Position numbers and translations under genes: made by a program. The notes below the pieces were generated by a model. The model searched no databases. It saw only the letters and a list, made by a program, of their open reading frames with translations, and had not been told where the DNA came from. Below, piece by piece: positions 1 to 64,000 of a stretch of DNA of 64,000 bases. Numbering within the stretch: position 1 is the first letter of the stretch; each line of letters opens with the position of its first letter. Location of the stretch: the NCBI GenBank assembly GCA_963931925.1, contig OZ007580.1:9093501-9157500 (forward strand), written 5' to 3'. This DNA is from Onchidella celtica. Lineage: Eukaryota > Mollusca > Gastropoda > Systellommatophora > Onchidiidae.

Positions 1-559
1 CCCCTGGAGTCAAATCCTCTCCAGGCTAGATTTTATGTACCCTGTGAAATTGAGACAAAAATTAATGATCTCAATTATATTGTAAAAACTCCAGATAGGA
101 GAAAGAGTACACAGTTGTGTCATGTTAATATGTTAAAAATGTATCATGAAAAGCCAGCTGAGATTGTTGCTGTAGTGAATGAAGTGGATAATGATATTGA
201 GTCACAAGAAGAGACTCAAGATGTACATCTCAGACATGATGTGATATCCCCTAACTTGTCAAATTCTGAGATTTTACAGAATGTTGATTGGAAATTACAT
301 TATGTGAAATTGCGTCCAAGAGAGCGGTTGAAAGATTTGGTGTGAGGTATCCAGATTTATGTTCTGGTGTTGCAGAAACATGATTTGCATATTATACATG
401 TAAAAGGGAGAGAGAAAGTGATGGCTGATTGCCTTTCCAGATGTCATTGATGTTATGTATTTGAATTTTGTTTACCCTCATTTGAATGAAATTTTGTTGA
501 AATGAATTTCTTGTAAAATTTTGCTCTAGGGATCAAAATTTTGTTTTGTGGGAAGGAGG
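1..559 (+). mobile_element. Ty3/gypsy-type LTR retroelement, 3' internal part (Gmr1-like order)
   Basis: Fossil; broken and incomplete, with most of pol absent. Three pol pieces are visible in order. About 1-170 reads like an integrase C-terminus (NYIVKTPDRRK then LCHVNMLKMYHEK). About 270-355 resembles the linker just before reverse transcriptase (LRPRERLKDLV). About 375-448 matches the end of RNase H (HDLHIIHVKGRE then ADCLSR). A purine-rich tract (about 550-559) then abuts the LTR. Integrase upstream of RT/RNase H is the Gmr1-like arrangement of Ty3/gypsy elements, not the usual order. Family level is confident; the Gmr1-like placement is inferred from piece order. Confidence 0.75.
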
Positions 560-1763
560 TGTCACGATTAAGGTTGATGACCTTGTACGCCACGAGTATA
601 GAGGGGGTAAACTTAGTAGGGGAGAAGGGGAGTTTTTAAGTTGTCTAGCATAAAAAATTACTATCACGAGGAAGGTCGGTGGCCTTGTGCGCCACGAGTC
701 TAGGGGGGTGAGCTTAGCAGGAGAAAAAACGGTTTTTAACATTGTTGACGAGCGTGAAAAGATACACACGACTCGCTTTAAACTAGTCGCGTGTGCAAAA
801 ACCTCGGGAGTATAAATAGAGGAGAAGCTCGACACACGTGGTTCCCAAGTTATTCATTCCTAAAGGAAGACGCAGCGAGAAGTGGTCCGGGCGACAGGTG
901 GAAGGTCGTGCCATGGGGACCAGGGGTGTTAAGTATGTGAGGGATCTATGAGGTTCCCAAATTATTCAGTCCCAGAGGAAGACGCAGAATTTATCGGTCC
1001 GGGCGACAAGTGGAAGGTCGTGCCAGTGGGGACCAGAAGTGTTAGGTGTGTGAGGGATCCATGGTGTTCACATTTATTTCCCAATAAGAAGAATTTATCG
1101 GTCCGGGCGACAAGTGGAAGGTCGTGCCATGGGGACCAGAAGTTGAGAAGTCCTGATGATAGGCTGGGAACCCTCCAGGAGCTCGTGAGTTACGATGGCG
1201 GGTGTGAACCGTCGGTGTGCTATGTGTTTGCAGAAGTTGAAGAGTCCTGAGGACGGGATGATAACCCCTCAAGGAGCTAGTAATCTACGATGGCGGGTGT
1301 GAACTGTGTGTTCTTATTTGTGTGAAGCCAGGGGCGTCTGTTTCCCCTTTTATCGTCGAAGTTAGAGATCTAGGAAGGATCGTGTGAACTCTGGAGACGT
1401 GAAACTGCATCAACGAGGAGGGCAGCTGTTGACAGAGACTATTAAGTATACGTAATTAAGTTTATGGACAGAGGGATTAGATCTAGATGTGAATCGGGGA
1501 GTAGAGAATAGCTATGATCCCCAAAAGTGAATTTCAAATATCTCTGTTTTTGTGATTATGTATGTGATTATCATGAGTTGAATGTTTTGACATAAGTTTT
1601 GTCATGCATTTAGAATTAAATATCGTTTAATTTAAATCTCACTCCATGTGTCCGTTGATCGCTGGTCTGCTTGCTTGGCTTGTTAGCTGGGTTTGAAAGG
1701 TAGATAAGTTAGGTACTCATCACACACGTGGTCGTGACCATCTTCACGCACGTGATCGTGACA
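560..1763 (+). repeat. 3' LTR of the 1-559 retroelement
   Basis: This is a 1,204-bp LTR bounded by TG...CA, with perfect 9-bp end inverted repeats (TGTCACGAT / ATCGTGACA) and a polypurine tract just outside the left end. A TATA box (TATAAATA, about 811) places U3 at about 560-840. U3 contains a ~105-bp tandem duplication (560 and about 663). The R/U5 part has three ~110-bp tandem units sharing GGTCCGGGCGACAAGTGG (about 885, 1000, 1100). An ATTAAA near 1614 may be the polyadenylation signal. The same LTR family recurs on the minus strand at 20248-21544. Open frames inside (e.g. 948-1250) are by-products of the repeats. Confidence 0.88.
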
Positions 1764-1962
1764 CTATTAATTGGAATTGGGAGTCACCCCCCTTTAACAT
1801 GGCAATTTATAACAGCCGAACAAACGGTGAATTCCTTGGGTAATGCCCACTCTACAGAAATAGCCGCGAGAACGTAAAAACTTTCCTGCGTGACAGTATG
1901 TTGTCGAACACACTCTTTGCGTCTCATCCCTCGAAACTCACTCCCACACATTGCTGTGGTTC

Positions 1963-3290
1963 AACACCTGTGTGGTATAAATCTAGATCTAGATCTATAT
2001 TTAATTGTCATTAGATATCTCATCACTCAAGGCTCACACTCTCATATCTGTGTGATAGAAATCTGGATCTAGATTTAATTATCATTAGGCTACATATCTC
2101 ATCACTCAAGGCTCACACTCTCATATCTGTGTAATGGAAATCTAGATTCTAGATCTAATCACTCACGGCTCACACTCTCGTGTTATGCAATAATATATAG
2201 GCTCACAATCCCATATCTGTGTGATATAAATCTAGATCTAGATTTAATTATCCTTGCATATCTCATCACTCAAGGCTCACACTCTCATACCTGTATGGTA
2301 CAAATCAAGACCTAGATTTAAATATCATTACATATATATCTCATCACTCAAGGCTCACACTCTCATACCTGTATGGTATAAATCTAGATCTAGATTTAAA
2401 TATCTTTACATATATCTCATCACTCAAGGCTCCCACTCTCATACCTGCATGGTATAAATCTAGATCTAGATTTAAATATCATAACACATATCTCACCACT
2501 CAAGGCTCACACTTTCATACCTGTACGGTATAAATCTAGATCTAGATTTAAATATCATTACATATATTTCATGATTCAAGGTTCACACTGTCATATCTGT
2601 GTGATATAAATCTAGATCTAGATTTAAATATCATTAAATATCTCAAGGCTCACACTGTCATATCTGTGTGATATAAATCTAGATCTAGATTTAAATATCA
2701 TTAAATATCTCAAGGCTCACGCTGTCATATCTGTGTGATATAAATCTAGATCTAGATTTAATTATCATAACATATCTATAATAGTAATAATAATGAAGAT
2801 CGTTTATATCTCATCACTCACACTCTCATATCTGTGTGATATAAATCTAGATCCAGGTGTAATTATCATTACATATCTCATCACTCAAACTTCACATATC
2901 TCATATCTGTGTAGTGTGTGGTATAGATCTAATTATCCTTACATATCTCATCACTCAAGCCTCACATTCTCATATCTGTGTGATGCTGGGTAGATCTAAG
3001 CATATTTTATCTTTCATCGCTCACGGCTCAATCTCTAATATTGCTGCTCGTCAACAGCTCTGTGATTACTGATAGGAGATTAGATTTATTTAGGCCTATG
3101 ATTTCATATTTTATTATTCATATCTGTGTGATACAGATACATTTTATTATTATGTTGTATCTCACAATTCAAGCACTCTCTGTCTCTCATTCTGTTAGTG
3201 CTGCAATTCAACATCTGTGTGATCAGATCTAGATCTAACTGTGATTCCATACCTCATCACTCAGGACTCGCTCCCTCATACTACTGCATT
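1963..3290. repeat. ~76-bp satellite with AGATCTAGAT palindromes
   Basis: About 16 degenerate tandem units of roughly 60-80 bp. Each has the pattern CTCATCACTCAAGGCTCACA, CTCATATCTGTGTG, ATAAATCTAGATCTAGATTT. The central units (2260-2760) are the most regular; both edges decay. Short open frames run through it because units near 75-78 bp partly keep phase, but nothing suggests a protein. The palindromic TCTAGATCTAGA core also recurs outside the array near 3530, 3690 and 52130. Confidence 0.9.
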
Positions 3291-3697
3291 CTGGCTATCT
3301 CTGGTGAATTTTAATCAGTAGCCTATTTTGCCAGTGCATCATCTTCATTTCATTTGTAGGCTACAGTGTGAATCTAGAACTGCTTAAAAGCAAGTCAACA
3401 AGAAAGTTTTTAATTATAACTGAGATTTAATTTTATTAAGTCGGTGACTTTATTGTGCGGTAAAAAATGAAAATAACCGCACCCGCTAGACCTCGAACCC
3501 TACAGTGCTAAAGTACATATTTCTCTGATCTAGATCTAGATCTAGATTCTAGATCTAACTCTTCTGTGGCGGAAATGACGGGCTTACTTTCATCACGTTA
3601 TTCATAAATGATAAAAACTGACAAGTACCTGAGATGAAGTGCTCGGCACAAACAGAATGGGTCGATTTCACTTTTTTTTTAATGTCTAGATCTAGAT
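3291..3697. other. Unique stretch with AGATCTAGATC run
   Basis: No gene seen. A short (AGATCT)n-type palindromic run lies at about 3530-3558 and another at about 3686-3700, like the satellite core to the left. Confidence 0.5.
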
Positions 3698-4008
3698 CTA
3701 TGCCACTCCTGCTGGTAGCTTGTCAACCACACCACAGTCGAACGACGTTCGGTCAATTCTTTCACTTCCCTTCCTTTGTTTACAGGAATGGTGGGGAATC
3801 TGACCAACTTTTATCCATCCTTTCCACCCCTGTCTCGCGTAGCAATCAACGACAATGCAGCTAGCAGGCATTTTAATTAACAAAACCGCTTCGATATATC
3901 TCTAAACTAATCAGCTGATCCACCGGCTAAACAATCGCGATGGCGGAAAAACAAAACAAAAGCACAATGTGACGTCATGCGCATTCTACCTATAAGTTAG
4001 CCTATAGT
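3698..4008 (-). mobile_element. THAP-bearing P-like element, copy 2 (partial)
   Basis: Minus-strand relative of the element at 5129-5562. It shares the subterminal CCTATAGT end (4001-4008), a CRE-like TGACGTCA, the stretch GGTGGATCAGCTGA and the start codon region. The reading frame beginning near 3871 gives MPASCIVVDCYARQGWKG and then IPHHSCKQRKGSER. This matches the first half of a THAP zinc finger: MP, then Cys-x4-Cys, then the IP of the conserved F-x-x-IP. The second Cys/His pair and the AVPTIF part are absent, so no complete finger is encoded. The far end runs into AGATCT-rich sequence and no second terminal repeat was found. P-element transposases carry an N-terminal THAP domain, which makes a P-like origin likely. 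Confidence 0.6.
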
Positions 4009-4091
4009 TGGCCGATGACGGAGAGGGAAATGCCTCCTACTGCGCATGCGATATTTTATTATCGTCACAAAGGGTGAGGTGGTGACGTAGA

Positions 4092-4288
4092 GCTTTGTTT
4101 TGGCTTTCCGGCAACGCAGTGTAAAAAAGATTCTCGCGTCCCGGCAACGGAAACGTCAAAAACCCTTCAAGTAGTGAAATAGAAAGAATGTTTCCGCACG
4201 CCGTCTCCGTACACATGGAAACACTCTTTCTTTTTACTATATTATGGATTTTTTGCTGTTTCCGTTTCCGTACACACTAGAACCCAGC
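4092..4288. mobile_element. Foldback MITE related to 38561-38719
   Basis: Diverged copy of the short palindromic element at 38561-38719. Shared parts are GGAAACGTCAAAAACCC, TCAAGTAGTGAAA, ACATGGAAACACTCTTTCT and the end TTTCCGTACACAC followed by AACCCAGC. The right end is clear (about 4288); the left end is decayed. No coding capacity. Confidence 0.7.
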
Positions 4289-4991
4289 TTCATAGTTTCA
4301 AGCAATACTGGGTGATAGTAACCGTTCTGCTTCAGTATGCATGTTCTTTTGCGTTAATTTCGTCGTTGTTTGTATGTTTGCTTTGGTTGCGTTCCCGATG
4401 CGCGTTAACGCTCAATGCAGCCGTCAGCATTTGAGGCGAAGTTGGTCACGAAATGGAGGTCATCTGCACATTGGGTAGTTACTTCATTTAAGTATGGGTT
4501 CTGCAAACTATAATTGACAACAAGCACCACTTCAGACAGACAGAAATCAGCCACAAAGTACTGTTATGTCCCACCCCCCCCCCCTCCTTTTTCACCTTTC
4601 TTGTCCTCACCAACAACGTAGGCGATTAATGGGGTGGGGGGAGCCGGTCACGCGATGAGTTCTGTTCTGCAGCGAATGAAAGAAAGTAGGCTTCGTGTGT
4701 GTCTACTAAAGCGTGTCGACTCGGTGTGGATGGATGGTCCAGCAGAAGGAAGAGATGACATCATGGGCTCATGTGAACGTGAAAAGAAGAACGGGGGAGG
4801 AGGTGAAATTAGCGACACAATACAAAGGCAAAAAAAATACTTCTCCGCCATTTCAAGTCTCCAAATCTAAAAAAGAACCTTCTGCGGGTCGAAAGGAAAG
4901 CACATTCAAAATGTCACGAAAATCCCCGCTGTATATGTATGAGCAGTGATAGGTCTTGTTGTCGGGGCTTGCCAAGATATTCCTCATCGGC
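4289..4991. other. Unique stretch with poly-C run
   Basis: No gene recognised. A poly-C tract lies at about 4571-4584 and a purine-rich G run at 4631-4640. Short open frames at 4634-4949 have biased composition and no recognisable domain. Confidence 0.4.
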
Positions 4992-5075
4992 AAATTATGA
5001 AACTTGTTGTACTGCCTCAATTCTTGACGACAAGAATTGTCAAGAATTGAGGCAGTACAACAAGTTTCATAATTT
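4992..5075. repeat. Perfect 37-bp inverted repeat (hairpin)
   Basis: The left arm 4992-5028 and right arm 5039-5075 are exact reverse complements over 37 nt, separated by a 10-nt loop (5029-5038). The arms begin AAATTATGAAACTTGTTG. Perfect identity implies recent origin or ongoing homogenisation. A transcript would form a long uninterrupted stem like a small-RNA precursor; the DNA could extrude a cruciform. Not part of any flanking element that I recognise. Confidence 0.95.
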
Positions 5076-5128
5076 TTGGTCGCGGAGTTACAAAGTTTTA
5101 GCTGATGACGTGTTCACCCTCTAGATCC

Positions 5129-5562
5129 ACTATAGGCCCATTGGGAATGACGTCACAGAGTTCTTTTTTTATTTTGTGCTTCCGACACCCAAAATGGCGG
5201 GTGGATCAGCTGACGAGTGTAACTTCGAGATATGTCTAAGCGGTTAAAATGCCTGCTGTTGCATTGCAGTTGACTTTTATGACAGGGGTGGAAAGGATGG
5301 ATCGAAGTTGGTCAGATTCCCTACCATCCGTGCAAACAAGGGGAAGGAAGTGAAAGAATTGACCGAACGTCTCCCATGTGCGTGTATACACGTGTCATTG
5401 TTCTGTAGTGAACTTTTTTGTAGCTCGCCGCCGATTGGTTCGAGACGCCTGAAGTGTTCGCAGTGCAAATCAGCTATCGAATTAAAATCAATGCTACCAT
5501 CGCCATGGTTATGCGTCGGTCCTTATAACTAAAATGGCCGATATCCGCAATGGGCCTATAGT
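5129..5562 (+). mobile_element. THAP-exon-bearing MITE with 15-bp terminal inverted repeats
   Basis: A 434-bp element bounded by perfect 15-bp inverted repeats ACTATAGGCCCATTG (5129-5143) and its complement (5548-5562). The outermost TA could instead be a target duplication. Inside are TGACGTCA (about 5149), AAAATGGCGGGTGGATCAGC, a start codon near 5250 and a sequence homologous to the THAP start at 3698-3883. The 3' part reads KGKEVKELTER in one frame, a typical THAP helix segment. The frame is not continuous, so no protein is made as it stands. It looks like an internally deleted P-like transposon that kept its promoter and first exon; capture of a host THAP exon is the alternative. Confidence 0.75.
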
Positions 5563-6171
5563 ATGATAACAGTAGATAAGGTAAGAATCCCTTTATTATC
5601 CCATGAGAGAAATTCACTTCCATGGAGTGTTTAAGAACACATGCATGGCACACATATATTACTCCTGGTTACACATGCATGGTACACATATCTTACGCCT
5701 AGTTACACAAACACGTCACAACTCATTAACTCAATAACAGAGTTAATAGTTATAGTATGATAAGAATGAAATGTGGTCTGTCTTTCTATCTGGTTTATAA
5801 GTTTCTGAGATTAATAGTTTACTGTAGACATCATAAAATGGAAATTGAAAAACAAAATAAAAAAATACAGCGGAAGGAAAAACAGCGTTCAGTGCGGCCT
5901 TTCATATAAAATGTATGTTTGGCGTATACGGCCTTCTTCCGTAGCATGGCACAGTTCAAGGCATTTTTCATTGACGCCAGAAATGGAGTAAACGTGAGGC
6001 CTCTATATTTTTGCGGACATTAACAACAGTGAGAATGACACAGAAATACTGACCAGACAGCAGCAGCAACACTATCAAAATCACGTATCGATTCCATAAA
6101 CATGTTAACAAGAATGAATCATGCCCTTGAATCATCTATGGCGATTGGAAAAAAATAAAAATACATCTACA
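5563..6171. other. Unique AT-rich stretch
   Basis: A short internal duplication (ACACATGCATGG-type units near 5638 and 5671) is the only structure seen. No gene recognised. Confidence 0.4.
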
Positions 6172-6605
6172 TGTATAGAAATTCACAAATTCTGCACATT
6201 TGCACGCAAAAACGTTTTCTCATTAGGCCACCCACAGTAAAATTTTGCATGCAGGTTTCAAATACCGTGGAGGATGCACTCAAGTTTCAATGTTTTGATT
6301 TATTTTGTTTTTCAAATTTTTTTTTTGTTCAGTTTTGGTTTGTTTCGCTGACCGCTCGCTGCCTCCGATTCTTTTTTTCTTTTTTTCACGAGCACATGGC
6401 ACGTGACGTGAACACTTTCTGTCGTAGGTAGAGGTCACTGCAGACGGCTGGTTTAAACTAAAATAGTCGACTTGCTCGCTGCTAATATAAGAGCACAGGA
6501 ATACCCTGCTGCTTACTACAAGGAGACCGTTGTAGAGGGTACAAAGTAACGGGAGGGGCAGTGGTTGGGGAGTCCTCCCGGGGCGCGGCTTTTAAGCTAG
6601 TATTA
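6172..6605. repeat. Unclassified ~430-bp dispersed repeat, copy 1
   Basis: Collinear with 46928-47353. Shared blocks in order: ATTCACAAATTCT, CATTAGGCCACC / ATTACGCCACC, GTTTCAAATACC, TCACGAG, GTGAACACTT, GTAGGT, GGAATACCCTGCTGC, GGGGCAGTG and GCTTTTAAGCT. Both contain a T-rich middle. No terminal inverted repeats, A/B boxes or ORF were found, so the class is unknown. Confidence 0.65.
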
Positions 6606-6693
6606 TATTTTTAAAAATGGAAACGGAAATAAAACTAATTAAAAGAGACAAAATTCTGGCATACTTGCTAATGAAAAACTACGTAATAATATG

Positions 6694-6720
6694 AGGGGGG
6701 GGAGGGGGGCGGGGGGCGGC
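6694..6720. repeat. G-rich tract
   Basis: Run of G blocks (GGGGGG A GGGGGG C GGGGGG C GGCG) with clear G-quadruplex potential on the plus strand. Confidence 0.85.
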
Positions 6721-6969
6721 GAGTTCCTCGGAACTTTCAAGGCTTCACGTTATTTGTATGGTTTCTGAAATGAGTTCGTTTTCTTTGAATACTGGATGCT
6801 CCCCTGTTTAGTTGCAAGGGATGTCTACTGAACCGAACGCCGTGTCTCAACAAACAAGCCAACATTTCATCTCGGTGTTTCGACAGGCGCATTTTACCAT
6901 GCAGAAAATGTGATCTTTAATTTCCCAAGCAACATTTCTTTTTTCTTTTTTTTTGTATTTGTTGGTTTT

Positions 6970-7027
<58 letters not shown>
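6970..7027. repeat. (TTG)n microsatellite
   Basis: About 19 nearly perfect TTG units. Poly-Leu/Cys/Gln frames crossing it are artefacts. Confidence 0.97.
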
Positions 7028-7029
<2 letters not shown>

Positions 7030-7338
7030 TTCGGCGGTAAAGTATGGTGCATTTATGTGCAAAGAGGGAAGGTTCGCATCGTCTTTGCTGTACCGAAGAA
7101 ATGTGAGTGCGCCTGAAGAAAGGTCCCAGTTGTCGGTGCAGCTATTTTTGAGCTAGGGGGTGAAAAGGTAGAAAAAGTCGTGCCTAGTCGAAAATGTACT
7201 TCTAGCAGAAAACACAAGTTTAAGCATTTCTAAATATTATATGAAAAGGATTTTGGAATATTTTATGTTTGAATATTATTCTATTAATTATTTGTACAAC
7301 ATGTGACTCTTCAAGAAGTAATATTGAAGTGATTGTTG

Positions 7339-7440
7339 CTAAGGGACCGTGGACTAATTACAAAGCCGTTATAGAGATAATAATGAGTAGTGTTCACTGC
7401 TCATCTATAGTTTATCATGTAACATGCCACGGTCCCCTAA
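7339..7440. repeat. Imperfect ~100-bp foldback
   Basis: The ends TAAGGGACCGTGG (7340) and CCACGGTCCCCTAA (7427-7440) are inverted. The interior also partly pairs around GAGTAGTGTTCACTGCTC. A further inverted copy, GAGCAGTGAACAC, lies at about 7510. Looks like a small palindromic MITE or a miRNA-like hairpin. Confidence 0.65.
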
Positions 7441-8333
7441 AAACAGCCAAGTCGGAAGTTTTTTGGAGCTTGTTAGGAGAGCGGAGTATTTTACATAGAA
7501 AGCTAGAGCTGAGCAGTGAACACAACTCAGTAGTTTCCCTGTTTGCCTTTATAATAAAACTACGCTCCCCCAACAATATCCAAAAAGTCTGTCATGAGAG
7601 TGAGCTGTTAAAGCTGTTTTTCTCAAAAGTTTGTTTTTGCCCCCTGTCTTAGAAAGTGTCATATCTTCAAAACTACTTAAGATATTGTTAAAAATTTTAA
7701 AAGCAGCGTGTTCAGCATTGAATTTTCTAGAAGAATATGCCCTTATCTGAAAATCCAAAATTTGCGACAACTGGTACCTTTCTCCAGGCACACAAACAAA
7801 TAGTTTCATAGAGACAGATAGGCCATGCGCCGCACTGGTGCTTTGTACAAGGTTAACGTTCGAAGCAAACATTTAAACATTTGATTGCTGGCTGTATTCA
7901 TAAAACTGCACCAGTTTAGTGTATTCATACAACTGCAAATGATAATAATTTTGCCAACGATATCCTATAAAGTCTTAGGTGTTGTTTTTTTGTTTTTTTT
8001 GTACACTTGATTACAAGTAGACTATTTCAAATCTTGATTCATATTTATATCACTAAAAATGTATTCGAGATATGGAATATACTTCAAATAATTTCTTTGC
8101 CCTCCTCCTTGTAAAATTAGACTTTAGTCACAAGTCCTATCTCGTGGTTATATTATAGAATAGTGGACCAGTACAGGGGAACACTAGGTACGTCATGATT
8201 CGTCACCGAAGATTCTGGGGAAAATGCTACAAAATCCCAGATTAATGTACATCTTTACAATTTATGAACTAGCTATATATCCCAGTAACATTCAAAAGAT
8301 ATGGGACGCCCTGTCTCAAGCTGTTAACACTGT
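7441..8333. other. Stretch without recognisable gene
   Basis: AT-rich. Open frames at 7269-7652 (+) and 7549-7872 (-) overlap the foldback and have no family signature. Confidence 0.4.
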
Positions 8334-8531
8334 GTCCCCTTAAAATGACAAGGTTCTAACTCGTTTCCGTCAACTTTTGAGAAATTGGTGATTTAAGTTT
8401 CATTTGCTCATAGGTTTAAAGTGGTACGACTTTTTTAAATACACAATGGAGAAGGCCTGTAGAAATAATGTGTAGTGTGTAACTCAGTTCAGCCAAAAAG
8501 TGAAGATAGAACCTTGTCATTCTGAGGGGAC
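8334..8531. mobile_element. Short MITE with ~27-bp terminal inverted repeats
   Basis: The left end GTCCCCTTAAAATGACAAGG and right end CCTTGTCATTCTGAGGGGAC are inverted repeats with two mismatches; pairing continues into TTCTA/AGAA. Total 198 bp, no coding. Superfamily unknown; no convincing target duplication seen. Confidence 0.75.
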
Positions 8532-9338
8532 GACTGGTTTTAGAGTCCGCTGTAAGCAGTCAACGGCAGGCCAAATGGCCAAAGAGTATTGTGAAAATGT
8601 AAAACCAGTGTGTCCTTGGTAACATTTCCATCGTAAACCACACGTCCCCTGAAAAGGAGTGAATATAAGTTGAGCTGATTTGCCAATTTTCCAGATGAGT
8701 TGTGGACAGCTTTGGACTGACCTTGAACTACTGACCCATTCTCCTCTCCTCATTTCCGCCTCCCCCCCCCCCCTGAAAATTTGAGCAATACGGACAGTTA
8801 TTTCCACTATCAACCGCGGGATTACCGGTAGGGTGAGATAAATGTAATTGGGTACATTAACTATATGTACTTATTGGTCCAATGGATACGTGTGTCTCCA
8901 CTGTTGAAAATGCACTTTTTTTTTTTTTCAAGTGTTTATCAAAATTTTCCATCGTCCATGCGAATCTTAATATCTTGCTCATTTTTATCTTCTACCGGGT
9001 CCTGTTCATTACTCACGTAGTTACATGACCATGATAAAATGCCAGCATGCGCCTTCTTTTTCGGTCAAAGTGTTTCACAGCCACAGGCAATGGTGGTTGG
9101 ACTCCTGTATTTGGTAATACATGTACCAGAATTAAATAACGACTCGAGATTGGCTGGACTTCGTCATAACTTCCCTATACTCAGAACATGACTTGTTTTC
9201 AAACGTCCAACGAGGACCATCACACTGTTAGTGTTATAATACAGTCCTGTGGAAAATGTAAAGTTCCGCAGCTCATAGTATCTGTTTGCCTAGGGGAGTT
9301 TAGTCTGTTTCCTTGTCGTCGATAAGGGACTGTTGCTT
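8532..9338. other. Stretch without recognisable gene
   Basis: Contains a poly-C tract (about 8762-8773) and a T run (about 8917). No coding signature. Confidence 0.4.

Positions 9339-9373
<35 letters not shown>
9339..9373. repeat. (TTG)n microsatellite
   Basis: About 11 GTT/TTG units. Confidence 0.95.
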
Positions 9374-9374
<1 letters not shown>

Positions 9375-10040
9375 CCAAAGTTTTTCCCTCTCAAATCAAA
9401 ACCAAGTACATGCATTGAGAATTGTGTCTCTCATTTCATAATGTTCAAGGGCACACAGCTACACCAGCTGTAATTTGTTGCTATTTCATAATTACTTTCT
9501 CTATTTTTGATGTTGAAAATTATCTCAGAAATTTTCATGTATGTCAGTACACAGTGGCGAGCTGGTCAGACCTTGTTTCAAGATATACACACCGCCGGCT
9601 TTGTCAGGCTCAAAACCACCCCAACATTGCTAAGCTTGCGATTTAACTCTAAATACCACAGCATTTTAAACTCTAACAGACTTGCCTGAACAATCAGGAG
9701 AAAAAACATTTCCGTATGAATTTACAAAGAGAGCATTAAATGTTTAGGATAATCTGACAAAATGCATCTTTAAATGGCTCATTTTAAGAAATGTTTCATA
9801 ACTTTCAATACATGCATGTTACGTGCCCGAAATATTCATTGACATAACACGCATGATATGAATCGCTAAACAATTTTTTTCATTATTATCATTTAAATCC
9901 TTGTTCCGGTGAATTAGATCCCTACTGCGCGAAAGAGGGGAGCCATTAATCTGTGTATTATATCTTTCAAATTTACACGTTTTTTTTTTTTTCATTATTT
10001 TTACGGAAAGAGGAGACTAGGGATTAAAAGGTTTTTACTC

Positions 10041-10048
10041 GAATTTTC

Positions 10049-10087
<39 letters not shown>

Positions 10088-10140
10088 TATAGCATTTATA
10101 TAGCGCATATCCATTTAAAATGCTCTCTGCGCTTTACAGA
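10041..10140 (-). mobile_element. L2-like LINE/SINE 3' tail with (ATT)n end
   Basis: On the minus strand the sequence reads GTAAAGCGCAGAG, then GCGCTATATAAATGCTATA, then (ATT)n. This is the typical 3' end of L2/CR1-group LINEs and SINEs that share their tail. The AAT run on the plus strand (about 10050-10085) is therefore the element's tail, not an independent microsatellite. No coding part is attached. Confidence 0.7.
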
Positions 10141-10408
10141 AACAACATGTCAACCACAGAGCAGAATGGAGCTGCCTGCGAAGCGCTCAACACACTGCAC
10201 TGCTTCTTTCTCTCTCCCTGTCTCGCTCACTCTCTCTCTCTATCTCAGAGCAAATTGTAACGCAGCCTGTTAGGCGCAGTTCACAACTCACATCAGTTCA
10301 CAACACACAACTCAAATAATATTTGAATATTTATTAATAACAATATACATGTATATTTAATAATGAATAATAATAAATTTTGTTGTTGCTGGTGGGGGAT
10401 GGGGGATG

Positions 10409-10485
10409 ATATGGATAAATTTTAATCTATTAATTTCAATTTTCAATTTTGCCCGGGCAGCGGCCTTTCGGCCTGCTCTTTAGCG
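10409..10485 (-). mobile_element. SINE fragment (3' body, alternative tail)
   Basis: Reverse-strand match to the body of the SINE at 20694-21167. Shared pieces are GATATGGATAAATTTTAATC, CAATTTTGCCCGGGCAG and CGGCCTTTCGGCCTGCTCTT. It carries the same unusual GATAAATTTTAATC insert as that copy, so the two belong to one subfamily. Confidence 0.8.
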
Positions 10486-10504
10486 ATGTTAGCTTCATTC
10501 GGTG

Positions 10505-10775
10505 GGCAAGCCGGTGGCGTGATTTTTTTCCGTACGAGCTTTAGCAAATTCAGAAGCGGAGCAGCAACCCCAAAACACAGGACAGTTCCAACACATCCCA
10601 GGGATTTTCGGTGACGTTATGTGTCATATCAGGCACAGTCCAGAGACTGCAGCACCCATGGCAGTGTTCGATAGGACGAGAAATCCCTTAGTCGATGACC
10701 TGTGTTTGGGGGTGTGTTGCTGCCCCGCTCATGAATTTACTGAAGCTCGTACGGAAAAAAATCGCGCAAGCCGGT
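10505..10775. mobile_element. Foldback element, ~75-bp arms
   Basis: The left arm 10505-10580 (GCCGG..., TTTTTTTCCGTACGAGCTT, CAGCAACCCC...AACACAG) is inverted at about 10700-10775 (CTGTGTTTGGGGG..., AAGCTCGTACGGAAAAAAAT, GCCGG), with roughly 85-90% identity. The spacer is ~120 bp with no coding. It starts 20 bp after the SINE fragment, which may have been cut by it. Confidence 0.8.
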
Positions 10776-11297
10776 GTAGCGCTACTTGACATGCCCAGGA
10801 CCTGGAATTTAGCGCGGGGGGGGGGGGCAGATTTCTTCAGTGCGATCATGCTTTGCATTGGACGGTAAAAGAACTCATTTTGACAGATACTGTTTTTTGT
10901 CACTGAACTACCCATGCAAGATCTGCTTTCATCTCGCCCGTGCCATTCCTTGGCGTACTTACCGCCATCTAACGGAGGTCATATTAAAATTGACGTCATC
11001 AATACAAATTACTCCTGTCCTGAACATCGTCCTGGGCATGACATCAATGGGCCCACTGCTGCAGCGTGACAATGTATCCAGATGTTACTGAGCAGAGAGC
11101 ACTATTAGCCTATAATTATGTGAACCGTGACCGATGGTTCATTTAGCTTGCACGTTCCGATCCCAAGACATGGAAACTGCAGGCATCTCTCGTTTCTCCG
11201 TGACCCCTTCGTCAGTAACATAAATAGGGAACGGGCTTGAATGACAGTTACTATATTTAGATTTACGTCATTGGACATTCGAACTATTCAACGCGGC

Positions 11298-11394
11298 GGT
11301 TAAGCAGTTATGGACTTTCTACACACTTTTCATGTGCAGTTGATCTTTGTGCCTCGAATCGCCCACACAAAGTCCATAACAACTGTGCTTAACC
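11298..11394. repeat. Imperfect hairpin followed by (GA)n
   Basis: GGTTAAGCAGTTATGGACTTT near 11298 pairs with AAAGTCCATAAC...GTGCTTAACC ending near 11394, around a ~40-nt middle. A (GA)n tract begins at once (11396-11432). Confidence 0.7.
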
Positions 11395-11395
<1 letters not shown>

Positions 11396-11429
<34 letters not shown>

Positions 11430-11500
11430 TGGGACAGAAAGAAAGAGAGGGGGAGAGCTGGAGAAGTCAGGAAGAGAGGTAGAGACAGAGAGAGTTGTGA
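11396..11500. repeat. (GA)n purine-rich tract
   Basis: AG dinucleotide run to about 11432, then degenerate purine-rich sequence. Confidence 0.9.
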
Positions 11501-12132
11501 ATTAAAGGAACATTATTAACAGATCTTATCATATCGCACTGAGCCAGATACATAATTATATGGAGGTGACCGACCTGTACTGCTTGGCAAGACGACAATA
11601 TCCGGGACCTCATTTAAACCAACGCTAAAACATTATTACAATTCCAGTCACGTCTCTCCAATTGAGACATTAACATTAACTGCAGCTGTCATTACTACTT
11701 TTTGTTTTTTAAACTGTCACTTCGATCAAACGTAGAAAGAACGGGCCTACCTCGGCAGAATTCTACGTCATCCCCAGTGTTAACACTGGAGTCCCTTGGA
11801 CATCATTTCGAGAAAACAACACTGAACCGTCGAGACTTCGCTTTCAAAATCGTTTGAACCATGCCGAACACTGATGTGTTTTCTCGAAAAGTGTAAGATT
11901 TCAGGGATTTATACGCAATAAAGAATGCACTGGCGGAACACAGACCAGACTTTAGCGGCATTGTTTTCCCCAAATTTGAACTTACAGCCATCAAAGACAG
12001 AAATAAGAAGTCTTACAATTACTTCTCTTTCCAGTAGTGATTCATGGGATAACTAATGAAGTTTTTGAAACTGGATGATATTTTATTCCAAAAAAGCCAA
12101 AGACAGTCGGACAGAATATGTACACGATATTA

Positions 12133-12425
12133 TTGTGTGAACTGGATGGAAAGATGAATGGACGGATGGATGGATGGGTGAATGAATGGATGGACGGATG
12201 GATGGGTGGAAGGATGGATGGATGGGTGGGTGGACCGATGGATGGGCAGATGGATGGATGGATGGGCAGATGGACGGATGGCTGGATGGATGGGTGGATG
12301 GGCGGACGGATGGATGGATGGATGGATGGATGGGTGGACGGATGGGTGGGTGGGTGGGCGGATGAATTGGCAGATGGATGGATGGGTGCGTGGGTGGGCG
12401 GATGGATGGATGGATGGATGGATGG
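12133..12425. repeat. (GGAT)n / GGATGGGT minisatellite
   Basis: About 70 GGAT/GGGT/GGAC units. Long His-Pro-Ser or Asp-Gly-Trp frames on both strands (12042-12649) come from the repeat and are not genes. Confidence 0.95.
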
Positions 12426-12689
12426 ACAATGACAAAAGCACAATGAGTGGATGTTTCACAGAGGGATTCCCTAACGAAGTAAAGCGGATGGGCGGAGGAG
12501 ACTATAATTGGTCAAACACATCGACACGTTCTGTTCAATCCAGTCAATTAAGGACACACAGAAAACCCCGTGTCCGCTCAGAAAGGATAACGAGGCGTTG
12601 GTCAGTAACAAAAGCTCATGATGCCAACCGCACATGGCCACTCTGCTGAAATAATGGCCTATCTCATTTTTTCATAATTTTAGGAAAAG

Positions 12690-12952
12690 ATGTTGTTACC
12701 AGTACGTAGGTCACCCAAGTTTTTTACACTAGGGGTGCGTATTTTAAAGTTTTTTATGACTCCAGATCTAGAGAGCTCCTCCCGAAATACTCCTAACAAC
12801 AGTCTTAATTAATTATTCTTTCAGATTTTCTTTTTGTTTTCCTCCCGTTTTTTGGTTGAAAGGGTATGGGGCAGGGTTAGGGATAAGTAAGTACGCGTAC
12901 GCACCCCTAGCGCAAAACGCTTGGGTGTGTGTACGTACCTATAACAACAGCC
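12690..12952 (-). mobile_element. MULE-like MITE, copy 1
   Basis: Reverse-oriented copy of the family at 22047, 25881, 41775 and 61498. Its inverted ends are TGTTGTTACCAGTACGTAGG and GTACGTACCTATAACAACAG. It is flanked by TTTAGGAAAA(G) on both sides (12680-12690 and 12953-12963), a 10-11-bp target duplication. The middle carries GGGTTAGGGATAAG, the complement of the CCTATCCCTAACCCC block of other copies. Long target duplications plus inverted ends fit Mutator-like elements; no transposase is present. Confidence 0.8.
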
Positions 12953-13150
12953 TTTAGGAAAAGCCGATAAGATCGGTTATCACGATGAAATGTTCAATTT
13001 ATAATGTCAGTTACTTAAATTATTACTGCGGGTATGGAAAAACACATGAGTCTGTTTTCTGTTTCCATGACAACGCCGGGCTGGGACTGACATCAGCAAG
13101 AGTGTAATGCAACGCCAATGTTTCAAACGTTTGACTTATCAGGAGAAATG

Positions 13151-13519
13151 CTGGCCTAGAGGCAAGGGGCTCGATCCCCGGCTGGTGAAGGCATGTTGGA
13201 ATTTTTTTATTTTTTTTTTTGGTGGGGGGGGGGGGGGAGGAATTCCTGTCCCTAATCCTATGGTAGGTATGATCGAGCACCTAGTCTTCTCGTATAAAGA
13301 CGAAGAACGGGGAGGGCCCGTTTGCACGCTGCACACGTTTGAGATACCTTGGCAGTCGAAAGCCGAGAAGAGCAGGCCGAAGAAGGCCGCTGCCAGGGCA
13401 AATTTCTAAAAACTAAATCCCTACCACAATGACACACAGACACAAGAACAAGGAAATATAAAAACAAGAAAAGTGAGGTCTAAGGTCCAAGAGCAGTGAA
13501 CCTCCTCAAATAAAGACTT
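13151..13519 (+). mobile_element. tRNA-derived SINE, copy 1
   Basis: The head has the A-box-like CTGGCCTAGAGGCAAGGGGC but lacks much of the promoter region. The body has the family signatures: CTATGGTAGGTATGATCGAG, CACCTAGTCTTCTCG, GGAGGGCCCG, AGATACCTTGGCAGT and GAGCAGGCCG. The tail ends CCTCCTCAAATAAAGACTT. A poly-T/poly-G run (13206-13238) has expanded inside it. Open frames through it are not genes. Confidence 0.9.
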
Positions 13520-15364
13520 GGACACGTCTGACTTAAGACAATCTATTATTTTCAGAGTGACAGCTGGTAAATATAGAAACAAGGGAGGTAACTGGAACTC
13601 ACGGCAACGAAGGGACATAAATCAGATCTGAAAAGCCAATCATTTCAGAAACCCCTTGCAAGGAAATACGCAAAGCGTTACTATTTCCAGAACTGCGGAG
13701 GTCGATAGACGCCGCTGTGGTACTTGCGAACTGGGTGGAAGGGACCAGCAGGGCCGCAGATGCCAGGGCAGCACTAGGGTAACGTTGATTGGGGGGACTG
13801 GAGAAAAGTCATCCGGGTCGTCTCTTGTTTACGTGACAACTTGCTGGGGTTAATTACCGTTAATTGGCAGCGCTGACTGGACAGATAAACGGACATTTCA
13901 GGGGCCATCCATTAAAGAATGTACACTCGATGGGGGGGGGGGGGGGAGTGTTTTTTCACTGCCCCCCGCCCACCCCCCACCCCCACCCAAAATCAAAACA
14001 TACCACATGCAAAAGTTTACACTTTTCAGAGAAATGAAGATACAAATTAACAACAGTCATGTTTTTGACTGGGGCACCTGCGATTTTGAACAGTTTTCAG
14101 CAGAAGGCAGTCGTCACTACGAACTTTCTGAGGACCCACAAATCGTTTGTATAGTCAAGTCACTATTATAGTGCGTTGGGACTTTCAGTCAATGCCTCGT
14201 GTGCAAATGTCGGCAGAGAAGACAGACTTCTTTTTAAAATTAATTGTAAATTTGGGGGGGGGGGGGGGGCTGTGCCACTGAGTTTTGGAAAACAAGGAAA
14301 ATTGCAGGTCTCCTCGAGTCTGCGAGCGTCCATGGCCATCCGTTCCTTTTCAGCCAAGGCAAAAACACAACAACCAAAGCTCGATAAACCAGTTTGTTTG
14401 TTTGTTTTTTTCATTTTGGGGGTGGGTTGGGGGGGGGGGGGGTATGAGATTTTCTTAGTACCAAAGACTCCCCCTCCACCTTCCGTCTCTCGGATAATGC
14501 GGACTTGCCTGGAGAGGCGAAATGAGGAGCGAGGAAGGCAAAGAGGAGGTTGGGGGGGAGGGGGGGGAGAATTTTGCCAGGAAGAGGAGAGTAATTGCCA
14601 TGTCTTATTCTCTGTCGTCCAACAGGTGTAAAACATACCCTTACAATGTCATAATCGTAACCAGAGCTAAAAACAACAACAACACAGAAACAACAACTAC
14701 AGCAAATGGAAGAAAACATCCTGCACGACTTGATGAAACGGTAGAACATCCGAATAGCCAGCGATTTTACTTCTATTGTTCAACGAATAGTGAGTGGAAG
14801 GGTGCAGGGTTAGCGGACGTATGACACAAGCTGACTATTCCGATGCGTAGCCGATGAAACACATGATTATCCTTATTTCTGAAAGGAGATAACGCGGAGA
14901 TAATTGGAATTGACACAAAACAAATGAATATATGTGGCACGTTCTGTTGGGCACACACGTTTCTGTGGATCCAGAGATCTACACATTCCTTTGGAGAGGT
15001 CCAAAATCCTGCTGATGTCTTTTTTTTTTGTCTTCATCATTCATCTTCTCAGATCAACAGGATCAGCAAAAACAACATCAGTCACAACAGCAGCAGCAAC
15101 GATAACCAAAACAACTACATTGTATAGCGAGGACAACATCATCATCAACAACAACAACAACAACAACGAACAGAAATAACAACACAAAGAAAAACATCAG
15201 GAATAAAACCTGCAACATCTTCTTTTCTTTTTTTTTTATATAAACGGACCGAATCTAGGTGAGCTCTGTGTGCAGTTGTTGAAATTATATAGTTCAAATT
15301 TTCTCACCTAAAGCGCCTAGTGGCTCGGCGACCGAATTCGGCGGCCTTTGTGTGGCTACCCTAA
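13520..15364. other. Unique stretch with four poly-G or poly-C runs
   Basis: Homopolymer G/C runs lie near 13932-13946, 13965-13985, 14253-14268 and 14419-14441, with a CAA-rich region at 14670-14705 and 15060-15185. Long frames at 14166-14749 are Pro- or Gly-rich products of these runs. No exon recognised. Confidence 0.45.
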
Positions 15365-16240
15365 AGCCCTGTTCACATGTAAGCTGTTTTCAGCGCGGTA
15401 GATGTACGCGCGTCTTCTGCAAAAATACGCCCATGTATTTAATGTTTGTTGCTGTTCACATGCAAGCTGAAACACGCGCCGAAAACGCGCTAGCTGTTTG
15501 CGGTGTTTTGAAAATACGCTACCCGAGGCGATTTTTCTCTGCTTCCCGGCACGGTTTTTGTAATGGTAGAAGGGAAGTGTCACCCGAGCCATCACTTCCC
15601 GTCGGTGAACTTTGGTCTTGTTGAACTTGTATTTAAAATTAATTTTTTGAAATTTTCAAATCTTTATTGAATTGGAAAAACAATAGCATTTTCGAAATCA
15701 GCGCATCAAAGTATGCAAAGTCTACGCGTAAGCGCGCCTTTTTATTGCGTGATAACTGAAATATTTATTTCAAGCCTTTTCTTTTTCTGGAACAGACGAG
15801 GGAAGGGAACACAACAGCGACACACCTTGCTGGTGTCTTTGTCTTCTGTTCACTCTCTCCGACCGAAGGTTCTTTTACATAATTATAGATGCAAGCTTGT
15901 GCTGATGCACAATGTACCCGGTATATAAAGTTTAAATACCACAAATACCGGGTACATTGTGCATCAGGACAGTCTTTCACCTAGGTCTAGTAAAAGTGTA
16001 TCCACAAAATGAAGCACTCTGTACAATTTTATGAGAAACTTATAGAACTAGTACGGAGCTCAAGTTGTGCACTGAGGACACTGAGGTACAACACAGTGAC
16101 AAAAACACCGCCTATAAAAACTGCCTGCAAAACGCGATCCATGTAAACAGTAATCTGCGCGGTTTTCCAAAACGCTGGCGTGTAAAAGGCGCGCTGACAA
16201 AACAGGCACGTACAAAACACGTCTACATGTGAACAGGGCT
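15365..16240. mobile_element. Harbinger-like MITE with TAA duplication
   Basis: The inverted ends AGCCCTGTTCACATGTA (15365) and TACATGTGAACAGGGCT (ending 16240) are flanked by TAA on each side (15362-15364, 16241-16243). A 3-bp TWA duplication is the PIF/Harbinger signature. The ~876-bp interior has extra CATGTA and AAAACGCG motifs near both ends (subterminal repeats) and no transposase. A perfect 23-bp hairpin sits at 15902-15967. Frames at 15352-15624 and 15765-15980 lie wholly inside and are not convincing. Confidence 0.72.
15902..15967. repeat. Perfect 23-bp hairpin inside the Harbinger-like MITE
   Basis: CTGATGCACAATGTACCCGG... (15902-15924) is exactly inverted at 15945-15967 around a 20-nt AT-rich loop. 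Confidence 0.95.
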
Positions 16241-18775
16241 TAAGAGTCCACGGGAAAAATGGGCTAAATCACAATGTAGAAATTTTGGCCTACCGGCCCC
16301 AAGCCCAAGCTAATGTTCCATTGTACAGCCTATTTTCGTATCTTTGACAGAAAAGAGGCTCCGTCCGCTAAAATTGTGATCTAAAAATAGCGTAGTCTAT
16401 GAAAGAAAGAGCTCAGACAAAGTTAAAATCTCAGTTTTCTCTGAACATGAAATCTGTGACTGAACCCGTTTTTCCCGTGGACTCTTCAATATTATAATTG
16501 TAGCTTTCTCGATGAATGCATTATTTTGGTATTTCTGTTGTGGTTGAAATGAAGGTGAAGGCTGGCTAAAACAAAACGAAAAAAAAAAAAGATCCGATCG
16601 ACAACAATTCACCGGCACGGGGAAGACCTGAGAACTTCTTCGACCCTACAAATACTTGAACAAGGCAGTCCTAAACACATTCGGCAAACAGGTCAGCTAT
16701 GGCGTGGCAAACAGAAAGAAGTAATTGTTAAACATATTTTCATTAAAAAAAAAAAAAAAGCAGCGTGCCCTTGGTCGTTTGAACATGTTTTTGGGCAAAC
16801 GTTTTTCTTCTCATAACACAGTAAAGCCCTGATGAAACTTCTGAATTCTGAATTTACGTCTTCTGTTATAACGTGGATACCAATATTGGGCCGAAGATGT
16901 TCATGACCGGCGGATGGAAAGTTATATTTCAAGAGACGAGACCTCCTACACATGAGATTGAACACAGACCGCCTAGGGATACAGGAAAGCGACTCAATGA
17001 CATGACACGTCCAAAAATGTCCCGTAATGGCACGTAAGCACGACTGAGATTGTGGCGGCGTGAGTGAATCAAATTGTCAAACATGCATCTAGATGTGTAG
17101 GCCTAACTTGCGAAGTATACGTTGGAAAGATATCTGCAAGACGTGCCGGATCACATAACAATACTCTAAGCTTGACCTGTAAGAAGAAACAGCTGACAAA
17201 GTTTCTTTATCGAGTTCGCTGTTGCCTTTCAAAATGAAGTTTCTCTGTGGCAGAGGTTCGGAGGCGGGCAGAAAATAAGGTAAGCTCATCCTACTTTTCC
17301 TTCTGTCTGCTTTGCAACCGCGACGGGGGGGGGGGGGGGGGGGGGTAATTACCATATGAGGTACACACCTTTAGTCTGGCACCCAATTCATGTTCTACGC
17401 GTCAATCGCCAAGTTGTACATCAACTACAGCAGCACCCATCTGGGCTTTGGATCGTGAGGCTCACCTGAGGCGCGTACTGTTCACGGACAGTTTAGGTCG
17501 CCAAGAGACAATTATGGCGGAATGTTTTCTGACACTTGGGGACAAGAATGCTTCAGAGGTTTTTGGTAAAATCTGAGGGCAGGGCGGCGGAAGGTTTCCA
17601 TTTGCATCACAGAACACTGATGCTACGTGACTTTTGGAACGTCCGTGGGCGGGCAGCCGTGGCGAGTGAGTCGCCTAGATACATAACAATGTAGATGTTT
17701 TTATAGTTTAAGTGCAGCTCGGCATTTAAAACTCAGAGCATGAAATTCGTGCCCGACTAATATTTGTAACTTATATGGTACTCCTTAAAAAAAAAAATGA
17801 ATTGAATATAATTATGTAAATAGGGCTGTAAATTAATATGGCTTCCCAGAAAAGTAGGTCACTGGGTTCCCGCAGAGTTGCCGAAACGTATCATGTTCTT
17901 TGGTGTTTTATGCAGAACGTACATTCATAACTGTTACTCATGAATACTGCAATTACAGTTGACTGCAGCACAAAACTACGCCATGAAACTGGTGGAAGCG
18001 ACTCAAGTAATCTGTCAATTTGCAACTAAATCTCTAAATAGGGTGCCCACAGTTTGTTGTACATCATAACCGATAACGAGCTGAAGTACAGTACTTATAT
18101 CTGATTTAAAAAAATATCAGTAAAAAAGAAACTTTAGGACACGTTGTTTCATCATGTTCTTTTACAACAACAACAAAAAAAAGCAGTATCACATTACACA
18201 GTGTATGTCTCCAATGCACGACTGATCATGTGTACATGTACTTTTCACTGGTTTGTTATTAACTGCATTCATAGTACCTTAGTCAAATGGTATTCGAGTC
18301 GCATGTCTATGGGCATGCCGTTGCCTGAGCACGGTGTCTTCTTAGGAAAATTTCTCTCTGAATCGATAGAGAGAATAATTATACTGAATTTCGAAAGTCA
18401 AAATATTGGATTAACTTTCGATACAGCTACGATTATTTCAGATTTTAATCCATTTTGTCGAATGTCCCCTTCCCCCTTTCCACGCCTTTCCCGTCGATAA
18501 TTTCCTGGTGAACAACAGCCATAGGCTTTTGCCTTTCACAATCTATACTGAAAGTGAAAGATTTAGTTCCGCTAGCTGTGGCTATCGATACGTATCATAT
18601 GACATTAAATTTGGCGCCGTTGGGGATTTATTTGTCATGCAGCAGCTGTTCAATTAGTTTCATGCAGGAAGTCGTTGAAAACATGCCATCTGTACACTCT
18701 TGACTTACATAGAATATTGTCCGCGGCATCTATAAGTGTCTAGGTTTCAGGTCGTACTCGGCAGTTTGCATTTTA
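16241..18775. other. Unique stretch without recognisable gene
   Basis: Only a 21-base G run (17325-17345) and short poly-A/T runs stand out. Frames at 16397-17355 and 18144-18500 have no family signature. Intronic or intergenic sequence is likely. Confidence 0.4.
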
Positions 18776-19010
18776 CAGGGGTGGCCAAACTTGCTTAATG
18801 TGAGAGCCACATAGGATAAACTTCAGATGTTCGAGAGCCACAAGACACCAACAAAATTTATACACACGTTTTATTATTGCATACATATTTTCTTGTAAAA
18901 AAAAATGTTTATAACTATTAAACCACAGGTTAAGACGGGCATCCGATCTTGTTACCGGAAATCTCAAATATTGGAGGGAGCACCACGCGGCGGGTACGAG
19001 AGATAAACTT
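18776..19010 (+). mobile_element. hAT-like fragment (left end)
   Basis: Begins CAGGGGTGGCCAAACTTG, then GAGAGCCACAT. This resembles the Charlie/Zaphod-type hAT terminus (CAGGGGTGGGCAAACT... GGGCCACAT). No matching right end was found, so the 3' limit is approximate. Confidence 0.5.
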
Positions 19011-19184
19011 TCCGCCTCTTGCATGAACGTGAATTTTATTGGAACTTCGCCATTTCATTTCTGACTAAACCTACCCTTCCCTCACACCGACCCCAACACT
19101 GCACTGGAACCATCACACTGCCTGCTTCATTTTACTTGCGACTTAAACACGAGAAAGGGGATTTTAGCAGAATGCTTGTTTTCT

Positions 19185-19214
19185 TTCATTTGGGGGGGGG
19201 GGCGGGGGGGGGGG
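19185..19214. repeat. Poly-G tract
   Basis: Two G blocks (10 and 12) separated by GC. The 179-aa frame at 19019-19558 passes through it and is most likely chance. Confidence 0.9.
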
Positions 19215-19540
19215 GAGAGATATATATGTCATTAACTGTAGAAAGAAATCAAATAAAATCCGTTCTCTTTGCTGTCAATGAGCTGTTTTTAACCACGCAG
19301 CCTGACCAGATTGGTTTCTCTACCTCGGGAAGGGGATACGGTAAGAAAGTGACTTTGCCAATGTTGGTTGTTCTGTATAAGAGCGAATGTGTATGTGGAT
19401 TAGGTCTGCATCAGATGTTTGCATTTAAATTAAATCTCTATGTCGGACCGTACTGCACTTCATCACAGTTTCGGCCAGTTACAATGAATCAACAAGGTTT
19501 ACAGCCCATGGGACCTAGCAAATGCATAACCCCGCAAATG

Positions 19541-19904
19541 TTTAGGTCTTTATTTTAGCAAGTTCTCTGCCCTTGGCATTTACACTTCACTTTTTATTTT
19601 ATTTTTCTTGTTGTGGCAGGGATTAGTTTTTTTAGAATTTTGCCCGGGCAGGGGCCTGTTCAGCCTGCTCTTCTCAATTTTTAACTGCCATGGTATCTTT
19701 AAAGTGTGCAATGTGCACACGGGCCCTCCGAATGTTTCGTCCTTGTCCGAGAAGACTAGGTACTCAATCCTACCTACTATAGGATCACGGACAGGAAAAT
19801 ATGGGGATAATCCCAAAGTTCCAACATGCTTGCACCAACCGGGATTTGAACCCGGTACCTTCGGCATGAGAGGCGAGCACCTTGACTCTAGACCACAGCG
19901 TCCC
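19541..19904 (-). mobile_element. tRNA-derived SINE, copy 2 (near full length)
   Basis: On the minus strand it runs from a tRNA-like head to the tail CTAAAATAAAGACCTAAA. The head has an A-box-like TCTAGAGTCAAGGTGCTCG, and the B box is GGGTTCAAATCCC. The body motifs TAGTCTTCTCGGACAAGGACG, GAGGGCCCGTGTGCAC and GATACCATGGCAGTTAA are intact. RNA polymerase III would start at the right-hand end. Confidence 0.93.
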
Positions 19905-20035
19905 TTCAAAATGGACCACAAAATGAACCGCGTTTTATTTTTTTTAAATGCCACCTACGTGGGCAACGTATTCAACTCCTGAAACGTATACAGAGAGGGG
20001 CAATAAGCAAATGGCTCTTGCACAATATCCTAAAC

Positions 20036-20240
20036 CAGGGTTCATACAAAGTCTTAAAAACTGATTTTAATGACTTTTTAAGGACTTTCTAAGGACTCAC
20101 AGCAAACAAATTAAGGACCTGTGTGCCTGTTATGTGACCAAGAAATATTACAACTTTACAAGTGGTGTGCAGCACTCATCGATACGGAATGTTTCTGTAT
20201 CCAGAGTTCAAACATAGTAAATTCACTCTGAAAATTTCAG
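20036..20240 (+). mobile_element. hAT-like left end (tentative)
   Basis: CAGGGTTCATACAAAGTC followed by AAAA...TTTTAATGACTTTT-type sequence resembles hAT termini of the CAGGGTTCGTAC type. No right end is visible and the LTR fragment begins at 20248. Confidence 0.35.
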
Positions 20241-20247
20241 TTACATG

Positions 20248-21544
20248 TGTCACGATCACGTGCGTGAAGATTGTCACGACCACGTGTGTGATGAGTACCT
20301 AACTTATTTTTCCTTTCGAACCCAGCTAACAAGCCAAGCAAGCAGACCAGCGATCAACGGACACATGGAGTGAAATTTAAATTAAACGATATTTAATACT
20401 AAATGTATGACAAAACTTATGCCAAAACATTCAACTCATGATAATCACATACATAATCACAAAAACAGAGATATTTGAAATTCACTCTTGGGGATCATGG
20501 CTATTCTCGACTCCCAACTCACATCTAGATCTAACCCCTTTGTCCATAAACTTAATTACGTATACTCAATAGTCTCTGTCAACAGCTGCTCTCCTCGCTG
20601 ATGCAGTTTCACGTCTCCAGAGTTCACACGATCCTTCCTAGATCTCTAACTTCGTCGATAAAAGGGGGAAACAGACGCCCCTGGCTTCACACGGGGACAA
20701 GGTGGTCTAGAGGCAAGGTGCTCGCCTCTCATGCCAAGGGTCCCGGGTTTTAAACCCGGGCAGTGCAGGCATGTTGGAAAGTGGATTTTTCTCATATTTT
20801 CAAGTCCCTGGTCCTATTGGGGGGTAGGATCGAGTAGTTCTTGGAAATTGGATTTTTCTCATATTTTCAAGTCCCTGGTCCTATTGGGGGAATAGGATCG
20901 AGTACCTAGTCTTCTCGGATAAGGACGAAAAAATTCGGAGGGCCCGTGTGCACGTTGCGCACGTTAAAGATACCTTGGCAGTTGGAAATCGTAAAGAGCA
21001 GGCCGAAAGGCCGCTGCCCGGGCAAAATTGAAAATTAATAGATTAAAATTTATCCATATCATCTTCCCCCCCCCCCCCCCCCGCCAGAACAAGAAATAAT
21101 AAAACAAGTAAAGTGAGGTGTAAATGCCAAGGGCAGCGAACCTCCTAAAATAAAGACCTCAAATCAACCCTGGCTTCACACGAATAAGAAAACACAGTTC
21201 ACACCCGCCATCGTAGATCACTAGCTCCTGAGAGGTTCTCATCCGGTCATCAGGACTCCTTAAACTGCAAACGAATGGCACACAGACGGTTTACACCCGC
21301 CATCGTAGATCACGAGCTCCTGAAGGTTCCCATCCTCAGGACTCTTTAACTTCTGGTCCCCATGGCACGACCTTCCACTTGTCGCCCGGACCGATAAATT
21401 CTGCTTATTGAGTAATAACTGGGAACATCATAGATCCCTCACACACCTAACACTTCTGGTCCCCACTGGCACGACCTTCCACTTGTCGCCCGGACCGCTT
21501 CTCTCTACGTCTTCCTCTGGGACTGAATAACTTTGGGAACCACG
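20248..21544 (-). repeat. LTR fragment, same family as 560-1763, with a SINE inside
   Basis: Fossil, incomplete. In reverse complement it matches about 838-1763 of the first LTR, ending at the same TGTCACGAT-type terminus (20248). It includes the repeated GGTCCGGGCGAC units and the CTACGATGGCGGGTGTGAAC repeats. The U3 part with the TATA box is not present and no internal retroelement sequence adjoins it. A SINE has inserted into it (20694-21167). Confidence 0.9.
20694..21167 (+). mobile_element. tRNA-derived SINE, copy 3, inserted in the LTR
   Basis: Flanked by a perfect 15-bp target duplication CCCTGGCTTCACACG (20679-20693 and 21168-21182), which defines the element exactly and implies LINE-type retrotransposition. 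The head has A-box TGGTCTAGAGGCAAGGTGC and B-box GGGTTTTAAACCCGG. The body has a ~60-bp tandem duplication (GGATTTTTCTCATATTTTC twice, about 20782 and 20849) and a GATTAAAATTTATCC insert with a poly-C run. The tail is AAATAAAGACCTCAAATCA. Confidence 0.95.
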
Positions 21545-21545
21545 A

Positions 21546-21570
21546 GTGATTTGAGGTCTTTATTTTAGGA
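21546..21570 (-). mobile_element. SINE 3'-tail fragment
   Basis: In reverse complement, 24 nt (TCCTAAAATAAAGACCTCAA...) are identical to the tail of the SINE ending at 21167. The fragment abuts the broken edge of the LTR. Confidence 0.75.
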
Positions 21571-22046
21571 CAGTCAGGGTTTGTGTAATATTTGTGCAGG
21601 TAAGTTTTGAGCTTCCCCGTGAAAGCAAAAAAAAAAATATATCGTTACGCGGGGGGAATAGTCAAAATTAACCATTTCCACGCCAAAAATATCTCAGTAT
21701 CAAATTACGTCGCCTACTTCTGGGAGTATATTTATCTTTTTTTTTTATCAGTATTACTCAAAAGTACTGAGAATGCAAGCAAAAAGCACAGCACAGATAA
21801 ATAATTATGCAAGCTTGGCAGCTTTTTTCTTTTACGCTGCTTGGTTGTGCTACACAAAGTCTTTGGAGGTGCTTGGGTACGATGACGCTTGCAATGACTC
21901 AGTCAGGTGAGGTGCACTGTCTCACTTCATTCACGTACTGGCTGGAGTCTTGGCTGATGTAGTCTTTTTTTGTTGTTGTTGTAGTTGTACATGTAGTTGT
22001 GTGCTGGTTGTGAGTGCATGTGTGTGTCTGTTGCTGTTTCTTGAAA

Positions 22047-22329
22047 GGCTGTCGTTACCAGTATGTATGGTCCCTCAGCGTTCTGCTCTTGGGGCGCGTA
22101 CGTATAAGTACCTACCCCTAACCCCCGTCCGTATCCTCAACCCTGCATCCCCAACCCTGTCATCTATCCTTTCAACCAGAAAGAATAATTAATTAAGGCT
22201 GTTGTTACGAGTAGTTCGTGGGGATGTCGGGAGCAGCTACAAGCTTAGGAGTCCCAAAAGGCTTTAAAATACGTACCCCTAGTCAAAAAAAAAAAAATCG
22301 GTGGTCTTACATACTTGTAACAACAATCT
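22047..22329 (+). mobile_element. MULE-like MITE, copy 2
   Basis: The left end GGCTGTCGTTACCAGTATG and right end CATACTTGTAACAACA are inverted. The core is CCTACCCCTAACCCCCGTCC, with the conserved GGCTTTAAAATACGTACCCC at the right. Flanks TTCTTGAAA / TTCCAGAAA may be a degenerate 9-bp duplication. Confidence 0.75.
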
Positions 22330-22785
22330 TCCAGAAAATAAACAATCATTCCATATTACGTCTTTCTAGTTTAAAGCCTGTGTGTGTTTTCCTTTAGCCC
22401 GCATTCTACAATACATATCATAGAAAGAAAAAAATAAGAAAATAAGGCAACGACAGTCGGGAAAACAGTCAGGACTATTATAACAATACAATCAGGGGGT
22501 CAGAAAACCGAGAGGATTGGAAGATGCTGGTTACCAGATCACCTGTGGCGTGTCCCAAATGGTCCACAGGACCACGGGATAGATTCGAGGTAGGGAGAGA
22601 TGTTCTTCAGCGAATCTAAATAAAAATCGTATCGTGGAATGTTTTCCCTCTGTAGACTATTTTTTACCCAACTGGCCAGTAGTCAGAGAGAGACCACTGG
22701 CAAAATTTTGTTTCACTTTTTTTTCTGGAATCGACAATCCTTTCGACATTTTTCTAAGACTCAAGACGACTTGGACTAACTAAGA

Positions 22786-23251
22786 CAGTGGTTCTCAACG
22801 GGGGCGAGTTTGATTTCGGGGGGGGGGGGCGAAAAGGCCGAAAAGGGAGGCGAGGGGTGAAAAAGCGATGAAATGGGACGATGGGGAGGAGGAGGCGAAA
22901 ACATGAATAGAGTATAATTTGGGACAAATACAGGGCAGCCACTGACTTGTTTAACAGCACGTAAGATGGGTTTTAACAACAGGAAAGGCCCTTTTTTTTT
23001 TTTCGTGCATTCGATAGACAATGCTTTTTGTCGTATGGTCAACTTGCCCGTTGTCATTAATAAGGCTTTGAAAAAGTGAATATTTCTTTTATCATAATTT
23101 GTGTGTAATCTACCTTATTGTGATATGTTGGGTCTGAGTACAGTTGTTTGTGTGTGTGTGGGGCCCCGGGGGGGGGGGGGAGAGAAAGGGGCTATAAAAG
23201 AAAAATTGGAGCCTAAGGGGGAAATTGCCTGAAAATGGTTGAGGACCACTG
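22786..23251. mobile_element. hAT MITE
   Basis: The ends CAGTGGTTCTCAAC (22786) and GTTGAGGACCACTG (to 23251) are the classic hAT terminus. The 8-bp flanks AACTAAGA / GACTAAGA differ at one base, fitting an 8-bp hAT duplication. The 466-bp interior is G-rich (poly-G at about 22819 and 23169) with no transposase. Frames at 22754-23057 are by-products. Confidence 0.85.
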
Positions 23252-23631
23252 GACTAAGAGATCTGGCTCGTGGGCTACATACATGTATATTTATTCAAAG
23301 CTTCATCTCTACACTATCGCCGGGCGATTTATCATTCTACGTGGAAATCACGCTGTGTTTTCTCAAGAAATTAAACGGTATGGTGACTTCGCAGGACATG
23401 CCGCGATTTAAATTAACGGCAGGCATCGACTTTGCAATCCGAGCGTTACTTCTTCACAGGCATCCGTGCGCCGTACCTTTGTCAGTACGTGCAGAGCTGC
23501 GTGTCTACTGTCTACGATGACTCAGTGAGATCTAGACAAAAGAGGATGCACTGAGACAGTTTGGTAAATGTGTTTCTTCATAGTTATCTCTCTCTCGCTC
23601 CCTATCTCGTCCTTCATCTCCTTATCGCCTG

Positions 23632-23960
23632 CGGATCCATGAAAGAACTATTTTCTGATGTGGACCAGCAGCGCATCTTGTCATTTCTGAAAGAGGTTGA
23701 ACTCTAAAAAATGATTTAACAGACTTTTACCATATTTACAAAATTCATATTGACATACTTTACAGCACGGGCATTTTCCCGTTAGATTTTTAATACGGGA
23801 CTTTTCCCGCTAGATCTTTAACTTCATTTTTATCTGATTTCACCTATAGACAACTGAGGGCTGAAAGAGAGATAAACGAACAAACCGTGAGAGGCGCAAA
23901 GTGGCTGTTATCGTACCGACGAGCCGGTAAACCCAAACTCAAACTCCGACTCAATTTCCT
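23632..23960 (+). mobile_element. Penelope-like/hammerhead-type repeat, copy 1 (degraded)
   Basis: Collinear with 34890-35215. Shared pieces are TTTTCTGA...GTGGACC, CTTGTCATTTCTGAA, TTTACAAAATTCATATT, TTTTCCCGT...AGATTTTTAA and the tail CCGTGAGAGGCGCAAAGTGG...CCGGTAAACCCAAACTCAAAC. The CATTTCTGAA(G)A segment corresponds to the hammerhead-like core in the other copy but is decayed here. Confidence 0.45.
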
Positions 23961-25880
23961 TATCACCTACATCCTATATCTCTTCTCGCCCGTGAGTCAC
24001 GGTAATTTCAGGCTGTAACTTTTCCGTCTCCTTTTATTTATAGTTCTCCTTTATTCCGCGCGAGGCACTACGTGACGAAAGTTCCTGAACAAATTCGAAT
24101 CTGTCTGGAGTATATAACCCATTTTTCAAAACCCTGTCAAGTGTTATTTTTCCACAAGTGGTATAATCAAAATTGTTACTGCTCTGGGGCTGACAATTTT
24201 TGCTGCTAAATTTGACGAAAGCTGGTACATGGTACTTAGCTATAGCTGCATATCAAAATTTTAAAGTTTATTAATCTATTATTATATATCCATCATCTCT
24301 ATTTTCTCACTATTTCAAAGTGACCCCAGTCACTTTCTTTGATGAAACCTCTGCACCCAAAGCGAATGTTTGTCATAGCCTTCTCCCACATTATGATCTT
24401 CTTGGTCACGCCCCTGCCTCCCGTGTGAGTGCTCTAGTTACCTTTCAGCGATGTCTCGTCAGATTTCATGCCTCGAGAGCGTGATGTCTACAGGCAGATC
24501 GTGCTGGGCCTTAATGAGTTAAAATTACACCGCTGCTTTTGTTTTTCATTTCATATTACTTCCTCGCCAGCGACTGTTGGAGGGCGTGGGCATTAGTTTT
24601 ACGAAGTAACGATGGAGCTTACTAATCATCTCTCTCAGTCCACGCCCTGTAATTCCACCCCCGTCACCCTTTACTAAAATCCATGATCGCGTCTAACCCA
24701 AGTGATCACTTTTCTGCTTCAGAGACGCAACCGGATTGCTACGTTTCCATGCCTCTCTCACACGTTCTCCTTCAACATGCTCACCCATCCAATTCGTCTA
24801 ATTTGGTTGCCAGATTCCTGATTGATCCTGATCTGCAATATCTGTCTAGACGTCTACGTTAGAAAGAAAATAAGAATGACAGAAAGACAGAGAAATCAAT
24901 AATGAAGACCGGGTTTACGCCAAATTTTACCTATGCTAAATCTCACCAAGGCTTTCAACATCCTCAGTTAGTCCTGAAATTGCAGTGACAGGTCGCTCTA
25001 CTTCGTGACTGACGCTTCAAATAGCAAAATGATCTGGCAACAGACGCGATCCCAGTGTCACCCACCCTTATCTTGACACTATAACAGGATTTGCTGTGTC
25101 CACCCGTTTACACTCTGGATTTTACTCCCATTTCAATCTCCAACAGACCTCGGCGCGTAACCAGAAATCTCACTGCTGATGAAGGGAAAAGCGGGCATAG
25201 ATTGCTTTCTTCAACAGAAATATAATACAATGTAATTACTTCTCTATTTGAAGAAATGAAGCCTAAAACACATACATATTTCACGACAAACTTCATCATC
25301 GATTCAGCTGTTACACAAGAAGCTTTGTCTGATTCCTGTCTCGATAAAGATAACTGTATTTGAAAGTATGCAAGGAATGAACGAATCACGCAGGAATTCA
25401 GATGAAACAAGGTAATTAATCGTTTTATTAGCCATTCAACCATGCTATTTCCGCGTAAGTACGTAAGAAAGAAAGTTCATCTCAGTCCTTTCGACTTGGC
25501 AACGCTTCTGTGAATGCGAATTCGACCCGGAATTGGTTGTGGGTCCTTTCTTGCAGATTCCCCTTTTTTTGTTTTTTTTTTGTAAGGAAGATTTCAAACT
25601 GAATTTGCCCGAACAGCTAATTTTCCTCCCCACTAAACATCTTTTTGCACAGAGGAATCGATTGGTAATGACCACGAAGAGATGACGATCGTAAGACCCA
25701 TTCTTGACGATCATTAACAATCTCCCAGAAGTTCTGGGCGTCTACTTGTTCAAATAATTGCGGTCAGAATTTGCACTTCGCGCGCGGGCACGAGACAATT
25801 CATTTAGTGAACACGAATATGATTTCCTTGAGAAAAAAAAAAATATGCATTCAGCTGCAGTCATAAATGCAAAATAAATA
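23961..25880. other. Unique stretch without recognisable gene
   Basis: About 1.9 kb with no repeat family, no long frame of convincing composition and no splice-bounded exon that I could recognise. Minus-strand frames at 25108-25720 have no domain signature. Confidence 0.4.
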
Positions 25881-26212
25881 GGCTGTTATCACTTGTACAT
25901 AAATTATGTACAAAAAAACGTTTTGCGCTCGGGGCGCCTACGTATACGTACCTATCCCTAACCCCGTCCTTATCCTCAACCCTAAATCTTATCGCATCCC
26001 TAAACCCTGCCCCCTAACATTTCAACCCCCCAAAAAAAAAAAAAAATTAAAGAAAACAAAAAGAAAATCTGAAAATATAATAAAGTAAGGATGTTGTAAG
26101 GACATGTATTTCGGGAGGAGCTCTCTAGCTCTGGAGTGACAAAAGGCTTTAAAATACGCACCCCTAGCGAAAAAAATAATTTTGGTCTGCGTACGTACTT
26201 GTAACAACAAAC
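25881..26212 (+). mobile_element. MULE-like MITE, copy 3 (best footprint)
   Basis: Flanked by a perfect 9-bp duplication AAATAAATA (25872-25880 and 26213-26221). The ends are GGCTGTTATCACTTGTAC and GTACGTACTTGTAACAACA. The core reads CCTATCCCTAACCCCGTCC, then CTTATCCTCAACCCTAAATC. The right half has GGGAGGAGCTCTCTAGCTCT and GGCTTTAAAATACGCACCCC. 332 bp, no coding. Nine-bp duplications fit Mutator-like transposition. Confidence 0.87.
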
Positions 26213-26956
26213 AAATAAATATAAATCAAAAATCAAACTGAATCTGTTACAATTTTTAATTCTTGGTAAAAATGTGTGCCATATGGCGACAATGATGTTT
26301 CTGGGAATTGGCCAAACATAGAGAAGTTGGCATCAAAACCATCAGATTCCATTTAAAAGGGAGACATATGGTTCCGTTATGGAAACACTAGACAGCAGTT
26401 ACTGATGGCCAAAGCCACTCAAGACGGACAGGACGTGTGGCTGGTTGAAACTATGTAGCTAGGGTGGACGTGACTCGGCGAACTCGTTTTGTGGTGATTA
26501 TAGGACAATAGCAAGACAAAAACAGCGAATGTTCCGGACTGTTTCATCCCTATTTCGCAACCATTCTATCAGGCGTTCATTTAATCGGCATCAAATGCAA
26601 TTACACACAGAAAATTACACACTTGATATTTTAACTGAAAATGGCCAGATTTAGTCATATCAATACAAGTGAACTGCCCGTCTAAATACCGTAATATGAA
26701 TCGAAATGCTAAGAGTCGCACTCCATGAAACTGACCCAGACACGAATCCGTCCTCTTGCATGCCTTATCTTCTGTTTGCTTGTCGCCCACTGACCAACTG
26801 GAGTAATCATAATTTATAACCCGACAAGAATGCGTGGGCGTATCGGGGCGGGGGATGGAGAAGGATAGAGATTGAAACATGATTGTGTTGGGCAGCATGA
26901 TCTTAGCCACGGGACCATCCATAAAGCTTGGCTACATTTGCCATCCTCTCCCTCCC

Positions 26957-27325
26957 ATATCGTCGTGGTGCTAACCTTTTTGGCCTAAGTCAGACTTTGG
27001 CCAAAACAGAATGTACCTGTTACGTCATTGCCCTATCCGTGGTGCATCTAATAATGTAAAAATCATTCAAAAGTGCCAAGCCATTATCCTGAAAATAAAA
27101 CTTTCTGTAATGGCCTCTCATTCCTAGACGTAGGCCATTTTGGTTCTGGGGTTGTTTCAGCCAACGTGGATGATGGCCACTTTTACTTTACCTAGAGTCA
27201 TTTTGGCCTAAGTTTGACTGCATTGCAAAAGCTAAAAATAAACAATTTTTTTTTTTTTTTTGCGATTTCACAGAAGTGCAAAAACTGACTTAGGTCAGCA
27301 AAGGTCAGCACCATGACGATATGTA
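26957..27325. mobile_element. Foldback element
   Basis: ATATCGTCGTGGTGCTAACC...GGCCTAAGTCAG (26957-27000) is inverted at about 27282-27325 (CTGACTTAGGTCAGC...GGTCAGCACCATGACGATAT). The spacer repeats GGCCTAAGT-type motifs. A T run (27247-27262) and poly-C (27351-27362) are nearby. Superfamily unknown. Confidence 0.7.
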
Positions 27326-28064
27326 GGCTTTTCATATGCTTGGCTTCAACCCCCCCCCCCCCTCCCAAAAAAACACAACTTGAATGTATGGCCATTTGAA
27401 TAATTGATGTCGATGATTAAGGCCTTCGGCTTTGAAAACTGTAAGTCACGCTTTACATGATATATTTGCCTGTTTTCATTAAAACATAATTTTTCAGTTT
27501 TCATACGATTTTATAATTTGCTGAAGAAAAAAGAATGTAAATAAAACCGAATTATTTAATTACTTGCCATAATTGAAAAGCCTATGTTCACCCTTGCGAG
27601 CGTACATATTTTAAGGACGATCCCCCAAGCAGAATGAGACCGGGACGATCTTCGATATCACGCGGCTGTTGACATTCAAGATATGGACACAACTGGAGGT
27701 GAGACCCGGGGAGAGTCAATGCGGATGGCGTAATGCAGGAAGGAAAATGGGTGTGAGAATATGGAAATATGGGTGGCTGGCTGTGTGACATGGGTCAATG
27801 ACTGGGTGATTTCGGGTAGGGGGTGGGTATGCTGTCAAGCCGTGTTATTAATATTATACAGAGTGTTACAGAAAAACCGCATTATACGCCGATCTAGGTC
27901 AAATTTAAATTTTAATATAGCACTAGCAGAAAGAAATGTGCAGTGGCTTTTCCATTTGGGATACAATTTGGTGCAACTATTAAGTTTTTCTTTTAGTCAT
28001 GGAAACTGAACAACGATCTAATCCATAGGCATCTGATTGCTGAAAGCTAGATCAAATTCAAAGA

Positions 28065-28130
28065 GAGAGAACGAAAAAACCGCGAGAGACGCAAAGTGGC
28101 CATTATAGTGCCGTTAAACCCAAACTCATA
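28065..28130 (+). repeat. Dispersed tail repeat (GCCGTTAAACCCAAACTC)
   Basis: ACCGCGAGAGACGCAAAGTG then GTGCCGTTAAACCCAAACTC. The same 3' tail ends the repeats at 23632-23960 and 34890-35215 and recurs at 46098-46195. It is probably the shared 3' end of one retroelement family. Confidence 0.55.
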
Positions 28131-28293
28131 ATAACTCATATTCAAATGGACAACGAACAAGGCTACCCGTGCAAGGCCGCATGCCTTTGGCGCTTTCTGT
28201 ACAAATTTTGTTTTGACATTATAATGTCTTTTGTCATAGCCTATAGCAGAAAAATAGGGGATAACCAAGCTACCGGGAATTCAGTTACTGTGT

Positions 28294-28684
28294 GTTTAGG
28301 TCTTTAGTCCAGGAAGTTTCGCTGCCAATGGCATTTACACCTCACTTATCTTGTTTTCATTTTGCTTGTTCTTGTGTCTGTGTGTTTTTGTGGTAGGAAT
28401 TACGTTTTTTCGAATTTTGTCCGGGGCAGCGGCCTTGTTTGGCCTGCTCTTCTCGACTCTCAACTGCTAAGGTATCTTTGATGTGCGCAACGTGCACACG
28501 GGCCCTCCGAGTTTTTCGTCCTTATCCGAGAAGACCAGGTGCTCGATTCTACCTACCATAGGCTGAGGGACAGGAATTTTTCCCCCCAAGAAAAATTCCA
28601 ACCTGCCTGCACCGATCTGGGATCAAACCCGCTATCTTCGGCCATGAGAGGCGCGCACTTTGTCTATAGACCATCTCGTCCCCA
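28294..28684 (-). mobile_element. tRNA-derived SINE, copy 4
   Basis: On the minus strand it has a degenerate head (TCTATAGACAAAGTGCGCG), B-box-like GGGTTTGATCCCA, body motifs TGGTCTTCTCGGATAAGGACG, GAGGGCCCGTGTGCACGTTG and GATACCTTAGCAGTTGA, and the GGACTAAAGACCTAAAC tail. Confidence 0.92.
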
Positions 28685-29443
28685 ATCCGGTTGCTGTGTC
28701 TCTTCTCCTGTCCTTTACCTTAAATAATTAAGCTTCCTGGGTACATTTTTCTGTTTGCCTGTTCATACGTGTGTGCCTGCCTGCGTTATGCCCCTTTTCA
28801 ATTTTATGCTTTTCGTATGTATGGTGTGTCATAGAACATCTCATCATAAAATCGCCTCAGCACTGCTTTATTCTATCTCCTTAATAGTTTGTACAAGAAA
28901 AAATGAGGCACGGCCACAATAATAACATGGCATAAATGAAGTACATTCTAAAATCCATTCCTAGAAAAAAGGTGACGATATCTCATCTGTGGCAGTGGAT
29001 CTTAAAATGTTTTTTTTTTAAAAATCTATCTTACCCTCTACCGCCCAGTGTACCATACTTGAGACAGGTCAAATGCTTTATCTTTGATACACTTACTCTT
29101 CCAATTTTATTATCAAGTAATTTTTCCAATTACATATTTATACTGGAAGGAGTTCCGTACTCGAGCGCCAAAGACCAGAAACTGACTAAAAGAGGGGACT
29201 TTTTGAAACTAACTAAAAGAGGGGACTTTTTGATCGGGTTTATACAAAGATTGGCTAAAAGAAAGAAAGAAAGAACGAAAGAAATTAATAAAGACAGAGA
29301 GATAGCGATTTATCGATTTGTTTGTACTGCATCTCTTCCTGTGGGAGGGAGAAGGCATTTCTATTATTAGTACATAATATTCATACATGACATATTATTA
29401 TACACGACATCAGGAAGCATCAATCTGTAAATAGAATAGAAAA

Positions 29444-29527
29444 ATTATTAGTGGTGGAAGCGGGATTAGAACCTGTACCGTCAGACACACTGAGTCTCCC
29501 TATCGATTTAGCCACGAAGACACGTTG
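29444..29527 (-). repeat. tRNA-like segment (SINE head or tRNA pseudogene)
   Basis: The minus strand reads TTCGTGGCTAAATCGATAGG (A-box-like) and 30 nt later GGTTCTAATCCCGC (B-box-like). The acceptor arms GTGTCTTC / GCTTCCACC do not pair, so it is not a functional tRNA gene. It is unrelated to the SINE family elsewhere in the window. Confidence 0.5.
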
Positions 29528-30082
29528 ACAGCTGGGTAAAAACAAATGCTTATATAGAATATCTCGGGATTTCAATCTTTGTAGATGATTGTTAAAATAA
29601 TTCTAACATATTTTTCATGTTTGATGCCACCAACATGTCTCTTTTGGAATTTTATAAAATCCTGTGCATGTAAAATTTATTAATTTTGTCTATTGAAAAA
29701 ATAATTTAAAACAACTAAATGCTCATCGACCATTCCTCCTACGTCATTGTTGTCTTTGTTTTGATATGCCACTTTGCACTTTGACTTTGTGCCAGTGGTC
29801 AAATTTATTTTGCTAGCTGTATCGTTACGTTCTACTTTGTACATTTTATTTCTCCTTCATCTAGATTTAGATCTATATCTAATTTTTTGGGTGGAAAAAT
29901 CAGCCCACTTCTAAATTTTGGATGACCATCGTACTTGTACATCCATTTTGACAGTTTATGTGATTTGAGTTCAATTCATCCTTTGATTTTGTTGTTACTT
30001 ACATACTATAGGACTATATCTACTTGCATTCTTTTGTGTTTTAATTTGTGCTATTTTGGTGCCTTTATCATGATTGTGTTTA

Positions 30083-30509
30083 ATGGAGGGGGCACTAAAA
30101 CAAGAAGATTTAGACTTAGACTTAGATGACTTTCAGGACTTTCAACCGTGTGCCAAGAGACGAAAACTAGTTACTGTTCCCACCAGCTCTACCTCTACTA
30201 CTACTAGTTACTGTTCCCACCAGCTCTACCTCTACTACTACTAGTGTTACTACTACTATATCTAGTGATATTCCTTGTGAAGTTAATGCCTCTGCAACAA
30301 ACTCATCTTCCACATTTATAAATTTAAGCTATTTATCGAGACGTACTGTTACTGAAGAGTCTTCTGTAGAATTAGCACAAGAACTGAAGTTAGTACCTAA
30401 GACTGCATTTTGTACAAAGTGCGGGAAAGTGTTGTTATTGTCTTCAAGTTCGTGTAAAGGAGGTGTTAAGTTCGAGTTTAGATGTCACAAAAGATCGTGC
30501 CGAAATTGA
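30083..30509 (+). pseudogene. Merlin-like transposase N-terminal region, frameshifted
   Basis: Starts at an ATG (30083): MEGALKQEDLDLDLDDFQDF, then a basic KRRKLV stretch and a Ser/Thr-rich linker. A perfect 37-bp tandem duplication (30166-30202 and 30203-30239) shifts the frame. Beyond it the frame reads TVTEESSVELAQELKLVPKT, then FCTKCGKV, then FRCHKRSCRN and TGA at 30507. The two Cys pairs (C-x2-C, then C-x5-C) resemble the zinc ribbon in front of ISXO2/Merlin transposases. The catalytic domain is missing and the product would be only about 130 aa even without the duplication. The Merlin assignment rests on this motif plus the 8-bp duplication. Confidence 0.6.
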
Positions 30510-30510
30510 A

Positions 30511-31190
30511 GGAGTTCCGTACTAAAAGAGATGATACATAGCTACCCTGGGGGCTTTCCCTGATATGTCAATCTGACTACTGCCCGGAGTTCCGTACTAA
30601 AAGAGATGATACATAGCTACCCTGGGGGCTTTCCCTGATATGTCAATCTGACTACTGCCCAGACGAACATCGGCCTACGGCCTCGATGATACAAACTGAC
30701 TAGACCCTCACGTCGTTACTTATCAATCTGACTACTGCCCTGACAAAGTGGCGCTCGAGTTTTTTATTTTGGCCACACTTTATACGAATTTCGGCCTACG
30801 GCCTCGATGATACAAACTGACTAGACCCTCACGTCGTTACTTATCAAGGAGTTCCGTACTAAAAGAGATGATACATAGCTACCCTGGGGGCTTTCCCTGA
30901 TATATCAATCTGACTACTGCCCAGACGAACATCGGCCTACGGCCTCGATGATACAAACTGACTAGACCCTCACGTCGTTACTTATCAATCTGACTACTGC
31001 CCAGCAAAGTGGCGCTCGAGTTTTTTATTTTGGCCACACTTTATACGAATTTCGGCCTACGGCCTCGATGATACAAACTGACTAGGCCCTCACGTCGTTA
31101 CTTATCAATCTGACAAATACAAACTGACTAGACCCTCACGGCGCTCGAGTTTTTTATTTTGGCCACACTTTATACGAATTTTGGCATCTC
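30511..31190. repeat. Shuffled module array inside the Merlin-like element
   Basis: At least four modules recur. A is GGAGTTCCGTACTAAAAGAG...CTGACTACTGCCC (starts 30511, 30586, 30848; the first two are a direct 75-bp tandem). B contains CGGCCTACGGCCTCGATGAT. C is CAATCTGACTACTGCCC. D is GTGGCGCTCGAG then TTTTATTTTGGCCACAC. The order is roughly A-A-B-C-D-B-A-B-C-D-B-partial-D. A and D carry pieces of the element's own terminal repeats. Confidence 0.9.
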
Positions 31191-31430
31191 TTTTGCGAAA
31201 CCTGTCCTGTGTATCTTTGTAAAGAAAACATGGCTGCGCCTCGTGAACGGTGGGCATCGACTCATTATTTTCTTAATGGATTATGTATTTAGAATTGGTA
31301 ATTTTTATGTTTCATTGCTTTTTTTCCAATGACAATTGGATAAACCAACAAAATTAATAAGTACCGAAAAAATATATAGGGTTTTTTATCAAAAAGTGGC
31401 GCTCGAGTACGGAACTCCTCCCTTTATACT

Positions 31431-33798
31431 TTTACAACAATCTGACTATTCAAAATCTGAGATTGGCAATTTTCGCCTGGGCACTAGAGGGTTAAAACCA
31501 TGAAACGTAATATAATGCAATTTTCTCAAAAGGCGCCGATATGGCGATGAAATAAACCAGTAGCTGGGCGACGATATGTCCATCGCCTTGCTTTCCTCAG
31601 GCGCTGATACTTTTGTTTTGTTTTCTCTGTTACCCTATATTATGTCACCGTCGTCTGGCTCATGGACAAAGGCAAAGATTTAACGTCATCCCCACCTGCA
31701 TTTGATTAAGCCGCCGTATCATCACCAGACAGCACACTACAAAGCCGTCATCCCACACACCTAGACACTGATCCATGCAGCCAGCGAGAACTTCCTACGA
31801 GCAGACTCGGGGCAAATCTTCCGCTAATCAACATCCATTTCCTCATGTTCTTGTAATTTCCTTTATATTCTCCCCTGCTTCCCTTGCCAACTTTCTGATC
31901 TAATTAATCTTCACGCCGTATTAATTATACACTTTTTTTGTTTGTTTGTCTGCCATGTATGTATTGAGATGCCAGATCTTAGTTGGCAACTCCACGATAA
32001 AAACAGAAGATAGAACTGCTGTTAACTAAAAGAGTTGATAATAAGGGAAGAACGTGCAAACGAGAGACAAAAGCAAGAGTCTGCGGTGGGTACGGGCACA
32101 AAGTGCTTACGACATGTACCAAATTCCTTCTTTTTGTTTTATGTTGTTCTTGTTTTGTCGTTGCTGCTGCTGCTGTTGTTGTTGTTGTTTTTTTCTTGGG
32201 GGGGGGGGGGGGGGGACTGAAGGACAAGAAGACTTCGATTTACACCATGTGTAAAAATATTTTACCATAAAACACAATAGAAATACCAACCGAAAAAAAA
32301 ATTATAAAAATGATCAAACCGTCTTTCTCAGTTCACTCTATCCCAGTTTAATCAGTTGTTTGTTTTTTGGGGTTTTTTTCCCCCGTTCTTCCTGGTGTAA
32401 AGCTTACTAATCTCGACGGTTTGTGGGCGATATCATTGGTTCTGTTAGTGCTACGATAAGCATCGAGCACCGAATGTGTGATATCAAGATTAAACACGGC
32501 ATCTATCGCTCTTTGAGGAAAAAAAAGAGGGTAGATATGAACTCTGACAAGAAAGAGTGTTAAACTAAAAGCCCTCGGTCATACACGGCCTGCACTAGGA
32601 TGCTTTTGAAAAAAAAACAAAAAAACTGGAAGCTCCCCATGCAACTAATAGGTGCTCTATTTTTTCTTTTCTTTTTTAACACCACAGGTAACCAACGTAC
32701 CTCCAGGGTTCGAATGAACCGGTAAGTATCGGGAAAATACCATTTGCCGATCAGAAAACGGAAAGGGTTTTGAAGAATTTGTCCCACAACCGGTTTTACT
32801 GTCTTGAAACCGGAAAGAGTTTAATGATCTTGTAAAAAAAAAAAGGTACACGAAGCGTTTCACGATGAAAATGCCCAGGTGAGCAGACACTACTCAGTCC
32901 AAAATAGATGACTACATATAGATCTAATTTTGTTCCAAATTAGTTGGCTACGACGGGTGTTGGTTTTCCTGGAACTAGGTTTTTTGTTGTTGTTTTTTGA
33001 CAAAGTGGTTGAATCTGGACAAATGGAGATAGCCAATCAGAAGACTGTTTATCAAAATTCCTTACGCCGCCACTGATCTCTGCTTTATGCGCGTCCACTC
33101 TCAAAGGTGAGTTGTCGGCAAATCTTTGTTGGTCGATAATCTGGCGTCTATGGACCTCAATTTCCAGATTGGCCCGCTCGTAAACGCAGGTAATTCCCTT
33201 GTTTATAGACCTTTTACTGTCGGTATATTGTTCGCCCTGAACTGACCGGAAGCTGGCCAATGTCTAAACGATGTTTTCCTGGCCTGCGGCTTATCATCCA
33301 ACAAAACAAAGGAGAAAAATATAATCCTGATTCCTGTTGCTTTTGAGCTAAACCATCAGAATAATATGTCAACAATTTGTCAGCAACCTTAAAGTACTGT
33401 CTAAGCTCATAAAATCTTTTTCACGGCACTAGAGAAAGGGGAAAAAAAACACAAAGAAAATCTTGCTATCCTTTGTCTTCGGAATTTCCATGTAATATTT
33501 GTTAAACCTGGCAATTATCCAGCTGAACAGTTGACAATTATGTCAGATTTTGAGTTTGATTAATAAAGAAAAGGAAAATATGCCGACAGTGAAGGTATCA
33601 GTATCAGTCAGAGCCACTGGACTTGTTTGCTTACAAAAGCAAAATCATCGGGTGCTGACGTAGTGAACTTGTGATCTTTCAAGTGAAACGTATATAATTT
33701 TTAAAAATTGTTTACAAGATGAGACAGAGTACATTTCGACGACTCGATTATTAAATTAAAACAGGCAAGCGAGAGTACTTCACTGTGAGCATTTCCAT
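31431..33798. other. Mostly unique stretch with (TTG)n/poly-G and one weak exon candidate
   Basis: A CTG/TTG run followed by poly-G lies at 32160-32216; frames crossing it are artefacts. The minus-strand frame 32940-33260 contains ERANLEIEVHRRQIIDQQRF, which has protein-like composition and a GTAAGG near 33065, but no family match and no clear acceptor. Nothing else recognised. Confidence 0.4.
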
Positions 33799-34801
33799 AA
33801 TAAAAGACCTGAAAACATATGTGATACTTTTGGAACATCGAATACAAAGAATTTTTGGGTTTCAATAAACACATGTTTCTTCAAAATTTAATAAAAGACC
33901 TGAAAACATAATGTGATACTGTTGGAACATCGAATACAAAGAACTTTTGGGTTTCAATAAACACATGTTTCTTCAAAATTTAATAAAAGACCTGAAAACA
34001 TATTTGATACTTTTGGAACATCGAATACAAAGAACTTTTGGGTTTCAATAAACACGTGTTTCTTCAAAATTTAATAAAAGACCTGAAAACATATGTGATA
34101 CTTTTGGAACATCGAATACAAAGAACTTTTGGGTTTCAATAAACACGTGTTTCTTCAAAATTTAATAAAAGACCTGAAAACATATGTGATATTTTTGGAA
34201 CATCGAATACAAAGAACTTTTGGGTTTCAATAAACACGTGTTTCTTCAAAATTTAATAAAAGACCTGAAAACATATGTGATACTTTTGGAACATCGAATA
34301 CAAAGAACTTTTGGGTTTCAATAAACACATGTTTCTTCAAAATTTAATAAAAGACCTGAAAACATATGTGATACTTTTGGAACATCGAATACAAAGAACT
34401 TTTGGGTTTCAATAAACACGTGTTTCTTCAAAATTTAATAAAAGACCTGAAAACATATGTGATACTTTTGGAACATCGAATACAAAGACCTTTTGGGTTT
34501 CAATAAACACGTGTTTCTTCAAAATTTAATAAAAGACCTGAAAACATATGTGATACTTTTGGAACATCGAATACAAAGAACGTTTGGGTTTCAATAAACA
34601 CACGTTTCTTCAAAATTTAACAAAAGACCTGAAAACATATGTGATACTTTTGGAACATCGAATACAAAGAACTTTTGGGTTTCAATAAACACACGTTTCT
34701 TCAAAATTTAATAAAAGACCGGAAAACATATGTCATACTTTTGGCACATCGAATACAAAGAACTTTTGGGTTTCAATAAACGCATGTTTCTTCAACATTT
34801 A
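33799..34801. repeat. 91-bp tandem array, 11 copies
   Basis: Eleven head-to-tail units of 91 bp (one of 92), very highly similar. Each runs AATAAAAGACCTGAAAACAT, GTGATACTTTTGGAACATCG, AATACAAAGAACTTTTGGG, TTTCAATAAACACGTGTTTC. Most carry the palindrome AAACACGTGTTT (an E-box CACGTG); others have CACATG or CACACG. No long frame. High identity implies recent expansion. Confidence 0.97.
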
Positions 34802-34889
34802 ATGACTGCGGCATACATTGGATTCGCCAGATTACCTCCCACCTGGAAACTGACCATGCATGTTTTATTGCATGTGTGAGTTTCACGCA

Positions 34890-35215
34890 TACCCGAAGAA
34901 GGCACTGCGCCTGAGGGTCCCTGAACGAATTGTTTTCTGACGCGGACCCCCAGCGAGCGCACCCTGTCATTTCTGAAGAAGGCCGACATCCACACGTCGA
35001 TTTGACAGATTTTGACTCTATTTACAAAATTCATATTTACAGACAGACATATTTTACTGTGCGGACCTTTTCCCGTCAGATTTTTAATTTCACATTCATT
35101 GTATTTAATTCCAAAAAGTCTGAATGACTAAAAAATCAACCAAAAGTAAGATAACCAAGAAACCGTGAAGGGCGCAGAGTGGCCGTCCTTGTGCCGACGC
35201 GCCGTTAACCCTCTT
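34890..35215 (+). mobile_element. Penelope-like/hammerhead-type repeat, copy 2
   Basis: Contains CATTTCTGAAGAAGGCCGAC followed by ACGTCGATTTGACAGATTTT and TTTACAAAATTCATATTTAC. It ends CCGTGAAGGGCGCAGAGTGG and GACGCGCCGTTAACC. CTGAAGA-GGCC-GAC... is what remains of a hammerhead-like CTGANGA/stem II motif; the GAAA box is not intact. Penelope-like elements are known to carry hammerhead ribozymes in their terminal repeats. No reverse transcriptase was found nearby, so this would be a terminal-repeat-only copy. Confidence 0.45.
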
Positions 35216-35589
35216 GGCCCCATAAGGTATCACCACTGATACACAAACATTTATTACTCCGTTGCAGTTCCCACAAGAGTTAACTATTGTTATTGTGTTT
35301 TCTACATCATACACAATAAATCAGTTCAGTGATAATGAAAAAAAACCTTGATTATATGATAAGAACAAAATTCTCACGAAATTAGAATTCGTTCACAAGC
35401 ACAAATAAGGGCGGTGCCTAGAGGGTTAAACCCAAATTCAAACTCAAACTTTCCACATCAGGATTCCGGATTATTAAAAGTAGACATATTCATTCTGTTT
35501 AGATTCCATACATTTCCTATTCAAATCTTTTATTGTTCGATTGTTTTATCTGTTCGATTCCCCATTTTTTCCTTTAGTTTTTTTCCTTT

Positions 35590-35625
35590 TTTTTTCCCTT
35601 GAGGAAGGCGGTTGCCGAAATATCG
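35590..35625 (+). other. Hammerhead-like core motif (tentative)
   Basis: CCCTTGAGGAAGGCGGTTGC followed by CGAAATATCGACC. GGC-GGTT-GCC can form stem II between a TTGAGGA-type box and GAAA, as in Penelope-associated hammerheads. The first box departs from CTGANGA, so activity is doubtful. Confidence 0.3.
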
Positions 35626-36163
35626 ACCATTTTCTGTCTTCTCTTTTAGTTTGCGTTTCATTGTATCGTTTGAGTTTTATTTCTTACGCGAGGCTTTGCT
35701 ACATACTACTTTTTTCTTTTTGCCCAATTTTGGCACGGCTTACAGCCTTGCTGCGACCCTACAGTTTTTGTTTTTTTTTAAATAAAATTCCGGATTCAAT
35801 GTCAGGGGGGCGTTCCTGTGACGGGAGAAGCAGGGAAGAAGGGGGAGGAGGAGGAGGGGGGCACACTTGGCCTTCAAGTAAGGAGTTCCAGCATGAACGC
35901 CTGAGATACCAGGCATTTTTCCAGCTTCGCCCATTACCACAAGATTCCCCCTTGGGATTCGCTCACCCACCGGTTCATGCACTCACTCACATTGTAAATT
36001 AAAAGGTTCTCATTATGAAGCCCACTTCACGATTTACAAGCACGAGCTGATAAGAGACTCTACTCAATAATGTATACTCACCAGAGAAAACCTATTACCA
36101 TGGGGCCTCAAGCACGCCATAATACAACCACTTCCTCCTGCTGGCAAATATTTCCTACGCATT

Positions 36164-36250
36164 ATATATATATATATATATCAGGGGTTTTCAGCTTCTT
36201 CGTTCCGTGCACCGCTGACAACTTTTTCGAACGTGAATCTACCCACACAT
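36164..36250 (+). mobile_element. (TA)n followed by hAT-like left end
   Basis: A TA run (36164-36181) is followed by CAGGGGTTTTCAGCTTCTTC...GTGCACCGCTGACAACTTTT, which resembles hAT left termini. No right end was found. Confidence 0.35.
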
Positions 36251-36486
36251 ACAAAAACAAACACACATACATGCATACATACTACACACAAACACACACC
36301 GACATATCAAATTTGTTTATTTCCATTAAATATATATATGTCAAATGTACCCGTACAATATCTTATTGGAAAAACAATACTTCACATTGTACAGAAGCGG
36401 AAATACATGCTATGGTCCCTTTCATTCTTGCCCGCCAAATCTCCTTCTGTGGTAAAATATTAGAATGAATACAATATCGTTTCACT

Positions 36487-37122
36487 TTATGCTAGACTAC
36501 CTCTGTCGTACTTCCTTGCTCTCAGCTTCCATACATTAAAAGAGCCTATGCCACTGCTAACACTGCAGTATTTACCTATAAATTTTGCTTCGATGTTACT
36601 GAGGCCAAGTTTACATAGTCCACTTTTTATTCTCTTGTGGACGTGACCTAATGAACCAAAGATCAAAAGAATTATTTCATAGTGGTATCCTAGTGAAATA
36701 ATTTCCAGACACAAGGGATAGTATTTATTAAATTTTGACTGATAGCACCTGTCAATGAAGGCATCGAATGGAATAGATATTTCAAAAAGTTTTACCGCCT
36801 TATTAACTGGGTCTATTACTGTGATGTCCGGGTCTGGTTTGTGAGTGGTTGAAGGATGTGTTACCCAAGGTGTTCTCGGGTGTTTCTAGACTGAAAAATT
36901 GCTGGCGTGAGTGGCTTGCCCATAAGGACAATTTTATTGTTGACAGTTTTCTTTAATTTTGTTTGTTATAAAGTTAACAATTCTGTTGTGTCGCTTCTGA
37001 TACATGGTCTTGAATTTTGTGCATCCATTTATGTGAGGCAGTTTCTGTGGGATGGTTACAAAGTTTACATTTTTTGGAATACACATTAGAATACACATAC
37101 ATACATAAGTACGTACGTGCAT
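36487..37122 (-). pseudogene. R2/NeSL-type LINE ORF, C-terminal CCHC + restriction-like endonuclease region
   Basis: One minus-strand frame, starting near 37122, is open except for two in-frame stops (TAA and TAG, about 36935 and 36890). It begins with a degenerate zinc-knuckle (CIPKNV...LPHINGC). RHNRIVNFI follows, then HKPDPDITVID, then KLFEISIPFD and KFNKYYPLCLEII. The order Cys/His knuckle, RHN, (K)PD, E-x-I and K...Y is that of the restriction-like endonuclease domain downstream of reverse transcriptase in R2, NeSL, HERO and related LINEs. The C-terminus GSFNVWKLRARK is intact to a natural stop. RT is absent (5' truncation). Family membership is inferred from motif order. Confidence 0.65.
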
Positions 37123-38560
37123 ATGTCAAACAGATATAAAGACATCAAAAGACTGGAAAAGAAGAAACGAACAGGTCCTGGAGCAGTTAAGACAACAACG
37201 ATCTGCGACCATCTCAGCATCTGGCACTTGGAAATGAGGTCAGAGAAACATGTTGTACCAAAGTGCTGGAACCTGTAGGTACCCCCTTCCGAATCCCATT
37301 AATGTTTTGGTGATTAGCTTCACCATCAATGCTTCCCACCAGTTTACCATTATACCATCAGGAGAATGCTGGGTCACTCTGGGTCGGCACTCATTAACGA
37401 GTACAAACACTTACAGGCCTGGTGATTTACAAATCATTACAACTCGTGCGTACGGAAAATTATCGCAAGCAGACGAAATCGTTTTCCCTGATAAATGGAA
37501 TGTCAACTAAACCATCAACATCCTTCAACAGTTTATGGATAGTTTTCTTTTCTTCTTTTCACAACAGAATTAAATCTAGAAATCGAAAACTTACACAAAA
37601 TGCCCAAGTCGTGTCCTTGAGATGATGTTTAGAGTGTCAAAATTCATACGAACTACATAATATGCAATTAACATAACCATGAAATCATTTTTCTTTTTTC
37701 ATGTTACGACCATTTATCTTTCTGGACTAGTAAAAGGCATGAAATTAATCTTCATAATAATATTCAAAGCTATCAGACAATGGACAGACTCCACCCACGC
37801 GTTTCATAATCAAAATCTACTGCTGTTCCATGAGAAGTGTTGAGAATCCTGAAGAGCTACAGAACGCTGGCCCTATAAAAACGAATGAGCTGATGACGTA
37901 ATTATGAATGAACGAGACCACTGAAACTAGTGAAGCAAGCATGAGCGAGCAAAATTTAATGTGACAAGCTTTTTTTTGGGGGGGGGGGGGGGGTTCAGTG
38001 GTGAAGCTCATTCTCGCGTCATCAACTCGCACGTTTATACTACCAGTATGTTATCGCTAGACAGCTAGCTCTTCCTCTCACCCCCCCCCCGGCCCCCCTC
38101 GCGCTGCGGGGGAAACAAATGAAAGCTGTCAATAATTAATGACTGAAAATGGCAGTTGTCGATGACAGCATTCAAATAGTTGGGTTTTCCTGCAGCGGCG
38201 GTTGCTAATTCCCACTGATAAATAAATCATCTCGGTACCGACTCGTTCGCTGCATGAACGGCCACGAGAGAGAATATATGCTAAAGAACAAAGGGCTCTT
38301 TCCACGGCAAAACTCTCGAATTCAATCCAAAAACAAATAAACTCTGCGCAATGGATGATGTCGTAAACTAGGTGTGGTTCAAACTGGTCACTGTTGTTCA
38401 TATGGGGTGGTGGTGGTTTGTACTTGTTGTTTTGCTGACATTTTTTCATGCTGCCGATGTGGATGTAATGGCCATGCTCTTTGAAGCTGTTTACAAATAG
38501 TTCTTGTTTGACGGGGAAAGTTACCAACATGGCTATTTTCACGTTTTAAAGAAGTCTGAA
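37123..38560. other. Unique stretch without recognisable gene
   Basis: Poly-G at 37978-37993 and poly-C at about 38081-38091 are the only notable structures. Frames at 37250-37625 and 38129-38542 have no domain signature. Confidence 0.4.
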
Positions 38561-38719
38561 GCCGGGTTTTCATGTGTACGGAAACGGAAACGGCAACAGA
38601 AAAGTCAAAAAACCCGTCAAGTGGTGAAAAAGAAACGCTATTTCCGTAGACATGGAAACGCTCTTTCTCTTTACTACTCGATGAATTTTTGACATTTCCG
38701 TACACACGAAAACCCAGCT
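38561..38719. mobile_element. Palindromic MITE (foldback), best copy
   Basis: 159 bp, almost entirely inverted-repeat. The left part has GGGTTTTCATGTGTACGGAAA, then GTCAAAAAACCCGTCAAGTGG, then AAACGCTATTTCCGTAGACA. The right part is the complement of the same series, ending TTTCCGTACACACGAAAACC then CAGC. A diverged copy lies at 4092-4288. No coding; superfamily not assigned. Confidence 0.85.
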
Positions 38720-38799
38720 AAAGCTCCTACCAATACCTGCTTTTCAATCTTTTGCTATGTCGCTATAATTAAATGGGCATCTTAAAAATGTTCTGAAAT

Positions 38800-39745
38800 T
38801 TTTAACGCAGTTCTGTATGCGTAGTTTCTCTATCTAGCATTATAATCATAATAATATACTATCATGAAAATGGCTTTACTCTCTGTTCTGCTAGTCAGTC
38901 TCCTTGAAGACAGTTCTGTTGCGCTGTTTCTCTATCTAGCATTATAATCATAATAATATACTATCATGAAAATGGCTTTACTCTCTGTCCTGCTAGTCGG
39001 TCTCCTTGCAGACAGTTCTGTATGCGTAGTTTCTCTATCTAGCAGTATAAACATAATAATATACTATCATGAAAATGGCTTTACTCTCTGTTCTGTAGTC
39101 AGTCTCCTTGCAGACAGTTCTGTATGCGTAGTTTCTCTATACAGCATTATAAACATAATAATATACTATCATGAAAATGGCTTTACTCTCTGTTCTGCTA
39201 GCCAGTCTCCTTGAATGTAATTTTTAACGCATTTTTGTATGTGTAGTTTCTCTATCTAGCATTATAAACATAATAATATACTATCATGAAAATGGCTTTA
39301 CTCTCTGTCCTGCTAGTTAGTCTCCTTGAAGGCAGTTCTGTATGCGTAGTTTCTCTATCTAGCATTATAATCATAATAATATACCATCATGAAAATGGCT
39401 TTACTCTCTGTCCTGCTAGTCAGTCTCCTTGAATGTAGTTCTGTGTGCGTAGTTTCTCTATCTAGCATTATAATCATAATAATATACCATCATGAAAATG
39501 GCTTTACTCTCTGTCCTGCTAGTCAGTCTCCTTGAATGTAGTTCTGTATGTGTAGTTTCTCTATCTAGCATTATAATCATAATAATATATTATCATGAAA
39601 ATGGCTTTACTCTCTGTTCTGTAGTTAGTCTCCTTGAAGACAGTTCTGTATGCGTAGTTTCTCTATCTAGCATTATAATCATAATAATATACCATCATGA
39701 AAATGGCTTTACTCTCTGTTCTGCTTGCCAATCTCCTGTCAACGA
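38800..39745 (+). repeat. 103-bp tandem array, 9 copies
   Basis: ATGAAAATGGCTTTACTCTC recurs at 38864, 38966, 39069, 39171, 39286, 39389, 39492, 39595 and 39697 (spacing mostly 102-103 bp, one 115). Each unit translates as MKMALLSVLLVSLL-(E/A)-x-SS, which looks like a secretory signal peptide, preceded by an AT-rich ATAATCATAATAATATA block. At 103 bp the frame is lost between most units; 102-bp variants keep it for a pair of units. The last unit continues into a 147-codon frame (39492-39935) with a Cys-containing tail that I do not recognise. Confidence 0.93.
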
Positions 39746-40700
39746 TACTTATCATGAAACAGGCAATCAGAGCAAAGCGTTAAGGAAGTGTAACGCCCCG
39801 AACAGTTCAGTTACCGACGTTACGTATTTTGAGTCTTTTACAAGCAGACCGTGTTGTCTCACTCCATGCGGACCACAGAATAGAAATACTTCCAGAAGCC
39901 ACAGAAGGCAGGAATACGCCATCAATTTTGACTAGCCTGCGCCATTTTTGGAAGAGATCTTTATTGTTCGTAACTAGGCATGAGCGCAACGATGTTTTTT
40001 ATGTAACATCACAGAATATGTACCTAGATAGATCTCACTTCCGCCAAATCGCGAAACTATGTCATGGCGGTAACAAGAATTGAAAGACGCTATCTTCACC
40101 AAAGACAGTGTGCTTATCTGTTTACTGTGGTTTGTTCATACTTTTGGGTTGATTGAAACTATTTAGAGCCGTTTATAAGTTCTTACTCCCTGTGAAAATG
40201 CACAAACGGATTTTGTTTACCGCCGATCAAGTCAAGTGAAGTTGCATTTCATCCAAAATGGCGGTGCGCATACTTGCTGTAGTCACGAAAAGTGGGCTTA
40301 TTTCGCTTCTGGTAGTTCTCTATTTTGTGACGCCGACAGGTCTCATTATGACTGAATTTTATTTTTAAAAACGGACAACATGGAAAGACTTGGCAAAGTG
40401 TTTCTCATCTTGTGACAGTAACGAAAACCAGACATCTATAAATTATAATTCACCCAACAAATATTTAGCGCATGCCATATGACTCACACACATGAACAGC
40501 AGTCAACACGTCACAATTTCGGCCAAAGCCATTTCAGAAATTAATTCTTTCAATAAATGTCATGGAGAAACAAATAATTATCCACATCGCTGTTAGTGTT
40601 TGGGAAAAAAATATTTCCGACCATCACAGACTAACTTTCAATATTTTTTTTTTTAGACTCTTTGGCAGGTATTACCCAAAAAACCTGACAACTATGTTGA
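39746..40700. other. Unique stretch; short frame at 40258
   Basis: ATGGCGGTGCGC at 40258 opens a 36-codon frame with a hydrophobic stretch (LISLLVVLYFVTP) and an AAAATGGCGG start context. No consensus donor ends it and no continuation is known. Treated as unconfirmed. Confidence 0.3.
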
Positions 40701-40929
40701 AACTACTGCGTCCCTGGTGACAGTTTTACAGCTACAGGTAAACCAGAGTGAAAGGTAAACGAGAACTGCCTGTCACGGAGAACAAGACCGAAAAAAAAAA
40801 TGTGGTTTACGAGTGTTTGAAAATGTATTGGAGTAAAGGCTTGAGGCACATGAGGGATGATAAAAACGAAAGATGAACGAAACCAGGTAGATCTATAAAG
40901 AATTGAAATGGATGGGGTCAACGAGAGAG

Positions 40930-41078
40930 GGGGGAAAGATACAGAGAGAGAGAGAGAGAGAGAGACACACACACACACACACAGACAGAAAGAGAGAGCT
41001 TGAGGCACATGAGGGGTAATAAAAACGAAAGATGAACGAAACCAGGTAGATCTATAAAGAATTGAAATGGATGGGGTC

Positions 41079-41145
<67 letters not shown>

Positions 41146-41375
41146 CAGACAGACAGACAGCAGAAGAAGAAGAGAGGGAGAGGAGACGGATAGGGGGAGA
41201 GATACAGAGACTGAGAGAGACACACAGAGACAGACAGACAGAGAGAGACAGAGTGAGACACACAGAAAGACAGACAGACAGACAGACACAGAGACAGGAC
41301 AGAGAGAGACAAGAGAGAGAGAGACAAACGCACAGAGACAGGGACGGGAGGAGGAGAAAGAGAGAGTGATGGGGA
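40930..41375. repeat. (GA)n and GACA-rich simple repeat, partly duplicated
   Basis: Two GA blocks (about 40941-40965 and 41082-41143) sit in a locally duplicated ~120-bp segment: CATGAGGG, ATAAAAACGAAAGATGAACG and ATTGAAATGGATGGGGTCAA both occur at about 40850 and 41010. A GAGACAGACA-rich tail runs to about 41375. The 279-aa and 173-aa Leu/Ser frames on the minus strand are artefacts. Confidence 0.93.
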
Positions 41376-41430
41376 TGACAATAAAAATGAATGGGCGAGG
41401 CTAAAAAGTACACAAAAATTGTGCCCGGGT

Positions 41431-41512
41431 GGGGGGGGGGGAGGAGAGACGAAACGAGAACGTGCAATGGACAAGACGGAGGGGCGGAGTGGGTATGGGG
41501 GGGGGTGGGGGG
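41431..41512. repeat. Poly-G tracts
   Basis: G blocks at about 41431-41441 and 41498-41512, separated by purine-rich sequence. Confidence 0.9.
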
Positions 41513-41774
41513 GGATAAAATGCAATGGGAAGAAGCAGACAATATGCCACATGACGTATGTCTGTAAAGGCAAGGAGGGAATGTTTTGTTTGCGTTCTTA
41601 AAATATGGAAAACACTATGTTTAATACAAGAACAGACTGTGAAAATGCTGCTGATATTGTATTTTAGTGATAAAGCAAAGGAGGTGGGTAAATGCCCAAG
41701 GGCGATGTCGTAAAACGGGAGATGACTGGATGAAACTTGAAAAGAAAAGTATGACATAAATGCAAAAAAAAGAC

Positions 41775-42052
41775 GGCTGTTACTTGTGCGTAGGCACCCC
41801 AAGCGTTTTCCGCATACGTGCCTGTCCTAACCCCGTCCTTATCTTCAACCCTTAATCTTATGAAATCCCAAACCCTGCCCCATACCCTTTCAATAAAAAA
41901 AAAACAGGGAGGAAACCAAAAAGAAAATCTGAAAGAATAATTAAGGCTGATGTTAGGAGTATTTCGGGAGGAGCTCTGTGGCTCTGGGGCCTTTAAAATA
42001 CGTACCTTTAGCGCAAAAAAACTTGGGGGACGTACGTACTTGTAACAACAGT
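41775..42052 (+). mobile_element. MULE-like MITE, copy 4
   Basis: Ends GGCTGTTACTTGTGCGTAGG and GACGTACGTACTTGTAACAA. The core is CCTGTCCTAACCCCGTCC then CTTATCTTCAACCCTTAATC, with GGGAGGAGCTCTGTGGCTCT to the right. Flanks are A-rich (CAAAAAAAA-like on both sides), so the duplication cannot be read with certainty. Confidence 0.82.
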
Positions 42053-42541
42053 ACAAAAAAAAAAAAAAAGGTCATAGCCCACGCAATAATAGGAAGCTAA
42101 TTTCCGCCTGTACTACAGGTTTTCATTCACACGCCCCCTTGAAGGTATACAGTCATGTCTATCTCTGAGGTTCACGTGTTTTTCGGCTGTATGGTTGGCC
42201 GTGCTGCTGGCGATTGTAGGGATGACGCCAGTCTCGTCAGTAGTCAGTGCCTTTTATATTACTGTGATCTTCATCGATTCCATGACTAGTGAACTACCGT
42301 ACTTTCATTTCGAGAATGAGGAGCGAACTGTATCACTTCTGTTGCGGATTAACGGTATCCGTCAGATAATTTTGTATTTTTCGTATTTTTGTATTTGTAT
42401 AATTCTTTCATCCCATTTTGGGAAATTTGCCGTAGTGTCATTGCGTCCCAGTTCCCACTGGAGCAGACACGTCGTCGCCACAGTGCAGTGCCGGTCGGCG
42501 GTCTTTTTTTGGGGGGGGGGGGAGGGATGGGGCGAGAGGAG

Positions 42542-42805
42542 GGATAAGTTTTTTTTTAATAATTTTGCTCGGGCATCAGCCTGCTCTTCTCGATTTTCAA
42601 TTGCCAAGGGATCTTTAACTGCGCCCTCCCAGTTTTTCGTCCTTATCCGAGAAGACTAGGTGCTCGATCCTACCTACCACTGGATCAGCGACAGGGAAAT
42701 ATGTCAAAAAATCCAAAAATTCCAACATGCCTGCACCGACCGGGATTCGAACTCAGTACCTTCGGCATGAGAGGCGAGCACCTTGCCCCTAGCCCAAGGT
42801 GTCCT
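42542..42805 (-). mobile_element. tRNA-derived SINE, copy 5 (3'-truncated relative to others)
   Basis: On the minus strand: A-box-like TAGGGGCAAGGTGCTCGCC, B-box GAGTTCGAATCCCGG, body TAGTCTTCTCGGATAAGGACG and GAGCAGGCTG. It ends at a poly-A/poly-C boundary (complement of 42506-42560) instead of the usual AAATAAAGACCT tail. Confidence 0.88.
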
Positions 42806-43602
42806 CTGATGACGTGGAATGAACTGCACTCATCTCGTGGATATCAGGTGTGAACTTTAGTTCGTTGATGAAAAGCAAACTTTTCATCAATTCCCATGAA
42901 ACGAAGTGATGTTAATGTCAAGGACAAATATAATTATGACGGGATTTAGAAAATTAGAAACATGGCATACAGCGTGAGAGACAGGAAGGTGGTGGGGTGC
43001 GAAAAAGGAACAAGCCAGAAACCAACACTGGCTACCATTAAAAATTGAGCGTGAAAAAGACGAAAACATAAATCAAAATAATAAACATTCGAACACCGCA
43101 AAAACACGCTCAGCGGATGCTGACAAGTGAAGGGTCCATAAAAAATCTTTGCTAAAAATACAATAAAAGCACCGACATCCTCCTGCCACAGAGGTCGACA
43201 AGAACAAGGCCAGAACTGGTCTATGCAAAGCGCAACCTGTGCGATGAAGGAAAAGGGAAATTTCTTTAAAAAAGCAAAACCAACAGCGCTGACAAGAACA
43301 TTGTGTATCATCCACGTGGGCCTTGTTTACATTGGAACAAGGAACACACACACACAAAAAAAGAGGCTGTTAAGTGGAGATAGGCATTGTTTACGACGGG
43401 GTTGTTTAGCTTGTGATCAATGGACCACAATGGCAGGCCCGTAGGGATTATAGTACAAAACTGGGCCCAACAGGCAGAATGAGACCTCTGTATCAATCTG
43501 GTGGGTCAATTACATGGTAATTATTGCTGGTAATAATAATATCGGAAATGCATATGGAAAGGGAGGAGGGGGAGATGGGGAAATGCTCAGCGGGAAGGTT
43601 GT

Positions 43603-43945
43603 GTTTAGGTCTTTATTTTAGGAGGTTCCGCTGCCCTGGGTATTTACACCTCACTTTTCTTGTTTTTATTTTTCTCGTTCGTGTTTCTGTGTGTTTTTGT
43701 GGTAGGGATTAGCTGAGTTTGTTTTTTTTTTAGAATTTAGCCCGGACAGCGGCCTCGTTCGGTCTGCTCTTCCACTTTTTCGTCCTTATCCGAGAAGACT
43801 AGGTGCTTGATCCTACCTGCCGTAGAATCAAGGACAGGAATTTTTCCCCCCCAAAAAAATCCAACATGCCTGCACCGACCGGGGATCGAACCCTGAACCT
43901 GCGGCATTCGAGGCGAGCACCTTGCCTCTCGATCAATGTGTCCTG
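43603..43945 (-). mobile_element. tRNA-derived SINE, copy 6
   Basis: Head with GAGAGGCAAGGTGCTCG, B-box GGGTTCGATCCCC, body TAGTCTTCTCGGATAAGGACG and the complete tail CCTAAAATAAAGACCTAAAC. The GAGGGCCCG...TTGGCAGT block present in the other copies is missing, leaving a shorter body. Confidence 0.92.
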
Positions 43946-44758
43946 TCGGTGGGAGGGGGATATACCTGCAGAGGAGTTCAAGCAAGACCTGATACGAAAT
44001 TTAATCACGTAATGACCACAAACGCTTTGAGATGTCAGTAATCTTAAATCTGTCAAAATGCTGGATTTTTTTATTTTTTTTTCATCTTCGTTCTGGCCAG
44101 TTTAAATTAAATTTGGCCCCAGACATTTTTGAAGACTTCCAAAATGGCCTGTAAAAGAAGTCAGCTTTTCACCCCTGTGTTGTCTTCTGGGGAAAACATT
44201 TGTTGGAGGTCTCTGACATCGGATCATGGAAATGGACCCACTTTGTTGTATCCACTCTCCGGGTTGAGTTATAAAAAAGAAATGGGGGTGAGGGTTAACT
44301 CTATTACTGTCAGGAAGTTACGGTGTCCCACCAAGGGTGTTCGAAGTGCAAGTCTTGGTCTTACAAATTTAGCATCTGGGGCTGTTTTTCATTTAGAAAC
44401 CGCAGCAAAGCATACATTTTTCTGAAAGCTGATGTTAATTTGCTCTGATAGCCTTAGGGTAAACGAAACTGCCAATTTGATTGTCTTGCGACAGTAGTAG
44501 GGTTTATGCAGTAGAGATGTTTACAGGTGTCAGCGATAGTGCCGTATAAATTTTAAACCGCAGCTGACCTCACCGGAAAGAATGAACCGTGTTTCACATA
44601 AAATGGTTGCCACACAGTGGCCGAAGGTATTCTTATTTTGTTTTCTATGCCATTTGCTGGCGGCCGAGCTCAGATCTGTTTCGGATTCTCTATATACTCA
44701 GACATAAACTCTTTATAAATTTGAGTTAGTTAATAAACTTCACTTTAAAGGTGGAGAA
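43946..44758. other. Unique stretch without recognisable gene
   Basis: The 98-codon frame at 44129-44425 has unremarkable composition and no family signature; it may be chance. Confidence 0.35.
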
Positions 44759-45951
44759 TGTCACAAATCCCAGACTGGGAGATGTAATAGTTATGACAGG
44801 ACGACAATCACGAACAAACAAGTTTAACACTTAACAAAACAGCCCATCAGACTCACACATTTATTAAACATAATTATACATATAATAGCGCAATTACCTA
44901 TATTATATTATTGAAATGACTGCCGTACAACGGCCTTATTCTCACACACACGCTCCCCCGGATCCACAATCCGGTAGTCACTCCTAAAGGCACTTCGGCC
45001 TCAGCCTCTCCCCTCAGGGTCTTAATAGTACATTAATGATTCACTGGCACCGCAGTCTCTCAATATCACCTTCCTATTGTCATACACCTTAGCACTCCCC
45101 TAGCACCTCCGCAGGGCAATAACACATTATTATTTCCATAGCCATCAACATGGCAACAACATAATATCAGTTCACGAGCCTATCAACAGGGCAACAATAT
45201 AGTATCTCATTCACTCTCATATCTACGTCCCTGTCCGTGGCCTGACTGCCACGACTTTATGTGCCTCTACTGTCCTGCACTGACAGCCTCACTTCTGGCC
45301 TATGTGTGGCCTCCGGCCCTATGCTGGCCTATCTCCTGTGCTCATCGAGGTGGCTCTGCGGCCCGTCCCCGACACCTACAAGAATAACATTACCTTGGTA
45401 TAATATCCTACCATTTCTATTCACTCCACCTCTCCTTACAATCCATGAAGCGTACACACACTAGTTCACCTTTCACTCACCACACATCTTACGGTAACAC
45501 ACCTCCATCGGAGTACACACTACTCACTCGCGCTACAAATCCATGAACTCACTTTCATCTATCGCTCGTGGCGCACATTGCTATATCCAATATCAAGGAC
45601 TTCCACATTCCTCACATATACTTATTTACATCATGGTAATAGACGAATATAATATAATACATCAATCATAATAATCAATCAACGTTCTACATACCAGTCA
45701 TAACTGGAAAGACTCTCACTAGTCTTCTCGACTGCTTCCCCTTTATGTCCGCCCGATGGGCTTTTATTCACAGGTCCGATCCCTAGGACCTTCTAACTTG
45801 CAGTGATAGTAATACCGCGCTTTCGCCTCCTTCAGACCCCGCCCCCCACTACTCACAACAGCACGCTTAACTTGCTGTCTACTGTGAGCCTTTCTTACTC
45901 TACACCCGCTCTGTAGCAATCCCCTTAATTGCACTCACTCCACTCGTGACA
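44759..45951 (-). repeat. Solo LTR with 5-bp target duplication
   Basis: Fossil. 1,193 bp bounded by TGTCAC...GTGACA, flanked by a perfect 5-bp duplication GAGAA (44754-44758 and 45952-45956), with no internal retroelement sequence on either side. Orientation is inferred as minus from a TATA-like AATAAAAG near 45765 and AATAAA near 44865 read on that strand. A 5-bp duplication and TG...CA ends fit the Ty3/gypsy group. It is not the same family as the LTR at 560-1763, although both start TGTCAC. The intact duplication argues against great age, but no date can be given. Confidence 0.88.
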
Positions 45952-46097
45952 GAGAATTTGTGAATTATTCAGTGAATTCATATATTATTAGGGTTATTGC
46001 AATACAAACGTATCTTATAGATCTTTCAAATACAATTATTACGATTATATGTACTGTTATACGCTCGAAATTCGAGGCCGAGATTATTTATAAGAAT

Positions 46098-46195
46098 ATG
46101 AAAGCTGAAAACTAACCCAAAACAAGATAATGTAAAATTTTAAAAAAGCGGCGGTTTCCTTGCCGAAGCGTCGTTAAACCCAAACTAGAGGCCGA
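46098..46195 (+). repeat. Dispersed tail repeat (TCGTTAAACCCAAACT)
   Basis: GCGGTTTCCTTGCCGAAGCG then TCGTTAAACCCAAACT resembles the 3' tail at 23940, 28110 and 35195. Confidence 0.45.
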
Positions 46196-46927
46196 TGTTA
46201 TACGCTGAGATAGGCATAAAACATGCAAAATTTTTCGTACAATGAGAGAGAGTACACTAAGTTTAATTTATTCCTAATAGTGACCCACTTAGTAGTAGAT
46301 TTACCATTATTTGTCAGGTCTGTTCATAATACCAGGTTAAGACCCCTTGAGGCACGGTAAGCAGCGACTGTTTGGTAGGCGCGTTGGAAGGCGGGAAAAT
46401 TTTATTGTGAATGTGAGCGTTGGAGATGTTAACAACTGTGGCTTTATGAATCCTGTCAGGTACAACAGCCTGGTTTGAGATCTGTGTTTTGCTAATAATG
46501 AGATCATGGGCGGGCGAGTGAACTGGTGGTGAACCATCTGTTGCGGTGACATTAACCGCCTTTTCAAACAATTCTGTCTTATAGGGCTGATTGTAAATAA
46601 TCAAATGCATGCAAAAAATACAACCATTGTCATCGAAGATAATCTGTTTATCGATTAGCAAATTTTATTTTAGTGTTCCAGACGCAGATAGTTCAGCCTT
46701 CAGGAGACATGCTTGAAATACATACACTGACTGACCTATAGCTGTTTCGGCGGATCGTCGGGATATTTCGTACTTTGGGTTCACAGGTACAAACCAGATG
46801 ATCCCAGTCCTTTGAGAATGGCCGGTTTTCCACGCCAGGCCGGGATGACCATTCCAAAACAGAAGTGAAAATTTTCACAAATTGATCCAACGCCAGAAGA
46901 CAGCAGGATCAACCTCACCCATAAATA
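46196..46927. other. Unique stretch without recognisable gene
   Basis: The 115-codon minus-strand frame at 46314-46661 is not recognised and has no splice-like borders that I can support. Confidence 0.3.
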
Positions 46928-47353
46928 TAATTCACAAATTCTCCACCTTTAAACTCAAAAGGCTTTTTATTACGCCACCTACAGCAAAAAAAAATTGCAT
47001 GTGTGTTTCAAATACCTGGACGGTGCGTGGAAGTTTGGATTTTTTTAATTGTTTTTTTTTTTTTTTTATTTGCTTTTGTCGTTGACTGCTCGCCCCCGAG
47101 CCTGTTGTTTTCACGAGACCGTGACCCGTAAATGTGAACACTTCTTGTTGTGTGTAGGTCGCTGGTGTCGGCTGATTTAAAATAATGTTCGGCGTGCTGG
47201 CGGCTAAGATTAGAACATTGGAATACCCTGCTGCATGCTTTGGGAGTTATTTCGGTTTGCCGAGACAGATGTGGACAGGGCAGGAAGTGACGGACGGGGC
47301 AGTGAGGGGGGGGGGAGGAGGGGGGTCCGCGCGGAGCGCAGCTTTTAAGCTTG
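46928..47353. repeat. Unclassified ~430-bp dispersed repeat, copy 2
   Basis: Same order of shared blocks as 6172-6605, from ATTCACAAATTCT to GCTTTTAAGCTT, with a longer T run (47047-47067) and a poly-G run (47306-47328) in this copy. Confidence 0.65.
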
Positions 47354-50300
47354 TTCTATCACACAACATGACTTTTATTTTTTTCTGTTTTACGTTTAGA
47401 AATGGACAGTCTGAAAAATAGAGGAGGGGGTGGAGGGCGCTAATGATACCTACAGTATCTTCTTATACTAATTGGATCTACATGAAAGTTTCAGTTTAGT
47501 CCGGCGTCGCATGAACAAAACAACACAAGGACAGACATATCTGATGACCCAGAAAATAGCAAACGCACTTCTGATCTGTCCAGGCGTCTCGCCGACTACA
47601 GCCAGTGAAGTAATTAAATGATGCAGGGTTAAGAAATTCAAGTGCTGAGGCGTCATGAGCTGAACGGCTTTAGAATTATTAACTAAAAATAAGGCCCCGC
47701 ACAGTCCTGGCGCACACGATGTCTCGGAAGTACAGACAGCTTACCTGGGGGAAAAGGATGTCAAATCGGTTCATATAAATGAGCTAATGAGTGCTTCCTA
47801 AACGATGCCACTGTCCGATTTCTACATCTCTTGGAAGAGAGAGACTAAACAATGCGAGCAGAGCCACTGTTAACGTCGCCTGCAGGTAACTGGTACTGCC
47901 ACAAAAACAAAGTAATCCTGGTTTTTGGGTTGCTCTACTTTAAGTACATGATTTTGAGACTCAAATTCTTTTCTAACTTCCCCTTTACTTTTCATTGTGA
48001 CCCTGGCCGGTTTGTTTAATTTTCGTGATCTTTTTTTTCCGGTGAGCAAATAATCTGGCTTCGCTTTTCCTTCCCAGTTCATCCCACACAGCCAGGTATT
48101 CGTTGGGACACCCAGGTTTTCTAGTTATTACCGTACAGTAGAGGACAGTAGGATGAAACTCGGCCACTGTTCTGGTTAATTAATCTAGAGCTATCGTCGA
48201 TGGTAGGAAACTGAAACAGAACACAAAGAGGATTCCCTCATGGCGCTGTGCTCGAAGGCGGCTAATCTTCAGAAACCGCAGTGTTAGTAATGTTTTAATA
48301 ACGTTACAACATCACGGGGCTTTGTCAAGATGGAAAACACACTATGCCCACAGATATTCTTTTCTTAAAGGAGGTGGAGCGGGGCAAAGGGTAAAGAAAG
48401 CAAAATAACAAGAATATGTTAGTAATTACTGCATTATGAGTATTACTACCCATAGGTAAAGGTGCAGAAACCGGCTGTTAATGTGATAAAATGGTATCAC
48501 TGATCTGACACGGTGGGTTAACCCCGAGCCATGATAAAGACTCATAATGAGTAATAGTTTCCGAATGGTTGGCCCAATCTCGCAGCAACCTCGGGGTTGT
48601 TTTTTTTCCCATTTTTTTCCAGCTTTTCACTGTCAGAATAATAGAAAAAGAAAGGCCCGGTTAACTAGATATCTATAACAGGTTCACAAGGGTTACGTGA
48701 ATCCTGAACATATAACAGGTTCACAAAGGTTAGGTGAAGCCGGAACATAACTAACATCGGCGAGTAAACGAAGTATTTTGGTATTGTACATCTGATCTGC
48801 ATGAAAACAAGGAGTAATTTGTCCTTTTCGTTTTGGGTAACAAAGCAAAATTAGGCAACACGCTGTATGCCTTTGTATTGTAATGAGTCTCACACATTTC
48901 GCAGACTAGACAGGCAAAATGTTTGCAAACTTTGTTTCCGTATAAGAGCCAGCAAAAAACTGATGTTTGTCGATAAAGTGACACGCCCATTGCCTCTCTG
49001 CACTGTCTGGCCACTAGGTGATACAAATATGTCAGTTGTACTTTTAGTCTTGGGTGCTTTATGTCTCGAGGCCAGCGAAATGACATGCAGTAATAACTCA
49101 CATACTATTAGCTCACTGCGGGCTGTGCTCTCTCTGTAACTATACGCCACACACGATCCACCAGAGACTCGATAGATAATGAGTTTATACATGCACACAG
49201 TAATCCTAATGGACACGGCTCTTTCGCACTCTTATAGTGTTTGTCAACTAAGTGCCCATGTTCCATGTCTCTCCAACGTTATCAAATACTTTTGATTACT
49301 TTTTTTTCCTTTCCAATTTATGTCAAACCCCATTTATAAACTTCCATTGCAGCCCGGATCTTAATCATTATCAGGTTTGTCAAATTAATAGTAATACTTA
49401 GCTTAACATGGCCATTAATTGCATTTACCATGGCCATTAATTGCATTTACCATGCCATGGAATCAGTTCGAATCCAGAAACTTATGTTAGAAATTAAACT
49501 TATAATATACTAAAATGAAACATGTTTTCTTCCTACGAACTTTTCATTCATTTGTTTCTTTAATGTTGAGAAATAAAGGAAGTATTTTACATAAGGAAAG
49601 GGGGGGGGGGGGCACGTTATGCTGCCCTTAGTTTTTATAACATGATTAGGAAGCATGTAACCACCAATATTCCGCCGAGTACGAAAAATTCAGTGAGGTT
49701 CCACCAAGTCCAAGGAACGAAGGCAAAATATCAAACTTCTGGTTCATTCACCCGTGTGTCCATACACTCAGAACGGTTTATTCATTACATTTGTTCACTC
49801 ATTCGTGTATCTACTACGCGCTCACACATACGTTCAACGTTTTAGCCACGCACCTAGCACACCTGCACAATATCCGTGCATTCAGACGATGGTCTAGCTC
49901 ATTATCCATTCACTCAACGTATTATCTCTTTCCATCTGACTACAAAACTACATTAAGGTCCCATTATCTCCAGATTTATCACCAAATTGAAAAGTTTATC
50001 TCTTCTGTTAATAAGCAAAACCCCTGGCAAACCTTCTATTCACAGTGAAGTTCTAATTAAAATGGCTAATGGAATCTAAAGGCCTCCTGTATCATCAAAG
50101 TTCACTATCGACTTAATTTTGTCTATTTCTCATGCACTCACTCCTTCACATAAATGAAAACACTGAAAAAAAAAAAAAAAAGGATTAAAAAATTATACAA
50201 TTATATGAATACCTGCACTCTTCCATCTCTGCAAGTTCTTGATTTAATTTGACTGAAAATATTTACTCTCAGTTCATCTTTGTGAACTCCTTTCCTGATA

Positions 50301-52412
50301 TCTCTCTCTCTCTCTCCCCCTCTCACAACTCACACTTATAACTAAACTAAGCATATTAAAATTAACTCCACAGAAAGAGATGCGACAACAGGCAGCCAAT
50401 GACAATTACTAATAATTTAACCCCAAATATAAACCAACCAATGCTATTTCTCCACTTCAGAATACACTACCTGAAGTACAAGTTAACATTCAGTGACAAA
50501 CTGATCTCAGTATCAGCTGCAAATACCATAATAATGACCTGCTCCTCAACTGTGATTTAAAGTCATTTCTTTTTTTTTCTTTTTTTATCTGATTACCCAT
50601 TATTAAGCCCCATTGTTGTTATTTAAGGAAAACTTTTTTAACAAACATTGGTGCCGAATACGCTTCCTTCAATTAAACTTGGTATAGTAGCTTCTTTTTC
50701 TTCATATCTTCTAATAACGAGTTTATTCCTGGTTGTATATTTTCAGCAGACAAATTTAATCATATGTCATCACAGCCTGACAGCTTTTCTCAGTGTAAAA
50801 CAGCATAATATACTGAGGTGCTACACAAGTTTATCTATCCCATTCCGGCCTTTGCAAACATATTCATTTGAAATACAATGTCAGAAAAAGATTACAAGTG
50901 CTTTTACTAATACAAATCATCAAATGTTCTCTCTTCTTAACATGACTTTTCAAAAACACAAATTAAATTAAGTATCAACAAATTTGTTCGGTTTGTATTA
51001 TCACACTATTTTAGATATTAGTCTCATTTTCTTTATGCCGTACTCAATTTTCAGATCAGAATAGTCTGAAAATATTTCTGTTGTTTTACTTCAGGCATGG
51101 CATTTGATATTTGAGGGCTCTGCCTACTCCAGTATCTTCTTACAATGATAATGAAGTAGTACTATGAGTTAAAAGCAAAATGTGTATGCATAGGGGACAC
51201 TGACTGACCAGCAACCTTTGGCTCTACAAAAATACATAATATCATAAATAAATAAATAGCATTCATGTGGAAGACTGTCAGCCAAACCAGAATTTGGTGA
51301 CATTTCCATGAAAACCTGACCACCAAATGACCAGTGTCTGCCAAAAGGTTAACACTTAACCCCATGGTCAACCGTTTATTTACTAAATGGCCAGTGATCT
51401 AACCCCCATTCAGAAGTAGGTGATTATGTACCTAATTAGCCTGGCCACCTCGTCAACACTGTTGTCCTCTTTTTGAATACTTGAAATGTCCAAGTGCAGT
51501 CATTATGAGCTATGCAAGTATTTGGTGGCAATGTTTGAGCCTGTGCTTGCTAAATGAGTTAATGGAAAAAAAATGTCTGGAGGACTGAAGTTTGCTGTGA
51601 GGACAATACAAATTCCAAATGATGCCATGGAAAAATGTGAGAAAATGAAGCTGGGGCTTGAAACAGATAAAAAGAATAATATTGTAATAATAAATAATGT
51701 TTAGCTAAAAAATATTATTATGACAACAATTAATAATAATAATCATTAATAGTGCCAGTTTGAACCAGCTATGACTGAAAAGCAAGACTCAAATTTAATA
51801 AGGGAAGTTCATTGGGTTTTTTCCTTTCCTTTGAATCACCACTGTATATTCAAAGGCTATTCATTCCCCAACTCTTTCATTATTGTTACAGAATGTATGG
51901 ATGTAATACTAATATTATAAAAGTCTTACAGAGAACACTGTAAAGAATTTTTTTTTTAAAAACATAGACCCTAGTTATTAGTTTTTCTTTAAAAGTTCTT
52001 ACATCATATTAAATGCACAATTTTGTATTTTTTTTAGTTCAGTTCATGCGATTTATTTCCTTCATAACTATTCATTCTCAAAGATTTTGCAAACTAGATT
52101 TACCAGCGCTCGGTAGATCTATAGACTAGATCTAGAATAGAGATCGGACGGGCTCCGTCAAGCGCACGAATTAAGTCTACCTCCGATGTTTTAATGTGCA
52201 TTTACTTGTGCAAATAAATATATCTACGTGAACACACTGAGGTTATGGGAAGTCTCCATGTGTAACAACTATGACTGTGTATACAGGGCATGCAAGTTTA
52301 TTCACTTGTGTTCACAGAGCGGAGCGTAACTTAACGGCTGCGCTCGGCGCACGATTTTGTCTAGCAACCAGTGTACACACAAACTTCACAAGACAAGTTT
52401 TCAGTAACTTAC
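47354..52412. other. Mostly unique AT-rich sequence, probable intron 1 of the 52413-52562 gene
   Basis: Lies downstream of the splice donor of the minus-strand exon. Small structures only: a 37-bp direct duplication (about 48673-48746, TATAACAGGTTCACAA twice), a 24-bp duplication (about 49406-49448, CATGGCCATTAATTGCATTT twice), poly-G at 49599-49612 and (TC)n near 50302. I could not identify a second exon. Confidence 0.5.
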
Positions 52413-52562
52413 CGACGTTTTAATATCCTTATTTGTTGAAATCCTTCTGTGAAATATCTTTGCAGGCTCTGTTTCTCCATCACTGTCTGTTGATTCGTCT
52501 TGACCACTATAATCGGTAACTTTATCAACAGACCCATACTTCTGCACCCTGGACGCCGCCAT
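52413..52562 (-). CDS. First coding exon of an unidentified host gene
   Basis: The minus strand reads ATG GCG GCG TCC ... for exactly 50 codons (phase 0) and then a consensus donor GTAAGT (52407-52412). The peptide begins MAASRVQKYGSVDKVTDYSG, continues with an acidic, Ser/Thr-rich part (QDESTDSDGETEP) and ends in a basic stretch (KIFHRRISTNKDIKTS). The start lies in AATATGGCGGC, a YY1-like motif common at animal 5' ends, and the upstream sequence lacks a TATA box. No signal peptide is seen. An acidic, disordered N-terminus leading to a basic segment would suit a cytosolic leader of a larger protein, but the family cannot be named. Later exons lie towards lower coordinates and were not found. 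It is the only host coding sequence I consider well supported. Confidence 0.72.
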
Positions 52563-52700
52563 ATTGCCAGGCGCGTGTAACTCTGGCTAGTGGAGGTGAA
52601 AGGTCAGATATCCAATAATAGACGGCCTCTGATTACGATGTCACGCAGGTGCTTCGGTTCGATTTCTGTTGTCTGTCCTGTCCATCTATCTATCTCTCTA
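52563..52700 (-). promoter_or_regulatory. Probable TATA-less promoter and 5' UTR
   Basis: Sequence upstream of the start codon is moderately GC-rich (GCGCGTGT, GCCAGGCGCG) and lacks a TATA box. The AATATGGCGGC at the start codon could serve as an initiator-proximal YY1 site. Inferred from position only. Confidence 0.35.
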
Positions 52701-53937
52701 CTTTCGGCAGCCTACTTGCGTTAAATTTGTTGTAACGGTTGATCAATCGAACAAATGACTGCGAATGTATCGAGGGAATTCCGGATAGCAATCTTGATTA
52801 CGCCTGTATAAGCAAACCTACTTTTAAGGGATTTTTTTTTTTATTTAAATCTTCCGTTTTTTCATCCCTCCGTTAATGTTTTCGTGTCGTTCACAGCTCC
52901 GCTGGCCGCAAGCAAGAAGATTGAAAAATGAGATGTTGGTAAAAACGTGTGGAACTGAGTGGAGATTTGAAACAAAAATCGAGCTTGGTTTTGTGGTGAA
53001 AGTAGAAAGCGTGGACATGACATTACTGAGATCCGTGGTCTGATTGCGCCGACGTGAGCGCAATGGAAGAGAGAGAGGGGTGAGGAATGAGTCATTTGCA
53101 TAGGTGTTGTTCGCTGCTAGCACAGTGAGGTACTCATGATATGTAAGGCACGAAGTGGCGAGGGGGGAGGGGAGGAGGTGGCTCAAACACACACACACTC
53201 ATACACGCACACACATTTCGTTTATATATTATCGGGAAGCAACATCTTTCCTAAAGTGTGCGGTGCAGCCTTGAGCAGCTACCCTCCAAAAGGAAAGACC
53301 TCTACACTACAATCACTGTAATATTTTTTTGTTGTTATTTTGTCTTTGTGGTTTTTTTTATAGGAAACAGCAGATCTGCAGCAGCAGATAATTACTGTAT
53401 CTGTAACAGCAGATATCCGTGTGTGTATCTTTAACAACGGATAAAACCATAAGTTCCGAGGAGGCGAGGGTGGGTTTTGCAGAGAACATTTAAAAAAAAA
53501 AAAAAACCCACTGCGCTCACATTAATGATGTGGTTTGTTTGTTTGTTTTATTGGGAAGATGGGGGCGGGGGCATATTATTTATTTGATCAAAAACATAAG
53601 AAGGCTTCAGGCAACGAGCAGTCGTCTTAGTTAAATAATATTCGGTCAAAGGAGTTGCCAGTATTAAAGATTGGGCGATGTCTTTTCTCTATGTCACTTC
53701 GAGAGGCTACCGCACAATTTTCATTTTCATGCTTTTTTTTTTTTCCCCACATCTATTTGATATTAAATAGCCGCATGAGAAGCAAAACGACCAACAACTA
53801 CGTGTTGGAGAGCACGGGAAGTTAATAATAAACACACAATAAATAGGCATAATCTGTATAGTACATAATAGTTACTCTAGCTTTAAATGTCTTAGTGAGA
53901 CTTTTATATGGCTTCTCATTGCTTCTTTATTAGTTCC
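52701..53937. other. Upstream flank of the host exon
   Basis: Contains (AC)n-like sequence near 53186-53215 and an A run near 53492. The minus-strand frame at 52845-53198 is Ser/Leu-rich and unrecognised. Confidence 0.35.
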
Positions 53938-54145
53938 CTATTATTATTATTGTTGTTGTTGTTGTTGCTGTTATTGTTGCTGTTGTTGCTGTGGTTGCTG
54001 TGTTATTGTTGTTGCTGTTCTTGCTGTTGTTGTTGTCGTTGCGGCGGCCGTTGTTGTTGCTGCTGTTGCTGTTGTTGTTGCTATGACTACTGCTGCTACT
54101 GCTGTTATTTGTTGTAGTTTGTTGTTGTTGCTGCTGCTGTCGCTG
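53938..54145. repeat. TTG/CTG/TTA trinucleotide array
   Basis: About 65 imperfect trinucleotides (TTG, CTG, TTA, TCG). Poly-Leu/Cys frames are artefacts. Confidence 0.95.
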
Positions 54146-54344
54146 TTTTTTATGACGATGATGATGATATTGGTGTCAATGACGATGGTGGAAGTGATAG
54201 TTGTTCCGTCCGTGGAAATGGTGGAGGCAGTAGCGGTGAGTTAGTGAGGAGGAGGAAGATTTATGTGATAAAATAATACATAATATGCATATCTACTAGT
54301 ACGTCAGGTTTGTAAAGAAAACCTTGAAACTTGAAGATTGAAAC

Positions 54345-54400
54345 AATAAATCTTGTGCGGATACCAGATAAAGCCATATCTGAGGATTTCGACAGAACGA
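54345..54400 (+). repeat. Short dispersed repeat, copy 1
   Basis: ACCAGATAAAGCCATATCTG then GGATTTCGACAGAACGAAGAG. A second copy lies at 55050-55097 (ACCAGATAAGCCGTATCTC, GGTTTCGACAGAATGAGAGA). Confidence 0.6.
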
Positions 54401-54458
54401 AGAGAGGAAATGGAAACACAAAGTTGACAAAGTGGTTCGAGATTTCACACAGATCTTA

Positions 54459-54720
54459 TATCTCGGGTATAGAGCAAAATTGTTGTATCTCCAGGTTTAT
54501 AAATACTGGGCGCTTACTCGGAAATACCACAATATTGCTCTCAATGATCTCATTTTTAAGGGAAATACAACAATACTGCTTCTCCGTACCTTGGAACTGG
54601 TTAAAGAAAGCGGAATAATGAAAAAAATTGCAAGAAGCAGTTTGTCATTATTACAGTATTGCCATTATGAACCCTTATACATAAACCTGGAGATACAATT
54701 TTGCTCTATACCCGCGATAT
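54459..54720. mobile_element. Foldback MITE, ~40-bp inverted ends
   Basis: ATATCTCGGGTATAGAGCAA...TATCTCCAGGTTTAT (54459-54502) is inverted at 54682-54720 (ATAAACCTGGAGATACAATT then TTGCTCTATACCCGCGATAT), with a 3-bp indel. The middle also contains inverted pieces (ACTGCTTCT / AGAAGCAGT). Total ~262 bp. The overlapping 95-96-codon frames at 54331-54722 lie mostly inside it. Confidence 0.8.
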
Positions 54721-55269
54721 GAACCCTCTTAAGCACTAAGCCGGATTCGATAAGCCTTCCAAATTCACGAATTCATTTTTATCGTCCTGATTAAAGTTAG
54801 CTCTCTAACTTCGAGGGTAATATATCATTATTTTACAACTGTATGTCAGAACTTCTCCGTTTTCTGTATTTGAGTTCGTGTTTATAGCTATGATAAATTT
54901 TATTGACAGAGAGGAGAAGAAGATGGGTAAATACCGTCGTCAGGTTGAGCAAATCACACACTTCCTCGGTCCTGCCTTCCAAATGGTTTCTGTCATTTCA
55001 TTTCTCCTCAGTACGTGAAAATACGGAAATGCTGCCATAAAAATTGACTGGGAGACCAGATAAGCCGTATCTCAAGGTTTCGACAGAATGAGAGACTTCG
55101 CACCGAGTCCACCCAAATCGTCCTTATCCACGAGGCAGAAATACGGCAAATGATACGCTTTTCTATTTTCTGTGCTAAATTATACCTGCCGTGGTGATTC
55201 TGCAGCGAACAGACCAGAGACACGGGGAAGGGCGATGGAAGAAAATTTGGAGCACAAGTGGGCGATTGC

Positions 55270-55312
55270 CGGAAAAAAACAGTTGAGAACCGCTGTGGAA
55301 GAGATTGAGAGA
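55270..55312 (-). mobile_element. hAT-like terminal fragment
   Basis: CAGTTGAGAACCGCTG (55294) is a right-hand hAT terminus like that of 22786-23251. It is preceded by GGCGATTGCCGGAAAAAA, matching the GGGAAATTGCCTGAAAA before the right end of that element. The left end is not seen. Confidence 0.5.
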
Positions 55313-55433
55313 TGAGGATCCTTATTTATAGTGGAGATTTAGCCCCCAAGCTGTTACATCCCTTTTAAGATGGAAGTAATGTTGTAGTTATGTCATGCTG
55401 GCAGGTTCTATGCGCCACCGAGCTTTGCCGGTC

Positions 55434-55500
55434 CTTGGGATTTTCCTCAAGATCTTGGGATTTTCCCCAAGATCTTGGGATCTTCCGGGATCTTGGCATT
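55434..55500. repeat. CTTGGGATTTTCC minisatellite
   Basis: Three to four imperfect ~20-bp units (CTTGGGATTTTCCTCAAGAT and variants). Related CTTGGGA pieces recur to about 55740. Confidence 0.85.
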
Positions 55501-57634
55501 TTTTAATTATTATTTTTTTTATAGATCTTGGGACGTTTCCGGCTACTGTAGACTCTGTATTTTGCTATATCTTTGTAAAAAAAAAAAAAAAAACACAAAA
55601 TTGCCCTTCCATTTGTGTCTTGGGGCAAAAATAAAGCCAAACACAAGATTGCTATGTGAGAGGATTGTAAATTTTAAATGTATTTTTGGGGGGTTAGAAA
55701 AAAAATCTTGGGATTTTTTTACATGAGATTCTTGGGATGTTTGAAAATCTTCACATGCAGTGCTGGCGCTAAGACAGCTTACCGACTTTCAGCTCGACCC
55801 GCAGAGGTTACTGACGGACAGTGGGAGCCAATCTCCGAACACGTACAAGAGCTTATACCATAATGGCACTTTTACTTCACAGCCGTGAGGTTCATCTACA
55901 ATACAGCTGTACAAATCCTCTACACAGAAACATAGACGGACAAATCACACAGACAAATACTGTATAATTCATGACGATAATTAAATCCATTCTGCCCACA
56001 GCATTGAGGGGAATTAACTTTCGTTCTCTTTCCACCCAGTTCCCACCCCTTTCCTTGTTCCATAACGGAAGCTGGTGGTGCTAACAAGATAAACTACGCC
56101 CATCAATCAGGCAAATCACGCACAACGTCATCAAAGGGATCAATTTATTACGCATTTTTTTTGAAAATGCAAAGGATTGAAGATAGCATAATGATCCAAA
56201 TACGTTCATAGTAAGGTTGAAAAAACAAAAACGGGCAAATATGATAATATTACTCAAAGGGCCATTTTATGTCATGCAGAATATACCGCCTGGATTCCTA
56301 AACAGATTTTATACTTATGCACAAAGATCAACTAGTGGTGTCTTCCGCTGAGAACACATAAATCCAGGGCTTTCTTCTTATTAGTGTGAAGAAAAATTAA
56401 TTTAAAAATGCAAATATAATAACGTAATTCATGGCGTTAGATCTAGTTATTTATCGTGCTGAGGACCTCGTGGACTTCAAAACAAATTTTATTCTTAAGC
56501 ATTATGATCAGTCAGTGCAACTGTGTTCCACGTCTACTCACAACACATTAACCCGTGGCTGTTGCTATTCGTGTAAAAGAGAGAACGTGAAAGTGCTGAA
56601 GTTGTAGGAGTCACGATATGCTTGAAAATGCCTTCTGCTCAACATCGCGGGATAACATGCATGGTAATGATAGGTACTGATAGAACAAAACCCGCCCATA
56701 ATGTTGGCTATTTCTAAGGGAAGGCAATGTATTTTAGTCATGGACATAACACAAATTTATTATGATCTCCCTTTAGCTTCAGACTTGCTAATAAGCTCGC
56801 TGATCTCCCGTATCTAATCATCTAATCTCTATCCAGATATGTTTACTTTCATATCGTTTTTGGGTCAGAACATTTCACTTTTAAGTTCGGGTTGCCACGG
56901 TCTTTGCAATCACGATTTTAGACTGTGATACGGTGGGAACAGGAGCGGATTTAGATGAAGAGAGACCCTAAGTTATCTACCCCACCATCACGCCTAGAAT
57001 GAAGATGGAGGTGTTTTAAATAATTTGAGTAACGGCAGTGATGATGATAGGTGTTTAAAATTCCCCACTTACATAACGTATTATCTTTAATACTGTAGTG
57101 ACTCAATATATGTTAAAATACTGATTTTGTTATACTGAACAACATAATTATGTAAGAAAAGGCTACGCGTGTCACAAAATATTATGCAGACTGGCGTGAG
57201 GCGGCGAGCCCCGCTCCCCCCACCCCCCCCCCCCCCCCACTTCCCCACACACACACACACATCTACACCTACCTAGCCTAATGGTAAATCCGGCATTGGG
57301 TGGGACCTTTAGCGGAGAGTGTAGGCAAATAATCTCTGGGGGAACTTTGGTCTGTAGAGTATTCCTACCTGCAAAGGTCGGGCTACGCTCAGATTATGCT
57401 GGGGGGTTTTTTTGCACTCATTTCTGGGGTTGACATTTTTAATCACCTTAGATTTTACAAAGGCTCATACTTAGTTAATGTCAAGATACAGCACATCAAT
57501 GTGCTTTACCTATTCAAAAACAAGGTATCAAACTCCTCAGCCGAAGAACTGTGTAAGTGAACAGTAGCTGAAAAATCAAAGAACTTGAATAGTAAGTACA
57601 AAACAAAGGATAAAAATGACAACAAGAGTAAAAG
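55501..57634. other. Unique stretch without recognisable gene
   Basis: Contains an A run (55577-55592), a poly-C run (57217-57238) and a short (CA)n (57246-57262). No coding signature. Confidence 0.4.
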
Positions 57635-58132
57635 TTGAGTATCGAGTATCACAACAGTGGACACAGTGGAGATAACAAGGTAAATCTTTCTCGCCCTGTT
57701 GGCAGTGGGTTTGTCTCCCATGCACTGATGCAGCACGTCTGTGTGGAGAGGATTCACATTTGGTTTGTATTTAGATGTTATTGTATCGTTATGGGGATTT
57801 TGTTCACACTGCGGCACGGCTGTTACTGTTACAGTGTCAGACTGTATTTTGCTCAAGTACCAGCTCAGGATACTTCGTTTCTCCGACGGCGTGATGTGCA
57901 ACCCTACAATCAGACTCAGAGACATCCAGTTTTAGATATAGCAGACTTGCCGTGTCTTCGTCAGAGTGGTATGCCTACAGGTCATGGAAATACACTGCTC
58001 TGGCCTAACCTGACACAAATGGGCATGGAAACACAGTGTTTTGATGTGCTGTGTGTCACATGGCACAGATACGCTATTTTAGCACAGACGACGAGGATGA
58101 GTTTAGTCCATCATTATTGTTGCACTAGGTAA
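57635..58132 (+). other. Longest non-repeat ORF, unrecognised
   Basis: 165 codons open on the plus strand, overlapping a 139-codon frame on the minus strand (57506-57925). Neither has a recognisable domain. The minus-strand product has one hydrophobic segment (LLLLLSFLSFVLYLLF). No Kozak-like start and no splice sites that I can defend. Could be chance. Confidence 0.2.
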
Positions 58133-59399
58133 CGTAACACTAACATTCCATCACTCCAATCCTAATGTAATAAAGAAAAATATCTAAGTATTTTTACAAC
58201 AGAGAGAAAAAGGACTGAAATTCTAAGGAGAGCAAAACTGCAGAAGATCGCGGAGGAACGAGAACTCCCGTCAAACATTGTATTATTCTTACATTATTAA
58301 TTTATTAATACTAGTTGGCCCTTTGACTCAGGGAGTCCGTAGATCAGATATGATTTTTCACTGGTGTGTAGATTCAGGTGCAGAGCGAAATTTCCTGTCG
58401 CACTTTTAAATTCTTCACAAGAAAACGTTGTTTTTTTTCCGACTCAAAATGTCGCAAGACTTTCTTCTGTTCAACTCAGTTGTGCGCAAAATCAACGAAA
58501 ATATTAAAGATATAGCAAACTTCAAGACCTTTTAAAACCTGTCCACTTTACGTCTATCTATGTGTAACATGATATTTTGTAGAATTTAAGGCTTATGATT
58601 ACATTGGAGCCCTAACTTCCTTTATAATATGATTATTTTATTAATTTAGACAAATACTGAGTGTCATGTCATCACTGCAAGATAGAACATGTTTTAAATA
58701 CCATTTTATTTGTCAGCGTTAATGCAAGGCAGTGGCTACATCTACGGCAGATTACCCTCATACCCCAATTATAAAAAAAAAAAAAACCAAAGGAAGGAAG
58801 CGCTGTTGTACGAACGGGAGTAAACCCGAACAAAGAAAAATGGTGAGTTGCGTTCACTGACTGCCGTAAACGTAGCCACTGCCATAATGTAATGTGTACA
58901 GGGATTATTTCTCCACTCCTGATCCTCGCAATCTGTACCTAAAAATACCATTGCCTGAGCTTAGATTTCATCTGAAACCTGATAAAATATGGGCACTGAT
59001 AAGTCTTGATTTACTTCTCCGCTAAGGGGAAGTAAATCAAAACGTCAGTCTATTCTGTCAGGACAGGGTATAAATTCATTATTCTATTCAGACTGGAATA
59101 ATGTTTCAGAAAAACAAAAACTCACATACTGTGAAATCATGAACTGACCAACATAAGTACCGTACAGAATATTCGGGTTGTTATTTGAAAAACAACAACT
59201 GATGTATATATCTACTTTACAAAACGAATGTTCTGCACAATGCCAAGCAACGAGAAAATCTGAATTTCTATGGGGCTTGCCGCACCAGTCATTTTTTTTA
59301 TATTTTTTATTAGGGCCCTGTACAGCGTCCTTACCTCCCTTCTTGCCTCGACAATCCGAAACAAGAAATGCCACTCTACAGCTGCCAATCTCGGTAATT

Positions 59400-59729
59400 T
59401 TACTGCATTCTGAAGTCGCTCCATTGGGAAGAATTAGACTTCAAGACTTTGCGCTCTCTTTTTAAATGTTTAACGGGCTAGCCCCAGAATATCTTTCAGA
59501 GCTAGTGGAATCATTACCGCTTTACCAGCCACCACGCACTTTCAGATCAGTAGAGGCGAAACTTCTTGGGACACCCACTGACCTCTTGGTGAGAAGGCTT
59601 TCTTCTAAAGGTGGGCCTAAATTGTGGAACACCATCAGTGTTGACACCAGGAAAAGTGAAAACATCGTCACATTTAAAAATAGGCTCAAAACTGAATTGT
59701 TTAGGACTGTTTTCACTGAAACTGAATGA
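59400..59729 (+). pseudogene. CR1/L2-type LINE ORF2, C-terminal remnant
   Basis: Reads LHWEELDFKTL...LFKCLTG, then in another frame NGLAPEYLSELVESLPLYQP, FRSVEAKLLGTP, KLWNTISVDTRKSENIVTFK and NRLKTELF to a stop at 59729. This is the conserved end of non-LTR retrotransposon polymerases (HWLP...FK...YK...G.AP.YL, then WN.LP...FK..LKT.LF). A frameshift near 59457 separates the two parts and the RT core is missing (5' truncation). The 3' flank runs to about 59870 and ends at a (GT)n repeat. Confidence 0.85.
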
Positions 59730-59876
59730 TGTCCCTTTTTTGTCTCTGGGGGTGAGGATGAGACTGAGAGAGTAGATTAAGAATTTGTTAATGTGTATGG
59801 TGAATGGGAGCATTATGAAGTGATCTTATGTTAATTCTGTTTTTAATTTTAGTTCGGCACCTCAGAGCACATCATT

Positions 59877-59912
59877 GTGTGTGTGTGTGTGTGTGTCTGT
59901 GTGTGTATGTGT
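59877..59912. repeat. (GT)n microsatellite
   Basis: GT run with interruptions, directly after the LINE 3' flank. Confidence 0.93.
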
Positions 59913-60169
59913 CTTTGAGCACGATACAAGTTAATTATTACCTTACCTTACATTACATTTTTTTAGATCGAAATGTCCCAGAAAGTGGACGCCTAGGACC
60001 CCCCCCCCTACACACACACACACAAACACAAAAAATTAATCGTTCCCACACGCCTCCGACTGAGGTTCAAATCTTGCCATTCACAAAGCTGTCAAAGTTT
60101 GTTTTGTAGTAATGTAGCAAATACATATAAAAAGTAACTAAAAGTCTATAACTAGTGGTGGTCGTGTAA

Positions 60170-60960
60170 GGTGATGGTAGTGGTAGTGGTGGTAGTAGTC
60201 GCGGTGGTGGTGGTGGTAGTGGTGATACTTGTGGTGGTAGTGGTAGTGGTGGTGGTAGTCGTGGTGGTGGTGGTGGTAATGGTGGTGGTAGTGATGGTGG
60301 TAGTGGTGGTACTTGTAGTGGTAGTGGTGGTGGTAGTGGTGGTGGTAGTCGTGGTGGTAGCCGTGGTGGTGGCGGTGGTGGTAATGGTGATGGTGGTAGT
60401 GGTGGTAGTGGTGGTACTTGTAGTGGTACTGGTGGTGGTAGTGATGGTACTGGTGGCGGTGGTGGTGGTGGTGGTGGTGGTGATGGCAGAGATGTCGAGT
60501 CATCGTTTTATTGTCTGTTCTTTGTCTGGTGAAGGTGGTGGCTACAACGGTGATGGGTGTGGTGGTAGTAGTGATGGTGGGGATGATGATGGTTGGGTGG
60601 GTCGTGGTGATGGTGATGATGGTTGTAGTGGTGATGATATTGATGGTTGTAGTGGTGATGATATTGATGGTAATGGAGATACTGGTGATGGTGTTGGTGA
60701 TGGTGGTGGTAGTGGCGATATTGGTAGTGGAGGTGGTGATAATGATGGTGGTGGTGGTGGTAGTAATAGTAGTACTAGTGTAGTAGTCGTGGTGGTGGTG
60801 ATGTTTTTTATGATGGTGATGATGATGGTGATGTGTTGGTGATTGTGTTAGTGATGGTGGTGGTATTAGTGGTGGTGGTGGTGGAGATGACGTTCATGAG
60901 CCATTATGATGAAGATGGTGATGATGATGATGATGTAGGTGAAGATGGTGATGGACGGAG
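60170..60960. repeat. GGT/GGTAGT/GAT simple-sequence block
   Basis: About 800 bp of GGTGGTAGT and GATGGT units with a short less repetitive segment near 60490-60540. Poly-Val, poly-His and Gly/Asp frames on both strands are artefacts. Confidence 0.97.
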
Positions 60961-61029
60961 TGTCATTACAGTGATGGTGGCCATGGTTACTGCAGCAGGT
61001 AAAATAATAGTATTTGCTGTTGTGGGGGA

Positions 61030-61140
61030 TGTCTAGGTGTGCGGGATAGTGATGGCGTGGTTGGCCTAGAGCCGCCTTAACCCATGCGTACACTGAGCAG
61101 TTGCCCAAAGGACCCAGCCACTGAGCCAGGGTTCAGGGGA
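61030..61140. repeat. Possible DNA-transposon end (unassigned)
   Basis: GGCCTAGAGCCGCCTTAACC then TGAGCAGTTGCCCAAAGGA resembles termini of some non-autonomous DNA elements, but no inverted partner was found. Confidence 0.25.
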
Positions 61141-61497
61141 CACCATGCATGCAAAATTTACGCTGGTTTTTGAAACCGGGAAGAATGTCCCTATGCTTTT
61201 CCCACGGACCATAATGGCGGTAAGACAGCCTTGTGTTGGTCCCTATTTCAATTTGCATTCCCAGCGTCCAGCATGGTGCCATTACAGTAACCCTTGTCCT
61301 TCCAAGGGGATGCTATCCAGACATTTGTAAGTTAATGTTTACATTTCCTTCTTCCCCTCCCCCCCCCCCCCCCCATGACAGTAAACCGACAAGATCAGAA
61401 TCTGTGGTGAGGGATACTCACTTCAGTGTCCACAATAGAATAAAATAAAAACATGCACATATTTTATTTTTAATAATAATAATAATAATAATAATAC

Positions 61498-61806
61498 GGG
61501 TGTTATTACTTGTACGTACGGTCCCCAAGCGTTTTTGGGCTCGGGGCGAGTGCGCATACGTACCTATCCCTAACCCCGTCCTTATCCTCAACCCTAAATC
61601 TCACCGAATCACTAATCCCTTCCCCCCCCCCCCCTAGCCTTTCAACCAAAACACAGGAGGAAAACAAAAATTAAGTAGGGCTGTAGTGTTACCAAGAATA
61701 TTTTGTGAGGAGCTCTTAAATAGCTCTGGATTCACAAAAGGCTTTCAATTAAAATACGTACCACTTGCGCACAAAAACTCGAGGGACGTGCGTGCTTATA
61801 ACAATA
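61498..61806 (+). mobile_element. MULE-like MITE, copy 5
   Basis: Left end GGGTGTTATTACTTGTACGT; right end GACGTGCGTGCTTATAACAA. The core is CCTATCCCTAACCCCGTCC with a poly-C run (61621-61634), then GAGGAGCTCTTAAATAGCTC. It sits directly against an (AAT)n run (61473-61496), perhaps its target. Confidence 0.8.
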
Positions 61807-62362
61807 TGATATATTTGCGCCCCATCCCGTTAAAAACCAGGCTCTCAACGCTTTATAACATTTGTATCCTATCTATCCTAAATCACACACACAATACACA
61901 GGTATCTATATAAAAAAACGGCAAGGAAAAAAAATTCACTGCTGCGAGGAAGAAATGCCCAGACCTGAAAAATTACATGTGAAAGATAGTTCTTTTTGCT
62001 ACTATGTCTATTCCTTTGACATGAAAGTGAAGTATCGTAATTTTGTAATAAATGAAAATAGGCCTAAAAATATCGAATAATGTTTTCTCCTCAACAATGA
62101 TGGCCTCCCTCCTGCCTTTGTTTTGTTTCGACTTTAAACTTCCGCTTGCGTTTCAAAGTTAGAAGCATGAGTTTCTGTGCCGTCTGCCTTATGCACGGGC
62201 CATGCGGGTGTTACTGTGCCAGTTGTGAGTTGTTTTCTACCTAGATCTGCATAATCTGTGTGCCGACTGAATAACTACATCTAGATCCATAAACCTCCCC
62301 GTTCTTTGAACGGGACCTTACACTAGTACTCAGAAAAAAAAACACAACTAGACGGGCATTCA
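61807..62362. other. Unique stretch without recognisable gene
   Basis: No repeat or coding signature. Confidence 0.35.
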
Positions 62363-62475
62363 GACTGTAAAAAGATGACTCTCCAGCTGGTGTTTAAAAG
62401 TCATAAAATTTTCAGTCTCTCTCAAAGACAAAAGGCAGATCATTCCAAATCTGAGGCAATTGAAAAAAAAAAAAA
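62363..62475 (-). pseudogene. CR1/L2-type LINE ORF2, extreme C-terminus
   Basis: On the minus strand: LPQIWNDLPF, then after a one-base frame change LRETENFMTFKHQLESHLFT V and a stop near 62363. The W-N-x-L-P ... F-K-x-x-L-E-x-x-L-F pattern is the same conserved LINE terminus as at 59400-59729 but from a different family. Only about 35 residues are recognisable; a poly-A/T run (62461-62473) interrupts the upstream part. Confidence 0.75.
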
Positions 62476-62965
62476 GACCCGAAATGACAAACGATTGCAT
62501 AAAAAAAAACAAAAAAACCCATCTCCTTCAAAACCCAAGAAATTAAGGAATAATTCAGTCTGTTTTCAAACTGTCCTCTGCTCAGCAACCCAGGTGCTGA
62601 AACTGAAGCAACAGCTGATCTCATGCGCTGATAATACTGGTGCAGATGCAAAGATTTGGGGGCACCTCCCTACTGCCCCCATCCCCTTTTTTTTAATCTT
62701 AAGTATCGGTTATCGTTTAATTGTGTTTATCTGCCCCCAAACCATTTCTCCCTCACTCCCATACTTATTTATCAGAAGAAAGAAAGAACAACAACCACTC
62801 AGAAAAGCAGTTCTATTTCACTGTCCCTTTCAGGAGTTAGATCCCTTTATTGCCAATGAAACATGTCACTAGTTGACTGTTTTCCTCTAGAGCCCCAGTT
62901 AAAACAAGTAATAAGATATTAAAGCCTAGCAGGGCTCTAGGGTTTTTGAATTTTGATCTTTAGTT

Positions 62966-62998
62966 CTTGGTGCCGCCAGGGAGCCTGGCGGCACCAAG
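62966..62998. repeat. Perfect GC-rich hairpin
   Basis: CTTGGTGCCGCCAGG (62966-62980), a 3-nt loop, then the exact complement (62984-62998). Pairing extends outward with a one-base bulge (TAGT...ACTA). Confidence 0.95.
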
Positions 62999-64000
62999 AC
63001 TAGTCCCGCAGCAGAGCATAATTTCAGGGATCTTTATAAAAATAGAACTGCTTTACTGATCTTCCTTTTTTCTAGTCTTGCCCTTGCCCTTACCTTGGCG
63101 CATACCAAAAAAATAATTAATAAAAACCATGACTGGAAGAAACCACGAAGAACGACGACAACAGAAAGAACAACAACAACAACAACAAACAAGAAAGACA
63201 AAAGAGAGAGACAATCAAGAACAGGCCGGGGCCAACAGCACAATGCTGAGGCCCCCGAGAAACAAAAGAACTCATCACAATAACCACTCAAGATATGACT
63301 CATTAATTTGAAATGTCGGTGTGAGATAACAATATTTGAAAAGAGCTGAAACTGGTGTTTACAGTGTCTGTTGTAGCAAGTATAAAATAATGTAACGGCT
63401 GGTATGTGTTCCTGCTGTCTCTTGTGACGTTTTATGGTCCTACGTTTATTTTATAAGAGAAAGACTTGATGATGTAAAGTGTGTCATGTGTTACACAGAA
63501 CCAGTGACGTCTATTGGAGTCTTTCTACTATTCTAGTCAAAACCTAAGTCAGTCATAGAATTTTCCTGTTATTTTCGCACGGTTAAAATGTTGAAAGAAG
63601 GAACAAAAAATTGATGATATCCGTTAACTTGTTATTTTAATATCAAACACAAAACTGCTAATACTATTGAATATTTTTGCTTCTCAGTATGAAATTTTGT
63701 TATTAGAAAACTTGTTGTAAAATTCTGAAATCCAGCTTGTTTTCTCTTCAGATGACATTATTTTTCTTGACGATAAGCCATTTTTCAAGTTAAACCAAGA
63801 TTTTTTATTTGATATTTTGAATTCCATATTTTTTCATATGGGTTGACATTTCCATGTGAATGAGCCAAATATCATGTAGGTTTATTACAATTCATGAAAT
63901 CATTAACAATAACATTGTTCTTGTTGGTGATGATTTGAAAATGAACCTAACCTGCATCCTGCGTCAATCCGATGTAGATTTGTATTGGATTTCCGTAAGA
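62999..64000. other. Terminal unique stretch
   Basis: A CAA-rich run lies at about 63150-63195. No gene, MITE or SINE recognised to the window end. Confidence 0.4.

Follow-up and report, generated by a model that had tools for sequence, protein, structure and literature searches.

Merlin-like ends and the insertion footprint

The closest described systems are the transposons of the Merlin superfamily, which are eukaryotic and related to the IS1016 group of IS1595. According to PMC8101967 these elements have inverted repeats that carry a terminal GG and measure 24-462 bp, target site duplications of 8 or 9 bp and a DDE_Tnp_IS1595 domain; in PMC4202319 all 84 microsporidian Merlin consensus elements that are complete are reported to have that domain. 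The element described here is similar in its GG start, in 26-bp ends that fall within the published range and in the 8-bp duplication seen around this one copy, and departs from the superfamily in that no DDE_Tnp_IS1595 domain was found in the copy at 29145-31422. Published Merlin elements already include some with internal tandem repeats and others with pseudogenized transposases. Family Sy.k_F2 of Symbiodinium kawagutii likewise combines 26-bp ends with internal tandem repeats; compared by description only, it differs in having kept its DDE domain and in a repeat unit of 163 bp (12 bp in one copy). In another species the transposase of Merlin copies is pseudogenized, yet the ends and duplications are nearly conserved (PMC8101967). 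In automatically built mollusc libraries Merlin elements are almost restricted to cephalopods, according to PMC10294476, where reading frames revealed 63 Merlin elements.

The window (the whole stretch of 64,000 nt that was analysed) contains a transposon copy of 2.3 kb at 29145-31422, whose inverted ends and 8-bp duplication mark its limits exactly:

29137-29144, no strand: left target site duplication, TTTATACT, a perfect match to 31423-31430
29145-29170, plus strand: left terminal inverted repeat, 26 bp, GG start, 25/26 matching the right end
31397-31422, minus strand: right terminal inverted repeat, 26 bp, 25/26 matching the left end
31423-31430, no strand: right target site duplication, TTTATACT, a perfect match to 29137-29144

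Both ends carry GG and differ from each other at base 3 only. When the whole window was scanned for paired ends (exact 12-base seed, at least 23 of 26 positions matching, 0.2-6 kb apart, perfect 8-bp duplication) this was the single pair returned, and none of 40 dinucleotide-preserving shuffles of the window gave any paired inverted ends with an 8-bp duplication. The 22-base core of the end, with up to three mismatches allowed, is found at two places in the window, both of them the ends of the element, against a mean of 0.00 in 100 shuffles. The sequence-only reading had proposed that 26-bp ends and a perfect duplication delimit the element exactly, and these results bear it out; that a single DNA transposon copy was inserted at 29145-31422 is close to certain.

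The surrounding window has many microsatellites and no long frames. A frame open at the window edge (1-345) matches a retroelement integrase C-terminus (Integrase_p58_C, E 1.7e-08), the family scan having covered the element and two other frames. These features, together with the lack of tRNA genes, indicate a eukaryotic host, probably an animal. Tandem arrays are present at 2199-2775 (76-bp unit, 7.8 copies, with ATCTAGATCTAG motifs), 33798-34803 (11 copies of a 91-bp unit, 97% matches) and 38808-39737 (about nine copies of a 103-bp unit).

The broken reading frame and the superfamily assignment

The interior of the element contains a reading frame in two pieces, together with two features in its left part:

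29178-29231, no strand: a 27-bp subterminal repeat that includes ACTAAAAGAG, present twice in head-to-tail order, from repeat analysis
29450-29523, minus strand: doubtful tRNA-like segment, with stretches resembling A and B boxes, from a loose box pattern at 29464-29514
30083-30244, plus strand: ATG-started 5' part of the broken reading frame
30166-30239, no strand: perfect tandem duplication of 2 x 37 bp, a unit length not divisible by three, sitting where the frame pieces meet
30171-30509, plus strand: open frame ending in cysteine knuckles, C-x2-C-x20-C-x4-C, its stop codon overlapping the start of the repeat array

A single internal ORF had been claimed from the sequence, and this did not hold: the pieces 30083-30244 and 30171-30509 lie in different frames and meet at the 37-bp tandem duplication, so that the copy encodes no intact protein there. 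The cysteine knuckles are indeed at the frame end as described, although the last pair is C-x4-C and not C-x5-C; the cysteine spacings are, in order, 2, 10, 9 and 4, with one extra cysteine between the pairs. Similar cysteine pairs presumably precede the DDE domain in some invertebrate ISXO2-like proteins. The N-terminal zinc finger of IS1595 (Zn_Tnp_IS1595) was not among the Pfam matches for the translations of 30204-30506 or 30402-30506; the former gave no matches, and the latter one other family at chance level (E 0.59, 10.6 bits against a cut-off of 27). Matches of the cysteine-bearing frame to two NCBIfam families (E 0.061 and 0.096, far below the cut-offs) and of the cysteine piece to two solved structures (E 4.3 and 5.3) are also at chance level. 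A single-sequence fold of the last 49 residues of the 30171-30509 frame predicts, with low confidence (mean pLDDT 59.5), four short strands.

No DDE_Tnp_IS1595 or other transposase domain was found when the six frames of the element were searched against Pfam with E up to 10, a setting at which the HMMER filters still drop most matches above about 0.1; the sole match was to a helix-turn-helix family (E 6.3). The absence of DDE_Tnp_IS1595 would be expected of a deletion derivative. It does leave some room, although not a great deal, for the copy to be a decayed Mutator-like element (MULE), a Zisupton, hAT or P element, or a member of an undescribed superfamily with 8-bp duplications, a reading that we consider rather unlikely. 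The 8-bp duplication is not unique to Merlin, as Mutator-like and Zisupton elements can also make duplications of about 8 bp, and the catalytic domain that would decide between these groups was not found. On the other side, hAT and P ends usually begin differently from GG, and no piece of a Mutator-like, Zisupton, hAT or P transposase domain was seen in the six frames either, a lack that does not itself exclude these four in a deletion derivative. The GG-starting ends of 26 bp fit the 24-462 bp given for Merlin, and the perfect 8-bp duplication of this one copy agrees with the 8 or 9 bp given in PMC8101967. The Merlin assignment made in the sequence-only reading is thus favoured by the ends and the duplication and lacks the domain; because this defining domain was not found in the six frames, we treat membership as likely rather than established. 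We favour, with moderate confidence, a reading of the element as a single cut-and-paste DNA transposon copy that has decayed and is non-autonomous, with Merlin as its most likely superfamily. That it would also represent a new non-autonomous family, as the sequence-only reading proposed, is a conjecture from this one copy. No papers came up in a literature search on Merlin and subterminal repeats.

The tRNA-like segment at 29450-29523 may be what is left of a tRNA-derived SINE within the element. The loose A/B box pattern has three matches in the window, that at 29464-29514 (minus strand) among them, and the predicted fold of the segment is no cloverleaf. ARAGORN called no tRNA genes in the window at its usual threshold; at a relaxed threshold it gave two low-scoring tRNAs near the segment and did not call the segment itself. 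No Rfam family reached its gathering threshold in the window, and an Rfam match within 29100-31500 (E 3.1) was judged to be due to chance. We note that tRNA promoter-like A and B boxes are also found by the loose pattern at 19843-19895 (minus strand), possibly another tRNA-derived SINE.

The repeat array and its relation to the ends

The internal repeat modules that had been claimed are present to the right of the frame, and include pieces of the inverted repeat itself:

about 30508-31190, no strand: array of repeat units with spacings of 75 to 262 bp, from repeat analyses and blastn
30511-30860, plus strand: outer half of the inverted repeat, GGAGTTCCGTACT, with copies at 30511, 30586 and 30848, seen in 0 of 1000 interior shuffles
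30745-31149, minus strand: inner half of the inverted repeat, with copies at 30750, 31011 and 31140, its 10-mer seen in 0 of 1000 interior shuffles

The two halves, with three copies each, are never joined within the array, and the inner-half copies at 30750 and 31011 extend to 15 bases. The six copies may represent two origins, since tandem copies are not independent. At the junction with the frame, the copy at 30508-30523 (GAAGGAGTTCCGTACT) shares 16 bases with the left end and has the left-end base at the one position where the ends differ; its origin from the left end, as judged by this one base, is plausible. The outer half continues after ACT into AAAAGAG, and the left subterminal repeats have this continuation of ACT too, at 29185 and 29212. 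A blastn comparison of the element with the window gave, beyond its own repeats and ends, three short matches of 26-32 bp. An 11-base sequence in the right flank (31438-31448, CAATCTGACTA) is in common with a stretch repeated inside the array, which may be chance.

The resemblance of the junction copy to the left end and of the outer-half continuation to the left subterminal repeats suggests, tentatively and at a little under even chances, that the array is end-derived filler replacing the lost part of the gene. We put it no higher because the 10-mer ACTAAAAGAG has two occurrences elsewhere in the window, at 32025 and 35641, which weakens the short-homology argument for such filler. The related claim, that the catalytic region has been replaced by repeat modules, gives a fair account of the anatomy, and its assumption that a catalytic region was formerly present is an extrapolation from it.

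As the main alternative, the array might be a normal part of the family, consisting of transposase-binding repeats that predate the decay of the gene, and this possibility, about which we are doubtful, is compatible with a Merlin identity. It would account for the presence in the array of both inverted-repeat halves, three times each, and of 10-base pieces that are also found in the 27-bp repeats near the left end. However, the array starts within the gene frame, the stop codon overlapping its first bases as if the gene had been cut there, and it sits about 0.2-0.9 kb from the right end with no counterpart near the left end detected by blastn of the element against the window. Insertion of a second, related element into the first at about 30508 is improbable: a 16-base copy of the left end does stand at that position, but a second right end is lacking, and no recurrence within 30401-31500 was seen downstream for the 8 bases preceding the junction copy (offsets 30507-30511, one mismatch allowed). 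Those in front of the outer-half copies at 30586 and 30848 do recur, yet as part of the tandem units, and once with one mismatch at 31385. It is similarly a long shot that the transposase reads the inverted repeat as two separable half-sites and that the array has been kept because it binds transposase; if this were true, the array would help a non-autonomous copy to compete for transposase, or would damp it.

Proposed origin of the copy and its significance

The end-derived filler reading can be set within the following sequence of events. The transposase gene of the parent element would have begun near 30083 and encoded a cysteine-knuckle domain at its N-terminus; the rest of the gene was presumably lost in the present copy or in an ancestor. 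Copying from the ends of the element may have filled the break, as could happen in abortive gap repair with template switching, and the filler would then have expanded by tandem duplication into the repeats now observed. The frame is additionally interrupted by the 37-bp duplication. A transposase made elsewhere would have recognised the 26-bp ends, excised the element and inserted it at TTTATACT with an 8-bp stagger; the ends, the duplication and the lack of an intact encoded transposase are observed, and we infer the transposase and where it came from. In maize Ds elements and comparable deletion derivatives, an internal deletion is accompanied by filler copied from the element itself. Ds resembles the present copy in this respect, although it belongs to the hAT superfamily and the presumed filler at 30508-31190 differs in having grown into a tandem array.

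The sequence collections searched for other copies were prokaryotic or viral and may omit the window's own genome, so that misses say little. A pattern of the ends with 19 specified bases had no match in viral_contigs and one in genome_contigs, in a record of uncultured Roseburia; the latter was rejected because about two chance matches were expected (an estimate for 257 billion bases, both strands), and it had no second end in 8000 bases and a best blastn piece of 24 bases (E 0.015). Two array-module patterns had no match in viral_contigs, none of the 87 viral_contigs stretches that fit the peptide pattern of the cysteine-bearing frame was confirmed, and the whole element had no match in phages or plasmids. 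Letters of the outer half were found in livestock papers and judged to be chance oligonucleotide matches, and four strings from the array modules were not found in the literature.

The element offers a clean example of a transposon copy with a broken gene that appears to have gained end-derived repeats. Were the array not common to its relatives, it would be a routine annotation item; if related copies do have the array, it would show transposon ends seeding satellite-like repeats inside non-autonomous families.
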